64,000 nucleotides of DNA from Pseudomonadales bacterium. GTDB lineage: Bacteria > Pseudomonadota > Gammaproteobacteria > Pseudomonadales > Ketobacteraceae. Shown piece after piece: positions 1 through 64,000 of this stretch; within the stretch, counting starts at the first letter, position 1; every line of letters starts with the position of its first letter. The stretch covers positions 62,001 to 126,000 of the forward strand of contig PAPM01000007.1 of assembly GCA_002708905.1 (NCBI GenBank). The letters are read 5' to 3'. A program made the position numbers and the translations under genes. The notes beneath the pieces are model-generated. The model worked only from the letters and a program-made list of their open reading frames with translations. It searched no databases and was not told the origin of the DNA.

Positions 1-215
1 CAATCCACCAGGTACTCAGCAATCTTATCCGTGTTATCGAGCTGACTGATAATGGCACAGGTGATGCTGCCGCTCTCGTGGTCTTTGGTAATCCCGTCAA
101 GATCACCTTCTTTACACACTATGGTTTCTTCACCAATAAAATCCAGAATAACTTTCAGATCATGAGAACGTTCTTCGTTATGATCCAGTAGTAATACTTT
201 TATTTCTCGCCACAT
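1..215 (-). CDS. fleQ: Flagellar master regulator FleQ, N-terminal part (runs off the window)
   Basis: Only the first 71 codons are present. The protein opens MWREIKVLLLDHNEERSHDL, which matches the start of FleQ, the sigma-54 enhancer-binding protein and c-di-GMP receptor that heads the flagellar hierarchy in pseudomonads. The visible part is the atypical receiver-like (FleQ) domain. The AAA+ and DNA-binding domains lie outside the window. The order fliD-fliS-fliT-fleQ is the one seen in Pseudomonas, and the sigma-54 sites upstream of flgB and flgF in this window are likely targets of the same cascade. Identification is from the conserved N-terminus and context. Confidence 0.85.
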   Translation of the reverse strand, partial: MWREIKVLLLDHNEERSHDLKVILDFIGEETIVCKEGDLDGITKDHESGSITCAIISQLDNTDKIAEYLVD

Positions 216-242
216 AATCGCCAATCTTCAACCAATCCCGTC

Positions 243-268
243 AAAAAACGTAAAGCGAAATGCGCTTT
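243..268 (-). terminator. Possible terminator after the fliT-like gene
   Basis: On the minus strand AAAGCG-CATTT-CGCTTT is followed by ACG and six T residues. It lies in the 153-base gap between the fliT-like gene and fleQ and could separate the two transcripts. The stem is short and AT-rich, so this is a weak call. Confidence 0.4.
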
Positions 269-368
269 TTGACGCATTTTCAATAGTTATAGTTCAGTAA
301 AGGCTATAACCACTGGATCAGTCAAATTTATGACACGAGAAATTCCGTTACAGGAGAGAATCTATGGA

Positions 369-680
369 TCAGGGCGTGAGATGCCGGGCGACATCCAGGT
401 AGGTCTTGGTATTGCTTCGACTTTTTCCCAAGGAGCTTAATTGCTTAACAGTCTGCTCCTTGGCCTCAGACACAGCGACTACGGCCTTGCTGTAGATATC
501 AATCAGTTGCTCCAACTCAACAAGCACGCTGGAAAGGTCTTCACTATCACCGCCCAGCGTCGGAAGTTTGGCTCTCATGAAGACTTCGCACTCCGTGCTG
601 GCCTCCTTTAGCTCGGCAAAATTCTGCTCCGCGAGCGATCGCTCTATCCGGTCCCGAAAACTGATAACCTCTTCCAACAT
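369..680 (-). CDS. FliT-like flagellar chaperone (FleP-type), 103 aa
   Basis: A small helical protein rich in Glu, Leu and Lys, encoded 6 bases downstream of fliS. A gene of this size at this position in Pseudomonas-type clusters encodes FliT/FleP, the cytoplasmic export chaperone for the cap protein FliD. No catalytic motif is expected or seen. Sequence conservation in the family is poor, so the call rests on length, predicted all-helical composition and the fliD-fliS-X-fleQ order. The start ATG at 680 follows fliS closely, suggesting co-translation. Confidence 0.65.
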   Translation of the reverse strand: MLEEVISFRDRIERSLAEQNFAELKEASTECEVFMRAKLPTLGGDSEDLSSVLVELEQLIDIYSKAVVAVSEAKEQTVKQLSSLGKSRSNTKTYLDVARHLTP

Positions 681-686
681 GCCCGT

Positions 687-1112
687 TCACTCACTCATTG
701 CATTGGATTCGGGGGTATAGATCTGGCGGGCTTGATCGGCAATACCATCCCAGCCGGCCTTGATCTCTTTCAGCAGGCCAATCACTTCCTCGACAGGCGC
801 CTTGTCATGCTCCTTTGAAGCATCAAACAGACGAACACTCATATAGTCGTAGAGACTGTCCAGATTCTTGGCAATCTCGCCGCCTTTTTCGTGATCCAAA
901 AAGCCCTGCAGGCCGCCTAAGATGGTAATTACCCTTCCCAGGTGACGACCTCGACCTTCAAAATCATCACGATCAATGCAACCAATTGCTTGCTGCAGGT
1001 TGTCCAGTGCGCCTTGATATAACATACCAATCAGCTGATGGGGGTTTGCACTTTCCACACCGGTCTGTTTGTTCATCTGCGCGTACTGTTGAGCGCCTTT
1101 GGCTACATTCAT
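687..1112 (-). CDS. fliS: Flagellin export chaperone FliS
   Basis: FliS binds the C-terminus of flagellin in the cytoplasm and prevents premature polymerisation before export. The protein carries the family's N-terminal YAQ...VESANPHQLIGMLY pattern (the PxxLIxMLY motif of FliS) and has the usual length of about 140 aa. I start it at the ATG at 1112 because an AAGGTGAG ribosome site sits 7-8 bases upstream. A GTG at 1121 lies inside that site. It follows fliD directly, as in most polar-flagellum clusters, and is co-transcribed with fliD from the FliA promoter at 2684-2710. Confidence 0.93.
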   Translation of the reverse strand: MNVAKGAQQYAQMNKQTGVESANPHQLIGMLYQGALDNLQQAIGCIDRDDFEGRGRHLGRVITILGGLQGFLDHEKGGEIAKNLDSLYDYMSVRLFDASKEHDKAPVEEVIGLLKEIKAGWDGIADQARQIYTPESNAMSE

Positions 1113-1122
1113 GGGTCTCACC

Positions 1123-2544
1123 TTACTTTGAATTTTTTCCTGTTATACCTGCTTTGATAATATCAAGCTGCTGGCTGACAAAATCGCCTGTGCTTTGCAG
1201 CTGCCCTACCAAAATATCCAGATTGGTGTACTGCAGGCGTAACCGCTCTTCGAAAGATTCCATTCTTAAATTCAGCTTTTCTCTTTGCTCATCAATGTCT
1301 TTCAACTGCGACAAAAACGTATTGTTGCGGCTGGCAATAATGCCATCGCTGCGAAGAAAACTTTCCAGCTTGTCGTCCAGTTTCTTGATGATACCATCGT
1401 CACCAGCGAGCAGATCAGCAACGTCATCAAAGTTGGAGTTCAATGCTGAAGCCAACTTGGTAGCATCCAGCCCAAGACTGCCATCACGCTGAGTGGTAAT
1501 ACCGATCGAGGCCAATGTACTGAAAGAACTGCTCGCCCCTTCCACCACATCGGAAATGGTACGCCGGATCTGGGTTTCGATCGTGCGGGCGGCGAAATCC
1601 CCGGTCAGCAAACCGGCTTCCTGTGTCTCGACATCATAATCAGTCAGGAAGTTGAGGGTGTCGCTCAGGGTGTTGAAGGCTTCTACGAATTCTGCCAGGC
1701 GCGCGTTAATCTCCGTTTTATCCAGGCTAACGGTAAGCGTATCGTTGGTGCCTGAACTAACGGCAACGGCATTGATGGTCACACCCTGGATCGCATTATC
1801 AAAAACATTGCTGGAGCTGGTAACGGTATATTCATCATCGATCAGCAGCTCGGCATCCTGAGCCAGACTCTTCTCAGACATATTGGCATTGATAAACGAG
1901 GAGAGCCCGTTGTTATCCGTATCATTACCGTCGGAATCACCTGTTACGGATACCGTGATATTGTTATCCGCACCACTCTCATCAGCGGTAAGTACCAATT
2001 TGGAAACGGTACCACCCACACCATCACTCACCGTGAGGATACTGGCAGTGATTCCTGGGTTGTTGGCATCATCATTGATAGCATCGCGAATTCCCGCCAG
2101 GGTATTGTTTTGACCGCCGACGATATCCACGTCGAAGCTGTTGCTGCCAAGACTCAAGGTCAGCTTGCCGGCGCCGACCTGGGTTGAGGTGCTGGCAAAG
2201 TCCGCCGTGGAAACCAGTTTATGGTTGGATGCTAATTTAATGACCTGAATATTGGTGTTACCAACGGCCGCGCCACTGGCTGCTGTCGCGGTAAAGATGC
2301 TGTCGTTGGAAGATACGGCGGAACGGGCGGCAAGACTTGTCAGTGAGGAGAGGCCAGTTAATGCCGCCTGAAAATCTTTCAATGCGCCTTTCAGTGAGCC
2401 GTAAGCCGAGATATCGGCCTGAATTTCAATTTCGCGGGTACCCAGGCGAGAGTCCATGGGAGTCCGCTCCGCTTTGGTCAGCGTCTCGATAATTGTTTCA
2501 GTATCAAGGCCGGAACCGGTTCCAGCAGCTGTTATAGACGCCAT
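1123..2544 (-). CDS. fliD: Flagellar filament cap protein FliD (HAP2)
   Basis: FliD forms the pentameric cap at the filament tip and folds exported flagellin into place. The 473-aa protein has the expected N-terminal segment (GSGLDTETIIETLTKAERTP), a variable middle, and a C-terminal helical region (about residues 390-465, rich in Glu, Leu and Arg) for the coiled coil. It is secreted through the flagellar export channel, so no signal peptide is expected. It is followed by fliS. A near-perfect FliA promoter lies 140 bases upstream and overlaps the flaG stop codon, marking fliD-fliS-fliT as a late, sigma-28-dependent unit. Confidence 0.96.
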   Translation of the reverse strand: MASITAAGTGSGLDTETIIETLTKAERTPMDSRLGTREIEIQADISAYGSLKGALKDFQAALTGLSSLTSLAARSAVSSNDSIFTATAASGAAVGNTNIQVIKLASNHKLVSTADFASTSTQVGAGKLTLSLGSNSFDVDIVGGQNNTLAGIRDAINDDANNPGITASILTVSDGVGGTVSKLVLTADESGADNNITVSVTGDSDGNDTDNNGLSSFINANMSEKSLAQDAELLIDDEYTVTSSSNVFDNAIQGVTINAVAVSSGTNDTLTVSLDKTEINARLAEFVEAFNTLSDTLNFLTDYDVETQEAGLLTGDFAARTIETQIRRTISDVVEGASSSFSTLASIGITTQRDGSLGLDATKLASALNSNFDDVADLLAGDDGIIKKLDDKLESFLRSDGIIASRNNTFLSQLKDIDEQREKLNLRMESFEERLRLQYTNLDILVGQLQSTGDFVSQQLDIIKAGITGKNSK

Positions 2545-2683
2545 AGAGTTGACCTCACGTTCGGTAAACAGGCGAGCAGTTCATTACTCTCGTATGTGTA
2601 CTTTGCCTGTTAACCAGCAATTCTCATTCCAATTCGACATTTATCTTCAACCCCTACCAAGTATAGTATGGGATATAAAAATA

Positions 2684-2710
2684 TTATCGGCTGCGTCTAC
2701 AGAAGCTTTA
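2684..2710 (-). promoter_or_regulatory. FliA (sigma-28) promoter for fliD
   Basis: On the minus strand the sequence reads TAAAGCTT-N11-GCCGATAA, one base from the enterobacterial sigma-28 consensus TAAAGTTT-N11-GCCGATAA. The TAA of the -35 element is also the stop codon of flaG. Position and strand fit transcription of fliD. Confidence 0.85.
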
Positions 2711-3175
2711 GGCCTTGTCGTTGAGAATAGACCCTCCACGCAGCTCCAGCCCCTGGTCGATGGTTGCCGCAATTTTCAGCACATCCTCCGGGGGAATCTG
2801 TCGTATAATCGTATCGGTTTCTTCATCTATCACCGTGATTACAATACGGTTTTCCTCTTCGGCCACTTTAAAGTCGAGACTGCGCTGATTCTTCTGCAGC
2901 AACTCCCTGACTTTGGGAATGGCTTCGTTCACTCTTTTCTTTAACTCTTCCTTTTGAACCTGCTCAACTTCCTTGTCTCCTCGCGAACCGATTTCCTTGG
3001 CTATCTCCTTGGAAACTGAGTTTTCGGGAGCCTCAGCAGCCTTGGTTTCAGTTTGCGAGACCTGCTGAATACCATCGCTATCCACCTGATCACGCGCACG
3101 ATTCCTTGATGCTACACCGCTTAAATCCTTAACGGTTAAGTTCAAATCTGTATTTAAAGGCTTATCGCTTATCAT
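2708..3175 (-). CDS. flaG: Flagellar protein FlaG
   Basis: FlaG proteins sit next to flagellin genes in polar-flagellum clusters and influence filament length. The C-terminal half carries the family pattern: a segment like LDFKVAEEENRIVITVIDEE followed by T-IIRQIPPE-VL and a short tail. The N-terminal half is a low-complexity, charged spacer. The start at 3175 is chosen because AGGTGG precedes that ATG by 5-6 bases. The upstream TTG at 3196 has no comparable site. The gene lies between a flagellin gene and fliD, the usual place. Confidence 0.88.
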   Translation of the reverse strand: MISDKPLNTDLNLTVKDLSGVASRNRARDQVDSDGIQQVSQTETKAAEAPENSVSKEIAKEIGSRGDKEVEQVQKEELKKRVNEAIPKVRELLQKNQRSLDFKVAEEENRIVITVIDEETDTIIRQIPPEDVLKIAATIDQGLELRGGSILNDKA

Positions 3176-3198
3176 ACACGCCACCTGATACAACAAAT

Positions 3199-3232
3199 GC
3201 GGGCGCCCGAGAGATTCATCCCGGGCCCCGCG
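3199..3232 (-). terminator. GC-rich hairpin between flagellin A and flaG
   Basis: GCGGGGCCCGGG and CCCGGGCGCCCGC-type arms pair with one mismatch across an 8-base loop. The sequence that follows on the minus strand is ATTTGTTG, only a weak U-tract. It probably ends or attenuates the abundant flagellin message before flaG, or stabilises its 3' end. Confidence 0.55.
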
Positions 3233-3276
3233 CCAAACTAATGACCTTGTTGCAGGCTTATATCACTACCGGAGAA

Positions 3277-4827
3277 TTAACCCAGCAGTGACAAAGCTTG
3301 TTGAGGCAAGGCATTAGCCTGAGCCAGAACCGAGATGCCTGCTTGCTGCAATACCTGGTTCTTGGACAAGTTGGCCGTTTCTGCCGCGAAGTCCGCATCA
3401 CGGATTCGGCTGTTGGCGGCAGCCAGACTCTCAGACACTGCAGACAGGTTACGAATGGTGGATTCAAATCGGTTTTGAATCGCACCCAAACCTGCGCGGA
3501 AGGAGTCGATCTGAGCCAGCGCGCTGTCTACAGATTCCATGGTGATGTTGGACGCTTCCACAGTAGTGATGTCTGCGTTAGCGATGGTACCAACGGCCTG
3601 AACGTTCTGCTCATCAGCAGCACCACCTGCAAGCGCACCAGCTACCGTAATAGTATCCTGAGCAGAAACAATTACTTGACCACCTTTAAAGCCGTCACCA
3701 GCGTTGGCGAGTGCGGTAATATCAGTGGCATCTGCGGTATCGCCACCATCAAACAGCAGGTCTTCAGCATCATTTGCAGTAACAATGACCATATCGCGGC
3801 CATCAACAGCATCTAACTGCAGATAACCATTTTCGTCGACAGACGCCACAACACCGGTAGTGCTGGTTTTAGCGTTAATGGCATTTACCAAAGAACCATC
3901 GGCATCTTTCTCCTGTACATCAACAGGACCAATATCCACACCGTTGATTTCTAAGTCGCCGTTCGCCAGTGAACCCGCGCCAACATACCCATTAGCCGCG
4001 GTTGCACCAGTTACGTCGGTGTAATTAAAGTTGTTTACCGCCGTAGCATAAACCCCTTCAGTGCCTTCTACACCTTCCTCGCGTAACGAGTTAATTCGCT
4101 CCGCGAGCAGCTTGGCCACACCGGAACCGTAGTCATTAGAAGTGGTATCCTGCAGATTCGCAGCCGTTGGGGCAGTAATTACGCCACCGTTTTCTGCTGT
4201 CGTTAATTCTACAGCTGTACCGTTGGCACCAATCTGAATGGTGTTACCTGCGCCAACAGCGATATCAGTACCTGCAGTAATTTCTGCGGAAGTAGACTGA
4301 ACTGCACCAGGCTGGCTACCGAGAGCGCTGGCGCGAGCGTCAACGCCATCAACCGCAACTGTTTCACCGGCGTTGGCACCGATCTGGAAGCTCAATGAAC
4401 TCAGAGAGCCGTCTGCTACATTGTTACCGTTAAAGGTAGTGGTTTTGGCAATACGATCGATTTCAGATACCAGCTGATCAACCTCTTCCTGTAGGGACTG
4501 ACGGTCAGCAGCACTGTTGGTATCGTTGGCAGACTGAACCGCCAGGTCACGAATACGCTGTAGAGAAGTAGTAATCTCGTCCAATGCACTTTCAGTGGTC
4601 TGGGCGAAAGAAATACCGTCGTTAGCGTTTCGAACCGCAACGTTCAAGCCGCGAATCTGGGTGGTGAATCGGTTGGAGATGGCCAGGCCGGCAGCATCAT
4701 CCTTGGCGCCGTTAATACGCAAACCAGAAGACAAACGCTGCAGGGAGGTCTGGAGAGAACCCTGCGACTTGTTCAGGTTACGCTGCGCATTAAGGGACGA
4801 AATGTTGGTGTTAATGATCTGGGGCAT
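3277..4827 (-). CDS. Flagellin A (filament subunit), 516 aa
   Basis: Structural subunit of the flagellar filament, exported through the hollow filament. The N-terminal D0/D1 region (about residues 1-170, starting [18 protein letters not shown]) and the C-terminal D1/D0 region (about residues 435-516, ending [14 protein letters not shown]) are highly conserved. The middle (about 170-430) is long, acidic and Ala/Gly/Thr/Asp-rich and forms the surface-exposed variable domains. It is a tandem paralogue of the next flagellin gene at 5093-6631. The two share almost identical ends but diverge in the centre. It has its own FliA promoter (4934-4960) and an SD-like GGAGACAC before the ATG. FliS should chaperone its C-terminus. 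Confidence 0.97.
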   Translation of the reverse strand: MPQIINTNISSLNAQRNLNKSQGSLQTSLQRLSSGLRINGAKDDAAGLAISNRFTTQIRGLNVAVRNANDGISFAQTTESALDEITTSLQRIRDLAVQSANDTNSAADRQSLQEEVDQLVSEIDRIAKTTTFNGNNVADGSLSSLSFQIGANAGETVAVDGVDARASALGSQPGAVQSTSAEITAGTDIAVGAGNTIQIGANGTAVELTTAENGGVITAPTAANLQDTTSNDYGSGVAKLLAERINSLREEGVEGTEGVYATAVNNFNYTDVTGATAANGYVGAGSLANGDLEINGVDIGPVDVQEKDADGSLVNAINAKTSTTGVVASVDENGYLQLDAVDGRDMVIVTANDAEDLLFDGGDTADATDITALANAGDGFKGGQVIVSAQDTITVAGALAGGAADEQNVQAVGTIANADITTVEASNITMESVDSALAQIDSFRAGLGAIQNRFESTIRNLSAVSESLAAANSRIRDADFAAETANLSKNQVLQQAGISVLAQANALPQQALSLLG

Positions 4828-4933
4828 TGTGTGTCTCCTGCGTTTATTTCAACACGACCTCAACAACTGAGGACTTATTCGATTGGTGTAGCCTCTGTGA
4901 GGCCGTGTCACTTCAATCTTCCGTTCAGTAGTT

Positions 4934-4960
4934 TTATCGGCCTGGTTTCACACAACTTGA
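4934..4960 (-). promoter_or_regulatory. FliA (sigma-28) promoter for flagellin A
   Basis: The minus strand reads TCAAGTT-N12-GCCGATAA, matching the Pseudomonas-type FliA consensus (TCAAG-type -35 and GCCGATAA -10). It lies about 107 bases upstream of the flagellin A start, leaving a leader of roughly 100 nt. Confidence 0.88.
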
Positions 4961-5030
4961 TCAAATATTTAAACCTTTTAGTTACATATTCTCACTTTTT
5001 TATAGCTGTCACGAGCCACATATAACAAAA

Positions 5031-5060
5031 GGCGCCCCAATTGCTTTAACTGGGGCGCCT
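5031..5060 (-). terminator. Terminator of flagellin B
   Basis: On the minus strand GGCGCCCCAGTT and AATTGGGGCGCC form a 12-base inverted repeat with a short loop, followed by TTTTGTT. It lies 33 bases after the flagellin B stop codon and isolates that gene from flagellin A. Confidence 0.88.
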
Positions 5061-5092
5061 TAGTGTTATAAAGGAGAGCTAAAGGGCGGAAG

Positions 5093-6631
5093 TTAGCCCT
5101 GGAGCAATGACAATACCTGTTGCGGCAAGGCATTGGCCTGAGCCAGAACCGAGATACCCGCTTGTTGCAGCACCTGATTCTTAGACAAGTTGGCTGTTTC
5201 TGCCGCGAAGTCCGCATCGCGGATTCGGCTGTTGGCAGCGGCCAGACTCTCAGATACCGCGGACAGGTTACGGATAGTGGATTCGAAACGGTTTTGCACC
5301 GCACCCAGCTCACCGCGGAAAGCATCAATCTGTGCCAAGGCGCTATCGACCGATTCCATGGTGATATTGGAAGACTCAACCGTGGTGATATCGGCGTTGG
5401 CGATGGTGCCTACTGCCTGAATGTTGTCATCATCGCCTGCCTGGGTGAAGGCACCCAAAGTAATAGTGTCCTGAGCGGAAACGGTAATGGTACCAGCTTT
5501 GAACTGCGTTGCTATAGCCGCTATATCGTTAGTGTTCGCGGGATCGTCGCCCCCATCAAACAGCACATCCTCGGCCCCGTTATTGGTCGAAATGACCACG
5601 TCCCGGCCGTCTTCAGCCGTCAGGACAAGACGCCCGTTGTCGTCGATACTCGCTTTAACACCGGTGATATCCTCCTTGGCGTTGATGGCCCGGAGCAAGC
5701 TGCCATCCGCATCACGCTCCTGGATCTCAACAGGACCGATGTCCACTCCGTTTATCTGCAAATCACCATTGGCGAGTGTGCCGGCACCAACAAAAGCGTC
5801 GGCCTCAACGGCGCCCGTTACATCGGACCAATCAAATGTAGTTGTGGCAGAGGCGTACACCCCTTCCATACCTTCCACACCTTCTTCGCGGAGTTCATTA
5901 ACGCGCTCAGCCAAGTACTTGGCAACACCCGAGCCATAGTCGTTTGCAGTTGGGTCCTGCAAGTTCGCCAGTGTCGCACCGGTAATGGTGCCGCCATTCT
6001 CAGCACTCAACACATCAACAGTCGTACCATTGGTGCCGACGGTGATCGGGAAACTCGCCAGCGCGGTTGCCGCAGCGGCTGCAATATTGGATGCCGTGCT
6101 TTGTACCGCACCTGGCTGGGAACCCAAAGAATCGATACGAGCGTCAACCCCGCCTACTTCGACCCCTTCCCCGGCGTTGGCACCAATCTGGAAGTAATAG
6201 GACGTGAGTGACCCATCCAGAACGTTACGACCGTTGAAGGTGGTAGTCGTCGCAATACGATCCACCTCGTCAATCAGCTGATCCACTTCTGCCTGCAAGG
6301 ACAGTCGATCCGCTTCGCTATTGGTATCGTTAGCTGACTGAACAGCCAGATCCCGAATTCGCTGCAATGCGTTGGTAATTTCATCCAGCGCGCTTTCAGT
6401 GGTCTGGGCCAGAGAAATACCATCATTGGCATTACGTACAGCCACATTCAAGCCTCTGACCTGAGTGGTGAAGCGGTTTGAGATCGCCAGACCGGCGGCA
6501 TCGTCCTTGGCACTGTTGATGCGAAGGCCTGACGACAGCCGCTGCAACGACGTTTGCAACGAACCCTGAGATTTATTCAGGTTACGCTGGGCATTGATAG
6601 ACGAAATATTCGTATTAATAATCTGTGGCAT
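5093..6631 (-). CDS. Flagellin B (filament subunit), 512 aa
   Basis: Second filament subunit, paralogous to the downstream flagellin A. The first residues ([18 protein letters not shown]) and the C-terminal 80 residues (ending [15 protein letters not shown]) are nearly the same in both proteins. The central surface region is diverged but alignable: both carry blocks like [42 protein letters not shown] and a similar KDADG/RDADG SL segment. The gene is monocistronic, with a strong terminator at 5031-5060. I found no clear FliA or sigma-54 match in the 159 bases upstream, unlike flagellin A, so the two genes may be expressed at different times or levels. Confidence 0.97.
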
Positions 6632-6790
6632 TTTGGTTTCTCCTACTCCGCCTTCCTTTTATCTCATAAAGTCAGGTCGGCTAAGCTTTTAGTAAAACAA
6701 TGTAATAGCGTATGGTTGGTTTTACTCACCTAGCCGCCTCTCCATTGACCTTGCTGCAATAAAATCTGTGTACTCATAGCCTATTCCGCG

Positions 6791-8014
6791 CTAAATAAAT
6801 TCAAATAAAGATAAATTCTGTACCTGAACAAAGCTCTGTTGTGCCGCCTGAAGAGCTAATGTTCTTTTGTTTAATTCAGTAATTGCTTCCGCGTAGTCCA
6901 GGTCCTTCACCACCGACAAGGCAGACTGGGCTTCCACTTTAAGACTTTCATTAATCTGGCCCTCACTTTCGATCACATTCAATCGACTTCCCACACTGGC
7001 TCTGACTTCATCAATGTGTGTCATTGCCTGATCTAGGTTCTGCAATCCCACATTCAAAGCATTCTGGAAAGTGGCCTGCAGTGTTGAGGTGTTATTGGGA
7101 ATTTCCAGCGCAGAAATAATTTGATTTACCGTTGCAAAAACCGATTGTCGGAAACTGGGTTCAATCGTAAAACTGTCACCACTTTGCGGGTTACCGGAGA
7201 TAGAGAAGCTGATGCCATTAAATGAGATGGTATTATCTTCATCAAACAGAGGAAGCGGTGCCGCATACACCGGTCCGGTGTTCGCTCCGGTTATCTGGTA
7301 CTGAACAGAGCCACCGGGACTCAGGGAAAAATCAACTGTGTATTGATCCCCAACATATGCCGTAGGATCTTCCAGCACGGCAGCACTGATGACACCGGTT
7401 CCCAGATTGGAGGTATTTCCTTCCGTGACAAAAGCACCATTACCGGTCTTAATGTTGAAAAAGACCTCATCACCACTGTTGCCGCTTTCCACACGGACGG
7501 AGGTATTCACATTGACATTCAGCACACCTTGGTCACCATTGTATGAGACCGTACCGGTTCCGTCTTCGGTGAAAGGTTTTATGTTTGTTTTGAAACCTGA
7601 GAACAGGTATTCACCGCTAGCCAGCTGGCTGTTACCAAGGCCAACCAACTCATCGAGTCTTTGCTCGATTTCAACAATTATTGCCTGCCGATCGGTTTGA
7701 TTCAGGGTGCCGTTGGCACCTTGAAGAGTGAGATCACGAATCCGCTGAAGGATATCCGTGACGTTTGCCAATGCAGACTCTTCCACCTCCAGACGGGTCT
7801 CGGCAGTTTCGCCGTTGGCGATGAACTGTATTGACGTATCAATCTGCTTCTGCAAATCAAGCGCTACAGCTGAGCCGATAGGGTCATCCGACGGCTTCAG
7901 TATTCTGGTACCCTTGGATAACTGCAGCTGAGTCGAATTCACCTTGGACTGGTTGTCCAGAATGGAACTTGAGCCCTGAGTGAAGATTTGCGATGTAGAT
8001 ATACGAATCGGCAT
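6791..8014 (-). CDS. flgL: Hook-filament junction protein FlgL (HAP3)
   Basis: FlgL joins the hook-associated protein FlgK to the first flagellin ring. The 407-aa protein has the flagellin-like N-terminus of HAP3 (MPIRISTSQIFTQGSSSILD, then LSKGTRILKPSDDPIGSAVAL) and a flagellin-like C-terminal helix ending in SLFEFI. It follows flgK by 10 bases and is the last gene of the leftward flgF-flgL run. The 159-base gap to flagellin B holds no obvious terminator. Confidence 0.95.
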   Translation of the reverse strand: MPIRISTSQIFTQGSSSILDNQSKVNSTQLQLSKGTRILKPSDDPIGSAVALDLQKQIDTSIQFIANGETAETRLEVEESALANVTDILQRIRDLTLQGANGTLNQTDRQAIIVEIEQRLDELVGLGNSQLASGEYLFSGFKTNIKPFTEDGTGTVSYNGDQGVLNVNVNTSVRVESGNSGDEVFFNIKTGNGAFVTEGNTSNLGTGVISAAVLEDPTAYVGDQYTVDFSLSPGGSVQYQITGANTGPVYAAPLPLFDEDNTISFNGISFSISGNPQSGDSFTIEPSFRQSVFATVNQIISALEIPNNTSTLQATFQNALNVGLQNLDQAMTHIDEVRASVGSRLNVIESEGQINESLKVEAQSALSVVKDLDYAEAITELNKRTLALQAAQQSFVQVQNLSLFEFI

Positions 8015-8024
8015 GGCATCAACC

Positions 8025-10007
8025 TCAGAGCGAACTGATTATCGTGTCAAACAATTCACTGGATACCTGAATCACCCTGGCAGAAGCCTGATAGGACTGC
8101 TGGAACCGGATCAGATTGGCTGCCTCTTCATCCAGATTCACGCCGGATATGGACTCCCACTGAGCTTCCGATTGATTCAATATCGTTTGAGCGGCTTCCT
8201 GGCTAACCGAAGCATCATTGGTTCGGGTACCCACGCCACTGACCAACTGTCCATACGCTCCCTGGAAAGTTACCGTGTTGTTGGCAATGGTTTTGGTTGA
8301 AGCGAGTTCGCCAAGCAATAAGGCATTGCGGTTATCGTTCACTCCGCCATTGTTGTAGCCAATCTCAACAATATCACCGGTACCCGGGCTACCATTGAAC
8401 ACAACATCGTAACCGGAAGCCGGGTAAAGCCCCGCCAACTCCAACAAACCATTGGATTGACCGGGCGTAAAAGCAACACCACCGACCACAACCGCATTGG
8501 TACCGGCATCAATCACGTCATAGGTTGTGCCACTGGTGAACTCAACTCGATAAGAAGGAACAAGGGCAAACGGGGTTGTAGTGAAGTCAGCGGTGGTAGT
8601 ATCACTGACGACTACGTTTTCAACATAACCACCACCGGTGTTGGTGGCCGGAAGGTTGGTGTTGACCGGTAAGGCGGCTGCGATCTGCCGGACATTGGTT
8701 ATATCCATGTCCATCTCGTAAGCACCTTGTCGGGTGGGAAGCACCTTGAACTCATCACCACCAACAGGCGCCCCAGAAATAAAATTCAAGGTAAATCCAT
8801 CGGCGGTGGTAAAAGTGCCACCAGCACCTGGATCGGCAAAGGTGGCGTTGACAGTGTTATCGGCGTTATAGAGGGTGTAATTCCCCGTTCCGGCGTCGTA
8901 ACGCAACCGATAATCCTGTGTGGTTAACAGATTGGTGTCATCTATAGTGACCGAAATAGACGCATTACCGGTGTTCGTTACGTCCGCTGAAATACGGCTA
9001 AACTGAGCTGTTGGCGAATTAATATCTGAAAAGAACAAGCCGCCGATTTGGTTATCCAGGTCCATACCCAGCTGATGCTGATCATTAAAACTCTGGCTGA
9101 TGGACAATGCCATTCGCCCCAGTTCATTGAAGACAGGGTCGATCAGCTCCTCTCGCACGGATATCAAACCACCCAAGCGCCCCCCGGAAACCAGATTCGT
9201 AATATTCTGAACATTGGTTCCGTCAGTAATAATCAGGTCTTTGCGTCGCAACCCGGAAGAATTGGAAACGGTTTCCACTGAGAAGGAATCATTACCAATC
9301 ACCAATGGCTGACCGCTGCCGACAAACACACTCACACTAAGGTTTTGCTGCTGCAGCACTTCGACACCCACCAACTCTGACAACTGACGGACAGCTTCAT
9401 CCCGTTGATCCAGAAGATCGTTGGGAAGTTCGCCGGTATTATTGGTGTATACCGCTTGAATGGACTCGTTGTATGACGCGATACTCGCAGCCAATTGAGT
9501 GATTTTGGACGCAACTGCATCCAGTTCAATATTCAGCGTCTCGTTGGTTTGGAAAACCTGTTCGTAAACCGCGTTAAACCGATTCACCAGGGCTTCACCA
9601 GTACTCAGCAAAACCTGGCGGCTGGGGATAGAGGCAGGATCGTTTGACACATCCTGCATCGCATCAAAAAAGGACTGCAACGAAGGTGTAATGGCTGTGG
9701 AATCGTCACCCAGAAGCTGGTCCACTCTTACCGCATATTCGTAATAAGCATCGTAAGTATTGTAGGAGGCAACATCCCGACGCAATTGATCGACCACATA
9801 TTGGTTGCTCACCCGGGAGATACTGGCAACATCCACACCTTGGCCGATGAACGAACCACCATAAGACTGCGGTACACGGGTCGCCAATCCGGTTTTCTGG
9901 CGGCTGTAGCCTTCAGTATCGACATTCACGATATTAAGGCTGGTGGTTGACAGCGAAGTCTGACTCGCTCTCAATCCTGATAATGCTATGCCTGCAAGAT
10001 CTGCCAT
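8025..10007 (-). CDS. flgK: Hook-associated protein FlgK (HAP1)
   Basis: FlgK forms the first of the two adaptor zones between hook and filament. The protein begins with the rod/hook-type signature (ADLAGIALSGLRASQTSLSTTSLNIVNVDTEGYSR in part), which forms the D0 helix and the motif shared by axial proteins. It ends with the C-terminal helix typical of the family (FQQSYQASARVIQVSSELFDT region). At 660 aa it is in the usual size range. Gene order flgJ-flgK-flgL with 10-15 base gaps indicates one operon. Confidence 0.96.
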   Translation of the reverse strand: MADLAGIALSGLRASQTSLSTTSLNIVNVDTEGYSRQKTGLATRVPQSYGGSFIGQGVDVASISRVSNQYVVDQLRRDVASYNTYDAYYEYAVRVDQLLGDDSTAITPSLQSFFDAMQDVSNDPASIPSRQVLLSTGEALVNRFNAVYEQVFQTNETLNIELDAVASKITQLAASIASYNESIQAVYTNNTGELPNDLLDQRDEAVRQLSELVGVEVLQQQNLSVSVFVGSGQPLVIGNDSFSVETVSNSSGLRRKDLIITDGTNVQNITNLVSGGRLGGLISVREELIDPVFNELGRMALSISQSFNDQHQLGMDLDNQIGGLFFSDINSPTAQFSRISADVTNTGNASISVTIDDTNLLTTQDYRLRYDAGTGNYTLYNADNTVNATFADPGAGGTFTTADGFTLNFISGAPVGGDEFKVLPTRQGAYEMDMDITNVRQIAAALPVNTNLPATNTGGGYVENVVVSDTTTADFTTTPFALVPSYRVEFTSGTTYDVIDAGTNAVVVGGVAFTPGQSNGLLELAGLYPASGYDVVFNGSPGTGDIVEIGYNNGGVNDNRNALLLGELASTKTIANNTVTFQGAYGQLVSGVGTRTNDASVSQEAAQTILNQSEAQWESISGVNLDEEAANLIRFQQSYQASARVIQVSSELFDTIISSL

Positions 10008-10021
10008 CTATCTATTCCACA

Positions 10022-11023
10022 CTAAAGTTTCTTGGTTACCGATTGCAACGCTGACTTAAATACGTCGCTATCCATGACGTTTGCAATTTTGTTGCCATAA
10101 TTTGGGTCTGTGGCGTATCCAGATTGCTGCAAATCAAAACCCCATTGTTTCCCTTCACTTTTTTTACTGAGAGCGGCTTCGTAGCGTGAGTTCGAATTCA
10201 AAAAATTAACGTAATCATCAAATGCATGATCGAGAGAACGGTAAGAGCGGAAAGCGGCATTCTCTTGAGCGGCAATTCCATTCCGGTATTCAAGCGTATT
10301 CCTCCGGACCACATCTCCCTGCCAGCGTGAATCAGCCTTTATACCGAACAGATTAAAAGAACTGTTACCCACACCAGCCTGCATAACATGCTTACCCCAT
10401 CCGGTTTCCAATACAGCCTGTGCGATCACGGCCTCAGCCGAGGTACCTAATACTTCAGCGGCGCGTTTGGCATGGGGGTAAATAGCCTGAACAAACTCAT
10501 CTGGTGAATTCCAGCGCTGGAATGTAGAGTCAGAATCGTCCAACGACTCCTGAGTACTATTGGCTAGCGCCGTTACATCAGGGAGAGATACTCCCGGCGC
10601 TTCAGGCTCCTTATCTTGAGGCTCAACAGCCGGGCGAGACAGCAATGGGTGTTTCAAATAGGAGGAAATATCCATCGCAGAACCATTTGCAATCGGGTTG
10701 CTGTCCGATCTGGCCTGCATTTGCTTTACGATAACATCAGCTAAACCGATGCCACCGTTGTTACTGATATTCAGAGATAACTGTTTGTCATACATTCCCT
10801 GATAAAATTGACCGTCGCGGGAATCCAGCATATTGCCTTCAGCAAACACAGCATTGGCATCCCGCATACTCTGCAGCATCATATTGAGGAAAATGCCTTC
10901 CATTTGCTGGGCTGCAGCCTGCAGGGCAGCATCTTTATCGTCACGAGTCATTTTGCGCAGCTGGTTGAACTTGGAAAAGTCCAGGTACAAGTCCGGGGAG
11001 CTGTTACTCGTTGGTTTAAACAT
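10022..11023 (-). CDS. flgJ: Flagellar rod cap and peptidoglycan hydrolase FlgJ
   Basis: Two-domain protein. Residues 1-100 form the rod-capping scaffold (conserved AAAQQMEGIFLNMMLQSMRDAN and the following segment). Residues about 165-330 are a glucosaminidase/muramidase domain (FVQAIYPHAKRAAEVLG, then AQAVLETGWGKH with the likely catalytic Glu, and NLFGIKAD). The domain opens a hole in the murein for the growing rod. The C-terminal hydrolase domain is typical of gammaproteobacteria and absent from several other groups. The gene starts 2 bases after flgI and is co-transcribed with it. Confidence 0.95.
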   Translation of the reverse strand: MFKPTSNSSPDLYLDFSKFNQLRKMTRDDKDAALQAAAQQMEGIFLNMMLQSMRDANAVFAEGNMLDSRDGQFYQGMYDKQLSLNISNNGGIGLADVIVKQMQARSDSNPIANGSAMDISSYLKHPLLSRPAVEPQDKEPEAPGVSLPDVTALANSTQESLDDSDSTFQRWNSPDEFVQAIYPHAKRAAEVLGTSAEAVIAQAVLETGWGKHVMQAGVGNSSFNLFGIKADSRWQGDVVRRNTLEYRNGIAAQENAAFRSYRSLDHAFDDYVNFLNSNSRYEAALSKKSEGKQWGFDLQQSGYATDPNYGNKIANVMDSDVFKSALQSVTKKL

Positions 11024-11024
11024 A

Positions 11025-12122
11025 TCAGATCACGATCAATTCAGCGCGCAGAGCACCGGCTTGCTTCAGCGCTTCAAGAATTGCCATCAGGTCGCCCGGT
11101 GCCATACCCACACGATTGACTGCCGCCACAATGTCATCCAGGGTCACACTGTCACCCACTTTAAACATGTGGCTCTTGTCCTGAGTGATATCAATCTGGG
11201 ACTCGTTGGCCGCCACTGTCTGCCCACCGGAAAAAGCACCTGGCTGACTCACATCCACGCTTTCAGATATGGTGACGGTCAAATTACCGTGGGTTACCGC
11301 CGCGGGAGATACCTTCACGTTGTTCCCGATAACAATGGTTCCGGTACGGGAATTTATGATCACTTTGGCAGAGGGTTCAGCAGGTTTTACTTCCAGGTTT
11401 TCCAGCACGGAAAGATAAGTTACCCGTTGCGAAGGATCTCTTGGCGCCGTCACTACAATTGAGGTTGCATCCATGGAACGGGCGACCCCCGGCCCCAACA
11501 GCTTATTTATTTCGTCCCGCACCCGCTTGGCGGTCGTGAAATCCGGCCGATGCAGGTTAAAAGTCAATGTGTTGCCTTCATGGAAAGGGTTGGGCGCGGA
11601 TGCCTCCACCGTCGCACCATTAGGAATGCGCCCCGCACTGGGGATATTCACGGTAATCTTGGAACCGTCAGAACCCTGCGCACCGAAACCTCCCACCACC
11701 AGATCGCCTTGGGCGATCGCGTAAACGCGGCCGTCCGCACCACGCAACGGCGTCATTAATAACGTGCCGCCACGCAAGCTGGATGCATTACCTAAAGACG
11801 ATACAGTTACATCAATGCGCTGGCCTGGCTTGGAGAAAGGCGGTAATTCAGAATGAATGGATACTGCGGCTACGTTTTTGAGTTTCGGTGTCAGATTCTC
11901 AGGCACGCTGATACCAAACTGCTCCATCATGTTACGGAAGGTTTGCACGGTGAAGGGTGTCTGGTTGGTTTTATCACCGGTACCATCCAAGCCAACCACC
12001 AAGCCATAGCCGATCAATTGATTACTGCGCACGCCCTGCACATCGGAAATATCCTTCAACCGGTCAGCCTGACTCAAGGCGGGCAACAAGATCAAGGCGA
12101 CAAATACGAACAAAGATTTCAT
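11025..12122 (-). CDS. flgI: Flagellar P-ring protein FlgI
   Basis: FlgI assembles the periplasmic P ring that acts as a bushing for the rod in the peptidoglycan layer. The start at 12122 gives [22 protein letters not shown], a Sec signal peptide cleaved after SQA. The mature protein contains the family motifs IRDI-like [28 protein letters not shown] and ends [16 protein letters not shown]. The TTG-type extension to 12149 would bury the signal peptide and lacks a ribosome site, while AAGGTGAAC precedes the ATG at 12122. It is translated just after flgH (11-base gap). Confidence 0.95.
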
Positions 12123-12133
12123 GAGGTTCACCT

Positions 12134-12835
12134 TTAAAACGGCCACCATTTACTACCAAAGAATCTGGATGCCCAGCCTTGAACCTGTGCATCCGCCAAC
12201 GCTCCGGTGCCACTATAGGTTATACGGGCATCCGCCAATCTCGTGGAAAGCGCTGTGTTATCCGGGGCCACGTCGGATGGTCTGAGCATGCCTTCAATAC
12301 GAATAAACTCATCGCCCTGGGAAAACGTCATCCATTTTTCGCCACGCACCACCAGCACACCATTAGGCAGCACGTCGGCAACCGTGACGGAAATCTGACC
12401 CAGTAAACGGTTACTTTGGTCTGAATTGGCATCGCCCTCAAACTCGCGGCTGTTGTCTGTATCAATGGACATATTAATGTTGGTACCGTTGTAGCTGGTT
12501 GAGGGGTTTGACCCCATTAAACTGGCCACACCCATGTCCAACTTGTCGTCCTTATCGATGGCCGTCGTGTTGGTCTTTGAAGAAACTGTACGCTCATCAA
12601 GGTACAAAGTGATGATGTCACCAATGCGGCGGGCTCGCTTGTCTTCCCATAAGCTGATACCGGCACCACTGGCATAGATCGATCCAGTTGCCCGCTCTCC
12701 TTCCGGTTGGGATACCGGCATTACGGGTGAGTAACGGGCATCCCCAGGTTTCGGCGTAGGTGCCGAGGCACAACCACCAACCAACAAGGAACCTGCCAGC
12801 ACCCAAACACCTGCAGACTTCATTAATACGTCCAT
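12134..12835 (-). CDS. flgH: Flagellar L-ring lipoprotein FlgH
   Basis: FlgH forms the outer-membrane L ring. A short signal peptide ends in the lipobox LVGGC (Cys about residue 22 from the start used here), so the protein is lipidated. The mature part carries the family segments [29 protein letters not shown]-like [13 protein letters not shown] and [14 protein letters not shown]. The start at 12835 is placed 5 bases after a GGAGG. The ATG three bases upstream would be too close to it. flgH lies between flgG and flgI in the canonical order. Confidence 0.94.
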
Positions 12836-12854
12836 CATCACCTCCAAACCGCTA

Positions 12855-13640
12855 TTACAACTGCTGACCAATAAACTGCAGCATTTGATCGACGGTGGAA
12901 ATCACCTTTGAATTCATTTCATAGGCGCGCTGGGTTTCAATCATGTTTACCATTTCTTCCACAACATTCACGTTGGAGCTTTCCAAAGCGCCTTGAATAA
13001 TGGGGCCCAAACCATTCTGTCCTGGCTCACCCTGGGTTGGAGCGCCACTGGCAACGGTTTCCCGAAACAGATTTGACCCCATGGCTTCAAGGCCAGCCGG
13101 GTTGATAAAATCCGCCAACTGGATATTGCCGATTTGAGTGGAGTCTCCGGTTTGTGCATCCACCGCCGTCACAATACCGTCTGTACCGATGGATATGTTT
13201 TGGAATCCTTCCGGTACAGTGATGCCCGGCTCAAGAGGAAAGCCACCGGATGTTACCATTTGCCCGGTTGAATCTATTTGAAACTGCCCGTCTCGTGTAT
13301 ATTGAATGGAACCATCCGGCATCAGTATTTGGAAGAAACCCCGACCGTTAATCGCCATATCCATTCCCTGGTCAGTCACCTCAATGTTGCCCATGGTGAA
13401 TTCTTTCTGTGTCGCCACCATGCGAACACCCGTCCCCAACTGCAAACCGGAAGGGAGCTCAGTGTTCTGCGAAGATTGACCACCGGGCTGGCGGTTAATC
13501 TGATACAGAAGATCCTGGAACACAGCACGATCCCGCTTAAAACCGGTTGTACTGACATTGGCCAGGTTGTTCGATATCGTTTTCAGCCTGGTATCTTGTG
13601 CACTTAAGCCAGTCTTACTAACCCACAAAGATGCGTGCAT
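12855..13640 (-). CDS. flgG: Distal rod protein FlgG
   Basis: FlgG builds the distal rod that crosses the periplasm. The 261-aa product has the N-terminal axial motif NNLANVSTTGFKRDR, the central block MAINGRGFFQI and the C-terminal VNVVEEMVNMIETQRAYEMN motif characteristic of FlgG. I use the ATG at 13640 (MHASLWVSKTGL), which agrees with the usual N-terminus. Ten extra codons upstream are not conserved. The neighbours are flgF upstream and flgH downstream. Confidence 0.96.
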   Translation of the reverse strand: MHASLWVSKTGLSAQDTRLKTISNNLANVSTTGFKRDRAVFQDLLYQINRQPGGQSSQNTELPSGLQLGTGVRMVATQKEFTMGNIEVTDQGMDMAINGRGFFQILMPDGSIQYTRDGQFQIDSTGQMVTSGGFPLEPGITVPEGFQNISIGTDGIVTAVDAQTGDSTQIGNIQLADFINPAGLEAMGSNLFRETVASGAPTQGEPGQNGLGPIIQGALESSNVNVVEEMVNMIETQRAYEMNSKVISTVDQMLQFIGQQL

Positions 13641-13734
13641 GTTTCTACTCCGTTTTACCTGGCAACCCACTGCCCCTTACAGGAAGAAAATTGCCGTTCT
13701 AAATAATCGTTGTGCCGTTATTTCGACGCTTTAC

Positions 13735-14472
13735 CTAGTTCTGCATTATCCGTGCCGACGCTTCATCCATTTCCTTAGCGGCTTGCATCATCTTCACATT
13801 CATTTCATACAACCTGGCGTGAGAAATGATCGAAGTCATTTCATTAACAGGGTTAACATTGGATCCTTCCAACATACCGTTAACCACTTGCACTTCAGGA
13901 TCAGACTGCAGCTCCCCACCTTCTTTCAAATGGAACAAGCCATCTTCGCCTTTAATCAACGTTCCGGCAGGTGGATTAACCAGTTTAAGACGCGCCACTT
14001 GCGTTAATGACAACGCATCTTCTCCTAGCCCGGTAATCGACAATGTGCCATCCACTCCCACGACGAGCTTTTCATATTCCGGCAATACAACCGGACCACC
14101 ATCTCCCAGTATCGGCAGGCCTGTACCCGTGGTGACCGCACCGGTGACATCCCGTTTTAGATCCCCTGCTCTGGTATAAGCTTCCGATCCATCCGGTAAC
14201 TGCACTGCAAACCAGCCGTCGCCCTTGATTGCCAAATCCAGATCCCGTGCGGTTTCCATATAGGTTCCATTGCCGGTGTCCGTTCCCGGACGTTCGCTCA
14301 TGGCATAAGCCCTGGAAGGAAAGTGCTCGCCGAATACCGACATGGTCCGATACTGGTGAAAGTCCGCTTTGAACCCTGTAGTGGAGACATTGGCCAAATT
14401 GTTGGCTCTAAGCCTTTGTGCATCCAAGGCCTCTTTCGCGCCAGTCATCGATATATATAAAAACTTGTCCAT
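13735..14472 (-). CDS. flgF: Proximal rod protein FlgF
   Basis: FlgF is one of the proximal rod proteins. It begins MDKFLYISMTGAKEALDAQ and contains NNLANVSTTGFKADF, the rod-protein signature, plus the IKGDGWFAVQ block. The C-terminus has SNVNPVNEMTSIISHARLYEMN. At 245 aa it has the usual length. It is the first gene of the flgF-flgL run, and a sigma-54 promoter lies 55-70 bases upstream of its ATG. Confidence 0.95.
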   Translation of the reverse strand: MDKFLYISMTGAKEALDAQRLRANNLANVSTTGFKADFHQYRTMSVFGEHFPSRAYAMSERPGTDTGNGTYMETARDLDLAIKGDGWFAVQLPDGSEAYTRAGDLKRDVTGAVTTGTGLPILGDGGPVVLPEYEKLVVGVDGTLSITGLGEDALSLTQVARLKLVNPPAGTLIKGEDGLFHLKEGGELQSDPEVQVVNGMLEGSNVNPVNEMTSIISHARLYEMNVKMMQAAKEMDEASARIMQN

Positions 14473-14526
14473 GATGTTTCTCGCCGCGTCAATTACTCAT
14501 CGTTTTCGGTTGTTACCCTATAAACT

Positions 14527-14541
14527 GCAATTCACTTGCCA
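14527..14541 (-). promoter_or_regulatory. Sigma-54 promoter for flgF operon
   Basis: The minus strand reads TGGCAA-N5-TTGC, with GG and GC exactly ten bases apart as required for RpoN. It lies between the flgE terminator and flgF. An enhancer-binding protein of the FleQ/FleR type is the expected activator. Confidence 0.8.
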
Positions 14542-14552
14542 ATTCTTTGGGC

Positions 14553-14580
14553 AAAAAAAATCCCCGCTTAGCGGGGATTT
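14553..14580 (-). terminator. Terminator of the flgBCDE operon
   Basis: AATCCCCGC-TTA-GCGGGGATT followed by eight T residues on the minus strand, 17 bases after the flgE stop codon. A strong intrinsic terminator. Together with the sigma-54 site just beyond it, it separates flgBCDE from flgF-flgL. Confidence 0.93.
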
Positions 14581-14596
14581 TCTGTCACAGATTAAG

Positions 14597-15934
14597 TTAT
14601 CGAATCTGGATAATGGTCTGAGTCACGGCATTCGAGGTTTCAATCGATTTGGCATTGGCCTGGAAGTTCCGTTGCGAGGTAATCAATGTCACCAGCTCTT
14701 TGGTCAGGTCAATATTGGAGGTTTCCAAAGCACCGGACTGAATCAAGCCAAAACTGGACGTTCCAGCCTCACCGGGTATTGGCTCACCTGATTGCGTGGA
14801 AGCCCGCCAGGTGGTGTTTCCGATCTGCAGTAATCCCTGATTATTCGAGAAACGTGCCATGGCCACTTTACCTGCCGCAGTGGTTTGTCCGTTGGAATAC
14901 GTAGCCTGGATAACCCCTTGATCGTCAACACTCAAACCAGTCAAACGGCCAATGGTAAAACCATCCTGAGACAAAGAAGACACGGCAAAAGGTGAGGCAA
15001 ACTGCGTTGGCGTGTTGCCGGCAAAATCAAAATAAACCTGCTGGGTGGTATCAGCACCGTTGGTCAGGAATGAAAATTGATCCGTGTAAATACCATTGGC
15101 AGGGTCCGTACCCTGGAACACACCCTGGGAGTCAAAGGACAATACGCCGTAGGCAACACCGCCTGCATTCACTTCACCACTTAGAGCACCACCCACACCA
15201 TCGTAGACATCCACGATGTTTTGCGTGCCCGTACCATCCGTCACCGTCAAAAAAACGCCCCAGGTATTCTGGAAGCCACTGGCCCCAAGGTTGGGCTCCT
15301 TCACAAAATATGCAGTGGCGATATGGGAGTCACCCAAACTGTCATATAAAGTAATGGATGTTGAAGCTGAGTAAGTATTGGAATCAGTGGGATCGAATGC
15401 GTCCACTGAAATATTTTGAGCGTTGGCAGGCAGGTTAACCCCAATCTCAACTTCTGCGGTGGCCTGTGGTGCACCCGCCGTATCAGGCAACTGCAACGGC
15501 GTGGTACTGGAAAGCGCCGTGGCGGTAACAGAACCATCATCATTCACTGGAAATACCTGCAGGTATTGATTGGCGGAGTTGACCACAAAACCATTCTCAT
15601 CCACACCGAAGTTGCCGGCACGGGTGTAAACGCGCTCCTGGCTGATCTGATCCGGAGAAAGCACGAAGAAGCCCTCACCACTGATTGCCAAATCCAGCGC
15701 CTGGGAGGTGAAGTCCAGGTTGCCCTGGTCAAACAGTTGCTGTACCTGTTGCAGCAATACACCGTTACCTACAGCGGTATCACTATTACCAAAGGCCGAG
15801 TTTGCATAGATGTCACCGAACGCCGTTCGAGAACCTTTGAAACCAGTGGTCTCAACATTGGCAATGTTGTTACTGGTCACATCCAGTTGCGCTTGCGCTG
15901 CATTCAAACCACTTAACGCAATACTAAAACTCAT
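14597..15934 (-). CDS. flgE: Flagellar hook protein FlgE
   Basis: FlgE polymerises into the universal-joint hook. The protein opens MSFSIALSGLNAAQAQLDV and has SNNIANVETTGFKGSRTAF, the axial-protein motif as found in FlgE. It carries ISGEGFFVL in the D1 domain and ends with SNIDLTKELVTLITSQRNFQANAKSIET. At 445 aa it is within the normal range. It is the last gene of flgBCDE and is directly followed by a terminator. Confidence 0.96.
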   Translation of the reverse strand: MSFSIALSGLNAAQAQLDVTSNNIANVETTGFKGSRTAFGDIYANSAFGNSDTAVGNGVLLQQVQQLFDQGNLDFTSQALDLAISGEGFFVLSPDQISQERVYTRAGNFGVDENGFVVNSANQYLQVFPVNDDGSVTATALSSTTPLQLPDTAGAPQATAEVEIGVNLPANAQNISVDAFDPTDSNTYSASTSITLYDSLGDSHIATAYFVKEPNLGASGFQNTWGVFLTVTDGTGTQNIVDVYDGVGGALSGEVNAGGVAYGVLSFDSQGVFQGTDPANGIYTDQFSFLTNGADTTQQVYFDFAGNTPTQFASPFAVSSLSQDGFTIGRLTGLSVDDQGVIQATYSNGQTTAAGKVAMARFSNNQGLLQIGNTTWRASTQSGEPIPGEAGTSSFGLIQSGALETSNIDLTKELVTLITSQRNFQANAKSIETSNAVTQTIIQIR

Positions 15935-15949
15935 GTTTTTCTCCTGCTA

Positions 15950-16630
15950 TCAACGCACTTCTTTTATTTCACTGGACTCAACCTGACCCAAGCCATTCAG
16001 GTTAAGCAACATTCCACCCTGATTATCTACAATGCTGACGCTGTTAACGCGGCTGTAGATACTGGTAACCAATGCTTCATTTTCACCGGAAAGAGTGCCC
16101 TCTATGGTGATAGAGTAAGGACCATCTGGAAGCACCTCACCCTGATTATTCTTGCCATCCCAACTGAAAGGTGTTTCCGCGCTTCCGATGTTGCCCAAAT
16201 CCCGATTGGCAACCACCTGGCCACTGGCATCCTTGATGATCATCATGACATCTCCCGATGCCTGACCCGCTTCAATCATACCGGTAATCCGGCCGCCCGC
16301 TTCCAGATAGCCAACCTGACCATCTACCAGCACCTCACGCCCCACCAATGCGGTAGCCTGAAGTGCCTGACTGGAACGATAGACAGAGCCGATGTCTTCC
16401 ACTGTGCTGGCAAGATTCTGGATGCCTTCCAGCGAACTGAACTGTGCCAACTGTGCAACGAAGTCCGTTTGATCCGTCGGTTTCAGTGGATCCTGATTTT
16501 CGATTTGCGCCAGTAACAGGCGCATAAACATATCTTTGTCGGCCTGTGCCTGCGATTTTTCTGACTCCGGTTGGTTACGGATCGAGAGATCAGAGAGCAC
16601 ACTGTTTGCTTCTACACCGCTGATAGCCAT
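15950..16630 (-). CDS. flgD: Hook assembly scaffold FlgD
   Basis: FlgD is the transient cap that allows hook subunits to polymerise and is shed at maturity. The N-terminal segment DMFMRLLLAQIENQDPLKPTDQTDFVAQLAQFSSLEG is the diagnostic FlgD block (here split across about residues 33-70). The C-terminal half is the Ig/tudor-like fold with the FSWDGKNNQGEVLPDG pattern. It lies 12 bases downstream of flgC and 15 bases upstream of flgE. Confidence 0.95.
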   Translation of the reverse strand: MAISGVEANSVLSDLSIRNQPESEKSQAQADKDMFMRLLLAQIENQDPLKPTDQTDFVAQLAQFSSLEGIQNLASTVEDIGSVYRSSQALQATALVGREVLVDGQVGYLEAGGRITGMIEAGQASGDVMMIIKDASGQVVANRDLGNIGSAETPFSWDGKNNQGEVLPDGPYSITIEGTLSGENEALVTSIYSRVNSVSIVDNQGGMLLNLNGLGQVESSEIKEVR

Positions 16631-16642
16631 GATTCTCTCCCT

Positions 16643-17086
16643 TTACCGGCCCAGACTCAGCACTTGCTGCATCATGGTTTTGGCTGAACTCATTACATCC
16701 ACGTTGGTCTGGAAAGCCCGTGACGCGCTGATCATGTTGGCCATCTCTTCGACCACGTTAACGTTGGGGTAAGCGACATACCCATTTTCGTCCGCCATGG
16801 GATGATCAGGCTCGTATCGCATTTGCAGGGGCGCATCGCTTTCCACTATACCCTGCACTGAGACGCCGCCACCGGCATCCATTTGCCGTGCGCTGAAATC
16901 GAATGGTTGGTTGGACATGGCCGCCTGCAACTGCGCCTTGAAGATCGGCTCCCTGGCCCGATAAGTTTCATCCATGTTGCTGCTGACGCTTTCCGCGTTG
17001 GCAATGTTGGAACTGATGATGTTCAGGCGAACCGTCTGCGCACTCATTCCACTGCCAGCAATATCAAAAATATTCATTAAGGACAT
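16643..17086 (-). CDS. flgC: Proximal rod protein FlgC
   Basis: FlgC is a proximal rod protein. It has SGMSAQTVRLNIISSNIANAESV near the N-terminus and ends with the conserved YPNVNVVEEMANMISASRAFQTNVDVM region. The 147-aa length is typical. A good ribosome site (AAAGGAG) precedes the ATG at 17086. Two bases separate it from the flgB stop codon, so the two are co-translated. Confidence 0.96.
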   Translation of the reverse strand: MSLMNIFDIAGSGMSAQTVRLNIISSNIANAESVSSNMDETYRAREPIFKAQLQAAMSNQPFDFSARQMDAGGGVSVQGIVESDAPLQMRYEPDHPMADENGYVAYPNVNVVEEMANMISASRAFQTNVDVMSSAKTMMQQVLSLGR

Positions 17087-17088
17087 GA

Positions 17089-17493
17089 TTATTCTCCTTT
17101 AATGGCCGACATCAGTGATTTGACCTTGCCATTGAGAAATTCAAAGGCTGCCTGGTATTCCATGGTGTTCCTGACAAACTCGGTCTTTTCCGTTTGAGCA
17201 TCCACGGTATTCCCATCAATGGAAGGATTGGTAGGATTGCGGAATTTCAGACCGGTAATGGTGTCCGCCTGGGAAACCGAGAGAAAATGTTGATTGTCCG
17301 AGGTTTCAACGGGGATCACTTCCGCCGCCTCACCCATACGAACCTTAAGCATCTGCTGGAAATCGATATCCCTCGCTTTGTATCCCGGGGTATCCGCATT
17401 CGCAATGTTGTTCGCTAACACGTTGGCCCGCTGGGAGCGTAGCTCCAATGCGTGCTGATAAAGTCCAATGTGTTTATCGATACTGATTGCCAT
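17089..17493 (-). CDS. flgB: Proximal rod protein FlgB
   Basis: FlgB is the rod protein nearest the export gate. The start at 17493 (MAISIDKHIGLYQHALELRS) fits the family. A 21-codon upstream extension would begin inside the leader of the sigma-54 transcript. The body has the NNIANADTPGYKARDIDF motif and the C-terminal NTVDAQTEKTEFVRNTMEYQ segment. First gene of flgBCDE, with a textbook RpoN promoter about 70-80 bases upstream. Confidence 0.95.
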   Translation of the reverse strand: MAISIDKHIGLYQHALELRSQRANVLANNIANADTPGYKARDIDFQQMLKVRMGEAAEVIPVETSDNQHFLSVSQADTITGLKFRNPTNPSIDGNTVDAQTEKTEFVRNTMEYQAAFEFLNGKVKSLMSAIKGE

Positions 17494-17560
17494 ATCGCCC
17501 TCGTTAGCTTTGCATCTGCGCCATAAAACCGGCAAAACAGAATTAATTAACAGCAATAAA

Positions 17561-17575
17561 GCAACCCTTGTGCCA
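17561..17575 (-). promoter_or_regulatory. Sigma-54 promoter for flgBCDE
   Basis: The minus strand reads TGGCAC-N5-TTGCT, an exact match to the RpoN -24/-12 consensus. The expected transcription start is about 17549, giving a leader of some 55 nt before the flgB ATG at 17493. This supports class II or III flagellar control by FleQ/FleR-type activators. Confidence 0.9.
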
Positions 17576-17669
17576 TTGCTGCAGGATCTTTGAATTTCAA
17601 TAAGTTAGAAAGGAACAAAGGGAGGAGGAGCAGTGAATGCGGCAATCGCTTACCGAGGGCGGCAAACCA

Positions 17670-18515
17670 TCACTTCCTTATGTACACAACTCCGGGTGTG
17701 TAATAGCGGATTTCAAAAAGATCGTTCAACCCTTTTGGGGTTTCAGACCCGCCGAGAAACAGATAGCCACCAGGCTTCAATACTCTGTGGATGTTGGTAA
17801 TGATTTGCTGTTGTAACTGGCTGGAGAAATAGATCAATACGTTTCGACAAAACACGACATCGAATTTACCCAGCGTAATGAAATTGTCTTTTAGATTGAT
17901 CGGGCGGAACTCGATGCGCCGGCTGATTTCCGGTTTAATTTCCCAGCTGCCGTCCGCGTTGGGTTTGAAATACTGGTTCAGCCGCTCGTCTGCCATCCCG
18001 CGCTTCAATGCAAGTGGTTCATAGACCCCCTTCCTGGCTTGTTCCAACACTCGATTGGAAATATCCGTAGCCAGTATCCGCACCTGTTTATTGGCCAGCG
18101 TGAAGTTGCGGCGCCGGAGTTCCTCAACACAAATGGAGATCGAATAAGGCTCCTGCCCGGTTGAGCAGGCGGCACACCAGATCGAAATTTCACCGGGATT
18201 TTTCGCCAGTTCAGGCAGCAGGGTGTCCTGCAGATAAACGAAAGGATGGCGGTCACGAAACCACAATGTTTCGTTGGTGGTCATGGCGTCTATCACTTCC
18301 TGACGCAGGTTTCTTGCACCGGGACGCTCGATCTCTCTCACCAACTCAAACAGTGATTGAATCCCCTGCTCTTTCATAAGCTTACGTAGACGGCTGTCAA
18401 TCAGGTAGTTCTTATTATCGCCCAGCAGAATTCCGCAGGCCTTCTCCAGATATAGCCGGAACTGAGCATATTCTCCCTCATCGAAACGGGAGTTATCGCT
18501 GGAAGGAAACACCAT
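17670..18515 (-). CDS. cheR: Chemotaxis methyltransferase CheR
   Basis: CheR transfers methyl groups from SAM to glutamates of chemoreceptors. The N-terminal helical domain (residues 10-85) is followed by the SAM-binding domain: NETLWFRD, IWCAACSTGQEPYSI (motif I) and FDVVFCRNVLIYF. At 281 aa it is of normal length and has no pentapeptide-binding TPR extension. It is paired with cheV, 28 bases upstream, and lies beside flgB as in Pseudomonas and Vibrio flagellar clusters. Confidence 0.95.
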   Translation of the reverse strand: MVFPSSDNSRFDEGEYAQFRLYLEKACGILLGDNKNYLIDSRLRKLMKEQGIQSLFELVREIERPGARNLRQEVIDAMTTNETLWFRDRHPFVYLQDTLLPELAKNPGEISIWCAACSTGQEPYSISICVEELRRRNFTLANKQVRILATDISNRVLEQARKGVYEPLALKRGMADERLNQYFKPNADGSWEIKPEISRRIEFRPINLKDNFITLGKFDVVFCRNVLIYFSSQLQQQIITNIHRVLKPGGYLFLGGSETPKGLNDLFEIRYYTPGVVYIRK

Positions 18516-18543
18516 GTCAGCTGTTGTTCATCCTTGCAAAAGA

Positions 18544-19491
18544 CTAAGCGTTACGTTTCTCAAGCGCGTGGGTAACCTGTTCCTGAACCAGATCAGCCAA
18601 CTTATCCGGCTTGAACTTTGCCAGAAAATTGTCGGCCCCAACCCGCTTTACCATGGCCTCATTGAATACCCCGCTGAGCGAGGTGTGTAACAGGATATGC
18701 AGGTTTTGTGTTCTTGGATCTTCTTTGATACTGGCCGTCAATGTATAACCATCCATTTCAGGCATTTCGATATCGGAAATGAGCATGATATAACGATTGG
18801 TAATCGGCTCACCGGACTCAACAATTTCTTTAATGTGATCAAGTGCTTGCCTTCCATCTGCAACCACATGGGTTTTTACACCAACCTTTTCCACACAGCG
18901 CTTTATCTGCTTGCGTGCAACACTGGAATCATCGGCGATCAATACCGCCAAATCACTGGCAGAAGCCTGTTCAATCGTATCCTGACGAATCACTTCGGAT
19001 GAGATCTCTTCCTGCATGGGAGAGACTTCCGAGAGGATTTTCTCCACATCGATGATTTCCACTATGCGGTTGTCCACCTCTGTCACCGCCGTCAGGTAAT
19101 TGCCTTTGCCCGCACCTTTCGGTGGTGGGTGAATGCTTTCCCAGTTCAGGTTCACGATACGTTCGACCGCTTTTACCAGAAAGCCCTGAATCGCCATGTT
19201 GTATTCAGAGATGATAACAAAACAATTTTCTATATCGTCCAGCGGGGCGTTACCCATCGCCAGATTCATGTCCATGACGGAGATCGTGCCGCCACGAATA
19301 TGGGCAATACCACGCACCACGGGGTTTCGCTGTGGAATCTCAGTCAGTTTTGGACACTGTAATACCTCGCGTACCTTGAATACGTTGATTCCGTAAATCT
19401 GATCATCGGCCAATCTAAAAAGCAACAACTCCAACCGGTTCTGTCCCACCAGTTGAGTTCGTTGATCGACTGTATCCAGCACCCCGGCCAT
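18544..19491 (-). CDS. cheV: Chemotaxis coupling protein CheV
   Basis: CheV couples receptors to the CheA kinase and adapts through phosphorylation. It has a CheW-like domain (about residues 15-155, with LLFRLADDQIYGINVFKVREV and GIAHIRGGTISVMD) and a C-terminal receiver domain (about 180-305). The receiver has the acidic pair VLIADDSS, the phospho-acceptor Asp in MLISDIEMPEMDG, and a LAKFKPD motif holding the conserved Lys. It lies divergently from flgA. The gap contains a perfect 6-base hairpin (CTTGGT-TGTT-ACCAAG, 19531-19546). Confidence 0.95.
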   Translation of the reverse strand: MAGVLDTVDQRTQLVGQNRLELLLFRLADDQIYGINVFKVREVLQCPKLTEIPQRNPVVRGIAHIRGGTISVMDMNLAMGNAPLDDIENCFVIISEYNMAIQGFLVKAVERIVNLNWESIHPPPKGAGKGNYLTAVTEVDNRIVEIIDVEKILSEVSPMQEEISSEVIRQDTIEQASASDLAVLIADDSSVARKQIKRCVEKVGVKTHVVADGRQALDHIKEIVESGEPITNRYIMLISDIEMPEMDGYTLTASIKEDPRTQNLHILLHTSLSGVFNEAMVKRVGADNFLAKFKPDKLADLVQEQVTHALEKRNA

Positions 19492-19622
19492 ATAAAAACT
19501 CCGCGTTTATTCCTTACGGCATAACCTTTGCTTGGTTGTTACCAAGAACAGCCATTCCGTCAAGTTTGTGGCAGATGACTGTTTTTACACACCATTCATT
19601 CAGAATAGGTCAAAACGAACAA

Positions 19623-20348
19623 ATGAACAGTGAGCGACAAGAAATTATGATGTCGATCCGAATCGGCTTGATGCTGGCTATTTCAGGCTTTTTCGCCGCT
19701 GCGGTGCAGGCTGCTGCAACCGATGTTCAAAGCCAGATCGATGAGGCCATCAACCTTTATGTGAGTGAAACCCAGGCCCCTCACTACCAGAGAGTGAGTG
19801 TGGATATCCAACCCATCGATCCCCGGCTCCGCCTGGCACAGTGCGATCAGGCGTTGCAGCTACAGCATCGACCACGCAACCGATCTGCCGGCAGGCTCAC
19901 GTTCAAAGTCACCTGCGATGGCACTGAAAGCTGGTCCATACATGTACCCGTCACGGTTCAAGCCTTTGATCACGTTGTGGTTTCCGATATTCCAATCGCC
20001 AAGGGGACCCACTTGAGAGTGTCTGACTTGCGACTGGAACTGGTGGATATTTCCCTGTTACACGGCGGCTACTTCCAATCCCTGGAAGCACTGGATGGTT
20101 TCGTCGCCCGCCGCCCCATTCCGGCAGAGCAGGTGATGACCCCTGCCCTGGTAGACCCCGCCAAGATGATCAACCGGGGAGAAAAAGTCGTAATCGTAGC
20201 GGAAGGCCCGGGGCTAAGCATTCGAGCCACCGGGCTGGCGATGGAAGATGGTGCCTTCGGTGAATTGGTGCGGGTACGCAACACCTCAACCAACAAGGTT
20301 GTGGAGGGCCGTATTACCGCCCCCGGACTGATTAAAGTCAGCCTCTAA
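19623..20348 (+). CDS. flgA: P-ring assembly chaperone FlgA
   Basis: FlgA is a periplasmic chaperone that helps FlgI assemble into the P ring. The N-terminus is a signal peptide (MSIRIGLMLAISGFFAAAV then QAAATD). The C-terminal SAF/ChapFlgA domain contains FDHVVVSDIPIAKGTHLRVSDL, VARRPIPAEQVMTPALVDP and VRVRNTSTNKVVEGRI. Possible starts are ATGs at 19623, 19647 and 19650. No ribosome site is decisive, and 19623 is a compromise. The reading frame stays open upstream from a TTG at 19536, but that would place the signal peptide internally. flgA-flgM-flgN is a common cluster. Confidence 0.92.
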   Translation: MNSERQEIMMSIRIGLMLAISGFFAAAVQAAATDVQSQIDEAINLYVSETQAPHYQRVSVDIQPIDPRLRLAQCDQALQLQHRPRNRSAGRLTFKVTCDGTESWSIHVPVTVQAFDHVVVSDIPIAKGTHLRVSDLRLELVDISLLHGGYFQSLEALDGFVARRPIPAEQVMTPALVDPAKMINRGEKVVIVAEGPGLSIRATGLAMEDGAFGELVRVRNTSTNKVVEGRITAPGLIKVSL

Positions 20349-20398
20349 CCGGCCGACAAACTCAGTGGCACAAACAAAAAATTTGTGTATAAATAAAC

Positions 20399-20425
20399 TA
20401 AAGTTACTGTGATTGCCGCCGATAT
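20399..20425 (+). promoter_or_regulatory. FliA (sigma-28) promoter for flgM
   Basis: TAAAGTTA-N11-GCCGATAT, two mismatches from the sigma-28 consensus with exact spacing. It lies 41 bases before the flgM ATG. FliA-driven flgM is a classic negative loop, since FlgM inhibits FliA. Confidence 0.88.
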
Positions 20426-20465
20426 ATTGGGTAAGAACGCAGTATTTAAGTAAAGGCGTAGAAAA

Positions 20466-20777
20466 ATGGCTATGGAAATCAATGGCTTAAACAGCAACCA
20501 AGTGAATACCAACAAGGCCCGTTCAGGCCAGAAGGTAAGCACCGTGGATGCCGATGCCAAAAAAGTCGATAGCAAAGCTGAAAGCTCCAGCGGTGAGACT
20601 GTCAAAATCAGCCCGGAAGCCCAGGCGCTTAATCGGGTTAGTCAGCAAATGGAAACCGATGCTCCTGTCAACCAGGAAAAGGTGGACGCATTGAAGGCCG
20701 CGCTGGCGGATGGCAGTTACAAGGTAGATGCCCAATCTGTAGCCCGCAAAATGCTGGAAAACGATTCTTTGTTCTAA
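20466..20777 (+). CDS. flgM: Anti-sigma-28 factor FlgM
   Basis: FlgM binds and inhibits FliA until the hook is finished, then leaves through the export channel. The 103-aa protein is hydrophilic and probably disordered in its N-terminal half. The C-terminal half has the family pattern VKISPEAQALNRV...VDALKAALADGSYKVDAQSVARKML that contacts sigma-28. It is preceded by its own FliA promoter and followed by flgN, as in Pseudomonas. Confidence 0.95.
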   Translation: MAMEINGLNSNQVNTNKARSGQKVSTVDADAKKVDSKAESSSGETVKISPEAQALNRVSQQMETDAPVNQEKVDALKAALADGSYKVDAQSVARKMLENDSLF

Positions 20778-20861
20778 CCGGGTTAACCGGTCCGGATAGG
20801 TATCCAAAGGTCGCTTTCTCCTCTGCACCACCCTCCTCCTGAAATTCCATCATTTAATCAG

Positions 20862-20901
20862 CTTTAAACTCATCTTAAACTCACCTTTAATTCATCTTAG
20901 G
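20862..20901 (-). repeat. Tandem degenerate 11-12 base repeats upstream of flgN
   Basis: On the minus strand three successive copies of a GA(A/G)TTTAA-like unit occur at 11-12 base spacing, including AGTTTA-N5-AGTTTA. That spacing is one helical turn. It is the layout of binding sites for OmpR/PhoB-family response regulators, and the PhoP box in particular is (T/G)GTTTA-N5-(T/G)GTTTA. It lies in the 175-base flgM-flgN gap. The factor is unknown. Confidence 0.45.
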
Positions 20902-20952
20902 CACACTAATTGCTAAATTCTCCTTAAACACAACGTTGGTTGAGGAGTGGGT

Positions 20953-21450
20953 ATGTCGAACCAGATTTCCCCCAAGGCTGCACAGCAACTGTTGCGGGCC
21001 ATTGAACAAGATTACACCCTGGCACAATCCCTTAAATCCGTATTGCAGGAGGAAAAATCCATCCTGGAAAAGCGGCAATATACTGCCCATTCCGCCCTGC
21101 TTGCCCGCAAAACCCAGCTATTGATGGAGCTGGACCAGGCCGACAACGCACGTCGCCAGGCCATGGCCGACATGGGGCTGCAACTGGACAAAAACGGGTT
21201 CGACCTGTTTGTAAAACAGGTGCCACCCACTTGGCAGGAACGTTTCCAGAGCGGCTGGGAGAAGCTGGCGGATACCATGAATGCCTGCGCCCGCCTGAAC
21301 AAGGTGAATGGCAAAATACTGGCCCACGCCCAGAATTCCATGGAACACTTGATGTCCATTATCAAAGGCACCGCCAATCAGGTCTCAGTCTATCAGGCCA
21401 ATGGGCGCCGCAACCTCAGCGCGTCCCATCGCATGCTGGCAACTGCCTGA
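20953..21450 (+). CDS. flgN: Flagellar export chaperone FlgN
   Basis: FlgN chaperones FlgK and FlgL to the export gate. The 165-aa product is predicted to be all-helical, rich in Leu, Gln and Lys, with an ISP-AAQQLLRAIEQD-type N-terminus and a C-terminal tail ending in MLATA. The sequence itself is weakly conserved, so the flgA-flgM-flgN order is important evidence. I start at the ATG at 20953. The GTG at 20947 falls inside the GAGGAG ribosome site. Confidence 0.82.
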   Translation: MSNQISPKAAQQLLRAIEQDYTLAQSLKSVLQEEKSILEKRQYTAHSALLARKTQLLMELDQADNARRQAMADMGLQLDKNGFDLFVKQVPPTWQERFQSGWEKLADTMNACARLNKVNGKILAHAQNSMEHLMSIIKGTANQVSVYQANGRRNLSASHRMLATA

Positions 21451-21528
21451 TTTTAAAAGACCAAGCACTTGAAAAAGGTTCTGCTAAACTGAATCTAAGA
21501 GTATTAATTTCAGAGTGTTCGACACAGT

Positions 21529-22296
21529 ATGATCCACGGCTTGCTGGATAAGCTGTTCGGTAGTGACGACAAACCGAAACACGGCTCTCCAAAAAATATA
21601 AAACATGCCCATGACGAGATCAGCAAGCTCTTGAACCTGTACAAGGATCAGGAGCACTTGATGACGGCTATGATCATGAACGCCGGACAGCGCAAAATTG
21701 CCAAACTCAATACCGGCATCCTCTCCATAGACGATCAGGCACAGCAGTTCGTCACCGACGCATTTCATCCGAGTGATCCGGAACAACTGCTGGGCAAAGG
21801 CACAAAAATCCAGTTCTCCCTCACCCATCATGGTGTGCGTCATCAGTTTGACGCCGTCCACATTCAAAGCCAATCCTCACCGGAAGGGACACGTCATCAT
21901 TTTCAGTTTCCCAAAGGCATTGAGCAGATCCAGTTGCGAGATGCATTCAGGGTGAAGTTGAGCCAGGCACACCCCATCAAGGTAACCCTCACCCACAGTG
22001 AGCAGCCGGCGATTACCGGAGCCTTGGCGGATCTGTCTGCCAGCGGTATGCGGGTAAGAATAGAGGGACTGGTGTCCCCCAAACCGGTTCGGGGTGAAGC
22101 CTACAGTTCCTGTCATCTGGTACTGAGTGACGGCAGCCCAATAGTCTGCGCCGCCCGCCTGATGCATTGGCAGTATGACCCGGATCTGAGAGTCACCTTT
22201 CTGGGGATTCAATTTGTCGATCTCGACGGCAATACCCAGCGCGCATTAAACCGCTTCCTGACGGAATTACAGCGCAAACAACGTCAGTTGAGTTAG
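21529..22296 (+). CDS. ycgR: Flagellar brake protein YcgR (PilZ domain)
   Basis: YcgR-type proteins bind c-di-GMP and slow the flagellar motor. The N-terminal half (about residues 1-140) is the YcgR domain. The C-terminal half is PilZ, with the two ligand motifs visible: RDAFR (RxxxR) and DLSASGMR (DxSxxG). The ATG at 21529 gives MIHGLLDKLFG. The position right after flgMN links c-di-GMP directly to motility, as in Pseudomonas (flgZ next to flgM). Confidence 0.9.
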   Translation: MIHGLLDKLFGSDDKPKHGSPKNIKHAHDEISKLLNLYKDQEHLMTAMIMNAGQRKIAKLNTGILSIDDQAQQFVTDAFHPSDPEQLLGKGTKIQFSLTHHGVRHQFDAVHIQSQSSPEGTRHHFQFPKGIEQIQLRDAFRVKLSQAHPIKVTLTHSEQPAITGALADLSASGMRVRIEGLVSPKPVRGEAYSSCHLVLSDGSPIVCAARLMHWQYDPDLRVTFLGIQFVDLDGNTQRALNRFLTELQRKQRQLS

Positions 22297-22304
22297 TTGT
22301 CGAT

Positions 22305-22904
22305 TTAAGCATTAAGCCAATCAGGCAGATGGCGCTTCAGGTCATCGAGGGTGTCGATGTCCCAGCGGTCGGATAGCACATGAAACCCAACGCCGGCGGT
22401 AAAAAGTCGCTCCAACGTAAATCCCATCACTTCCGGAGTCCCCCAGGGCATTTCCCTGAACAGGAATGAAACCGGTTCGGTGGCACCCACCAGAACATAG
22501 CCTCCATCCATCGCCGGACCGATCACCACAGATGATTTCTCCAACGCACGGAATGCGTCGGCAAGGTATTGGCCATCAATGGACGGGGCATCTGCGCCAA
22601 TCAAAACCACTTTATGGTGCCGGGCCAGACCGTGACGTAAGGCGAAATCCATGCGGGTCCCCAGGTGTTGCCCCTGCTGTACGTAACACGCAACACCCAT
22701 GCTTTCAAAGTAAGAACAAGCTTCATCGCTGGTGGTCCATACTTCCACTTCAGCAACACGTGCATCAAGCGCCATATTAACCACGGTTTCGCACAGGCGA
22801 TGATGAATCTGCAAGGCAAACTCATCCCCTTTATCCTTGGCCAACCGTGTTTTTACTTTTCCCGCCAGCGGAGCTTTGGCAAAAATCTGAATTAAATCAC
22901 TCAT
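22305..22904 (-). CDS. TIGR04282-type glycosyltransferase (DUF2064)
   Basis: Resembles the CofC/MobA-like nucleotidyl- or glycosyltransferase family TIGR04282 that co-occurs with arsenosugar genes. It begins IQIFAKAPLAGKVKTRLA, the family's substrate-binding signature, and has VVLIGADAPSID and GPAMDGGYVLVG blocks. The start at 22904 overlaps the stop of the upstream glycosyltransferase gene in an ATGA, indicating tight translational coupling. No membrane segments are seen. The likely role is in the sugar part of an arsenosugar, inferred from its neighbours. Confidence 0.82.
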   Translation of the reverse strand: MSDLIQIFAKAPLAGKVKTRLAKDKGDEFALQIHHRLCETVVNMALDARVAEVEVWTTSDEACSYFESMGVACYVQQGQHLGTRMDFALRHGLARHHKVVLIGADAPSIDGQYLADAFRALEKSSVVIGPAMDGGYVLVGATEPVSFLFREMPWGTPEVMGFTLERLFTAGVGFHVLSDRWDIDTLDDLKRHLPDWLNA

Positions 22905-23587
22905 CCATAATACCAGGCATGTAAACGCCGGGGGCTGACGCCCAAACGATAAGCCAGACGCAGCCACCACATCAGCAGCATTGTTTTAAGCACACCGTGC
23001 TTCGACCAACGGCGCGCAGATGTCATTACCGGTTGCGTGACTCTGAAAGGTACGGATAGCTTACGAGCACGCAAGCTGAATTCCACATCTTCCATCAATG
23101 GTAACTGGGCAAAGCCCTGCAATCGGAGAAAAAACGCCGCACGCATAAAAAAAGTCTGATCACCGGTGCACACTCCGGTCAGAGCAGAGCGTCGATTCAT
23201 AAACCAGGCGATCATGCGATAGGGCCAGCGGGGGTTATCCAGCTGCACATCAAAACGCCCCCACTGCAAACCCGTGGCAAGAAATGCTTCCATCAACAGG
23301 TTGAAATCAGCCGGTAAGCGGGTGTCCGCATGGACGAAAACCAGCAGCGGGCCTTCAGCCATTTCGGCCCCCGCATTCATCTGCCGTGCGCGCCCCGGCC
23401 CGGATGAAACAACAACGACCGGATAAGCCGCCAACCGCTGCAGCGTACCGTCCTGGCTGCCGCCATCACACACCACCACTTTCCAGCGATTGTGCGCAAT
23501 AGCAAGCAAATCCTGCATACACTGATCGATGCCGGCACTTTCATTCAGAACGGGAACAACAATGGTTCCCAGGATCTCACCCGACAT
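22901..23587 (-). CDS. TIGR04283-type glycosyltransferase, arsenosugar cluster
   Basis: A family 2 glycosyltransferase: GTIVVPVLNESAGI at the N-terminus, VVVCDGGSQDGT for nucleotide-sugar binding, and VFVHADTRLPADF with the metal-binding DxD-like segment. The C-terminal LPLMEDVEFSLRARKLS matches the catalytic ED motif. It belongs to the TIGR04283 family, commonly found next to arsS. The start at 23587 is chosen because the frame upstream of it overlaps arsS and is not conserved. It lies 10 bases after arsS and overlaps the next gene by 4 bases. Confidence 0.84.
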   Translation of the reverse strand: MSGEILGTIVVPVLNESAGIDQCMQDLLAIAHNRWKVVVCDGGSQDGTLQRLAAYPVVVVSSGPGRARQMNAGAEMAEGPLLVFVHADTRLPADFNLLMEAFLATGLQWGRFDVQLDNPRWPYRMIAWFMNRRSALTGVCTGDQTFFMRAAFFLRLQGFAQLPLMEDVEFSLRARKLSVPFRVTQPVMTSARRWSKHGVLKTMLLMWWLRLAYRLGVSPRRLHAWYYG

Positions 23588-23597
23588 GGAGTGACTA

Positions 23598-24563
23598 TTA
23601 TTCGAGGGCACCACCACAACTACTTCCCTGCCCGGCTGTGCAACCAAAACAGTGATCCGCCACCAACACAGGATTGCCTTCCATATCGTCTTGCAGCAGG
23701 TCACTCAAATGACGAGGCTGGCCACGCCGTTGCAGCGGCAGCTCCAGCATTTGATTAAAATCGCAGTCATACAGATTACCCTGCCAATCCACACTGATGG
23801 TGCTGCGGCACATCAAACCTGCAAGATTACCCTGGTTAAAGCTGCTGCGTAACAGTTGCATGTAATCATCAAACTGGCCTTTTGATACCAGCATGCTGCC
23901 AAAGCGGCTGATGGGCATATTCGCCAGCGTTAGAAGATTATTGAATTCGATGCCGAAGTCCTCGAACAAGCGCCGTTTGTATTCCTGCTCCAGAGTCTGT
24001 TGTGAAGGCGGCAGGAAGGCGCCGCCGGGGTTATACACCAGATCCAGAATCAGGCCGCTACCCGGCTTTCCATATCCGAGGGCGTTCAACGTTTGCAGCC
24101 CCTCGATAGAGCGTTCAAATACGCCTTTGCCGCGCTGGTCATCCACATTTTTCTGGCTATAACAGGGTAAAGACGCCACCACCCGAACACCCTGCTCTGC
24201 AAGAAACGGAGCCAGAGTCTCCTGCCCGGGCTCTTGCAGAATAGTCAGGTTACAACGATCGATCACTTCGACTCCCAAGCCCCTGGCCTGCTCCACCAAC
24301 CAGCGGAAATGGGCATTCAACTCCGGCGCACCACCGGTCAAATCCAGTATTTGTGGCTGCCGTCGCTGAATCACCTCCAGCACCTGCTGTGCCGTATGCC
24401 AGGACATCTCCTCGGTGCGCTTGGGCCCGGCGTTAACATGGCAATGGGTACAACTCAGGTTGCAGCGATAACCCAGGTTAATCTGCAGGATCTCCAACCT
24501 GCTCCGCTGCACCGGCGGAAAATCGGTGCTGAAGCGATACAACAGGGGCTTGGTGTCAATCAT
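23598..24563 (-). CDS. arsS: Arsenosugar biosynthesis radical SAM protein ArsS
   Basis: A radical SAM enzyme with the 4Fe-4S motif CNLSCTHC (CxxxCxxC) at about residues 29-36, followed by DLTGGAPEL. The C-terminal part has extra cysteines (MCRST, YDCDFNQML, CFGCTAGQGSSCGG) expected for the DUF3641 domain of ArsS. ArsS is thought to transfer the adenosyl moiety to dimethylarsinite during arsenosugar synthesis. The start at 24563 gives MIDTKPLLYRF. A longer frame would read back through a terminator hairpin. It heads a three-gene operon with two glycosyltransferases. No arsM methyltransferase is visible beside it. Confidence 0.88.
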   Translation of the reverse strand: MIDTKPLLYRFSTDFPPVQRSRLEILQINLGYRCNLSCTHCHVNAGPKRTEEMSWHTAQQVLEVIQRRQPQILDLTGGAPELNAHFRWLVEQARGLGVEVIDRCNLTILQEPGQETLAPFLAEQGVRVVASLPCYSQKNVDDQRGKGVFERSIEGLQTLNALGYGKPGSGLILDLVYNPGGAFLPPSQQTLEQEYKRRLFEDFGIEFNNLLTLANMPISRFGSMLVSKGQFDDYMQLLRSSFNQGNLAGLMCRSTISVDWQGNLYDCDFNQMLELPLQRRGQPRHLSDLLQDDMEGNPVLVADHCFGCTAGQGSSCGGALE

Positions 24564-24608
24564 AAGGTTCTTTTCCCGGTACGAATTGTCACATCTTAAA
24601 ATAAAAAA

Positions 24609-24631
24609 CCCGTGACCTACAGGGTCACGGG
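24609..24631. terminator. Bidirectional-looking terminator after the acyl-CoA dehydrogenase pair
   Basis: CCCGTGACC-TACAG-GGTCACGGG, a perfect 9-base stem flanked by A-runs on the left and T-runs on the right. On the minus strand it ends the acyl-CoA dehydrogenase transcript upstream of arsS. Confidence 0.9.
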
Positions 24632-24694
24632 TTTTTTGACTCATACTAACGAGATTTGTTACAGCTTGCGGGCCATAACTGGCGTGGTTACAAC

Positions 24695-25822
24695 CTACAG
24701 GGACATGAAACGCTTCAGGTGATAATCCCCACTGCCAAACAGGGTATTGATCACGTTGATCCGTTTCAGGTACATGCCAACGCTCATTTCGTCAGTCATG
24801 CCCATGCCGCCAAAGATCTGTACCGCTTCGTGGGCGGATTTCTGGCCTTTCACGGCGACAGCGTATTTCAAGGCGGATACGTTCTTACGGAAATCCGCTT
24901 CGCCGGCCTGATGGCTCATCACCGTACGCAAAAGCAGGGACTTGCACTCCTCATGCATGGTAAACATGTCCACCATGCGATGTTGCAGTGCCTGAAATAC
25001 AGAAATGGGCACACCGAACTGCTTGCGGTTTTTGGTGTATTCCACCGTTTCCTTGTACAGCTTTTCCATCATGCCTACGGCTTCGGCACAGAGCGCCATT
25101 GCCGCCTCGTCCGCTACGGATTCGAGCACTTCAACGGCAGCGCCAGCAACTCCCAACAAAGCAGAACCAGGAACCTTCACACGATTCAGTGTCAATTCAG
25201 CCGCACGATGACCATCCAGGGTGGGATAATCCTGTACTTCCAAACCATCGCTGTTGGCCGGCACCAGGAACAGGGATACACCCTCCCGGTCGCGAGCCGA
25301 GCCGGACACCCGCGCCGACACAATAAAGGTGTCAGCCGTCGCCCCATGCATCACCATGGCTTTAGTGCCGCTGAGTTCAAAGCCATCGCCACTGGCCGTG
25401 GCCTGGGTTGTCACATCAAACAAATCAAAACGGGATTGGGGTTCAATCGCTGCTAACGACAGCTTGCGGCTACCGTCAATAATGCCACCCAGAATCTCGG
25501 CTTTCTGTTCTGGGCTGCCTGCTTTGGCCACCGCAGCACCGGCCACCAGAACGGTGGAAACATAGGGTTCCACCACCAGCCCTTTGCCGAAGGCTTCCAT
25601 CATAATCATGGTTTCGACAGCACCGCCGCCTATACCACCATCTTCTTCGGAAAAAGGTACACACAGCCAACCCAGCTCCGCAAACGTCTGCCAGGTGGCG
25701 GCATCAAAACCACCCTCCATAGCACTGTGCTTCTTGCGGGTTTCATAGTCGTAATCGTTCTGGATGAACTTGTCGACGCTGTCTTTTAAAAGAGTCTGTT
25801 CTTCGCTGTAATCAAAATTCAT
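24695..25822 (-). CDS. Acyl-CoA dehydrogenase family protein (second of a pair), 375 aa
   Basis: Flavoprotein of the acyl-CoA dehydrogenase family that would introduce a 2,3-double bond into an acyl-CoA. The N-terminal helical domain is followed by a middle beta domain (LAAIEPQSRFDLFDV, GTKAMVMHGATADTFIV) and the C-terminal helical domain (YTKNRKQFGVPISVFQALQH, then VQIFGGMGMTDEMSVGMYLKR). It follows another ACAD gene by 8 bases. Such adjacent pairs often encode heteromeric alpha2-beta2 enzymes acting on bulky side chains such as those of steroids. That role is an inference, and the substrate cannot be read from the sequence. Confidence 0.88.
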   Translation of the reverse strand: MNFDYSEEQTLLKDSVDKFIQNDYDYETRKKHSAMEGGFDAATWQTFAELGWLCVPFSEEDGGIGGGAVETMIMMEAFGKGLVVEPYVSTVLVAGAAVAKAGSPEQKAEILGGIIDGSRKLSLAAIEPQSRFDLFDVTTQATASGDGFELSGTKAMVMHGATADTFIVSARVSGSARDREGVSLFLVPANSDGLEVQDYPTLDGHRAAELTLNRVKVPGSALLGVAGAAVEVLESVADEAAMALCAEAVGMMEKLYKETVEYTKNRKQFGVPISVFQALQHRMVDMFTMHEECKSLLLRTVMSHQAGEADFRKNVSALKYAVAVKGQKSAHEAVQIFGGMGMTDEMSVGMYLKRINVINTLFGSGDYHLKRFMSL

Positions 25823-25830
25823 AGTTCCAC

Positions 25831-26994
25831 CTATAGCCCCAACACCATTTTCGCGATGATATTTTTCTGTACTTCATTGGACCCGCCGTAAATGGTGGAT
25901 GCCCTTCCGTACAGGTATTTGGTGGAAACCGGTGAGGCATAGTCGTTACCGATACCCGGCGTCAGGGCATGAGCATAATAACCACAGGCCTCTACTGCCA
26001 GTTCAGAAACAGCCTGCTGAATCTCGGTACCGCGGATTTTCAGGATGGAGGATTCCGGCCCCGGCGCACCGCCTACGGCAGCATTAGCAATGGCACGCAG
26101 CTCAGTGTATTCCAAAGCCATCAGATCCACTTCGATTTGCGCCAGCTTGGCACAGAACATTTCGTCCTCGATCAGAGGCTTGCCACCAGACATTTCCCTG
26201 GCCGCAATCTCTTTAATCTGCTCGATGGCTTTTTTCGACTGGGGCACACCGGCAATGGCAGTACGCTCGTGGGTGAGCAGAACCTTGGCGTAGGTCCAGC
26301 CCTTATTTTCCTCGCCGATGCGATTGGCCACGGGTACCCGTACGTTATCGAAAAACACTTCGTTGAGGGAGTGCTTGTTATCGATGGAATCGATTTTGCG
26401 CACTTCAATGCCTGGGGTCTTCATGTCGATCAGCAGGAATGAAATACCCTCCTGCTTCTTGGCATTCGAGTCAGTACGCACCAGACAGAAAATCCAGTCC
26501 GCGTGCTGGGCATAGGTGGTCCAGATCTTCTGGCCATTGACGATGTAGTCGTCACCATCCCGCTCGGCTTTGGTCTGCAGTCCGGCCAGGTCGGAACCGG
26601 CACCCGGTTCGGAATAACCCTGACACCACCAGACGTTACTCTGCAGAATGTCCGGCAAAAAGCGCGCTTTCTGTTCTTCTGTGCCGAAAGTATAAATAAC
26701 GGGTGCCACCATTTTCAGTCCGAAAGGCACGACCGCAGGCGCACCAGCTTCAGCGCACTCATTCTCAAAGATGAATTTCTGCGTAATGCTCCAACCCGTG
26801 CCACCGTATTCTTTGGGCCAGTTAGGCGCAATCCAGCCCTTCTCATACAGAATTTTCTGCCATTCCACGATGGTGTCTTTGTCGATGTAGCCACCGACCA
26901 CTGACTTGGTGAACTTATCGGACAATTTCTCTTTCAGAAAAGCGCGCACTTCATCACGAAATGCGACATCATTGGGCGTCAGTTGAATGTCCAT
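25831..26994 (-). CDS. Acyl-CoA dehydrogenase family protein (first of a pair), 387 aa
   Basis: Full-length ACAD with a WCQGYSEPGAGSDLAGLQT flavin-binding block near residue 130, GQKIWTTYAQHADW, and a C-terminal YGRASTIYGGSNEVQKNIIA motif. In this motif the Glu of the usual YEGT (medium-chain type) is Gly, as in the subclass found in heteromeric ACADs. It lies directly upstream of a second ACAD gene, likely forming one complex with it. Upstream is a 220-base gap before tRNA-Arg(CCT) with a TGTAGG...CCTACA inverted repeat (27056-27113) but no clear operator. Confidence 0.9.
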   Translation of the reverse strand: MDIQLTPNDVAFRDEVRAFLKEKLSDKFTKSVVGGYIDKDTIVEWQKILYEKGWIAPNWPKEYGGTGWSITQKFIFENECAEAGAPAVVPFGLKMVAPVIYTFGTEEQKARFLPDILQSNVWWCQGYSEPGAGSDLAGLQTKAERDGDDYIVNGQKIWTTYAQHADWIFCLVRTDSNAKKQEGISFLLIDMKTPGIEVRKIDSIDNKHSLNEVFFDNVRVPVANRIGEENKGWTYAKVLLTHERTAIAGVPQSKKAIEQIKEIAAREMSGGKPLIEDEMFCAKLAQIEVDLMALEYTELRAIANAAVGGAPGPESSILKIRGTEIQQAVSELAVEACGYYAHALTPGIGNDYASPVSTKYLYGRASTIYGGSNEVQKNIIAKMVLGL

Positions 26995-27215
26995 TCCTAT
27001 CCTCTGCTTATTTATAATGAACCTGCCATAACAGACCTTTATAGCGGGTTATCAGTGTAGGCGACACCCCGTAGAGCGTCACTGACCAAAATTGCCAGAA
27101 TTTTGTCCTACACAATCCTTCTCAAGACCGGCAATCCTTATCAAAACAGCGGCTTAGGCTGATTAGGGTAGATAAACACCGGGCAAGCCGTTAAAATCCC
27201 GCATGTTCCGTATGG

Positions 27216-27292
27216 CCGCCCTTAGCTCAGCTGGATAGAGCGTCCCCCTCCTAAGGGGAAGGTCTCAGGTTCAAATCCTGAAGGGCGGGCCA
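27216..27292 (+). tRNA. tRNA-Arg(CCT)
   Basis: 77 nt including an encoded CCA. The acceptor arms CCGCCCT/AGGGCGG pair perfectly. The D arm starts GCTCAGCTGG. The anticodon stem TCCCC/GGGGA encloses loop CTCCTAA with anticodon CCT. The T arm is TCAGG-TTCAAAT-CCTGA. The gene stands alone, 35 bases before modB. Confidence 0.97.
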
Positions 27293-27327
27293 CATTTCCC
27301 TCTTGGGCCCTGAACAGTAGAGATGCG

Positions 27328-28011
27328 ATGGACTTTTCGGTAGTAGATAGCCCGGCCATCTGGATTACCTTTAAGCTGGCCCTGTTTACCACAGTAATCT
27401 TACTCATCCTGGCGACTCCGTTGGCCTGGTGGCTTGCGACGACCCACAGCCGTGCCAAAGGCGCCATTTCCGCCCTGGTAGCCATGCCGCTGGTATTGCC
27501 GCCCAGCGTGCTGGGATTTTATCTGCTGGTGATGATGGGGCCGGAGGGTTTTGTGGGTCAGCTAACCCAGAATCTGGGACTGGGACTGTTGCCCTTCACC
27601 TTCTCGGGCCTGGTGGTGGCATCGGTCATCTACTCACTTCCCTTTTCCGTGCAACCCATCCAAGCTGCTTTTGAGCAATTGGGTAACCGCCCGATGGAAG
27701 TAGCCTCCACCTTGCGTGCATCACCGATGGATCGCTTTTTTACCATAGCCTTACCCATGGCCCGGCCGGGATTGCTCACCGCTATGGTGCTAACCTTTGC
27801 TCACACTGTTGGCGAGTTTGGCGTGGTGTTGATGTTAGGGGGCAATATCGAGGGAGAAACCCGGGTGCTGTCCGTTGCCATTTACGATCACGTGGAAGCC
27901 CTGGAATACAACAAAGCCCACATTTTATCAGCCGGGTTGATCGCTTTTTCATTCACCGTGCTGCTGTTATTACAGCGCCTTAACCACAAGCGTAAATGGC
28001 AGCACATATGA
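27328..28011 (+). CDS. modB: Molybdate ABC transporter permease ModB
   Basis: Inner-membrane permease of the molybdate importer. The 227-aa protein has about five hydrophobic segments (near residues 10-35, 50-70, 85-105, 135-160 and 195-220) and the permease loop [26 protein letters not shown] (EAA motif with the conserved Gly region). The motif AVGEFG-like [15 protein letters not shown] is typical of ModB. Its 3' end overlaps modC. The expected partner modA (periplasmic binding protein) is not upstream, where tRNA-Arg lies instead. Confidence 0.9.
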
Positions 28012-29093
28012 GCAGCATCGAATTTGATTTTCATCTAAGGCGGGAAGATTTCAGTCTTGAGGTAAGAGGCGAATTGCCCAATCAGGGGATTACTGCGCTG
28101 TTTGGAACATCCGGTTCCGGCAAAACCACTTTTTTGCGCTGCATCGCCGGCCTGGAACGGGCTGAGGGCAGCAAGCTGATCGTAAATGGCCAGACCTGGC
28201 AGAGTGGCTCCAATTTCATGGCCACTCATCAGCGCCCCATCGGCTATGTGTTTCAGGAAGCCAGTCTGTTTGCTCACTTAAAGATTAGACAGAACCTGGA
28301 ATACGGCTGGAAACGCATTCCTGCGGCGCAGCGTAAAGTGGATTTCGACGAGGTCATTCCACTGCTGGGTCTGGAAAATTTCCTCAAGCGTTATCCTCAT
28401 CAACTGTCCGGTGGTCAGCGGCAACGGGTGGCCATCGCCCGGGCGCTGCTGACAAGCCCGGAACTACTGCTGATGGATGAACCGCTTTCGGCCCTGGACC
28501 TGGAGAGCAAACAGGATATATTGCCCTATCTCGAACGCTTACATGATGAATCCAGTTTACCGATTCTGTATGTCAGCCACTCCCCGGATGAAGTGGTACG
28601 CCTGGCCGACCACCTGGTACTGATGGAAAACGGGAGCATCCAGGCCCAGGGTGAGATAAACAGCTTACTGACCCGCTCCGATTTATCATTATCCAAACTG
28701 GATGAAGCCAGTGCCGTGTTGAAGTGTCGCGTCGCGTCACATGATCCGCAGTACCACGTCACCTATGTTGCCATTGATGATTGCGGGCTGAATCAAAAAT
28801 TGCTGGTGCCTTTTAAGGATTTTCCCATGCAACACCCGGTGCGGGTTCGCATCCTGGCCCGTGACGTCAGTCTGGCCATGCAAATGCAGGAACAAACCAG
28901 CATCAGCAATATTCTTCCCGCTCGAGTGGTGGAAGTATTTCCCAGCAACAGTCCCTTTCAGGTGATTGTAAAACTGGATATTGGCGGCCAGTTCATCCTC
29001 TCAAAAATCACCAAGCGTTCTGAAGCCCTGCTGAAAATTGAAAAAGACAAACTGGTGTATGCCCAGGTCAAATCAGTCGCCCTGATGCGTTAG
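28008..29093 (+). CDS. modC: Molybdate ABC transporter ATPase ModC
   Basis: Energises molybdate import. It has the ABC ATPase domain (Walker [10 protein letters not shown] about residue 36, signature LSGGQRQR, Walker [13 protein letters not shown] and a switch His in YVSHSPDEV). A C-terminal TOBE/Mop domain (about residues 285-360, [14 protein letters not shown]) binds oxyanion and gives ModC its distinctive extra length of about 360 aa. The start used (28008) makes an ATGA overlap with modB. An ATG at 27996 is also possible. Confidence 0.92.
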
Positions 29094-29099
29094 AGGATT

Positions 29100-29954
29100 T
29101 TATCCCGCACCGGACCGATCCAGGCGGGCAAACAATCCCCCCAAAAAACATCCTGTCAGCAAACCACTCAAATGGGCCTGATTGGCCATGGGCATAATAT
29201 TGGTAAAGCCCAAAGCCAGAGCGATCAGCATGAAGACCATCAATCCCTTGGGCAATCGAAACGGCGGCGCCGGACTGAAGCGTTCATAGAACCACAGATA
29301 GCCCAGCACGCCGTACACCACTCCAGACAACCCACCAAAGCCGTTACCCGTCCACATAAACTGGACCAGATTGGATACCACCGCGCAGAGAAAGAACAGA
29401 GCAAACAAACGCCGTGAAGACTGGGTACGTTCCACCATGCCGCCGAATACCCACCAGGCGCTCATGTTGAACAGAAAATGAAAAATGCCGAAGTGGATAA
29501 AGGCAGGTGTAATCCAGCGCCATAAGTCACCACTATCGAGTAATGCCTCAAAACTGTTGAAAAACATAAATGGTGATCGGGCGACCGCGTCCATACCCTG
29601 AGAGGTGAGGATATAGACCACCAGGCAAATCACAATCACCGTCTTGGACACCACGCCACTGAGTTTCATGATGCGGGCAAAGGTCATCCCCCGGTACACA
29701 CCGGAAAGTTTTTCCGCCTGCTGGGCATTGTCCTCCGCCACCAGCCAGGATGCCTGTCGATAGCGCTCGTGGTTAGGTTCATTCAGAAATCGTTGCAACT
29801 CTTCCAGCGCTGTGGGCAACTCTTCATCCTGCTCAATGAAAATATTGGCGCCATCATCGCGGATCTGAATTGAAGCGGACAACCCCAGACTTTTGAGGTA
29901 ATCCACAAAAGCCTGGGCATAACGGGGATGCCGAATAAAGGTAAGATGTTGCAT
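29100..29954 (-). CDS. glpG: Rhomboid intramembrane serine protease GlpG
   Basis: Cleaves substrates within the membrane. The N-terminal cytosolic domain (residues 1-90) precedes six predicted membrane segments. The catalytic Ser is in GGLSGVVYG and the catalytic His in ANQAHLSGLLTG. HFLFNMSAWWVFG carries the conserved loop His and Asn. The gene overlaps bcp by one base (TGATG), so both are probably one transcript. Length 284 aa matches gammaproteobacterial GlpG. Confidence 0.92.
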   Translation of the reverse strand: MQHLTFIRHPRYAQAFVDYLKSLGLSASIQIRDDGANIFIEQDEELPTALEELQRFLNEPNHERYRQASWLVAEDNAQQAEKLSGVYRGMTFARIMKLSGVVSKTVIVICLVVYILTSQGMDAVARSPFMFFNSFEALLDSGDLWRWITPAFIHFGIFHFLFNMSAWWVFGGMVERTQSSRRLFALFFLCAVVSNLVQFMWTGNGFGGLSGVVYGVLGYLWFYERFSPAPPFRLPKGLMVFMLIALALGFTNIMPMANQAHLSGLLTGCFLGGLFARLDRSGAG

Positions 29955-30424
29955 CAGAGGGATTTCAGAATTTCGATCACATCATCATGGTGGGTTTTGG
30001 TTTTCACTTTGTCCATTACGTGCTTGAGACGACCGTCTTTGCCGATGATGAACGTGGTGCGCAAAATTCCCATAAACTCACGGCCCATGAATTTTTTCAA
30101 GCCCCACACGCCATACTTCTCAGCAACGGTTTTATCTTCATCAGACAACAGGTCAAAATTCAGTTCTTTCTTTTCAATAAAACTCTGCAGCTTTTTCACC
30201 GGGTCCGGACTCACCCCCAACACCACCGCATCCAGTTTCTCAAATGCTTTCTTCGCATCGCGGATACCGCAGGCTTGTGTAATACAGCCCGGCGTCAACG
30301 CCTTGGGATAAAAATAAAGCACTACCGTCTTCTTGCCTTTGAAATCTTTCAGGCTGACTTTCTCTCCATCCTGGTTAACCAGTGAAAAAGCCGGTGCCAT
30401 ATTTCCCACCTTTGGGAATGCCAT
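29954..30424 (-). CDS. bcp: Thioredoxin-dependent thiol peroxidase Bcp (PrxQ type)
   Basis: Reduces hydrogen peroxide and organic hydroperoxides. The peroxidatic site reads TPGCITQACGIRD, with peroxidatic and resolving cysteines five residues apart, as in the atypical 2-Cys PrxQ class. At 156 aa it has the normal length. It is coupled to glpG by a one-base overlap of stop and start. Confidence 0.94.
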   Translation of the reverse strand: MAFPKVGNMAPAFSLVNQDGEKVSLKDFKGKKTVVLYFYPKALTPGCITQACGIRDAKKAFEKLDAVVLGVSPDPVKKLQSFIEKKELNFDLLSDEDKTVAEKYGVWGLKKFMGREFMGILRTTFIIGKDGRLKHVMDKVKTKTHHDDVIEILKSL

Positions 30425-30523
30425 AGTTTATCTCCTACTTCTCAATAGTTAGAAATCATTGAACACAGGTCGAAATCAAGAATAATTGACATACAATACA
30501 GTGATCAACCAAGGAGGTCGATC

Positions 30524-31525
30524 TTGTCTGAACAAAACAAAGCGCCATTTGGCGTCATGCTGGTCAACCTGGGTACACCGGAAAACCCCGACGCTGCCAG
30601 TGTCCGCAAATACCTGGCAGAGTTTTTATCGGATCCCCGGGTAATCCGGGTACCCCGATTACTCTGGTGGCTGATCCTGCATGGCATTATCCTGCGGGTA
30701 CGCCCGGCCAAAGTGGCTCGATTGTATCAGACCATCTGGACCGACGAGGGTTCACCGCTCATGCACATCAGCCGACGCCAGGAGGCGGCCCTGCAGGCGA
30801 AGCTCAGAGAGATCACAGGCACCGACATTCCAGTGGAACTGGCCATGAGTTACGGAGAGCCCAGCCTGGCCACGGCCGGACGCAAACTGGCAAACCGGGG
30901 CGCCCAACGCATCATGGTATTACCCCTGTATCCACAATATTCCTCTTCCACCACCGCTGCGGTATTCGACGGGTTGGCCAGAGCACTGAAGCCCTGTCCG
31001 GACATTCCCGAAATCCTGTTCATTCGCGACTACTGGCAACGGCAAGACTACCTGCAGGCTTTGGCGAACAGCGTACAACGTTTCTGGGATGAGCACGGCA
31101 AACCGGACCGATTGTTGATGTCGTTCCATGGCATCCCCCAACGCTATGAGGACACCGGTGATCCTTACCCCGGCCTCTGCCGCCAGACGGCGATGGGTGT
31201 TGCCCGCCTATTGGGGTTACAGGACGGTGAATGGTCGGAAAGCTTCCAGTCCCGGTTTGGCAGGGAAGAATGGGTCAAGCCCTATACCGATGTCCTACTG
31301 GAAGAATGGGGCAAGGATGACAGTATCAATCGGGTGGATGTACTGTGTCCCGCCTTTGCAGCGGACTGCCTGGAAACCCTGGAAGAGATCGAAGAGCAGA
31401 ACAAAGTGGTGTTCCTGGAAGCCGGCGGCAAGCAATATCACTACATTCCCTGCCTTAATGATCACCCGGAACACATCCAAATGTTCGCCAATCTGGTATT
31501 GGAGCGCGCAAAAGCCTGGCCCTAG
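30524..31525 (+). CDS. hemH: Ferrochelatase HemH
   Basis: Inserts Fe2+ into protoporphyrin IX, the last step of haem synthesis. Family motifs include VMLVNLGTPE near the N-terminus, MSYGEPSL, VLPLYPQYSSSTTAA, LLMSFHGIP with the metal-binding His, and VLCPAFAADCLETLEEI with the active-site Glu. It starts with a TTG (30524) placed 7 bases after a strong AAGGAGG, which decides the start. At 333 aa the length is typical. It is transcribed divergently from the bcp-glpG pair. Confidence 0.95.
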   Translation: MSEQNKAPFGVMLVNLGTPENPDAASVRKYLAEFLSDPRVIRVPRLLWWLILHGIILRVRPAKVARLYQTIWTDEGSPLMHISRRQEAALQAKLREITGTDIPVELAMSYGEPSLATAGRKLANRGAQRIMVLPLYPQYSSSTTAAVFDGLARALKPCPDIPEILFIRDYWQRQDYLQALANSVQRFWDEHGKPDRLLMSFHGIPQRYEDTGDPYPGLCRQTAMGVARLLGLQDGEWSESFQSRFGREEWVKPYTDVLLEEWGKDDSINRVDVLCPAFAADCLETLEEIEEQNKVVFLEAGGKQYHYIPCLNDHPEHIQMFANLVLERAKAWP

Positions 31526-31611
31526 CGGTGTTTGACCGTGACAACCGGCAATTTCTGGCTACGCTTATTAATATAAATTAATCCCTTATATCAATCTTTT
31601 AGCGTCGCCCG

Positions 31612-33378
31612 ATGGAACTGGAAGGATTCTCGCAACTGGAAAAAATTGCCGAGGGCGGTATGGCCGTTCTCTACCGGGGGATTCAATCGTCCCTGGGCCG
31701 TCCTGTTGCCATCAAAGTCATGAAAGGCGCCCTGCAAGGCACCCCCGAAGCCCATGAAATGTTTGAGTGGGAATCCCGGATTGTGGCCCGGCTGGATCAC
31801 CCCAATATCATCCGCGTCATCGATCGGGGCCTGACCTCGGACGAAATGCCCTACTTCGTGATGGATTACGTGGAAGGGCTGACTCTGAAAGATGCCCTGA
31901 AGAATAAAAAGCTTTCCGACCGGCGCAAACTTCGAATCATTATGCAGGTGGCGAAAGCCCTGGGTTACGCCCACAAGAACAATGTCATCCATCGGGATAT
32001 CAAACCCGGCAACATCCTGCTGGACCGGGAAGGCAATGCCAGAGTGGTGGATTTTGGTATCGCCCGGCTTTCGGAAGACACCGAGGTCTCCTCTGTCAAA
32101 GAGGAAGGTATGACGGTGGGCACCCCCGCCTACATGGCACCGGAGCAGAAACGGGGCGCCAGCTTCACCAGCTCGGCCAGTGACATCTATTCCCTGGGCA
32201 TCATCATGTACCTGATGCTGGCGAACAAGTTGCCGAAACACGGCTATCCACCACCCTCGCATTTCAATCCCAAAATTCCATCGTCCCTGGACAAGATCAC
32301 CATGGCCTGCCTGGCCGACGATCCCGATCGCCGTCCCAGTGCCGATAAATTGGTTGCCCTGCTGCTGAAGGCCTTGAAAGGGGCGCACCTGAATAAAGAA
32401 CAAAAGGTGGAAGCCCAGGAGACCTTCAATGATCCGAAGGAAAAGTTCCGACTGCTGGACGTAATTCGGGAAACCCGCTTCGGCAGCGTTTGCCTCTACG
32501 AAAACCGGCAGGACCACTCGTTAATGGTGCTGAAAAAACGCATCGGCAATTTCAACGGCTACAACGAATGTGAAATTCTCTCCCGGATCAAACACCGCAA
32601 CATCATCAATGTGCGTGGTGTCAGTCGCAATGAACGGCTCTTTATCACCATCCTGGAATATCTCTCCGGGGGCAGTTTACAGAGCAGAATGGCCAAACCC
32701 ATGTCAGTCGATGAGTTTATGGTGGTGGCGGATCAGATTTGTGACGCGATGGCGTTTGCCCACAGCAATCGTATCGTCCACGGCAATTTACGCCCCCAGA
32801 ACATTCTGTTTGATGACACCAATACCGTGAAGATCATGGACTTTGGTTTCGAGCCCCACTATGAAGAAACCTTAGAGGAAAACTGGTACAAGCCTCCCGG
32901 TGAAAGCCCCTCGCCCCAAACCGACGTGTTCGCTGCCGGGGTCATCTTCTACCAGTTGCTGACCGGTGCCCTGCCGGACTGGAAACGGGGGTTACTGCAG
33001 CCTTGTGAAGCCTTTTCCGAAATCCCGCAAAACCTGCGCACCCTCATCAAAGGTATGCTCTGCCTGGAAACCAACGTCAGGGTTCAATCATTTGAAGAAG
33101 TGAAGCACGCTCTCCATCTGGCCGATGCACCTGGCCCGATCAAAGACAAAACCAAGCTGAAGACCAAACCACAGAAGAACAAACAACGCAGCCCCATGAG
33201 GACGCTGGTCCTGGCTGTAGCACTGATGTTATTGTTGGGAGTGAACGGTGCGCTCTATTTTTGGATCTATATGCAAAAGTCCGGGGACAATCACGGAGTG
33301 AGCATACTGCAAAACAGCAAGCCGACGGCGGATCAGGAATTCCAATTTCAGAAAGTGGACAAAACAAAACCAAATTAG
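31612..33378 (+). CDS. Tandem Ser/Thr protein kinase-pseudokinase with C-terminal membrane anchor
   Basis: A 588-aa Hanks-type protein with two kinase folds. Domain 1 (about residues 5-260) is complete: Gly loop AEGGMAVLYRG, AIK lysine, HRDIKPGNILLD, DFGIARL and MAPEQ. Domain 2 (about 280-500) keeps the VLKK lysine, a Glu in NECEIL and DFG. Its catalytic loop reads HGNLRPQN, where the essential HRD Asp is Asn, so it is probably a pseudokinase. One membrane helix lies at about residues 529-553 with a short periplasmic tail. No PASTA or other sensor domain is seen. It is a single gene between hemH and an unknown gene, and its substrates are unknown. Confidence 0.87.
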   Translation: MELEGFSQLEKIAEGGMAVLYRGIQSSLGRPVAIKVMKGALQGTPEAHEMFEWESRIVARLDHPNIIRVIDRGLTSDEMPYFVMDYVEGLTLKDALKNKKLSDRRKLRIIMQVAKALGYAHKNNVIHRDIKPGNILLDREGNARVVDFGIARLSEDTEVSSVKEEGMTVGTPAYMAPEQKRGASFTSSASDIYSLGIIMYLMLANKLPKHGYPPPSHFNPKIPSSLDKITMACLADDPDRRPSADKLVALLLKALKGAHLNKEQKVEAQETFNDPKEKFRLLDVIRETRFGSVCLYENRQDHSLMVLKKRIGNFNGYNECEILSRIKHRNIINVRGVSRNERLFITILEYLSGGSLQSRMAKPMSVDEFMVVADQICDAMAFAHSNRIVHGNLRPQNILFDDTNTVKIMDFGFEPHYEETLEENWYKPPGESPSPQTDVFAAGVIFYQLLTGALPDWKRGLLQPCEAFSEIPQNLRTLIKGMLCLETNVRVQSFEEVKHALHLADAPGPIKDKTKLKTKPQKNKQRSPMRTLVLAVALMLLLGVNGALYFWIYMQKSGDNHGVSILQNSKPTADQEFQFQKVDKTKPN

Positions 33379-33402
33379 CATTGTTTACTTCGTGCTCTAT
33401 TT

Positions 33403-33419
33403 ACACTTTGTAAAAGTGT
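33403..33419. repeat. 17-base palindrome downstream of the kinase gene
   Basis: ACACTTT-GTA-AAAGTGT, a perfect 7-base inverted repeat with a 3-base centre. There is no T-run beside it, so it is either a weak 3' hairpin for the kinase mRNA or an operator for the following gene. Confidence 0.5.
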
Positions 33420-33491
33420 GATAGCTTAAGCGTTTATGTATAGCCGACGCATTCAGGAAGGATTGCGTCCCATCTCCCACTGGAGGGTGCC

Positions 33492-33899
33492 ATGATCGAT
33501 TATGAATTAACCGATCTTCTAATCGAACTTGAGGAAATTCAGCAGGATCGTTTTCTCAACAAGGCTCGCGGCCAACAAGTAGTTGATTTATTGGCCTTTT
33601 ACGACATTCCCGAATCTTTGTATGTGTTACGGCAGGAACCCCAAAACGGGCGTGAACCGCATCAGTGCCGTCGAAAAATAGCGCTGTTTGACTTCGCCCA
33701 TGTGCCCCCGGAAATCAAATCCCAGCTGATTGAATGCCTGTTCATGATCGGCCACTCCCCGGAGTTCATTGCGGAAGCATTGGGAGAAGACATCCGTGCC
33801 GTAGCGGAATCCCTGCGCTCAGTGGTGGATGAAAACCGCGCCAAGAAAGCGGCGGATTTGCGCAAGAACCCGCAGCGGTTTCGACTGGTTAAATCCTAG
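33492..33899 (+). CDS. Unknown conserved-looking protein, 135 aa
   Basis: Not recognised. The protein is soluble and helical, with an acidic N-terminal half (MIDYELTDLLIELEEIQQDR) and a basic C-terminus (KKAADLRKNPQRFRLVK). No cysteine cluster, signal peptide or membrane segment is present. A clear ribosome site (GGAGGG) precedes the ATG by 5 bases, and a strong terminator follows, so it is a real, monocistronic gene. Its position after a Ser/Thr kinase raises the possibility of a partner or substrate, but this is only context. Confidence 0.7.
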   Translation: MIDYELTDLLIELEEIQQDRFLNKARGQQVVDLLAFYDIPESLYVLRQEPQNGREPHQCRRKIALFDFAHVPPEIKSQLIECLFMIGHSPEFIAEALGEDIRAVAESLRSVVDENRAKKAADLRKNPQRFRLVKS

Positions 33900-33935
33900 A
33901 TTCACTGCCCTGAAAAGGGCTCATCGTAAGAAACA

Positions 33936-33963
33936 AAAAAAGCCGGCAGACGCCGGCTTTTTG
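33936..33963. terminator. Bidirectional terminator between the unknown gene and oadB
   Basis: AGCCGGC-AGAC-GCCGGCT flanked by A-runs and T-runs on the two sides. It serves the rightward unknown gene and the leftward oad operon. Confidence 0.92.
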
Positions 33964-33998
33964 CTTGATGGTGGTTACCGGAATTCATACTACATGAT

Positions 33999-34025
33999 TC
34001 AGCCGACATAGCTCAGCCGACATAG
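33999..34025 (-). repeat. Tandem 14-base duplication at the oadB stop codon
   Basis: TCAGCCGACATAG occurs twice, 1 base apart. On the minus strand the last codons and stop of oadB (CTATGTCGGCTGA) are followed by an exact second copy with its own TGA. Confidence 0.9.
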
Positions 34026-35317
34026 TTCAGTAGAATACCGGCTGCCACCGCAGAACCGATAACACCCGCCACGTTGGGTCCCATGGCATGCATCAACAGG
34101 AAGTTCTGCGGATTCGCCTCAAGGCCAACCTTGTTGGAAACCCGGGCAGCCATCGGCACCGCAGACACACCGGCTGAACCAATTAACGGATTAATCGGCT
34201 GCTTGGAGAGCTTGTTAAGCAGCTTCGCCATCAATACACCACAACCGGTACCAATACAGAATGCCGCCATCCCCAAAATCAGGATGCCCAGCGTTTCTGC
34301 CACCAGGAAGGAAGAAGCACTCAACTTTGAACCAACGGCCAAACCCAACCCGATGGTCACTATATTAATCAGTGCATTCTGCGCTGTATCACTGAGCCGA
34401 TCCACCACCCCACATTCACGCATCAAATTGCCGAAGCAGAACATACCCAACAGCGGCGCCGCATCCGGCAGCAATAAAGCAACCAGGACCAGAATCACAA
34501 TGGGGAAGATAATTTTTTCCGCTTGGGACACGTTACGCAGCTGTTCCATCTTGATCTTGCGTTCTGCTTCCGTGGTCAGTGCACGCATAATGGGTGGTTG
34601 AATCAACGGCACCAGCGCCATATAGGAATACGCCGCTACTGCGATTGCTCCCAACAAATCCGGAGCCAATTTGCTGGTAACGTATATCGCCGTAGGACCA
34701 TCAGCACCGCCGATAATACCTATGGATGCCGCATCCGCCAGTGAGAAGTCGATTCCAATACCCATACTGGTAAGCGCAAGGGCACCAATCAAGGCAGCAA
34801 ATATACCGAATTGCGCCGCCGCACCGAGCAACAAAGTGCGGGGATTGGCCAATAGTGGACCAAAATCCGTCATGGCTCCTACCCCCATAAAGATCAGCAA
34901 GGGGAACAATCCGGTGGTCAAGCCGACTGTGTAGATCAAGTACAGGATACCGTCTGAATGCCCACCAGCCTTCACCATATGGCTAACCTGATCGTGCAAC
35001 GCGGGCTCTGCGGCGTACCAGGCATTTTTCACTTGAGTGGCAGTAGCATCAGCGGCCAATCCCAAAGCCGACTTCACGCTATCCACCAGTGCAGCATCAC
35101 CGTAGTACAGCGCATGCCCCAGCGCTGATTCCGCCATACCGGCAACTGGAATGTTCGACAGAATGCCACCCACACCGATAGGGACCAGCAACAGGGGTTC
35201 AAAGCCTTTCTTGATGGCCAACCAAAGCAACAACAGGCCCACCAGAATCATCACCCCCTGACCAATTTCCAGGTGGTAAATGCCGGTGCTGTGCCACAGC
35301 TTTATCAGATTATCCAT
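34013..35317 (-). CDS. oadB: Oxaloacetate decarboxylase Na+ pump, beta subunit
   Basis: Integral membrane subunit that couples decarboxylation of carboxybiotin to Na+ export. The 434-aa protein is very hydrophobic, with about ten predicted membrane helices. It has family motifs including [30 protein letters not shown] and [18 protein letters not shown]. The ATG at 35317 ([12 protein letters not shown]) is chosen. The 15 additional codons overlap the end of the oadA reading region and are not conserved. It is the last gene of oadGAB. Confidence 0.94.
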
Positions 35318-35333
35318 GGTTGCAATGCCTCGT

Positions 35334-37121
35334 TCAGCCGATGGACAACAAGGTAGCGCCAACTTTCACAGCGTCACCTTCTTTAACGGAAATGGCAGTA
35401 ACGGTACCGGATTTGGCGGCACGCACTTCGGTTTCCATTTTCATCGCTTCCAGGATCACGATGACATCACCTTCCTGGACTTGCTGTCCGGCGGACACGA
35501 CCACTTTAAAGATGTTTCCGGCCAATGGCGCAGGTACGGGCTCCCCCGCTCCCACAGGTGCAGCTGCAGTCGGTGCCGCTGTTGCAGTCGCAGGCGCCAC
35601 ATTGGTGATGTCACCACCCTCAGCCACCTGAACCACGTAGGATTGGCCATTCACTGTAACGGTGTACACGCCACTGTCGCCACCAGCGGATGGAGCAGCT
35701 GCTGCAACAGGTGCCACTTCCGCCCCGGTAGGCGCCGGTTCGAAGGCATCAGGATTGCCACGGTTTTCCAGGAATTTGAGTCCGATCTGTGGGAACAATG
35801 CATAGGTGAGCACGTCATCCACTTCTTCAGAGGCCAGCTTGATACCTTTTTCTGCTGCCAGCTTCTTCAGCTCGGCAGTCAGCTTATCCATTTCCGGCTC
35901 CAGCAAGTCTGCCGGGCGGCAGGTGATCGCTTCTTTTCCTTCCAATACCCGTGTCTGCAGCTCTTTATTAAACGGTGCAGGTGCGGCGCCGTATTCGCCT
36001 TTCAGGACACCGGCGGTTTCCTTGGAAATGCTCTTGTAGCGCTCACCAGTGAGCACGTTTAACACAGCCTGGGTGCCTACGATCTGGGAAGTTGGGGTCA
36101 CCAGGGGAATAAAGCCCAGGTCTTCACGCACGCGGGGAATTTCCGCCAGCACCTCATCCAGCTTGTCGCCGGCGCCCTGCTCCTTGAGTTGGCTTTCCAT
36201 ATTGGTCAGCATCCCCCCGGGAACCTGAGCCACCAGGATACGGGAATCCACCCCTTTCAGCGCACCTTCGAACTTGGCGTACTTCTTCCGCACTTCGCGG
36301 AAATACGCTGCGATTTCTTCCAACAGGTGGATGTCGAGACCGGTATCACGTTCAGTGCCTTCCAGAATGGCCACAACGGCTTCTGTGGGGGAATGCCCGT
36401 AGGTCATACTCATGGACGAAATAGCAGTGTCCACGTTATCAATGCCCGCTTCCGCACACTTAAGTGCTGTGGCCGTGGACATACCCGTGGTGGCGTGACA
36501 CTGCATGTGTACTGGAATGTCGAGGGTTTCCTTCAGACGGCTTACCAACTCAAAACCCACATAGGGCTTCAGCAGGCCTGCCATATCTTTGATACATACG
36601 GAATTGGCTCCCATATCCTGAATGGTCTTGGCCATATCCACCCACATATCAATGGTGTGGACCGGGCTCACCGTGTAGGAGATGGTGCCCTGGGCATGTT
36701 TGCCCTGCTTTAGAACGGCCTTGATCGCTGTCTCCAGGTTGCGGGGATCGTTCATGGCATCAAATACCCGGAACACATCCACACCATTAACTGCAGCACG
36801 TTCAACAAACTTATTCACCACGTCATCAGCATAGTGGCGATAACCCAACAGGTTCTGGCCGCGCAACAGCATCTGCTGTGGCGTGTTGGGCATGGCCTTT
36901 TTCAATAATCGGATTCTTTCCCATGGATCTTCGCCCAGATAGCGAATACAGGAATCGAAGGTGGCGCCGCCCCAGGACTCAATAGACCAGAAGCCTACCT
37001 TATCCAGTTTTTCAGCAATGGGCAGCATGTCCTCAATGCGCATACGGGTCGCAAACAGGGACTGATGCGCGTCACGCAGGACAACATCGGTTATACCTAA
37101 AGGTTTTTTTGCCTGACTCAT
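35334..37121 (-). CDS. oadA: Oxaloacetate decarboxylase alpha subunit (biotin-containing)
   Basis: Carboxyltransferase that moves CO2 from oxaloacetate to biotin. Residues 1-290 form a pyruvate-carboxylase-like TIM barrel ([23 protein letters not shown] with a metal-ligand HxT). A C-terminal conserved domain follows. An Ala/Pro/Thr-rich linker leads to the biotinyl domain (about 530-595) with the biotin-acceptor lysine in EAMKME. At 595 aa it matches the family. It lies between oadG and oadB in the normal order. Confidence 0.95.
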
Positions 37122-37167
37122 GGGAAATGGCCTTTTTGTGGTTTCTGCTTAACTCTGGATCGATTCG

Positions 37168-37413
37168 CTACTTGTGGCGCGAACGATGCCGGTGTATGGC
37201 GGCTGCGATAACAGCCAACAACTGACCATCGTTTGCCTGGGAAGGCGGCTGGCCGGTTGCAGTGGGTGTTGAGGGAATTTGTGGTTCTGGCAGGAATCTG
37301 GAAATCAGGGAGGACATGACACTGGTGGCAAACACCAGCAGCACCAGGAACACGAATACGGCTCCCATCCCTATCACCATCAGGTTGACACCTTCCCACA
37401 GCAAATTGCTCAT
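37168..37413 (-). CDS. oadG: Oxaloacetate decarboxylase gamma subunit
   Basis: Small membrane subunit that joins alpha and beta and binds Zn2+. The 81-aa protein has one N-terminal helix (LLWEGVNLMVIGMGAVFVFL), an Ala/Pro/Thr linker, and a His/Arg-rich tail (AAIHRHRSRHK), as usual for OadG. The ATG at 37413 follows CGAGGCG by 5 bases. The frame is open further upstream to 37593 but runs through a terminator-like hairpin, so I do not include it. Confidence 0.9.
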   Translation of the reverse strand: MSNLLWEGVNLMVIGMGAVFVFLVLLVFATSVMSSLISRFLPEPQIPSTPTATGQPPSQANDGQLLAVIAAAIHRHRSRHK

Positions 37414-37706
37414 TTTATCGCCTCGTGTTTGGTTACACCTAACGTTGTGCTTAGGGTGGAGACACTCACGGAACCCCGAATGCACAAGCTGCGCAAATTT
37501 ACCGTTTATGGTACCCCACCGCAACCTGAAGCAGGCAAAAACTCCCAGAAAAACCGCGCTTTTGCGCGGATCAGCCATTAAATTGGCCACCACAAAAACC
37601 GCCCAAAAAAAGACCAGAAAATCAATGGCAGCAGTGACTGGGACGGCAGCAATCGTGACCCGATGGTCTACTCACTTTACAGGCAAAATCGGGAATCCGG
37701 AAACAA
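37414..37706 (-). other. oadGAB leader region (about 290 bases without a gene)
   Basis: Between tRNA-Arg(ACG) and oadG there is no convincing gene. It holds the leader of the oad operon and a terminator-like hairpin at 37549-37569 on the minus strand. Its minus-strand frame is open (from a GTG at 37593) without a ribosome site, and I see no conservation clue that it is coding. Confidence 0.5.
37549..37569 (-). terminator. Terminator-like hairpin inside the oadG leader
   Basis: On the minus strand CCGCGC-AAAA-GCGCGG-TTTTT, a perfect 6-base GC stem with a U-tract. It is about 135 bases upstream of the oadG start, so it would act either on read-through from the tRNA-Arg gene or as an attenuator of oadGAB. 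Confidence 0.65.
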
Positions 37707-37733
37707 AAAAGCCCCGTCATTTCTGACGAGGCT
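37705..37733 (-). terminator. Terminator of tRNA-Arg(ACG)
   Basis: On the minus strand GCCTCGTCA-GAAA-TGACGGGGC followed by TTTTTTG, with one mismatch in the stem. It begins 8 bases after the tRNA. Confidence 0.85.
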
Positions 37734-37740
37734 TTCAATA

Positions 37741-37817
37741 TGGCGCGCCCGGCACGATTCGAACGTGCGACCGCCTGGTTCGTAGCCAGGTACTCTATCC
37801 AGCTGAGCTACGGGCGC
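37741..37817 (-). tRNA. tRNA-Arg(ACG)
   Basis: 77 nt with encoded CCA. The acceptor GCGCCCG/CGGGCGC pairs perfectly. The D arm GCTCAGCTGGATAGAGT and anticodon loop CTACGAA with anticodon ACG (to inosine ICG in the mature tRNA) are standard. T loop TTCGAAT. It lies next to tRNA-Ser(GCT) and csrA, a conserved arrangement in pseudomonads. Confidence 0.97.
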
Positions 37818-37964
37818 GTGGGTGATGCATTCTACGTAATCAGGCTTTCATGTCAATTAAAAAGATAATTTTTTAATCAGCTTTTCGACTAACTTTCAAG
37901 CCGTTACGTTACACATCTTTCTGGGGCCTGGAGGATGGATGCTACACCCATCAGCCCTGGAAAA

Positions 37965-38056
37965 TGGCGGAGAAGGAGGGATTCGAACCCTCGATACGGG
38001 ATAAACCGTATACTCCCTTAGCAGGGGAGCGCCTTCAGCCTCTCGGCCACCTCTCC
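37965..38056 (-). tRNA. tRNA-Ser(GCT)
   Basis: 92 nt with encoded CCA and the long variable arm (TATACGGTTTATCCCGTA) typical of serine tRNAs. The acceptor GGAGAGG pairs with the 3' strand. The anticodon stem CTCCC...GGGAG encloses TGCTAA with anticodon GCT. Confidence 0.97.
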
Positions 38057-38110
38057 AAAATAGTGCGCGAGATGATACTCGTCTTTTTCCAAAATTCCTA
38101 GCCCAAATTG

Positions 38111-38142
38111 CTGATTTTGATAGATTTAATTATCAACATCAG
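38111..38142 (-). repeat. AT-rich inverted repeat after csrA
   Basis: On the minus strand CTGATGTTGATA-N8-TATCAAAATCAG, a 12-base stem with one mismatch. It is a second hairpin directly downstream of the csrA terminator. Confidence 0.6.
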
Positions 38143-38153
38143 CAAAAGCAAAA

Positions 38154-38177
38154 AAAGCGATGTCAAGCATCGCTTTT
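38154..38177 (-). terminator. Terminator of csrA
   Basis: On the minus strand AAAGCGATG-CTTGA-CATCGCTTT followed by TTTT, 18 bases after the csrA stop. A strong intrinsic terminator. Confidence 0.9.
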
Positions 38178-38195
38178 TTCAAGACGATCAAACGA

Positions 38196-38381
38196 TTACA
38201 TATCGTGATCAGGTGTCTTCTCGCGCTGGATGCGCTGATAGATTTCCTCGCGGTGAACCGCAACCTCTTTTGGCGCGTTCACGCCGATTCGCACTTGATT
38301 ACCCTTAACACCCAATACGGTCACAGTGACTTCATCACCGATCATTAAGGTTTCGCCCACTCGGCGAGTCAAAATAAGCAT
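38196..38381 (-). CDS. csrA: Carbon storage regulator CsrA (RsmA)
   Basis: A dimeric RNA-binding protein that recognises A(N)GGA motifs, usually near ribosome-binding sites, to control translation and mRNA stability. The 61-aa sequence starts [18 protein letters not shown] and contains [28 protein letters not shown]. The RNA-contact residues Leu4 (LTRR) and Arg in the VHREEI motif are present. It lies downstream of lysC and before tRNA-Ser, as in Pseudomonas. Its antagonists are probably the two small RNAs at 54001-54650. Confidence 0.97.
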
Positions 38382-38534
38382 GTCCTTCTCCTATAAATAC
38401 TGCTCCCAAGACAACCTCAGATGCTTAACCGTGGCTATCTCAATCTCTGCATACCATAAACCTAATCTAATTATTGACCAGGATTTCAATTTTGGTAGAG
38501 CAGCGGATGGATTTATTTGGATTGATGGTCAAAG

Positions 38535-39770
38535 TTAACTGGCTTCGTGTGGATCTTTATCCAGGTCGAAACCATTGTGAAGCGCCCGAACAGCCAGCTC
38601 CAGATACTTCTCCGCAATCACCACCGATATCTTGATTTCCGAAGTGGAGATCATCTGGATATTGATGGATTCCTCAGCCAGCACCTTGAACATTTTGCTC
38701 GCCACGCCAGCATGAGAACGCATTCCCACGCCGACCATGGACACCTTGGCAACGGAAGCGTCAGACTGCACTTCCTTGGCCCCAATCTCTGAAGCAATAT
38801 TCCTCAGCACATTGGTGGCTTTTTCCATTTCATTTTTGTGGACGGTGAAGGTGAAATCCGTGGTGTTATCCGCACCCACGTTTTGCACGATCATATCCAC
38901 TTCAATATTGGCGTCTCCCACCGGGCCCAGAATTTTATAGGCCGCACCCGGGATATCCGGAACACCACGCACGATGATTTTAGCTTCGTCACGGTTAAAC
39001 GCGATTCCCGAGATAACTGGTTGTTCCATGGGATCCTCTTGATCTACAGTAATTAGCGTTCCGGGGCCATCTTCAAAACTGGACAGCACTCGGAGTGGTA
39101 CATTGTATTTGCCGGCAAACTCAACTGATCGAATTTGCAGCACCTTTGAACCCTGACTGGCCATTTCCAGCATTTCTTCAAAGGTAATCTGATGCAGACG
39201 GCGGGCGTTACTCACCACCCTGGGATCCGTTGTGTAAACGCCATCCACATCCGTATAAATCTGGCACTCATCCGCCTTCAACGCCGCAGCCAGTGCCACT
39301 CCGGTGGTATCAGAACCACCGCGCCCTAGGGTGGTGATATTGCCTTCATCGTCTACGCCCTGGAAGCCGGCAACCACCACAATACGCCCCTTGGAGAGAT
39401 CGGACCGGATACGTTCTGCATCGATTTCCTGGATACGGGCCTTGCCATGGGCATCATCGGTTAATATGCGCACCTGGCCACCGGTATAAGAGCGGGCCTC
39501 ATAGCCATCACTCTGCAATGCCATGCTCAATAGCGCGATGGTCACCTGCTCACCCGTGGTGACCAACACATCCAATTCCCGGGCAGACGGCTTTTCCGTC
39601 ATCTCATGGGCCAATGCCAGTAAGCGGTTGGTCTCGCCGCTCATGGCAGAAACCACCACCACCACGTCATGGCCTTCATCGCGGAATCGCTCAACGCGCT
39701 TGGCGACATTTCGAATGCGATCAATGGTACCCACTGAAGTACCACCGTATTTTTGAACAATTAATGCCAT
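38535..39770 (-). CDS. lysC: Aspartate kinase LysC
   Basis: Phosphorylates aspartate as the first step to lysine, threonine and methionine. The start at 39770 gives [15 protein letters not shown], the canonical KYGGTS motif. The upstream frame is not conserved. The kinase domain has [18 protein letters not shown] and [12 protein letters not shown]. Two C-terminal ACT domains (about residues 265-405) allow feedback inhibition. At 411 aa it is like the Pseudomonas monofunctional enzyme. It lies between alaS and csrA. Confidence 0.96.
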
Positions 39771-39922
39771 TGCAATAAATCTTAGAAAGGATTGAAGGTT
39801 AGAACATCCAGACCGGGCTGGCGGGCTCAAAAGATACCTGTTCCTGCTCGGAAACTAAAGGCCCGTATTGTATACCTTTTGTTGTAAGACAAAAGCACCT
39901 ACAGGCCAAAAATCGTTCAATT

Positions 39923-42520
39923 TTAGAGCTTATCCGTCAGCCAGGCTTCTACTGACCCAATGGCGGCTGCAAGATTGGCCACATCAGGGCCACCAGCCAT
40001 CGCCATGTCAGGCCGGCCACCGCCTTTCCCACCTACCTGCTGCGCCACATGGTTCACCAGATCGCCCGCTTTCACCTTGCCGGTAAGGTCTTTGGTTACC
40101 CCAGCCACCAGACTGGCTTTGTCGCCCCCGGCACCCAGCACGACAATGCCGCTGCCCATTTTGTCCTTCAGCTTGTCCACCATGTCACGCAGGGATTTAC
40201 CGTCCACCCCTTCCACAACAGCGCTAAGCACTTTAACGCCGGCAACGTCCTTGGCCTGACCCAGCAGATCATCTCCGGCGCTGCTGGCCAGTTTGGCTTT
40301 TTGCTTCTCCAGCTCCTTCTCAAGCGTCTTCACCCGCTCCAGCATCTGCTGGACTTTTTCCAGGCTGGTGTCACGGGAGCCTTTCACCAATGCCCCGATA
40401 CCGGCAAGAGTCTGTTCCGACTCATCCACCCAATTCAGGGCGCCTTCACCGGTTACCGCTTCGATACGTCGCACCCCGGCCGCGACGCCACCTTCTGAGA
40501 TGATGCGGAACAGGCCGATATCACCGGTGCGGCTCGCATGAGTACCACCACAGAGTTCAATGGAGAAGTTGTCCTGCCCCATGGACAGCACCCGCACTTC
40601 ATCGTCGTACTTTTCACCAAACAGCGCCATGGCACCTTTTGACTTGGCCTCGTCGATGTTCATCAGCTCAGTGGTGACCTCGGTGTTGGCGCGGATCTGC
40701 GCGTTCACTAAACGCTCCACTTCTTTAATCTCTTTTGGCTTCATAGCCTCCAGATGAGCAAAGTCGAAACGCAGGCGGTCGGCCGTTACCTGAGAGCCTT
40801 TCTGCTGCACATGCTCCCCCAGCACCTTACGCAACGCAGCATGCATCAGGTGAGTGGCAGAATGATTCAGGCGAATGGCCTGGCGACGGCTGTTATCAAT
40901 CTCGGTGGTGACCTTGTCACCCACTTTCAGCTCACCACTGGTCACAACGCCATGATGCAAATGGGCGCCACGCTCTTTGGTGGTATCGGTGACTTCAAAG
41001 TGAGCACCATCAGCACGGATGAAACCCACATCCCCTACCTGGCCGCCGGATTCGGCATAAAAAGGAGTGCTATCCAACACAATGATGGCCTGCTGGCCTT
41101 CAGCAACAGACTGCACCGCCTGTCCTTCCACAAACAATTCGGTGACGGTGGATTCACTGACGGCTTGATCATAACCGCAGAATTCACTGGCGGAGGAAAC
41201 GTCCAACCCGTCGTGGTAATTGGCTTTAAATTTACCCGCTTCCTTGGAACGCTTTTTCTGCTCTTCCATTTCTTTTTCGAAGCCTGACTCATCAATGGTG
41301 AGGTCACGCTCCCGGGCGATATCGGCGGTCAAGTCCGCCGGGAAACCATAGGTATCGTAGAGCTTAAACACTACATCACCGGGAATTTCTTTACCTTTCA
41401 GTTCAGCCAGATCCTGTTCCAGAATCCGTAGCCCCTGCTCAAGGGTCTTGGCGAATTGCTCTTCTTCCAGGCGCAGCACTTTTTCTACCTGCGGCTGAGC
41501 CTTAGTCAACTCCGGATAAGCTTCCCCCATCTCGGCCACCAGGGGCGCTACCAGCTTGTGGAAGAACAGATCCTTCATGCCCAGCTGGTTACCATGGCGA
41601 ATGGCACGGCGCAGGATACGGCGCAGCACATAACCCCGACCTTCGTTGGATGGTAAGACACCATCAGTAATCAGGAAGGAACACGAACGAATGTGATCTG
41701 CAATAACCCGCAAGGACTTGTTATCAAAATCGGTAGTACCCACCACTTCGGCTACTGCCTTCAACAGGTTGGCAAACAGATCGATCTCATAGTTACTGTG
41801 CACACCCTGCATCACCGCAGCAATACGCTCGAGCCCCATACCGGTATCCACTGAAGGCTTGGGCAGAGGTTCCAGAGTACCGTCAGGCTGGCGATCATAC
41901 TGCATGAACACCAAATTCCAGATCTCAATATAACGGTCGCCATCTTCTTCAGGGCTACCAGGAGGCCCACCCCAGACATCTGCACCGTGATCGTAGAAAA
42001 TTTCCGTACAGGGACCACAGGGGCCGGTGTCCCCCATCTGCCAGAAATTGCTGTCCTCGCCCAACCGTGAGAAACGCTCCGGGTCGACGCCCATTTCCTT
42101 GAGCCAGATGTCTTCTGCTTCCTGGTCTTCGTGATAGACCGTCACCCACAGCTTTTCCTTGGGCAAGCCCAGGGTTTCGGTGAGGAATTGCCATGCGAAA
42201 CGGATGGCATCCTGTTTGAAATAATCGCCAAAGCTGAAATTGCCCAGCATCTCGAAGAAAGTGTGATGGCGCGCGGTATAACCCACATTCTCCAGGTCGT
42301 TATGCTTGCCCCCGGCACGCACACAGCGCTGGGAGGAAGTGGCCCGGCTGTAATTGCGCAGGTCACGCCCCAAAAATACGTCCTTAAACTGAACCATACC
42401 GGCGTTGGTGAACAGCAAGGTTGGGTCATTACCCGGCACCAGCGAACTGCTGGCCACCACTTCATGACCCTGGGACCGGAAATAATCGAGGAATGCTTTA
42501 CGTATCTCTGAGGTTTTCAT
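39923..42520 (-). CDS. alaS: Alanyl-tRNA synthetase AlaS
   Basis: Charges tRNA-Ala. It has a class II catalytic core (residues 1-450, with [16 protein letters not shown] and [18 protein letters not shown]), and an editing domain with the Zn motif [14 protein letters not shown] and [15 protein letters not shown] (HxxxH and CxxxH). The C-terminal oligomerisation/DHHA1 domain ends VEAWLTDKL. At 865 aa it is full length. It sits between recX (upstream) and lysC (downstream). Confidence 0.97.
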
Positions 42521-42648
42521 AGCTGTGGCTATCTGAACTCGCTTTGGTCAATTTAGGGGAGACTAGCCGCTGAATCCGGTAATCTGCAAGGGGCGCAGTT
42601 TACCATCTATTACGGTGATTGCATCTAGGCGGGCTGCTAATGATACCT

Positions 42649-43101
42649 TCAGGGGTCTTCAGGGTCAAAATCAAGGGCATAGCGGATCTGGTCCAGGGAG
42701 AACCCCCGATATTGCAGAAAGCGCATCTGCTTGGCGCGGACCTTCATGTCAGTGGCATGGTGAGTACCAAAACGGCGCTGGTAGGTGGCCAGGGCCTGCT
42801 CGAACCAGTCCACCGCATTGGCGTCCATAGCCTGCTGTATCAGGCTTGGCTCTATCCCTTTCTGTTTGAGTTCCGCCTGAATACGAATAGGGCCATGTCC
42901 CTGGTTGACCCGCCCCCGAACCAAACCATTGGCAAAGCGTTCATCGCTCTGCAGGCCCTGCTCTGCCAAGCCAAGCAACACCTGCTCCACCTGTTCTGAA
43001 TCAAAGGTGGCCCCCAGCTTGGTCTGCAGTTCACGCACGCTGTATTCACGCCGGGCTAATAGCTGAATGGCTTTTTCCCGAATAGCCTGTTCCATCTCCA
43101 T
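42649..43101 (-). CDS. recX: RecA regulator RecX
   Basis: RecX binds RecA filaments and modulates recombination. The 150-aa protein is helical with repeated three-helix units, typified by AIQLLARREYSVREL, LAEQGLQSDERFANGLVRGRVNQGHGPIRIQAEL and MRFLQYRGFSLDQIRYAL. In Pseudomonas it follows recA immediately. Here it is 6 kb away from recA and follows an unrelated phasin-like gene by 9 bases. It therefore probably lacks the direct LexA control it has when downstream of recA. Confidence 0.9.
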   Translation of the reverse strand: MEMEQAIREKAIQLLARREYSVRELQTKLGATFDSEQVEQVLLGLAEQGLQSDERFANGLVRGRVNQGHGPIRIQAELKQKGIEPSLIQQAMDANAVDWFEQALATYQRRFGTHHATDMKVRAKQMRFLQYRGFSLDQIRYALDFDPEDP

Positions 43102-43110
43102 GGTCGGGTC

Positions 43111-43815
43111 TCAGCTCACCGCTTCGGCCGCCAAACGCTGCACTAAAAGCTCCAGCCGCTTCATGGCCTCTTCGGATTTCATTCCCTTTAACAGCCGTCG
43201 CGCATCAAATTCCGCCTGTTCTTTCAGCTTGGTTTTAGGTGGGCGACGTCCTTTTACATCACCGCTTTCCACCTGACGGGTGAGCGCCCTGACCTCCAAT
43301 TGCTGCTGCGGAGTCAAATCCAAATCACGCAAGCGATCCGAGGTTACCCTAAGTCGATGCTTGAGTGCTTCCGTCAACGACGGTACCTCATCTGAGGAAG
43401 CCATTTTGCTGTCCCCTGGCTTTTTGGCGGGAGTCTTCAAAACCGGTTTCTGGGGAGCTTTGGATTTTGCGACAGGACGGGGCTGGTGAATTTTGCGGGG
43501 AAGAGGTTTCTCGACCGGCGTTTTACTTCGGTTTAGTGCCTGCTCCCCTTCCTCAACCAACTCATCGAACACCCTTTGCGATTCTTCCAGTACCAGATTC
43601 AGGGTTCCGGTCCCCAGTACACTAATGCGTCCAACCACCGTATCCGCCCCGCCGTAGGCTTCACCCAATTCCGTAATCTGGCGGTACAGTTTGGTTCTTT
43701 CCGAGTCGAGGATGCTGGCCAATCCCACTCCGGCCAAGCCTATTTTACGTAAATTGATTTTCATTTTTTCAGCAAAAGACAGGTCTTCCGATACCATGTC
43801 AGCTAACTTTCCCAT
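43111..43815 (-). CDS. Unknown phasin-like protein, 234 aa
   Basis: The N-terminal 90 residues (LRKIGLAGVGLASILDSERTKLYRQITELGEAYGG and a following VLEESQRVFDELVEEGEQAL) look like the PHA-granule-associated phasin family. The middle is a Pro/Lys/Ala-rich linker similar to DNA-binding tails. The C-terminal 90 residues are helical and charged. No enzymatic motif is visible. It precedes recX with a 9-base gap, so both likely share a transcript. The phasin assignment is weak, based on N-terminal composition and the linker, and the function is unknown. Confidence 0.55.
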   Translation of the reverse strand: MGKLADMVSEDLSFAEKMKINLRKIGLAGVGLASILDSERTKLYRQITELGEAYGGADTVVGRISVLGTGTLNLVLEESQRVFDELVEEGEQALNRSKTPVEKPLPRKIHQPRPVAKSKAPQKPVLKTPAKKPGDSKMASSDEVPSLTEALKHRLRVTSDRLRDLDLTPQQQLEVRALTRQVESGDVKGRRPPKTKLKEQAEFDARRLLKGMKSEEAMKRLELLVQRLAAEAVS

Positions 43816-43915
43816 TTTGGATTCCTGTTATGGTGTTCATTTGAATCTGATGCGAACTGGTGCGATGCGAACCTAGGCGTAACAAAGTTATGCTACACAA
43901 ATTTGATAGAAATGA

Positions 43916-43938
43916 AAAAGCCCCGTGACGGGGCTTTT
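43916..43938. terminator. Terminator after the stress coiled-coil gene
   Basis: AAAAGCCCCGT-G-ACGGGGCTTTT, nearly perfect and symmetric. On the minus strand it follows the gene at 43961-44266 by 22 bases. Confidence 0.9.
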
Positions 43939-43960
43939 CAGATGCCGGTGACGAGCAGCC

Positions 43961-44266
43961 TCAGTCTTTATCTTTTTCCTTCTCAATAAATTCCGACTTT
44001 GCAGACAGGAAACCCAGTTTCAGGGAGTCCCACGCCAACTCCAAACCTTCCTTGATATCCTCCCAGGCTTCCTCAGCATGGTCCTCCACCCGATCAAACT
44101 TTTCTTTGAAGTCCGCTCGCTTTACTTTCAGATCAGACAGGGTTTTGTCGAGCTTTTCCTTATACTCACCCTGTACCTGATCCATTTTGGTTTCCAGGCG
44201 CTCCATGTCCTGTTCCCACTCCGCCAACTGGTTTTTCAATTTCTCAATGTACTCATGCTTGCTCAT
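43961..44266 (-). CDS. Coiled-coil stress protein (Sll1863-like), 101 aa
   Basis: Highly charged, with alternating Glu/Lys heptads throughout, so it should form a long coiled coil. It resembles the Sll1863 family of stress-response proteins: KHEYIEKLKNQLAEWEQDMERLE near the start and EEAWEDIKEGLELAWDSLK near the end. The ATG at 44266 follows GGGAGGG by 6 bases. The frame extends five codons upstream without support. It has no signal peptide. Its exact role is unknown. Confidence 0.72.
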   Translation of the reverse strand: MSKHEYIEKLKNQLAEWEQDMERLETKMDQVQGEYKEKLDKTLSDLKVKRADFKEKFDRVEDHAEEAWEDIKEGLELAWDSLKLGFLSAKSEFIEKEKDKD

Positions 44267-44375
44267 GGTTTTCCCTCCCAATAGTTATGCTTCCGACTGT
44301 GGCAGATGCCCGGTCCCACCATATTGATACATATCAAGCATCCATTTCAATTCGGCGACAGCAAATGACCATTCA

Positions 44376-45836
44376 TCAAGCAGCCGGATTGGAGAACGTC
44401 ATTACCCCGTCGTCCACTTCACCAAAACGCAACATAGCCATGTCCATGGCGTAATTCTGGTGCAGCTTCCAGGGGGCCTTGTTGCCCTGTTTCGGCAATT
44501 TGGGCAAAGCCCGCTTAACATAACCGGACTGCATATCCAGGAACGGCAATTCTTCCACCCCCCTTTCAGTGAGGCGCGGAGTGACCTGTTGCATGCCTTT
44601 TTTATCCATCAACTTAAGTAATCGGCACAAGTACTCCAGGGTGATATCTGCCTTCAGTGTCCAGCTGGCATTGGTGTATCCGAACACCATGGCAAAGTTC
44701 GGCACATCGCGGAACATAACGCCCTTGTAGTTCATGGTCTCGGACATATCCAGCGGCTTCCCGTCCAATTCCACCGCCATTCCCCCCAGCAACTGAAGAT
44801 CCAATCCGGTGGCGGTGATGATGATGTCCGCTTCCAGCTCCTGGCCGGATTTCAACAAAATGCCTTTTTCCGTGAAGGTATCAATGTGATCTGTCACCAC
44901 TGACGCCTTGCCTTGGCGAATGGCTTTGAACAAATCGCCGTTAGGCACAGCGCACAGACGCTCGTCCCAGGGATTGTACTTGGGCGAAAAGTGCTTCATG
45001 TCGAAGTTCTCACCCACCTGACGTCGAACCTGGGCCAGCAACAGGCGGCGGATCGCTTTCGGTTTGGAGCGAGCCAATTTATAGAAGAACATCTGGAAGC
45101 CCACATTGCGGGTACGCGCCATTCGATAAACCAGTTTTGCCGGCAGATACTTCCGTAGTTTGTTGGACATTTTGTCCCGCAACGGCACCGTCGCAACGTA
45201 GGACGGTGAGCGCTGCAGCATGGTAATGTGGGCTGTTTTATCCGCCATTGCCGGTATCAGCGTCACCGCCGTCGCACCACTGCCGATAACCACGACTTTT
45301 TTGCCGGAATAATCCAAGTCTTCAGGCCAATGTTGCGGATGGATAATCTCACCTTTAAATTGATCCCGTCCGGGAAATTCCGGGGTAAAGCCGGCTTCGT
45401 AATTGTAATAACCGGTGCAACCTAGCAGGAAACGGCTCTCAATCTGAAACACTTCTCCGGTGTCGACTTTCTGTACATCCACCGTCCAGCGCACACGGTC
45501 GGTACACCAGGAAGCCTTGAGCGACTTGTGGCCAAATCGAACCCGCTTTTCCACGCCATATTCACGTGCCGTCTCCTGGATATAGGCACGTATGTCCGGG
45601 CCATCGGCAATGGCCTTGGGATTGGTCCAGGGTTTGAAATTGTACCCCAGCGTGTACATATCGGAGTCGGAGCGGATGCCGGGATAGCGGAATAAATCCC
45701 AGGTGCCGCCAATGGCCTGGCGGCCTTCCAGTATGGCAAAACTCTTGTTCGGCACCTGCTTCTTCAAGTGACAGGCAGCCCCTATACCGGATAGCCCTGC
45801 ACCGATGATCAACACATCAACGAATTCTGTAGTCAT
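44376..45836 (-). CDS. Flavin-containing monooxygenase, Baeyer-Villiger (EthA-like) type
   Basis: NADPH- and FAD-dependent monooxygenase. The first FAD-binding GxGxxG is IIGAGLSGIGAA near the N-terminus. The Baeyer-Villiger fingerprint FxGxxxHxxxW is present as FKGEIIHPQHWP, followed by a second Rossmann motif VVIGSGATAV. At 486 aa it is in the EthA/MoxY range. It would convert ketones to esters or oxidise other substrates, unknown here. The gene is leftward, with an inverted-repeat operator-like sequence in the 280-base gap before hsp20. Confidence 0.88.
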   Translation of the reverse strand: MTTEFVDVLIIGAGLSGIGAACHLKKQVPNKSFAILEGRQAIGGTWDLFRYPGIRSDSDMYTLGYNFKPWTNPKAIADGPDIRAYIQETAREYGVEKRVRFGHKSLKASWCTDRVRWTVDVQKVDTGEVFQIESRFLLGCTGYYNYEAGFTPEFPGRDQFKGEIIHPQHWPEDLDYSGKKVVVIGSGATAVTLIPAMADKTAHITMLQRSPSYVATVPLRDKMSNKLRKYLPAKLVYRMARTRNVGFQMFFYKLARSKPKAIRRLLLAQVRRQVGENFDMKHFSPKYNPWDERLCAVPNGDLFKAIRQGKASVVTDHIDTFTEKGILLKSGQELEADIIITATGLDLQLLGGMAVELDGKPLDMSETMNYKGVMFRDVPNFAMVFGYTNASWTLKADITLEYLCRLLKLMDKKGMQQVTPRLTERGVEELPFLDMQSGYVKRALPKLPKQGNKAPWKLHQNYAMDMAMLRFGEVDDGVMTFSNPAA

Positions 45837-45885
45837 ACCAATCTCTCAAATACCTGTCTTTTTTAAAATCAGTCTTTTTGTCGTG

Positions 45886-45959
45886 TAGTTTTATAGTTTA
45901 GCTGGGTCGCAGCCCATTAATACAGCAATTTAAACCACTCAGCTTAAACTATAGAACTA
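45886..45959. repeat. Inverted repeat between the monooxygenase and hsp20
   Basis: Left arm TAGTTTTATAGTTTAGCTG and right arm CAGCTTAAACTATAGAACTA are reverse complements except for one base change and one inserted base, with a 34-base space. Each arm holds two copies of an ACTATA-type unit. The position, upstream of the monooxygenase start, suggests a pair of operators for a TetR-like or similar regulator. No candidate regulator gene is adjacent. Confidence 0.55.
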
Positions 45960-46040
45960 TAAAGCGCCAAGCCTGTCAGTGACCGCACGGACACGCCCCC
46001 AAGCATTTCAGCCAAGCCCCGATATCGGCGAATTTCTATT

Positions 46041-46082
46041 TTGACGTACGTCAATTGAAATCTCACCAAGCGGCCTTATAAA
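46041..46082 (+). promoter_or_regulatory. Anr/Fnr-type box with -10 element, hsp20 promoter
   Basis: A perfect 14-base palindrome TTGACGTACGTCAA (46041-46054) is followed by a -10 TATAAA at 46077-46082. The box centre is 41.5 bases upstream of the predicted start (about 46089), the spacing of a class II FNR/Anr promoter. The gene for the likely activator, anr, lies next to hsp20. Confidence 0.75.
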
Positions 46083-46119
46083 TAGCCCTGTAACTGGCAC
46101 AATCAGGAGGGAATCGACC

Positions 46120-46569
46120 ATGAGCACGTCCAAACATCTGAGTAACTCCCCAAGGGGGTTCGACAGCTTTCAACAACTGGTAGACAACTTTTTTGGTCGC
46201 AGTAGCGGGGGCTTTCCGGCTTTCGCCAATGAGACCTTTAACATGCCGGCCACTGATATTTCGGAGAACGAAACCGAATATACCATCAGTGCGGAGTTAC
46301 CCGGCATCAGGAAAGAGGACATTGACGTTTCGCTGCACGACGGTGTGCTTTCCATCGAGGCCCACAGCAAAAGCGAACATGAGGAAAAAGGGGATAAGCA
46401 AATACGATCCGAGCGTCGCTATGGCAAGTTTATCCGGCGATTTACCTTGGGTGAAAACGCCGACGAATCTGCGGTACAGGCGAAGTTCGAGGATGGTGTA
46501 CTGAAGCTTGTGGTGAAAAAGACTTCACCGCAGGAGACCCCCAAACCCAAAGCCATACCGATTTCCTGA
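46120..46569 (+). CDS. Small heat shock protein Hsp20 family
   Basis: Holdase chaperone that prevents aggregation. The alpha-crystallin domain (about residues 45-135) includes YTISAELPGIRKEDIDVSL, VLSIEAHSKSE and the C-terminal AKFEDGVLKLVVKK. The C-terminal tail has the I-x-I-like AIPIS. The 149-aa length is typical. The GGAGGG ribosome site is 8 bases before the ATG. An Anr-type promoter upstream suggests induction at low oxygen rather than only by heat. Confidence 0.92.
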   Translation: MSTSKHLSNSPRGFDSFQQLVDNFFGRSSGGFPAFANETFNMPATDISENETEYTISAELPGIRKEDIDVSLHDGVLSIEAHSKSEHEEKGDKQIRSERRYGKFIRRFTLGENADESAVQAKFEDGVLKLVVKKTSPQETPKPKAIPIS

Positions 46570-46578
46570 GGTCAAAAC

Positions 46579-46611
46579 GAAAACAGGCGCATTGGATGAT
46601 GCGCCTGTTTT
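46579..46611. terminator. Bidirectional terminator between hsp20 and anr
   Basis: AAACAGGCGCA and TGCGCCTGTTT arms around an 8-base loop with A-runs and T-runs. It serves both converging genes. Confidence 0.88.
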
Positions 46612-46630
46612 GCGGAAAAAAGGTAATTAC

Positions 46631-47392
46631 TCAGGCTGTCTTGGCGTCGGACTCCATGCCATTGGCCATATGACAGAGTCCCTGCATATCCAGTACTTCC
46701 ACTTCTTTGCCGTCCACATAAATCACCCCTTGCTTCTGCAAACGGGTGAAAACACGGGACACGGTTTCAACGGCAAGCCCTAGGAAGTTGCCGATATCAT
46801 TACGGGACATAGGCAACCGGAACCCGGAAGCGGACAAGCCGCGCTTGGTGTGGCGGGTGGAGATGCTCAGCAACAGTGAAGCAATGCGCTCCTCTGCACT
46901 CTTCTTGCTAAGCAACATAATCAGCTGTTGGTCAGCCTGAATCTCTTTACTCATTAACTGAAAGAAGTGACGCTGCAGAGTCGGGATTTTGGCGGACAGG
47001 AACTCCAGCTTTTCGAACGGAATTTCACAGACCGCAGCCGTTTCCAGCGCCTTCGCTGAGTTGGAATGAATATTGGTGCTGATACCATCAACACCCAACA
47101 CCTCGCCCGGCAAATAAAACCCGGTAACCTGTTCTTCGCCGTCTTCTGTTACCGAATAGGTCTTGATGGTGCCACTACGTACAGCATAGATCGATGCAAA
47201 AGGGTCACTGGCACGAAAAAGATGCTCGCCTTTCTTTAAAGGTTTACTGCGCTTGATAATTTTGTCGAGTTCATCCAGCTGGGTCTCATCGACCGCCACA
47301 GGAAGGCAAATAGGGTTCAGGCTACAATCCGTGCAGGATACGTTGATGTTGCGAGTAGGAACGCGGTTCTTGCAATCGTGCTCTGAAGACAT
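46631..47392 (-). CDS. anr: Anaerobic transcriptional regulator Anr (FNR family)
   Basis: Oxygen-sensing CRP/FNR activator. The N-terminal cysteines CTDCSLNPIC and the internal Cys in AAVCEIPF are the four ligands of the FNR 4Fe-4S cluster. An effector-type domain (about residues 35-155) and a dimerisation helix are followed by the HTH (about residues 185-235, with DIGNFLGLAVETVSRVFTRLQ, where ETVSR is the recognition helix that reads TTGAC/TTGAT). At 253 aa it has the Anr length. It is divergent from hemN's promoter region only through a gap, and its own promoter holds ATTAGA-N9-TCTAAT. Confidence 0.94.
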   Translation of the reverse strand: MSSEHDCKNRVPTRNINVSCTDCSLNPICLPVAVDETQLDELDKIIKRSKPLKKGEHLFRASDPFASIYAVRSGTIKTYSVTEDGEEQVTGFYLPGEVLGVDGISTNIHSNSAKALETAAVCEIPFEKLEFLSAKIPTLQRHFFQLMSKEIQADQQLIMLLSKKSAEERIASLLLSISTRHTKRGLSASGFRLPMSRNDIGNFLGLAVETVSRVFTRLQKQGVIYVDGKEVEVLDMQGLCHMANGMESDAKTA

Positions 47393-47472
47393 AGGTGATT
47401 CCGTGCCATGTTGCCGAGACCATTAGATCTCGCTTATCTAATATGCGGCGATGTTAACACGTATTTGCCTTG

Positions 47473-48882
47473 CTAGAGAACTCTTGAAAAACGCGTGCCA
47501 TCTTTCATGTGCTGGGGTAAGTAGATATCGAACAACATGCAGATCTTGCGGATCACCAAGCGCCCCTTTGAGGTGACGTTATAAACACCCCCCTGGCGCG
47601 CCAGCAACCCCTCTTCGACAAAACAATTCAACCCTCTGATTTCATTGAAAAAATACTCCCCAAAAACGATACCATACTGTTCTTCGATCTGGCTCGGGAC
47701 AAGCCAGTTCTGGCACAACAGGGACATAATGACGGCGCGACGAATTTCGTCATCGGTGGACAAAAGCACGCCTGCGGTAATGGGTGAATCTCCCTTCTCC
47801 ATCAATCCTTGATACTCAGTAATAGATTTGGTGTTCTGACAATACACATTGTTGATCAGGCTGATAGAGGAAACCCCCAGCCCCACCAGATCTGCGTCCT
47901 TGAATGTGGTATAGCCCTGGAAATTACGATGCAGATTGCCTTCCGCTTGCGCCACAGCCAGTTCATCCGTGGGTTTGGCAAAATGATCCATCCCGATGTA
48001 CACATAGCCTGCATCAATCAGCTGATTGGACGCAGCACAGAGTATCTGTAACTTTTCCTCTACAAGCGGCAGAGCCTCCTCCGGCAACAACCCCTGGGAT
48101 TTGAAGCGCTGCGGCAGGTGAGCATAGTTAAATAACGAGATGCGGTCAGGAGAAAGCTCGATTACCCGGTTAATGGTATCCCGCACAGACGCAACCGATT
48201 GATAAGGCAAACCATAGATCAAATCAAAATTAACGGACCTGAACTGGTAATTTCGAGATGCCATCATCAGCTCTTCAATCTGCTGAAATGGCTGGACACG
48301 ATTGATTGCCTCCTGCACCTTGCGGTCAAAATCCTGAATACCCAGACTGATCCGATTGAAACCCAAGCCTTTTAGCAATCCCAACTTGTCAGCGGTCATG
48401 GTTCTTGGGTCAATTTCTATGGAGTATTCACCCCGTTCGGAATCCACCAGATGGAAATGACGTCCAATTTCAAACCAAAGCTCGGTTAGTTCTGCCTCAT
48501 TAAAGTAGGTAGGCGTGCCGCCACCCCAATGCATCTGATAGACAGGGCGTCCCTGATCAAAATCTCTGGATTTCATTCGTATCTCTTTGATCAACGCATC
48601 CAGATATCGGCGTTTCTTCTCATCACTCTGGGTAATTACTTTATTACAGGCACAGTAGTAACAAAGGGAGGCACAAAAGGGTAAATGAACATACAGTGAA
48701 AGGGGCATTCGGGATTCATTGCTGCGCCCCACCGCACCCAGATAGTCTTCATGGGTAAACTCCTCATGAAACTGAAGTGCTGTCGGGTAAGATGTATACC
48801 TTGGACCAGCAACATCATGCTGCCTGATGAATTCGCTATCCCATAGCGAATCCTCTTCCAAACCCTCTTTCACCACATGCAT
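47473..48882 (-). CDS. hemN: Oxygen-independent coproporphyrinogen III dehydrogenase HemN
   Basis: Radical SAM enzyme that decarboxylates coproporphyrinogen III without O2. The 4Fe-4S motif CASLCYYCACNK (CxxxCxxC plus an extra Cys) lies near residue 72. It also has GGGTPTYF and the HemN C-terminal domain, and ends ...QHMKDGTRFSRVL. The ATG at 48882 follows AGGA by 8 bases. A TTG at 48888 lies inside the same region. At about 469 aa it is a true HemN rather than the shorter HemW. An Anr-type promoter sits upstream. Confidence 0.93.
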   Translation of the reverse strand: MHVVKEGLEEDSLWDSEFIRQHDVAGPRYTSYPTALQFHEEFTHEDYLGAVGRSNESRMPLSLYVHLPFCASLCYYCACNKVITQSDEKKRRYLDALIKEIRMKSRDFDQGRPVYQMHWGGGTPTYFNEAELTELWFEIGRHFHLVDSERGEYSIEIDPRTMTADKLGLLKGLGFNRISLGIQDFDRKVQEAINRVQPFQQIEELMMASRNYQFRSVNFDLIYGLPYQSVASVRDTINRVIELSPDRISLFNYAHLPQRFKSQGLLPEEALPLVEEKLQILCAASNQLIDAGYVYIGMDHFAKPTDELAVAQAEGNLHRNFQGYTTFKDADLVGLGVSSISLINNVYCQNTKSITEYQGLMEKGDSPITAGVLLSTDDEIRRAVIMSLLCQNWLVPSQIEEQYGIVFGEYFFNEIRGLNCFVEEGLLARQGGVYNVTSKGRLVIRKICMLFDIYLPQHMKDGTRFSRVL

Positions 48883-48929
48883 AGCCAAATCCTGTCACCG
48901 CGAATTTATGCGTTTATGATAAGTATCGC

Positions 48930-48970
48930 ATTATGCTGAAACGCCGAAAGCGTGTCTTGACCCACGTCAA
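48930..48970 (-). promoter_or_regulatory. Anr/Fnr-type box with -10 element, hemN promoter
   Basis: TTGACCCACGTCAA (48957-48970), with the same half-sites as the hsp20 box, is followed on the minus strand by a -10 CATAAT at 48930-48935. The box centre is 41-42 bases from the predicted start near 48923, again a class II layout. Anr control of hemN is established in Pseudomonas. Confidence 0.78.
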
Positions 48971-49020
48971 AGCAGGCATTCCTCTCCCATTGCCCTCCCC
49001 CAATCGTTTGATCCAAAACA

Positions 49021-49050
49021 AAAAAGCCGACAACTCATCGTTGTCGGCTT
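49021..49050 (-). terminator. Terminator of recA
   Basis: On the minus strand AAGCCGACAAC-GATGA-GTTGTCGGCTT followed by TTTTG, 39 bases after the recA stop. Confidence 0.92.
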
Positions 49051-49088
49051 CTCACAGTTTTTAACCAGACTGGAACAAATGAGGCCTG

Positions 49089-50120
49089 TCAGGCTTCTTC
49101 TAGAACCTCTTCATCCTTGCTGCTGGGTACTTTGATACTGAGCATCTGGTTACGGATCTCCTGCTCGATAGCATTCGCTATATCAGGATTATCCTCCAGG
49201 AACTTGGACGCATTGGCCTTACCCTGGCCTATTTTGTCACCTTGATAGGAGTACCAGGCACCAGATTTATCCACCAAGCCGCAGGCGACTCCAAGGTCCA
49301 GCACTTCGCCCATGTGGTAAATACCGGAACCGTACAGAATCTGAAACTCGGCCTGTTTGAAGGGCGGAGCCACCTTGTTTTTCACCACTTTCACCCTGGT
49401 TTCATTACCCACCACCTCTTCGCCCTGTTTAACGGCACCGGTACGGCGGATATCCAGTCGAACAGAGGAATAGAACTTCAGCGCGTTACCACCTGTGGTG
49501 GTCTCGGGGTTGCCGAACATCACACCGATCTTCATACGGATCTGGTTGATAAATACAACCAGGCAATTTGCCTGCTTCACGCTACCGGTAATCTTACGCA
49601 GAGCCTGAGACATCAGGCGGGCTTGCAAACCTACGTGGCTGTCGCCCATCTCACCTTCGATTTCGGCTTTGGGCACCAGTGCGGCAACCGAGTCCACAAT
49701 GATGACGTCCACCGCATTGGAACGTACCAGCATGTCGGTAATTTCCAGCGCCTGTTCCCCTGTATCCGGCTGGGATACTAACAAATCATCTACATTCACG
49801 CCGAGTTTCTGGGCGTAAATCGGGTCAAGAGCGTGCTCAGCGTCAACGAAGGCACAGGTAAGCCCCTGCTTTTGAGCCTGTGCAACGGTGCTCAATGTCA
49901 GAGTCGTTTTACCGGAGGACTCAGGACCATAGATTTCAACAATGCGGCCTTTCGGCAAGCCACCAATGCCCAGCGCGATATCCAGCCCAAGGGAGCCCGT
50001 GGATATGGACGGGATAGCCTGCAGCTCCTGATCGCCCATGCGCATGACAGCACCCTTGCCAAATTGACGCTCAATCTGGGAAAGCGCTGCACCAAGTGCC
50101 TTTTTCTTGTTGTCATCCAT
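49089..50120 (-). CDS. recA: Recombinase RecA
   Basis: DNA strand exchange and LexA co-protease activation. Walker [10 protein letters not shown], Walker B-type [12 protein letters not shown], the L1/L2 DNA-binding loops, and the C-terminal acidic tail (KDEEVLEEA) are all present. At 343 aa it is standard. It follows cinA, as in Pseudomonas, and a LexA box lies 38 bases upstream of its ATG. It is followed by a terminator, so recX is not part of its transcript here. Confidence 0.98.
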
Positions 50121-50158
50121 CAGTCAATCCTCACAGTTTATTCGACCACCCAATCAAT

Positions 50159-50178
50159 TACTGTATATTTAAACAGTA
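50159..50178 (-). promoter_or_regulatory. LexA (SOS) box of recA
   Basis: TACTGTTTAAATATACAGTA, matching the gammaproteobacterial CTGT-N8-ACAG consensus. It is flush with the last base of the cinA stop codon, so the operator sits in the 58-base cinA-recA gap. Confidence 0.93.
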
Positions 50179-50769
50179 TTATTTGGATTCATCAAGTGAT
50201 TGAGTCAATTCTTTTTCAACCGCCTGTTCTACCACCTGGCAACCCGGATGATCTGCCAGCCATTTGCGTATTCTCACCAACAAACCCTGCAATGCCAGGG
50301 TTACTGCAGCGGCCCGTACATCGCGGCGCCCCCCCGGCAAAACCACCATTGAGGAGTCCACCTCACCCCTTATGTTCCAGGCCAACCAGACAGTGCCAAC
50401 CGGCTTTTCTTCCGTGCCGCCGTCCGGCCCCGCGATGCCGCTGATGGCAACCGAAAAATCCGCTTCCGATTTCTTGAGTGCCCCCACCGCCATTTCCTCA
50501 ACCACGGCCTGGCTGACCGCGCCATGCTTGCTCAATGTTCGTTGTTTGACACCCAGCATCTGCCGCTTGGCGTCATTACTGTAGGTGACATAGGTACGAT
50601 CGAACCAGAGAGAACTCCCCGCTACCTGGGTAATCGCCTGGGAAACCCAACCCCCGGTACAGGATTCAGCCGTCACAATCTTCTTGTTTTTATCCGCCAA
50701 CAGAGCACCGAGCTGAGTAGCCAGCGCCTCGATCAGCATGATTTGATCCGAGTACAACAACATAGACAT
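50179..50769 (-). CDS. pncC: CinA C-terminal family nicotinamide-nucleotide amidase (PncC)
   Basis: Deamidates NMN in pyridine nucleotide recycling. The family is the single-domain form (about 200 aa, without the N-terminal CinA domain). It has VTAESCTGGWVSQAIT near residue 30, AISGIAGPDGGTEEKPVGTVWLAW, and a C-terminal Arg-rich segment RDVRAAAVTLAL. The start at 50769 (MSMLLYSDQI) is chosen over a longer frame. Located between mutS and recA as in Pseudomonas. Confidence 0.92.
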   Translation of the reverse strand: MSMLLYSDQIMLIEALATQLGALLADKNKKIVTAESCTGGWVSQAITQVAGSSLWFDRTYVTYSNDAKRQMLGVKQRTLSKHGAVSQAVVEEMAVGALKKSEADFSVAISGIAGPDGGTEEKPVGTVWLAWNIRGEVDSSMVVLPGGRRDVRAAAVTLALQGLLVRIRKWLADHPGCQVVEQAVEKELTQSLDESK

Positions 50770-50964
50770 TTCTAGGTAAATAAAATTGCCCTGAATTCTA
50801 CTGGTTTCACCGGCTGGGGACCACGCTGAATGCCGCCTATTTTTGGTAGTTAACCGAACTGACTGCCGGCCCTGCATTTTGCTGTGCTAAATCTTTTAAA
50901 CCCATGCAGACAAGGTACAATGCCTCTTTTTCCATCTTTGAACCGGGACTGATCAGAAAACAGC

Positions 50965-53550
50965 ATGTCTGCAGCGCAAGAACAACAATCCAAACACACC
51001 CCCATGATGGAGCAGTACCTGCGAATAAAAGCAGAACATCCTCAGGAGCTGGTGTTCTATCGCATGGGCGATTTTTATGAGCTGTTCTATGAGGACGCGC
51101 AGAAAGCGGCGGACCTGCTGGATATCACGCTCACTCAACGGGGGCAATCGGCCGGTAAACCCATTCCCATGGCGGGTGTACCCTATCATGCTGCAGAAGG
51201 CTATCTGGCAAGACTGGTTAAAATGGGCGTGTCAGTCGCGGTAGCAGAGCAGATTGGCGACCCCGCCGCCAGTAAAGGGCCGGTTGAACGCAAGGTGGTG
51301 CGTATCGTTACTCCGGGAACGGTTAGCGACGAAGCTCTGCTGGACGAAAAATACGACAATCTGCTCTGCGCTATTACCCAGCATCTGGAAAAATTCGGCA
51401 TCGCCCACCTGGATATATCCAGCGGCCGATTTTACGTTTCCGAGGTCGAAGGTGAGCCGGCCTTAATGGCCGAGATCGCCCGCCTGAACCCCGCTGAATT
51501 GCTGGTGGCGGAGGAATCCCATGTTTATGCACTGGTTTCCGACCGTCGCGGCGTGCGCACCCGCCCGGCCTGGGATTTCGATCAGGAATCCGGTCAACGT
51601 GCCTTGGTGCAGCAATTTCAAACCCAGGATCTGGGAGGCTTCGGTTGCGACAACATGACCGTCGCCATCGCGGCTGCCGGTTGCCTGCTGCAATATGCCA
51701 AGGAAACCCAGAGGGCCGCCTTACCCCATATCCGCGGCCTGGCGGTGGAAACCCTGAACGATTGTGTGGTGCTGGACAGCGCCACCCGTCGCAACCTGGA
51801 ACTGACAGAAAACATCCACGGGGAAGACCGCTACACCCTGGCCTGGGTACTGGATAAAACCAAGACCGCCATGGGCGGCCGTATGCTGCGGCGCTGGCTG
51901 CACCGCCCTATTCGGGATCGCAAGCAACTGGCCCAGCGGCAGGACATCATTGCAGCCCTGCTCGATAACTACCAATATGAACCGGTACAAGCCGTACTCA
52001 AGCAAATCGGAGACATCGAGCGTATTCTGGCCCGGGTGGCTCTCAAGTCCGCCCGCCCCCGTGACCTGTCCCGACTACGGGATGCCTTCAACGCGCTGCC
52101 ACCCTTGCAGGAAGCGATCGAAGCCATCCAGTCAACGGTTATTTCATCCCTGGCCTATGACATCGGTACCTACCCGGACCTGGCAGACCTGCTCAACCGC
52201 GCCATCATTGAAACACCACCGGTTCTGATCCGTGACGGTGGAGTGGTCGCCGAGGGCTACGATAGCGAGCTGGATGAGTTACGGGGCATCAGCGAAAATG
52301 CGGGCCAGTATCTGGTGGACCTGGAAGAGCGCGAACGGGAACGAACCGGTCTCGCCTCCCTCAAAGTCGGCTACAACCGAGTGCATGGCTATTACATAGA
52401 AATCAGTAAGTCCCAGGCCAAGCAGGCGCCGGAAGAATATATTCGCCGCCAGACCCTGAAGAATGCAGAGCGTTACATTACGCCCGAACTGAAAGCATTT
52501 GAAGACAAAGCGCTAAGCGCCAAGAGCCGGGCCCTGGCCCGTGAAAAAGCGCTGTTTGATGCTCTATTGGACACCTTGAGTGAACAGCTTTTTGAACTGC
52601 AAAGCAGCTTTATGGCTGTGGCCGAACTGGACGTATTGGCCTGCCTGGCAGAGAGGGCAGACAACCTGGCACTATCAAGACCCACCCTGGCGGATGAAGC
52701 CGGGCTGCAGATTGAGGCCGGCCGTCATCCTGTGGTCGAGCAGGTATTAAGTGACGCCTTCATTCCCAACGATTTGCGCCTGGACAGCTATCGCCGCATG
52801 CTGGTGATCACCGGCCCCAATATGGGTGGTAAGTCTACCTTCATGCGGCAAACGGCCTTAATTGCCATTCTGGCGCACGTAGGTAGTTTTGTGCCGGCGG
52901 CCAGTGCCAAAATCGGGCCCATCGACCGCATTTTTACCCGTATCGGCTCCTCGGATGACCTGGCCAGCGGACGCTCCACTTTTATGGTGGAAATGACTGA
53001 AACCGCCAACATCCTGCACAATGCCACCCGGCAAAGCCTGGTGCTGATGGATGAAATCGGTCGCGGCACCAGTACTTTTGACGGCCTTTCCCTGGCTTGG
53101 GCCTGCGCCAACCATCTGGCGGTTAAAATTCAGGCATTGACCCTGTTTGCCACCCATTATTTTGAGTTGACCCAGCTGCCGGATCAGGCACCCAACGTAG
53201 TAAATGTGCATCTGGCGGCCAAAGAGCAAGGTGATACTATTCTCTTCCTGCACAAGGTGTTGGAAGGTCCGGCGAACCAAAGTTATGGTTTGCAGGTGGC
53301 AAAACTGGCGGGCGTGCCGGCCAATGTGATCAGCAATGCCCGCAAGAAATTGGCTCAACTGGAGAAACAGGAACTCAACAGCCAGGCACTGAGCCACGCC
53401 AATCAGCCCCTGCAGTCTGACCTGTTTGCAGAACCACCAACACCCCACCCAGTGGTAGAGATGTTGGGCAAACTTGATCCGGACTGTTTGAATGCAAGAC
53501 AGGCGCTGGATCTGGTGTACAAAATGAAAGAAATGACTGAAAAGTCATAG
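50965..53550 (+). CDS. mutS: DNA mismatch repair protein MutS
   Basis: Recognises mismatches and starts repair. The N-terminal domain carries [32 protein letters not shown], with the mismatch-wedge F-x-E as FYELF. It is followed by connector, lever and clamp domains, and a C-terminal ATPase with Walker [10 protein letters not shown], Walker B-type [16 protein letters not shown] and the His of THYFELT. At 861 aa it is full length. It faces away from cinA-recA and is followed by fdxA. Confidence 0.97.
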
Positions 53551-53669
53551 TTCTCAATCATTTGTATACCAAGGGCTTGTCGGCGCTGCAGGATTCACGA
53601 TTAAAGTTGCCTGGAGTCGGTATAGGCAGTAGACTCCCCCGCGTAAAAAATTGTAGAGGGCACTAATTC

Positions 53670-53993
53670 ATGACATTCGTTGTTACCGATAACTGCATCA
53701 GATGCAAATACACGGACTGCGTTGAAGTTTGTCCGGTGGACTGCTTCTACGAAGGACCCAATTTTCTGGTAATTCACCCCGATGAGTGTATCGACTGCGC
53801 TCTGTGTGAGCCGGAATGCCCTGCCAATGCCATTTACTCAGAAGATGAAGTGCCGGCTGACCAACAGCAGTTCATCGAACTGAACGCTGAGCTGGCCGAA
53901 ACCTGGCCAAATATCACCGAGAAGAAAGACTCCCTGCCTGACGCTGAAGAGTGGGATGGTGTGGAAGGTAAGATTCAATACCTGGAAAAATAA
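53670..53993 (+). CDS. fdxA: 7Fe ferredoxin FdxA
   Basis: Small electron-transfer protein of the Azotobacter ferredoxin I type. Cluster cysteines are in [21 protein letters not shown] (3Fe-4S/4Fe-4S ligands) and [12 protein letters not shown]. The acidic C-terminal tail is typical. At 107 aa it is the usual length. The order mutS-fdxA-(small RNA)-rpoS matches Pseudomonas, where rsmZ lies in this gap. Confidence 0.95.
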
Positions 53994-54000
53994 TTCAGAC

Positions 54001-54120
54001 AAAAAAGAAGGGCGGTTTTTACACCGCCCCACCTCGCTTGGATATCCTTACCCAGGCATCCTGCCTAAACGTCCTTGACGATCATCCTGATCGTGTCCCT
54101 CAGATCAGCGTCCTGCCGAT
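54001..54120 (-). ncRNA. Short GGA-rich CsrA-sequestering sRNA (RsmY/Z-like)
   Basis: About 120 nt on the minus strand. It has six GGA motifs, several in hairpin loops: ACGATC-AGGAT-GATCGT (6-base stem) and AGGC-AGGAT-GCCT, which are classic CsrA/RsmA sites. It ends in a terminator GGGCGG-N8-CCGCCC (54010-54030) with a T-rich tail. A -10 TACTAT is at 54127-54132, and a GacA box lies about 180 bases upstream at 54291-54308. It sits between fdxA and rpoS, the locus of rsmZ in pseudomonads. Confidence 0.8.
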
Positions 54121-54126
54121 GAATTA

Positions 54127-54132
54127 ATAGTA
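54127..54132 (-). promoter_or_regulatory. -10 element of the short sRNA
   Basis: TACTAT on the minus strand, 6-8 bases before the predicted start near 54120. No convincing -35 hexamer is present, which fits an activator-dependent (GacA) promoter. Confidence 0.6.
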
Positions 54133-54290
54133 ACCCAAACAATTCGATACGCTAGCACTACAATTTGAAACAAACCCAACTCGACTGTCCGACAAAACCT
54201 CTTATCCCTATATAGATCAAAGAATTACGATAGCCAATTTGGCTTAGGAGGTGGGGTATTTGAGGAGAAAAGACGACTCTCGCACACCAA

Positions 54291-54308
54291 TGTAAGAAAT
54301 TTCCTACA
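54291..54308 (-). promoter_or_regulatory. GacA upstream activating sequence of the short sRNA
   Basis: TGTAAGAAATTTCCTACA, a close match to the GacA site TGTAAG-N6-CTTACA (one change, CTTACA to CCTACA). Its centre is about 180 bases upstream of the predicted start, the same distance as reported for rsmZ of Pseudomonas. Confidence 0.8.
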
Positions 54309-54369
54309 CAGCTGGGAGATTATGTCCTATGATGATTTTAACGATTAATTCGGAACAAATTCTTTGGAC

Positions 54370-54650
54370 AAAAACAAAGAAGGGCGGTTTAACCGCCCAC
54401 CTCGCTTCGAATCTTCCTGATCCTGTTTGCTTTGCTTCCGTTCCTGCTAAATCCTGCTTCTTTCCCTGACCGGCGTTCCTCTGCCTGAATCCGTTTCCAT
54501 CCTGGATTGCCGCAAATTCCGTTTGCAGCTCCTTTTCGCTTCCCTGCGGTAGTCCTTTACCCAATCCTGTTTCCTTCCTGGAAACTCCGTGCTAATCCCT
54601 TGAGGCTCCTGCCATCAGCTCTTCCTGAACTGGCCAACATCCTGTCGACA
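54370..54650 (-). ncRNA. Long GGA-rich CsrA-sequestering sRNA (CsrB-like)
   Basis: About 280 nt on the minus strand with 22 GGA motifs, mostly CAGGA, AGGAA or ACGGA spaced roughly every 10-20 bases. This density and size are those of CsrB in enterobacteria and Vibrio, not of the short RsmY/Z RNAs. It ends in GGGCGG-TTAAA-CCGCCC and a T-rich tail (54369-54398). The last 40 bases (from AAGCGAGGTGGG onwards) are nearly the same as in the short sRNA. A -10 TAGACT is at 54657-54662, and a perfect GacA box lies about 170 bases upstream. Confidence 0.8.
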
Positions 54651-54656
54651 AGGAGT

Positions 54657-54662
54657 AGTCTA
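54657..54662 (-). promoter_or_regulatory. -10 element of the long sRNA
   Basis: TAGACT on the minus strand, upstream of TACTCCTTGTCGACAGGATG. This aligns with the start region of the short sRNA (both read ...TC-G(G/A)CAGGA after the -10). No clear -35 element is seen. Confidence 0.55.
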
Positions 54663-54782
54663 CTTGATCGTTCATCAGGGACAATTACCCGGAAGCACCG
54701 ACCAGATTCTGAGACGACACCAGAATGCCTGTTTTTCTATATAAATCAGTGAATTGCCTAACCCTTACCGGCATAACCCTGG

Positions 54783-54805
54783 GTAAGTTTTATACAAGAA
54801 CTTAC
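54783..54805. repeat. Additional GTAAGTT/AACTTAC dyad next to the GacA box
   Basis: GTAAGTT-N9-AACTTAC lies 5 bases from the GacA site. It shares the GTAAG/CTTAC half-sites but with 13 rather than 8 bases between them. It could be a second GacA-dimer site or a site for another regulator. Confidence 0.5.
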
Positions 54806-54810
54806 GCTAA

Positions 54811-54828
54811 TGTAAGAAATATCTTACA
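54811..54828 (-). promoter_or_regulatory. GacA upstream activating sequence of the long sRNA
   Basis: TGTAAGAAATATCTTACA, an exact match to TGTAAG-N6-CTTACA. It lies about 170 bases upstream of the predicted start of the long sRNA, with no gene between them. Confidence 0.85.
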
Positions 54829-54854
54829 GCCATGCGAGCCAATTTCTCACCAAC

Positions 54855-54880
54855 AAAAAACGCGCCCTCAGGCGCGTTTC
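54855..54880 (-). terminator. Terminator of rpoS
   Basis: On the minus strand AACGCGCC-TGAG-GGCGCGTT followed by TTTT, 20 bases after the rpoS stop. It separates rpoS from the sRNA promoters. Confidence 0.92.
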
Positions 54881-54900
54881 AACCTATTGTAGCGTTTGGA

Positions 54901-55899
54901 TCAGCCTCCGAAGATAGCTTCCCCGGTCAGACCCTGCTTTTCCAAGAGGTCTCTTAAGCGCTTCAGCGCTTCCACCTGAATCTGGCGGACCCGTTCACGA
55001 GTCAGGCCGATTTCAAGGCCCACCTCTTCCAGGGTGCTCATTTCGTAGCCTCTCAAACCAAAGCGGCGGGCAATCACTTCCCGTTGCTTGCTCGGCAGCT
55101 GATCCAGCCAGTAATCGATGCTGTAACGGAGGTCGGCATCCTGGAGCAGTTCTGCGGGGTCTGAAACGTTGGTATCTGCGATGGTATCAAGGAGGGACTT
55201 ATCAGAATCATGAGCCATCGGTGTGTCGACCGATGATACTCGCTCATTCAGGCCAAGCATGCGCTTCACATCGTCCAGGGGCTTATCCAGCAGCTCCGCG
55301 ATCTCTTCGGCGCTCGGCTCATGATCCAGCTTCTGGGTCAACTCACGGGCAGCCCGCAGGTAAATATTCAATTCCTTGACCACATGAATGGGCAGACGGA
55401 TGGTGCGGGTCTGGTTCATAATCGCCCGCTCGATGGTCTGGCGAATCCACCAGGTCGCATAGGTAGAGAAACGGAAACCCCGCTCAGGATCGAATTTTTC
55501 CACTGCCCGAATCAGGCCGAGGTTACCCTCTTCAATCAGATCCAGCAGCGATAAGCCCCGATTAACGTAGCGGCGGGCAATCTTGACCACCAACCGCAGG
55601 TTACTCTCGATCATCCGCTTGCGGGCATCTTCATGGCCGCGCAGAGCTCGGCGGGCGTAATACACCTCTTCTTCAGGCGTAAGAAGCGGAGAGAAGCCGA
55701 TTTCGTTCAGGTAAAGTTGAGTGGCGTCCAGTGTCTTCTGCATACCTGGCTGGGCAACAAAAGAATCGTCGTCAGCGTCGTCAGACCCACTGCGTTTATC
55801 ACGCAGTTCCGCAGCACGCTCCTCGAACGCGTCCTCCAGTTCCGAGTCCTCTTCCACAAAATCCAGGTCTAGGTTTTCTTCCCGTTCTGCTTGAATCAT
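54901..55899 (-). CDS. rpoS: Stationary-phase sigma factor RpoS (sigma-38)
   Basis: Directs transcription under stress and in stationary phase. It has sigma region 1.2/2 ([51 protein letters not shown] then [27 protein letters not shown]), region 3, and region 4 with an HTH ([28 protein letters not shown]). An acidic N-terminus of about 50 aa precedes region 1.2. At 332 aa it is like Pseudomonas RpoS. nlpD lies upstream in the same direction, so rpoS probably also has a promoter in nlpD. Confidence 0.97.
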
Positions 55900-56005
55900 T
55901 GCTCTTCTTCCCGCGCTATTTAGTTGTTATCACCGCCCCAGATGATGCGGCCCCGTTTTTATAAGACTGCTTACATTGGCAGCAAAAATTTGCCAGCTGT
56001 CCCAC

Positions 56006-56773
56006 TCAGCGCTTAGGCAAATACGTCATTGGGTTAACCGGTTTTCCATCGCGACGGATCTCGAAATGCAATTTGTCCCGGTTGGTCCCAGTAGAACCTA
56101 TTTCGGCAATTTTCTGCCCAGCTTTAGCTTCTTGACCTTCTTTCAAAAGCAATCGGCTGTTGTGGGCATAGGCACTCAAGTACGAATCGTTATGCTTGAT
56201 GATGATAAGATTGCCGTAGCCGACCAACCCTGTCCCGCTATAGACAACCTTGCCATCCGCCGCTGCAAATACAGGCTCCCCTCTCGAGCCAGCCAAATCG
56301 ATCCCCTTGTTAACTTTCCCCTGAAGAGAGAAAGTCTCGATCACAGGACCTTTTGTTGGCCAACTCCAAGACATATCTACCTTGTTATGTCTTTGATTTG
56401 CAACTTTTTCTTGGACCGGTTTGATATTGGTTTCCGGTTTCTTATAACGAGTTGTTTGTTTAGAAGTTGACCGGTTCGCTGCAGTCTGAGAAGAGTGGGA
56501 CCTTGAAACAGGACGGGATTCCAGGTTGATGACCTGCCCCGGATAGATTCGATAAGGGGCGGAAATACCGTTATTTCGGGCCAGCTCCTCATGATCCCGG
56601 TTATAACGCCAGGCGATGGAATACAGGGTTTCACCTGCTCTAACAGTGTGAGAGCCTTGAATTACGGGGGCTGGGGAGCGATAAACGTTGCGCAGGGGTT
56701 CGTAGCGGGAAGGGCCGCAAGCACAGAGAAATATTGTGAGGCTGATCACAGGTATACATTTTTTAACGGCCAT
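56006..56773 (-). CDS. nlpD: Lipoprotein NlpD (LysM and degenerate M23 peptidase)
   Basis: Envelope activator of the cell-separation amidase (AmiC type). A signal peptide ends in LCAC (lipobox) followed by a LysM domain (about residues 50-95, HTVRAGETLYSIAWRYNRDHEELARNN). A Ser/Lys/Thr-rich linker leads to a C-terminal M23 (LytM) domain. In that domain the usual catalytic HxxxD is GIDLAG and the HxH site is lost in part (LHFEIR remains), as is normal for NlpD. I start at the ATG at 56773. It is followed by rpoS. Confidence 0.92.
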   Translation of the reverse strand: MAVKKCIPVISLTIFLCACGPSRYEPLRNVYRSPAPVIQGSHTVRAGETLYSIAWRYNRDHEELARNNGISAPYRIYPGQVINLESRPVSRSHSSQTAANRSTSKQTTRYKKPETNIKPVQEKVANQRHNKVDMSWSWPTKGPVIETFSLQGKVNKGIDLAGSRGEPVFAAADGKVVYSGTGLVGYGNLIIIKHNDSYLSAYAHNSRLLLKEGQEAKAGQKIAEIGSTGTNRDKLHFEIRRDGKPVNPMTYLPKR

Positions 56774-56955
56774 ATTCCCATAGAACACAACGTGACTCCG
56801 CCCTTTCTCTCCTGTTCAGATCACAAATTCACCTAAATTACTTTAGAATCAAAACTCATAAACCTCTTAGGCTTATTACGACAAAATCTAACTGTTTTTT
56901 GAACAAATGCACAATGTGTGATCAATAAATATACAAACCTGGACTAGCGATGCAA

Positions 56956-57900
56956 TCAGGATTCTACGGCACCCCGTTGCCCCAGGCGCTCAAGGGATAA
57001 GACCAGAACCACTGCTATCACCATCAATACCAGACTGAACAGGAGCTTCGGATCCTGTCCCGTAAGCTCCAGATAGTGCTGAGGCATCACATTGACCTGA
57101 TCCACCGGCACCACTTCGCCGTGACTGTTGATTCTTGTACTCAGCGTATGCTTCCAGGGCCAGACTTTATTCAGCGAGCCCAGCATAAACCCGGTCAGCA
57201 CAGCCATAGTGACGTTGTGATGATGATGTAACAGCCAGGATAGCAAACGGGTAAACAGTAAAAGCCCCACCAGGCAGCCTGCGGCAAAGATCCCCAGATT
57301 TACCAGATCCAACGCTTTTACTGCCCCAATGACATGTGCATACATTCCCATCAGAAGCAGAATGAAAGAGCCCGATATACCCGGCAATACCATCGCACAG
57401 ATAGCGATACTGCCAGCAATAAACAAGGTCAAGGGATTGAGCGCCAACTGCTGGGGGGAAATCAAGGTAATCACAAACGCGGCCAGCGCTCCTGCCATCA
57501 GGGCAACAACGGTAGCGACATGCCACTTCGGAATCTGTCGACCTATATGAATAGCCGATATCAGGATTAAACCAAAAAAGAAGGACCAGAGCAGTTCCGG
57601 CTGGGTCTGCAGTAAATGTGAGAGTAATTTGGACAAGGTGAAAATACTGGTGAGGATTCCGAGCATCAACGTCAGCAGAAAGCTTCCATTGAATGAACGC
57701 CATGCGGCCAGAGGCCCCTGCTTCACCAGGATAGACAGCGTGCCCGGCCCTAATGAACCAATACTATCAATCAATTTTTCATAGATGCCGGTGATGAAGG
57801 CCACGGTGCCACCGGACACCCCGGGAACAATATCAGCCGCCCCCATGGCCATTCCTTTGACATAAACCCAGGCAAAATCTTTAACTGAAGCATTCGTCAT
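56956..57900 (-). CDS. popT: DUF368 membrane protein (PopT-type undecaprenyl-phosphate transporter)
   Basis: Polytopic protein of about eight to ten helices with the DUF368 signature near its N-terminus (GMAMGAADIVPGVSGGTVAFITGIYE). DUF368 members have been shown to recycle undecaprenyl phosphate across the inner membrane. The start at 57900 gives MTNASVKDFAWVYVKG. Upstream codons in the frame overlap the region of pcm's end and lack support. It lies between pcm and nlpD, which are normally adjacent, so it is an insertion in this synteny. Role assigned by family; not tested here. Confidence 0.88.
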   Translation of the reverse strand: MTNASVKDFAWVYVKGMAMGAADIVPGVSGGTVAFITGIYEKLIDSIGSLGPGTLSILVKQGPLAAWRSFNGSFLLTLMLGILTSIFTLSKLLSHLLQTQPELLWSFFFGLILISAIHIGRQIPKWHVATVVALMAGALAAFVITLISPQQLALNPLTLFIAGSIAICAMVLPGISGSFILLLMGMYAHVIGAVKALDLVNLGIFAAGCLVGLLLFTRLLSWLLHHHHNVTMAVLTGFMLGSLNKVWPWKHTLSTRINSHGEVVPVDQVNVMPQHYLELTGQDPKLLFSLVLMVIAVVLVLSLERLGQRGAVES

Positions 57901-57955
57901 GGCTACAACCAGGTATCGAAAGAGCGAATGTGAGGGAGGATAATAACAAGGATAT

Positions 57956-58630
57956 TCAGCGCAAACCGGAACGGAACGGTACGAATCGGACATCCTCAAT
58001 AAATTCACGCTGGAAGCCATCTTCCGTGCGGGTGATTCGATACAGTTTTTGTTCACGTTCACCGATGGGAATCACCAAACGTCCGCCAACGGAGAGCTGA
58101 TCCAGTAACTCCTGTGGTACATCCGAGGGGGCGGCCGCCGCCAGAATTCCATCGAAAGGCGCCTTGTCTTTCATACCGACGCTGCCGTCGGCATAGCGAA
58201 ACACCACATTGTGGATTTTGAGCGCCCGAATACGCTTACGGGCCTTCTCTTGTAACGCCTTGATGCGCTCCAGTGAGTACACCTCTTTAGCGAAACGGGC
58301 CAGAATCGCAGTCTGATATCCAGAGCCGGTACCGATTTCCAATACCCGGTCCAGGGGACCGCCTTCGATCAGCAATTCAGTCATGTGGGCAACGATGTAG
58401 GGCTGCGAGATGGTTTGGTTATGGCCGATGGGCAACGCAGTGTCTTCATAGGCCCGATGGGCCAACGCCTCATCCACAAACAGATGCCGGGGCGTGCTGC
58501 GAATGGCCTCCAGCACCTCGTAGTTGCGGATGCCCTGATCCTGCAGGCGGGCAATCAGGCGGTCACGGGTACGCTGGGAAGTCATACCAATGCCGTTTAA
58601 CCCATTTGCTGCCACAAAAGAATCGTTCAC
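57956..58630 (-). CDS. pcm: Protein-L-isoaspartate O-methyltransferase Pcm
   Basis: Repairs isoaspartyl damage in proteins using SAM. Family motifs include [35 protein letters not shown] (the conserved Q-TIS-P-V) and [16 protein letters not shown] (SAM site). At 224 aa it is normal. In Pseudomonas it is preceded by surE. Here truD is directly upstream instead, so surE is absent from its usual place. Confidence 0.95.
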
Positions 58631-58738
58631 TCGCTGGTCCTCATCCCTTTCATGAAACTAAATTCTTGTTATTCAAGTAATTCATTGTAAAAGAAGGTGC
58701 TGAAAACGGCGAGCCGAATTCGCGTTTTATTTTGTCAC

Positions 58739-59755
58739 TTATACGGAAAGATCATTTAACCTGAGCAATTCCCTGAGCACCGTGGTGGCGAAAGCGCCTT
58801 TGGGCAACTCAAAGGCCAGTGACAGCGTTGCGCCGGCCGGCTCGATTTGCAGATTACTGGGCAGTAGACGAAGTGGGCGCGGTTCCGGCTTCATAGCCGC
58901 CAACGCCAGAAAATGACGCATGTCGTCCGGCAAGCCTTGGGTCTCCGCACCGGGCAACCAGGCGCCGGGGTGGATATCTCCCACTTGGTAGCGATTCTGA
59001 AGCGTCTCAGTCCAGACTTCTTCCATAAAAAAGCTCTGGCTGCCATCCAACAGGATGGGATCACCGGGCAGCCACTGATTCCAGGTGCTCTCCTCCACAC
59101 GCTTTGCAAGACGGCCATTGAACCACCAACTCCGCAAACTGGACAAAACCCGGCTGCGCACGGCACGATCCAAAGGCAACTCCCCTTTTTCGACCCATTC
59201 CAGCGCCTCTTCCACATTAGCGGCATCGTGTCCAAAACGTTGGGCGCCGAAATAATTGGGCACCCCGGTTGTGGCAATCTGCTGCAGCCGATTTTCCAAC
59301 CGACCCGGCTCAGTGTTGCGTAGCACAATATGGAAGCGATTGGCTTTGTGGGTACCGATACGCAGCTTTCGGTGGTGACGATCGAAACGGAGCAGTTCAA
59401 TGCCTTCCTTTGCCAACTGCTGTGCGTCCGGCTCGGTATTGATTCCCGGCAAATGAATGGAGAACCACTGACTGGTCACACCCCGTCGATCTTTCAGCCC
59501 GGAATAACTCACCTGCCGCTGTCGCACGCCCAACAATCGTGCGAGGCATTTTACCGTATAGCGCGTGTTGTGATCGTCGGTTTGCAGCAGCAGAAAAAGA
59601 TGCTCACCCTCCCCGCTGGGTTCAAAGCCAAGCACTTCCTCCACCACAAAATCCTCGGGCCGGGTTTTGAAGTCAGCCTGTGCGCCCGGATCGCCGTAAG
59701 CATAAGGCGCGCTGCTATAACCGTAGGCAGGTAATTGTTGGTGAAGAACGCTCAC
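58739..59755 (-). CDS. truD: tRNA pseudouridine(13) synthase TruD
   Basis: Makes pseudouridine 13 in tRNA-Glu. The catalytic motif [15 protein letters not shown] holds the essential Asp. The N-terminal [14 protein letters not shown] and a central insertion domain with NYFGAQRFG are characteristic. At 338 aa it matches the family. Its start overlaps the ispF stop by 4 bases (ATGA), so it belongs to the ispD-ispF-truD unit. Confidence 0.95.
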
Positions 59756-60228
59756 AAAGAATAGATCAGGGCAACTGCGTGCACAGCGATGCCTTCCTTA
59801 CGGCCGGTATAACCCAGCTTTTCGGTGGTGGTGGCTTTCACGTTGACAGCGCCCGACTCGATTTCCAGATCCCGGGCAATATTCTCGCGCATTGCCTGAA
59901 TGTGGGGGGCCATCTTCGGGGCCTGAGCCACGATGGTGACATCGACGTTGCCCACTTGATGCCCCGACTTCTTTACCAGATCAACAACGTGCCGCAGCAA
60001 ATAGCGACTGTCCGCCCCTTTGAACTGCGCATCTGTATCCGGAAAATGCTGACCAATATCCCCCAATGCAGCGGCACCGAGCAAAGCGTCCGCCAACGCG
60101 TGCAAAGCCACATCGCCATCTGAATGGGCCACGAAGCCATGCTCAAAGGGAATGGTTACTCCCCCCAATACCAGGTGATCACCGTCACCAAAACGATGGA
60201 CGTCAAAGCCGTGGCCAATTCGAAACAT
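59752..60228 (-). CDS. ispF: 2-C-methyl-D-erythritol 2,4-cyclodiphosphate synthase IspF
   Basis: Fifth step of the MEP isoprenoid pathway. Zn-binding motif GHGFDVHRF and [32 protein letters not shown]. Trimeric enzyme of about 158 aa. The ATG at 60228 (MFRIGHGF) is used, preceded by AAGG. A TTG six bases upstream is also in frame. Its 3' end overlaps truD by 4 bases. Confidence 0.96.
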
Positions 60229-60253
60229 AGTCAAACCTTAATTGCAGTTCGCA

Positions 60254-60955
60254 TTATTGCTGCTGGATATAGAGCTCGGTCAGCGCCAGATCCTGGGGAT
60301 GTGTGATCTTGATATTGTCATAGTGGCCTTCCACCAGCAAAGGCTGGTGACCAAGCCTTTCCATGGCGGCAGATTCATCGGTAACCATCACACCGTCGGA
60401 CAGAGCCGATTCAATGGCGCCACGCAATGCACCCAGACGAAACAATTGTGGTGTAAGCGCATGCCACAACTGGTTGCGATCGACTGTGGCTTCAATCTGG
60501 TTGATCCGGTTGGCCCGCTTCATGGTGTCCCGTACGGGATTGGCCAGGATGCCCCCGACAGCATCAAACTGATCCACCTGCTGCAGTAGTTTTCGGATAT
60601 CAGCGGCACGAACACAGGGTCGAGCCACATCATGCACCAACACCCAATCCCTCTCGTCACCGACACCCGACAGGTAGCGCAAACCATTAAGCACCGAATG
60701 GCAACGCTCATCACCCCCGATGACAGTTTTGATTCGGGAATGCCTGGCCACGCCCAAAGACTTGAAGTGCTGATCCTCGGAACTGAGCGCAACCACGACC
60801 TGGGCTATTTCCTCCAGGGAAAGCAGTCGCCCCAAGGTATTCTCAACCACGGTTTTGTTGCTAAGCTGCAGATACTGTTTGGGCAGCGCCGAACCGAATC
60901 GTTTCCCCACACCAGCGGCTGGCACTACGCACCAAATACGAGTAGATGTCGTCAT
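60254..60955 (-). CDS. ispD: 2-C-methyl-D-erythritol 4-phosphate cytidylyltransferase IspD
   Basis: Third step of the MEP pathway. The CTP-binding motif PAAGVGKRFGSALPKQYLQL is near the N-terminus, followed by VLVHDVARPCV and VTDESAAMERLG. At 233 aa it is normal. It overlaps nothing but lies 8 bases after ftsB. ftsB-ispD-ispF-truD is the conserved order. Confidence 0.96.
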   Translation of the reverse strand: MTTSTRIWCVVPAAGVGKRFGSALPKQYLQLSNKTVVENTLGRLLSLEEIAQVVVALSSEDQHFKSLGVARHSRIKTVIGGDERCHSVLNGLRYLSGVGDERDWVLVHDVARPCVRAADIRKLLQQVDQFDAVGGILANPVRDTMKRANRINQIEATVDRNQLWHALTPQLFRLGALRGAIESALSDGVMVTDESAAMERLGHQPLLVEGHYDNIKITHPQDLALTELYIQQQ

Positions 60956-60963
60956 GTAAAAAG

Positions 60964-61281
60964 TTACTGCTGATCGTCGTCAATTATCAGAAAGAAGGTT
61001 TCGTCTTCCTTCACCATCCCCAATTGCGTGCGGGCCCGTTCTTCCACAGCATCCAACCCTTCTTTCAGGTTCTTAACTTCCGCCCGCAGTCGCTTGTTTC
61101 GTTCCGCTGAGAGATAGTTTTCCTGTTCCTGCCGCTCGATTTCCCCTTTGAGACGCCAGATATCAGCCAGACTATCCTCACCAATCCAAAGCCTCAATTG
61201 CAGCACGAAGAAACAGATCACCAACAGCCAGAACAACACTCTGGGTAGGGTAAACCAAGTCTGTTGGCTGTTTTCAGTCAT
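60964..61281 (-). CDS. ftsB: Cell division protein FtsB
   Basis: Bitopic inner-membrane protein of the divisome core (FtsQLB). One membrane helix (about residues 12-33, LPRVLFWLLVICFFVLQLRLW) is followed by a coiled coil (IERQEQENYLSAERNKRLRAEVKNL) and a C-terminal EERARTQLGMVKEDETFF motif diagnostic of FtsB. I use the ATG at 61281. A TTG six bases before it is less likely. Confidence 0.93.
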   Translation of the reverse strand: MTENSQQTWFTLPRVLFWLLVICFFVLQLRLWIGEDSLADIWRLKGEIERQEQENYLSAERNKRLRAEVKNLKEGLDAVEERARTQLGMVKEDETFFLIIDDDQQ

Positions 61282-61369
61282 GTGCAAGGATTCAGAACTG
61301 GAGGAACATGCGAATAAGAATGGGGCTTTACTGGGGATAGGTCAAGCTGCAAAGCCGAACGGTTGAATC

Positions 61370-61403
61370 AACACCGGAGCCACCCTGGGGCAGCTCCGGT
61401 GTT
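61370..61403 (-). terminator. Hairpin between eno and ftsB
   Basis: AACACCGGAGC and GCTCCGGTGTT arms with a 12-base loop, followed on the minus strand by a weak T-rich tail (TTGATT). It probably ends or attenuates the eno message. Confidence 0.65.
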
Positions 61404-61412
61404 CTGGTCGGA

Positions 61413-62729
<1,317 letters not shown>

Positions 62730-62753
62730 TTAAATAGTTTAAAATTCAAAAAA

Positions 62754-64000
<1,247 letters not shown>

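Follow-up and report, generated by a model that had tools for sequence, protein, structure and literature searches.

The closest described counterpart of the locus studied here is that of RsmZ in Pseudomonas (PrrB/RsmZ, Rfam RF00166), where the RNA gene lies between fdxA and rpoS. According to the accessible text of earlier reports, the neighbours of rsmZ include fdxA, mutS, rpoS and nlpD (PMC4353343), and the fdxA-rsmZ organisation is conserved (PMC9788540). The accessible part of the latter report also presents CsrR2 of Alcanivorax dieselolei, a CsrA-related RNA from an RNA-seq study that adjoins a ferredoxin gene and has six unpaired GGA. Tandem genes rsmX-1/rsmX-2 occur in Pseudomonas brassicacearum, F113, P. 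stutzeri and P. syringae and are GacA-dependent by northern blot in P. brassicacearum; as far as the available text goes, these RNAs are all about 107-113 nt long, 75-85% identical and at another locus (PMC7911923). In the available part of another study, csrB2/csrB3 of Aliivibrio salmonicida, which lie side by side, and csrB3/csrB4 of Vibrio tasmaniensis are copies made by duplication; they are described as similar, those of A. salmonicida as recent, and those of V. tasmaniensis are not described as neighbours (PMC6262261).

We analysed a stretch of 64,000 nucleotides (the window) from a Pseudomonadales bacterium. Its gap of about 900 bases between fdxA and rpoS contains two consecutive small-RNA units on the minus strand (Table 1). 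Both RNAs lie between rpoS and fdxA and read towards fdxA, as in those Pseudomonas loci that have both genes in reach. In the first-pass annotation, two such units had been proposed, and the GacA palindrome, -10-like element and intrinsic terminator of each were found where it had put them. That the gap holds two genes for CsrA-sponge RNAs is well supported by these predicted features, and both RNAs likely sequester CsrA. The locus shares its neighbours, orientation, upstream GacA palindrome, GGA hairpins and a similar terminator with the RsmZ locus of Pseudomonas, but it carries two RNAs, both below the Rfam cut-offs, whereas the Pseudomonas gaps read have one; the earlier statement that Pseudomonas usually has a single RNA at this locus agrees with every Pseudomonas fdxA-rpoS gap tested. 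CsrR2 is likewise a single RNA, in contrast to the two found here. In the parts of the sources available, rsmX-1/rsmX-2 resemble our pair as tandem Gac/Rsm sponge RNAs but lack its short/long split, and the csrB duplicates are similar copies, whereas our pair is lopsided and, unlike the V. tasmaniensis copies as described, adjacent. Tandem Rsm/Csr RNAs are already known, and what is unusual is a lopsided short and long pair kept in several related genera. The new part is this long-kept pair with its contrasting evolution, not a categorically new system. A literature search of titles and abstract openings, with subscription journals mostly outside its coverage, gave no short and long pair at the rpoS-fdxA locus among the matches listed, which is weak evidence of absence.

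Table 1. Features of the fdxA-rpoS gap, its flanking genes and csrA (positions in the window)
Feature	Position	Strand	Basis or remark
fdxA (ferredoxin)	53670..53993	+	flanking gene; NCBIfam FdxA_Protbact 181 bits, cut-off 135
short RNA, RsmZ-like, ~120 nt	54002..54122	-	6 GGA (5 AGGA); start inferred from -10
short-RNA intrinsic terminator GGGGCGG..CCGCCC + T tail	54009..54030	-	terminator scan
short-RNA -10-like element TACTAT	54127..54132	-	begins 176 nt after box start
short-RNA GacA-box palindrome TGTAGGAAATTTCTTACA	54291..54308	-	genome pattern search
long RNA, CsrB-like, ~279 nt	54372..54650	-	22 GGA (14 AGGA); start inferred from -10
long-RNA intrinsic terminator GGGCGGTTAAACCGCCC + T-rich tail	54382..54398	-	inside motif GCGAGGTGGGCGG
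long-RNA -10-like element TAGACT	54657..54662	-	begins 166 nt after box start
long-RNA GacA-box palindrome TGTAAGATATTTCTTACA	54811..54828	-	genome pattern search
rpoS	54901..55899	-	flanking gene; NCBIfam RpoS 517 bits, cut-off 394
csrA	38196..38381	-	presumed target protein; sole Pfam CsrA match in genome

To classify the two RNAs, we compared them with Rfam. At the gathering level neither was reported, so permissive Rfam scores and a covariance model of our own were used. The long RNA matched CsrB (RF00018) with 52.8 bits (E 3.3e-13; gathering score 71), and the short RNA matched PrrB_RsmZ with 31.6 bits (E 2.7e-5; gathering score 44). The covariance-model check put forward with the first-pass annotation returned two of the families that it had named, but both scores fall below the gathering level. 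The long RNA is like CsrB in size (~280 nt), GGA number (22) and E value, and differs from it in the sub-threshold score, the rsmZ locus and an rsmZ-type terminator. The short RNA also matched the CsrB family (23.7 bits), whereas the Rfam RsmZ family, at E up to 0.001 in the own genome, matched only the short RNA and not the long one.

The GGA content of the RNAs was then compared with shuffled sequences, since an excess over composition had been named as a check of the earlier reading. For the long RNA, the annotated size and count proved right, and the 22 GGA exceed the 11.7 found in dinucleotide shuffles (reached by 0/2000); within the window, 279-nt stretches with 22 GGA occur only over the long RNA. 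The short RNA shows no excess by raw count (6 GGA vs 4.5; 467/2000 shuffles reach it, and 61/500 for the body alone), so for this measure the outcome named beforehand as refuting the earlier reading did occur. It does show one by AGGA (5 vs 1.0; 3/2000) and by position, as the loops of stems with 5 or more pairs hold five of its six GGA (1/500 controls with GGA held in place). The fold of the short RNA is better than that of shuffles (z -3.43; 1/200 as good). Instead of the two AGGAT hairpin loops annotated before, its consensus fold gives four small hairpins, three of them with an AGGA loop, followed by the terminator. Five pairs of this fold are changed on both sides, compared with 1.5 in shuffles (0/500) and at most 1 when slid; these compensatory changes, from only six close sequences, are supportive of the fold but no proof. 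Support for a fold of the long RNA is weak (z -1.42; 14/200 shuffles as good). When all long RNAs were pooled, 45 of 155 GGA were in loops, where 17.7 were expected and 500 controls gave 31 at most, while the enrichment is weak in four of the single genomes, being reached by 165 (G001), 133 (G005), 53 (G009) and 90 (G011) of 500 controls.

We also considered whether the GGA-rich stretch could be a small protein gene. Open frames exist, one of 86 aa at 54304-54564 (-) and one of 81 aa at 54507-54752 (+), and the nearest relative, G002, partially matches them over 71 and 53 residues. However, the remaining genomes searched gave only weak matches or short ones, most of which fall on the terminator; the frames have TTG starts, and within the genus the length of the RNA body ranges from 188 to 308 nt. 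The coding reading, whose probability is negligible, was rejected on these frame matches in the genomes searched. A joined RNA species spanning both units is unlikely, though less so. The two units are on the same strand, with 63 nt from the long-RNA end (as cut) to the next box, the T-tail of the long unit is interrupted (TTCTTTGTTTTTG), and the available text on PrrH offers a precedent (PMC4211561), but the terminator stem of the long unit is kept across the genus.

To characterise the promoters, we searched the 5.4 Mb genome for the GacA palindrome. The pattern, TGTRNGANATNTCNYACA with at most one mismatch, was composed after the boxes of the relatives had been inspected; it occurs at three places, two of them in the fdxA-rpoS gap, and a reversed control pattern gave one match per strand. 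The third palindrome (G000:C6:24042-24059) is outside the window, flanked by an ion-channel-like frame and by one of unknown function. The plus-strand stretch read near it contained no GGA-rich RNA, and we took it as a chance match. In the gap, the palindromes had been annotated about 170-180 bases upstream; the distances from box start to -10 are 166 nt (long) and 176 nt (short). As RNA starts for the cross-genome comparisons were placed by hand, promoter geometry was based on box-to--10 distances. In the long unit this distance is 162-166 nt in eight of eight genomes (G000-G005, G009, G011), and the -10 is TAGACT, TAGAAT or TACACT in all eight; in the short unit, TANNAT lies 174-176 nt past the box start in six of six genus members, these -10 patterns having been selected with the sequences already in view. 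A simple sigma-70 scan gave no promoter on the minus strand of the gap; activator-dependent promoters may be without a -35. Both units would be turned on by phosphorylated GacA bound to their palindromes, which lie ~165-185 bp before the start.

The other parts of the pathway were located in the genome. GacA is encoded directly upstream of uvrC (333 bits, cut-off 280), and one kinase is prominent as BarA/GacS-like, its 818 bits being well above the 465 of the runner-up but below the cut-off of 890. The family match to CsrA is at the place given in the first-pass annotation. At E 0.001 the short-RNA model matched the own genome at the short RNA and over the 3' part of the long one, with no third copy. 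The fdxA-rpoS pair is the only GacA-boxed sponge-RNA source detected, and weaker sponge RNAs may exist elsewhere in the genome. From these sequence features we infer that both units would be transcribed, controlled by GacA and induced together, and that their RNAs would bind CsrA; by presenting GGA sites to this single CsrA, they would release its target mRNAs.

To determine how widely the pair is kept, we examined the 57 genomes that a search for relatives returned, the own genome among them; 15 are of the same family. Nine of the 15 family genomes returned have two boxed GGA-rich units between the two flanking genes: all six of the genus (G000-G005), G009 and G011 of genus g5, and G013 of g4. 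The layout had been called unusual, and it does have two units where the Pseudomonas gaps tested have one, but with nine family genomes it is no one-off. Of the 15, G007, with 54% completeness, and G012, with 84% and a best FdxA match of 65% identity, allowed no judgement. The RNA pair of G009 is separated from rpoS by a 472-aa frame that we take to be pyruvate kinase. The CsrB family was matched in only 3 of the 57 relatives, which reflects sequence turnover and not absence; it was direct reading of the gaps that revealed the pairs.

Other family genomes have one RNA. Three further g4 genomes (G008, G010, G014; loci L123, L125, L128) carry just one RNA, 244-253 nt long and containing 15-17 GGA, together with a relic terminator of the lost rpoS-side unit beside rpoS; the short-RNA model matches this relic in G008 and G010, and in G014, where it is much decayed, it was recognised by eye. 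In G006 (genus g2; L139, G006:C1), a single putative RNA of 611 nt with 40 GGA lies ~0.2-0.8 kb downstream of fdxA and has grown by eight copies of the 14-nt unit AAGGAAGCTAGAGC; no rpoS turned up within the 13 kb examined. Within one family, RNAs at the fdxA locus therefore range from ~120 to a putative 611 nt, and the latter exceeds the '100 to more than 400' nt that the available text of one report gives for the sponge-RNA family (PMC6262261).

We then compared the conservation of the two copies among the six genus members. The mean pairwise identity was 0.73 for the short-RNA body, 0.49 for the inter-unit spacer and 0.31 for the long-RNA body, the last against 0.29 for shuffled pairs. The long-RNA body cannot be aligned, so neither a covariance model nor a tree was made for it. 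Despite this turnover, the long RNA keeps its GGA excess, which is present in nine of nine genomes (at most 1/500 shuffles reach it), and its box-to--10 distance in eight of eight. The change in the long unit is saturated and goes beyond that of the neighbouring spacer, and only its terminator remains in G008, G010 and G014 (in G014 by eye), as would be expected of a decaying copy of little function beside a short RNA that alone matters. This is very unlikely, as the GacA box, the box-to--10 spacing and the -10 are retained and all nine long RNAs have the GGA excess, features that decay would lose.

These differences bear on what the pair does. If redundant copies merely add CsrA-binding sites, differences in size and sequence are meaningless. 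Such pure dosage fits the relatives that make do with one RNA, namely the three g4 genomes with a relic terminator and G006 with its long putative RNA; for P. brassicacearum, the accessible text of PMC7911923 suggests redundancy among its four Rsm RNAs. We give pure dosage somewhat less than an even chance, because the two copies are under opposite constraint in the same genomes, and it is not obvious how dosage alone could keep just one of them fixed in sequence. A division of labour under selection, which we put forward tentatively and with less confidence, would combine a short RNA of fixed hairpins with a 'sequence-free' bulk sponge selected for GGA number alone and result in a two-slope titration of the one CsrA from a single locus. 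The short RNA would then set a precise, perhaps structured CsrA complex, or have a second task such as base-pairing. Graded or two-stage titration of CsrA by the pair, as suggested in the first-pass annotation, is a fair hypothesis. Such a pair lets one ask, as in a natural experiment, which properties a protein-sponge RNA has to retain: the two copies share genomes, locus and promoter type, and one keeps sequence and fold, the other only GGA density. It may also show the interconversion of short RsmZ-type and long CsrB-type RNAs.

To further investigate the origin of the two RNAs, we built a covariance model (R1) of the short RNA from the six genus members only; the short copy of G011, whose terminator is changed, was left out of the short-RNA statistics and is diverged (17.1 bits with the model). 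In the own genome, the model scored 32.2 bits (E 1.3e-6) over the 3' part of the long RNA. Across the genus it matched the long RNA in G000, G002, G003, G004 and G005 (26-35 bits) and weakly in G001 (17.5 bits), scores to be read against 24-30 bits off the locus. It also matched five of five hand-picked Pseudomonas rsmZ (fdxA) loci (24-31 bits). Both units share the terminator motif GCGAGGTGGG(G)CGG in all six genus members. There and in G009, GCGAGGTGGGCGG closes the long unit and GCGAGGTGGGGCGG the short unit; the terminators are alike yet each has its own form, so they are not being homogenised. On the shared terminator design and the model match, the two RNAs likely stem from an old tandem duplication of rsmZ that preceded the split of genera g1, g4 and g5.

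This duplication step is weakened by the off-locus model matches and by the silence of the RsmZ family on the long RNA; with five off-locus places at 24-30 bits, the 26-35 bits that the long RNA scores cannot decide on common descent. The CsrB family, which matches both RNAs, is a further point against an origin from rsmZ. The first-pass annotation had described one RsmY/Z-like and one CsrB-like RNA, and the best Rfam families are RsmZ (31.6) and CsrB (52.8), both below cut-off, but the two separate lineages that this description suggests are less likely than a tandem rsmZ duplication. The long RNA is probably a long rsmZ paralogue and not a CsrB orthologue, despite its CsrB-like size and GGA load. 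Taken as a whole, our best explanation, which we consider quite probable, is that both units encode CsrA-sequestering RNAs that would derive from an old rsmZ tandem duplication, be induced by GacA and have diverged since. The rsmZ gene would have duplicated in tandem at the conserved rpoS-rsmZ-fdxA locus, and the copies would have diverged, the short one keeping its fixed four-hairpin fold and the long one retaining only a high GGA number while its sequence and length varied freely.

In all, 132 fdxA loci were read inside and outside the family, at most 130 of them distinct (L002 = L124, L042 = L151). Under a strict box test, two boxed units were found only in the source family (10 rows, 9 genomes); 28 loci had one boxed unit and 94 none, the latter including loci that have an RNA but a weaker box. 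By a box-free test based on terminators, 57 of the 132 loci qualified, with a terminator-bearing GGA-rich stretch no more than 2.2 kb from fdxA. Two such terminators more than 160 nt apart occurred in 12 of these 57 rows, namely eight family genomes (nine rows), L153 (G035), L057 and L008. In Halomonas lysinitropha (L057), the terminators are 107 and 396 nt from fdxA, each with at least 5 GGA in the preceding 130 nt, and a further RNA pair is possible there. In Pseudomonas veronii (L008), the second terminator is 1.7 kb away, with 6 GGA and 1 AGGA.

In two further families of the order, the fdxA-rpoS gap likewise contains two GGA-rich units, the second lacking a GacA box. These box-less second units lie beside fdxA in family f22 (L153, G035; L190, G075), where the unit can be aligned end to end between the two species, and in family f33 (L161, G046), where it was read by eye and scored 25.5 bits with the short-RNA model. 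Each is possibly a GacA-independent sponge beside a GacA-dependent one. Among 293 genomes of the order, the short-RNA model gave a match in 18, nine in the family and nine outside. Four of the nine outside matches adjoin fdxA (G035, G046, G075, G087). At the other five, which scored 24-30 bits, the 3 kb retrieved contained neither fdxA nor rpoS; a weak score of the model is therefore unspecific.

Several further observations were made during this comparison. An extra half-site, [TC]GT[AGC][AGC]G, stands directly downstream of both boxes of the pair (54801-54806 and 54281-54286, minus strand). A half-site occurs 4 or 5 nt past the GacA palindrome in 33 of 39 boxes, Pseudomonas among them, and any single offset was common to at most 4 in shuffles, the loci being related and hence not independent; a second half-site lies 23 nt upstream of the box start in 11 of the 39. 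The available text of the one matching paper in a literature search makes no mention of an extra half-site beside the palindrome. In the family genome G012, a CsrB-like RNA (37.8 bits) with a GacA-type palindrome upstream lies at 615-907, minus strand, of the 7.7-kb contig G012:C260 (L176), among whose frames neither fdxA nor rpoS was recognised by eye. At ~4480-4990 of G021:C77 (L175), a very GGA-rich stretch of ~0.5 kb has two overlapping CsrB matches (55 and 52 bits) and is followed by what is presumably a tRNA gene.
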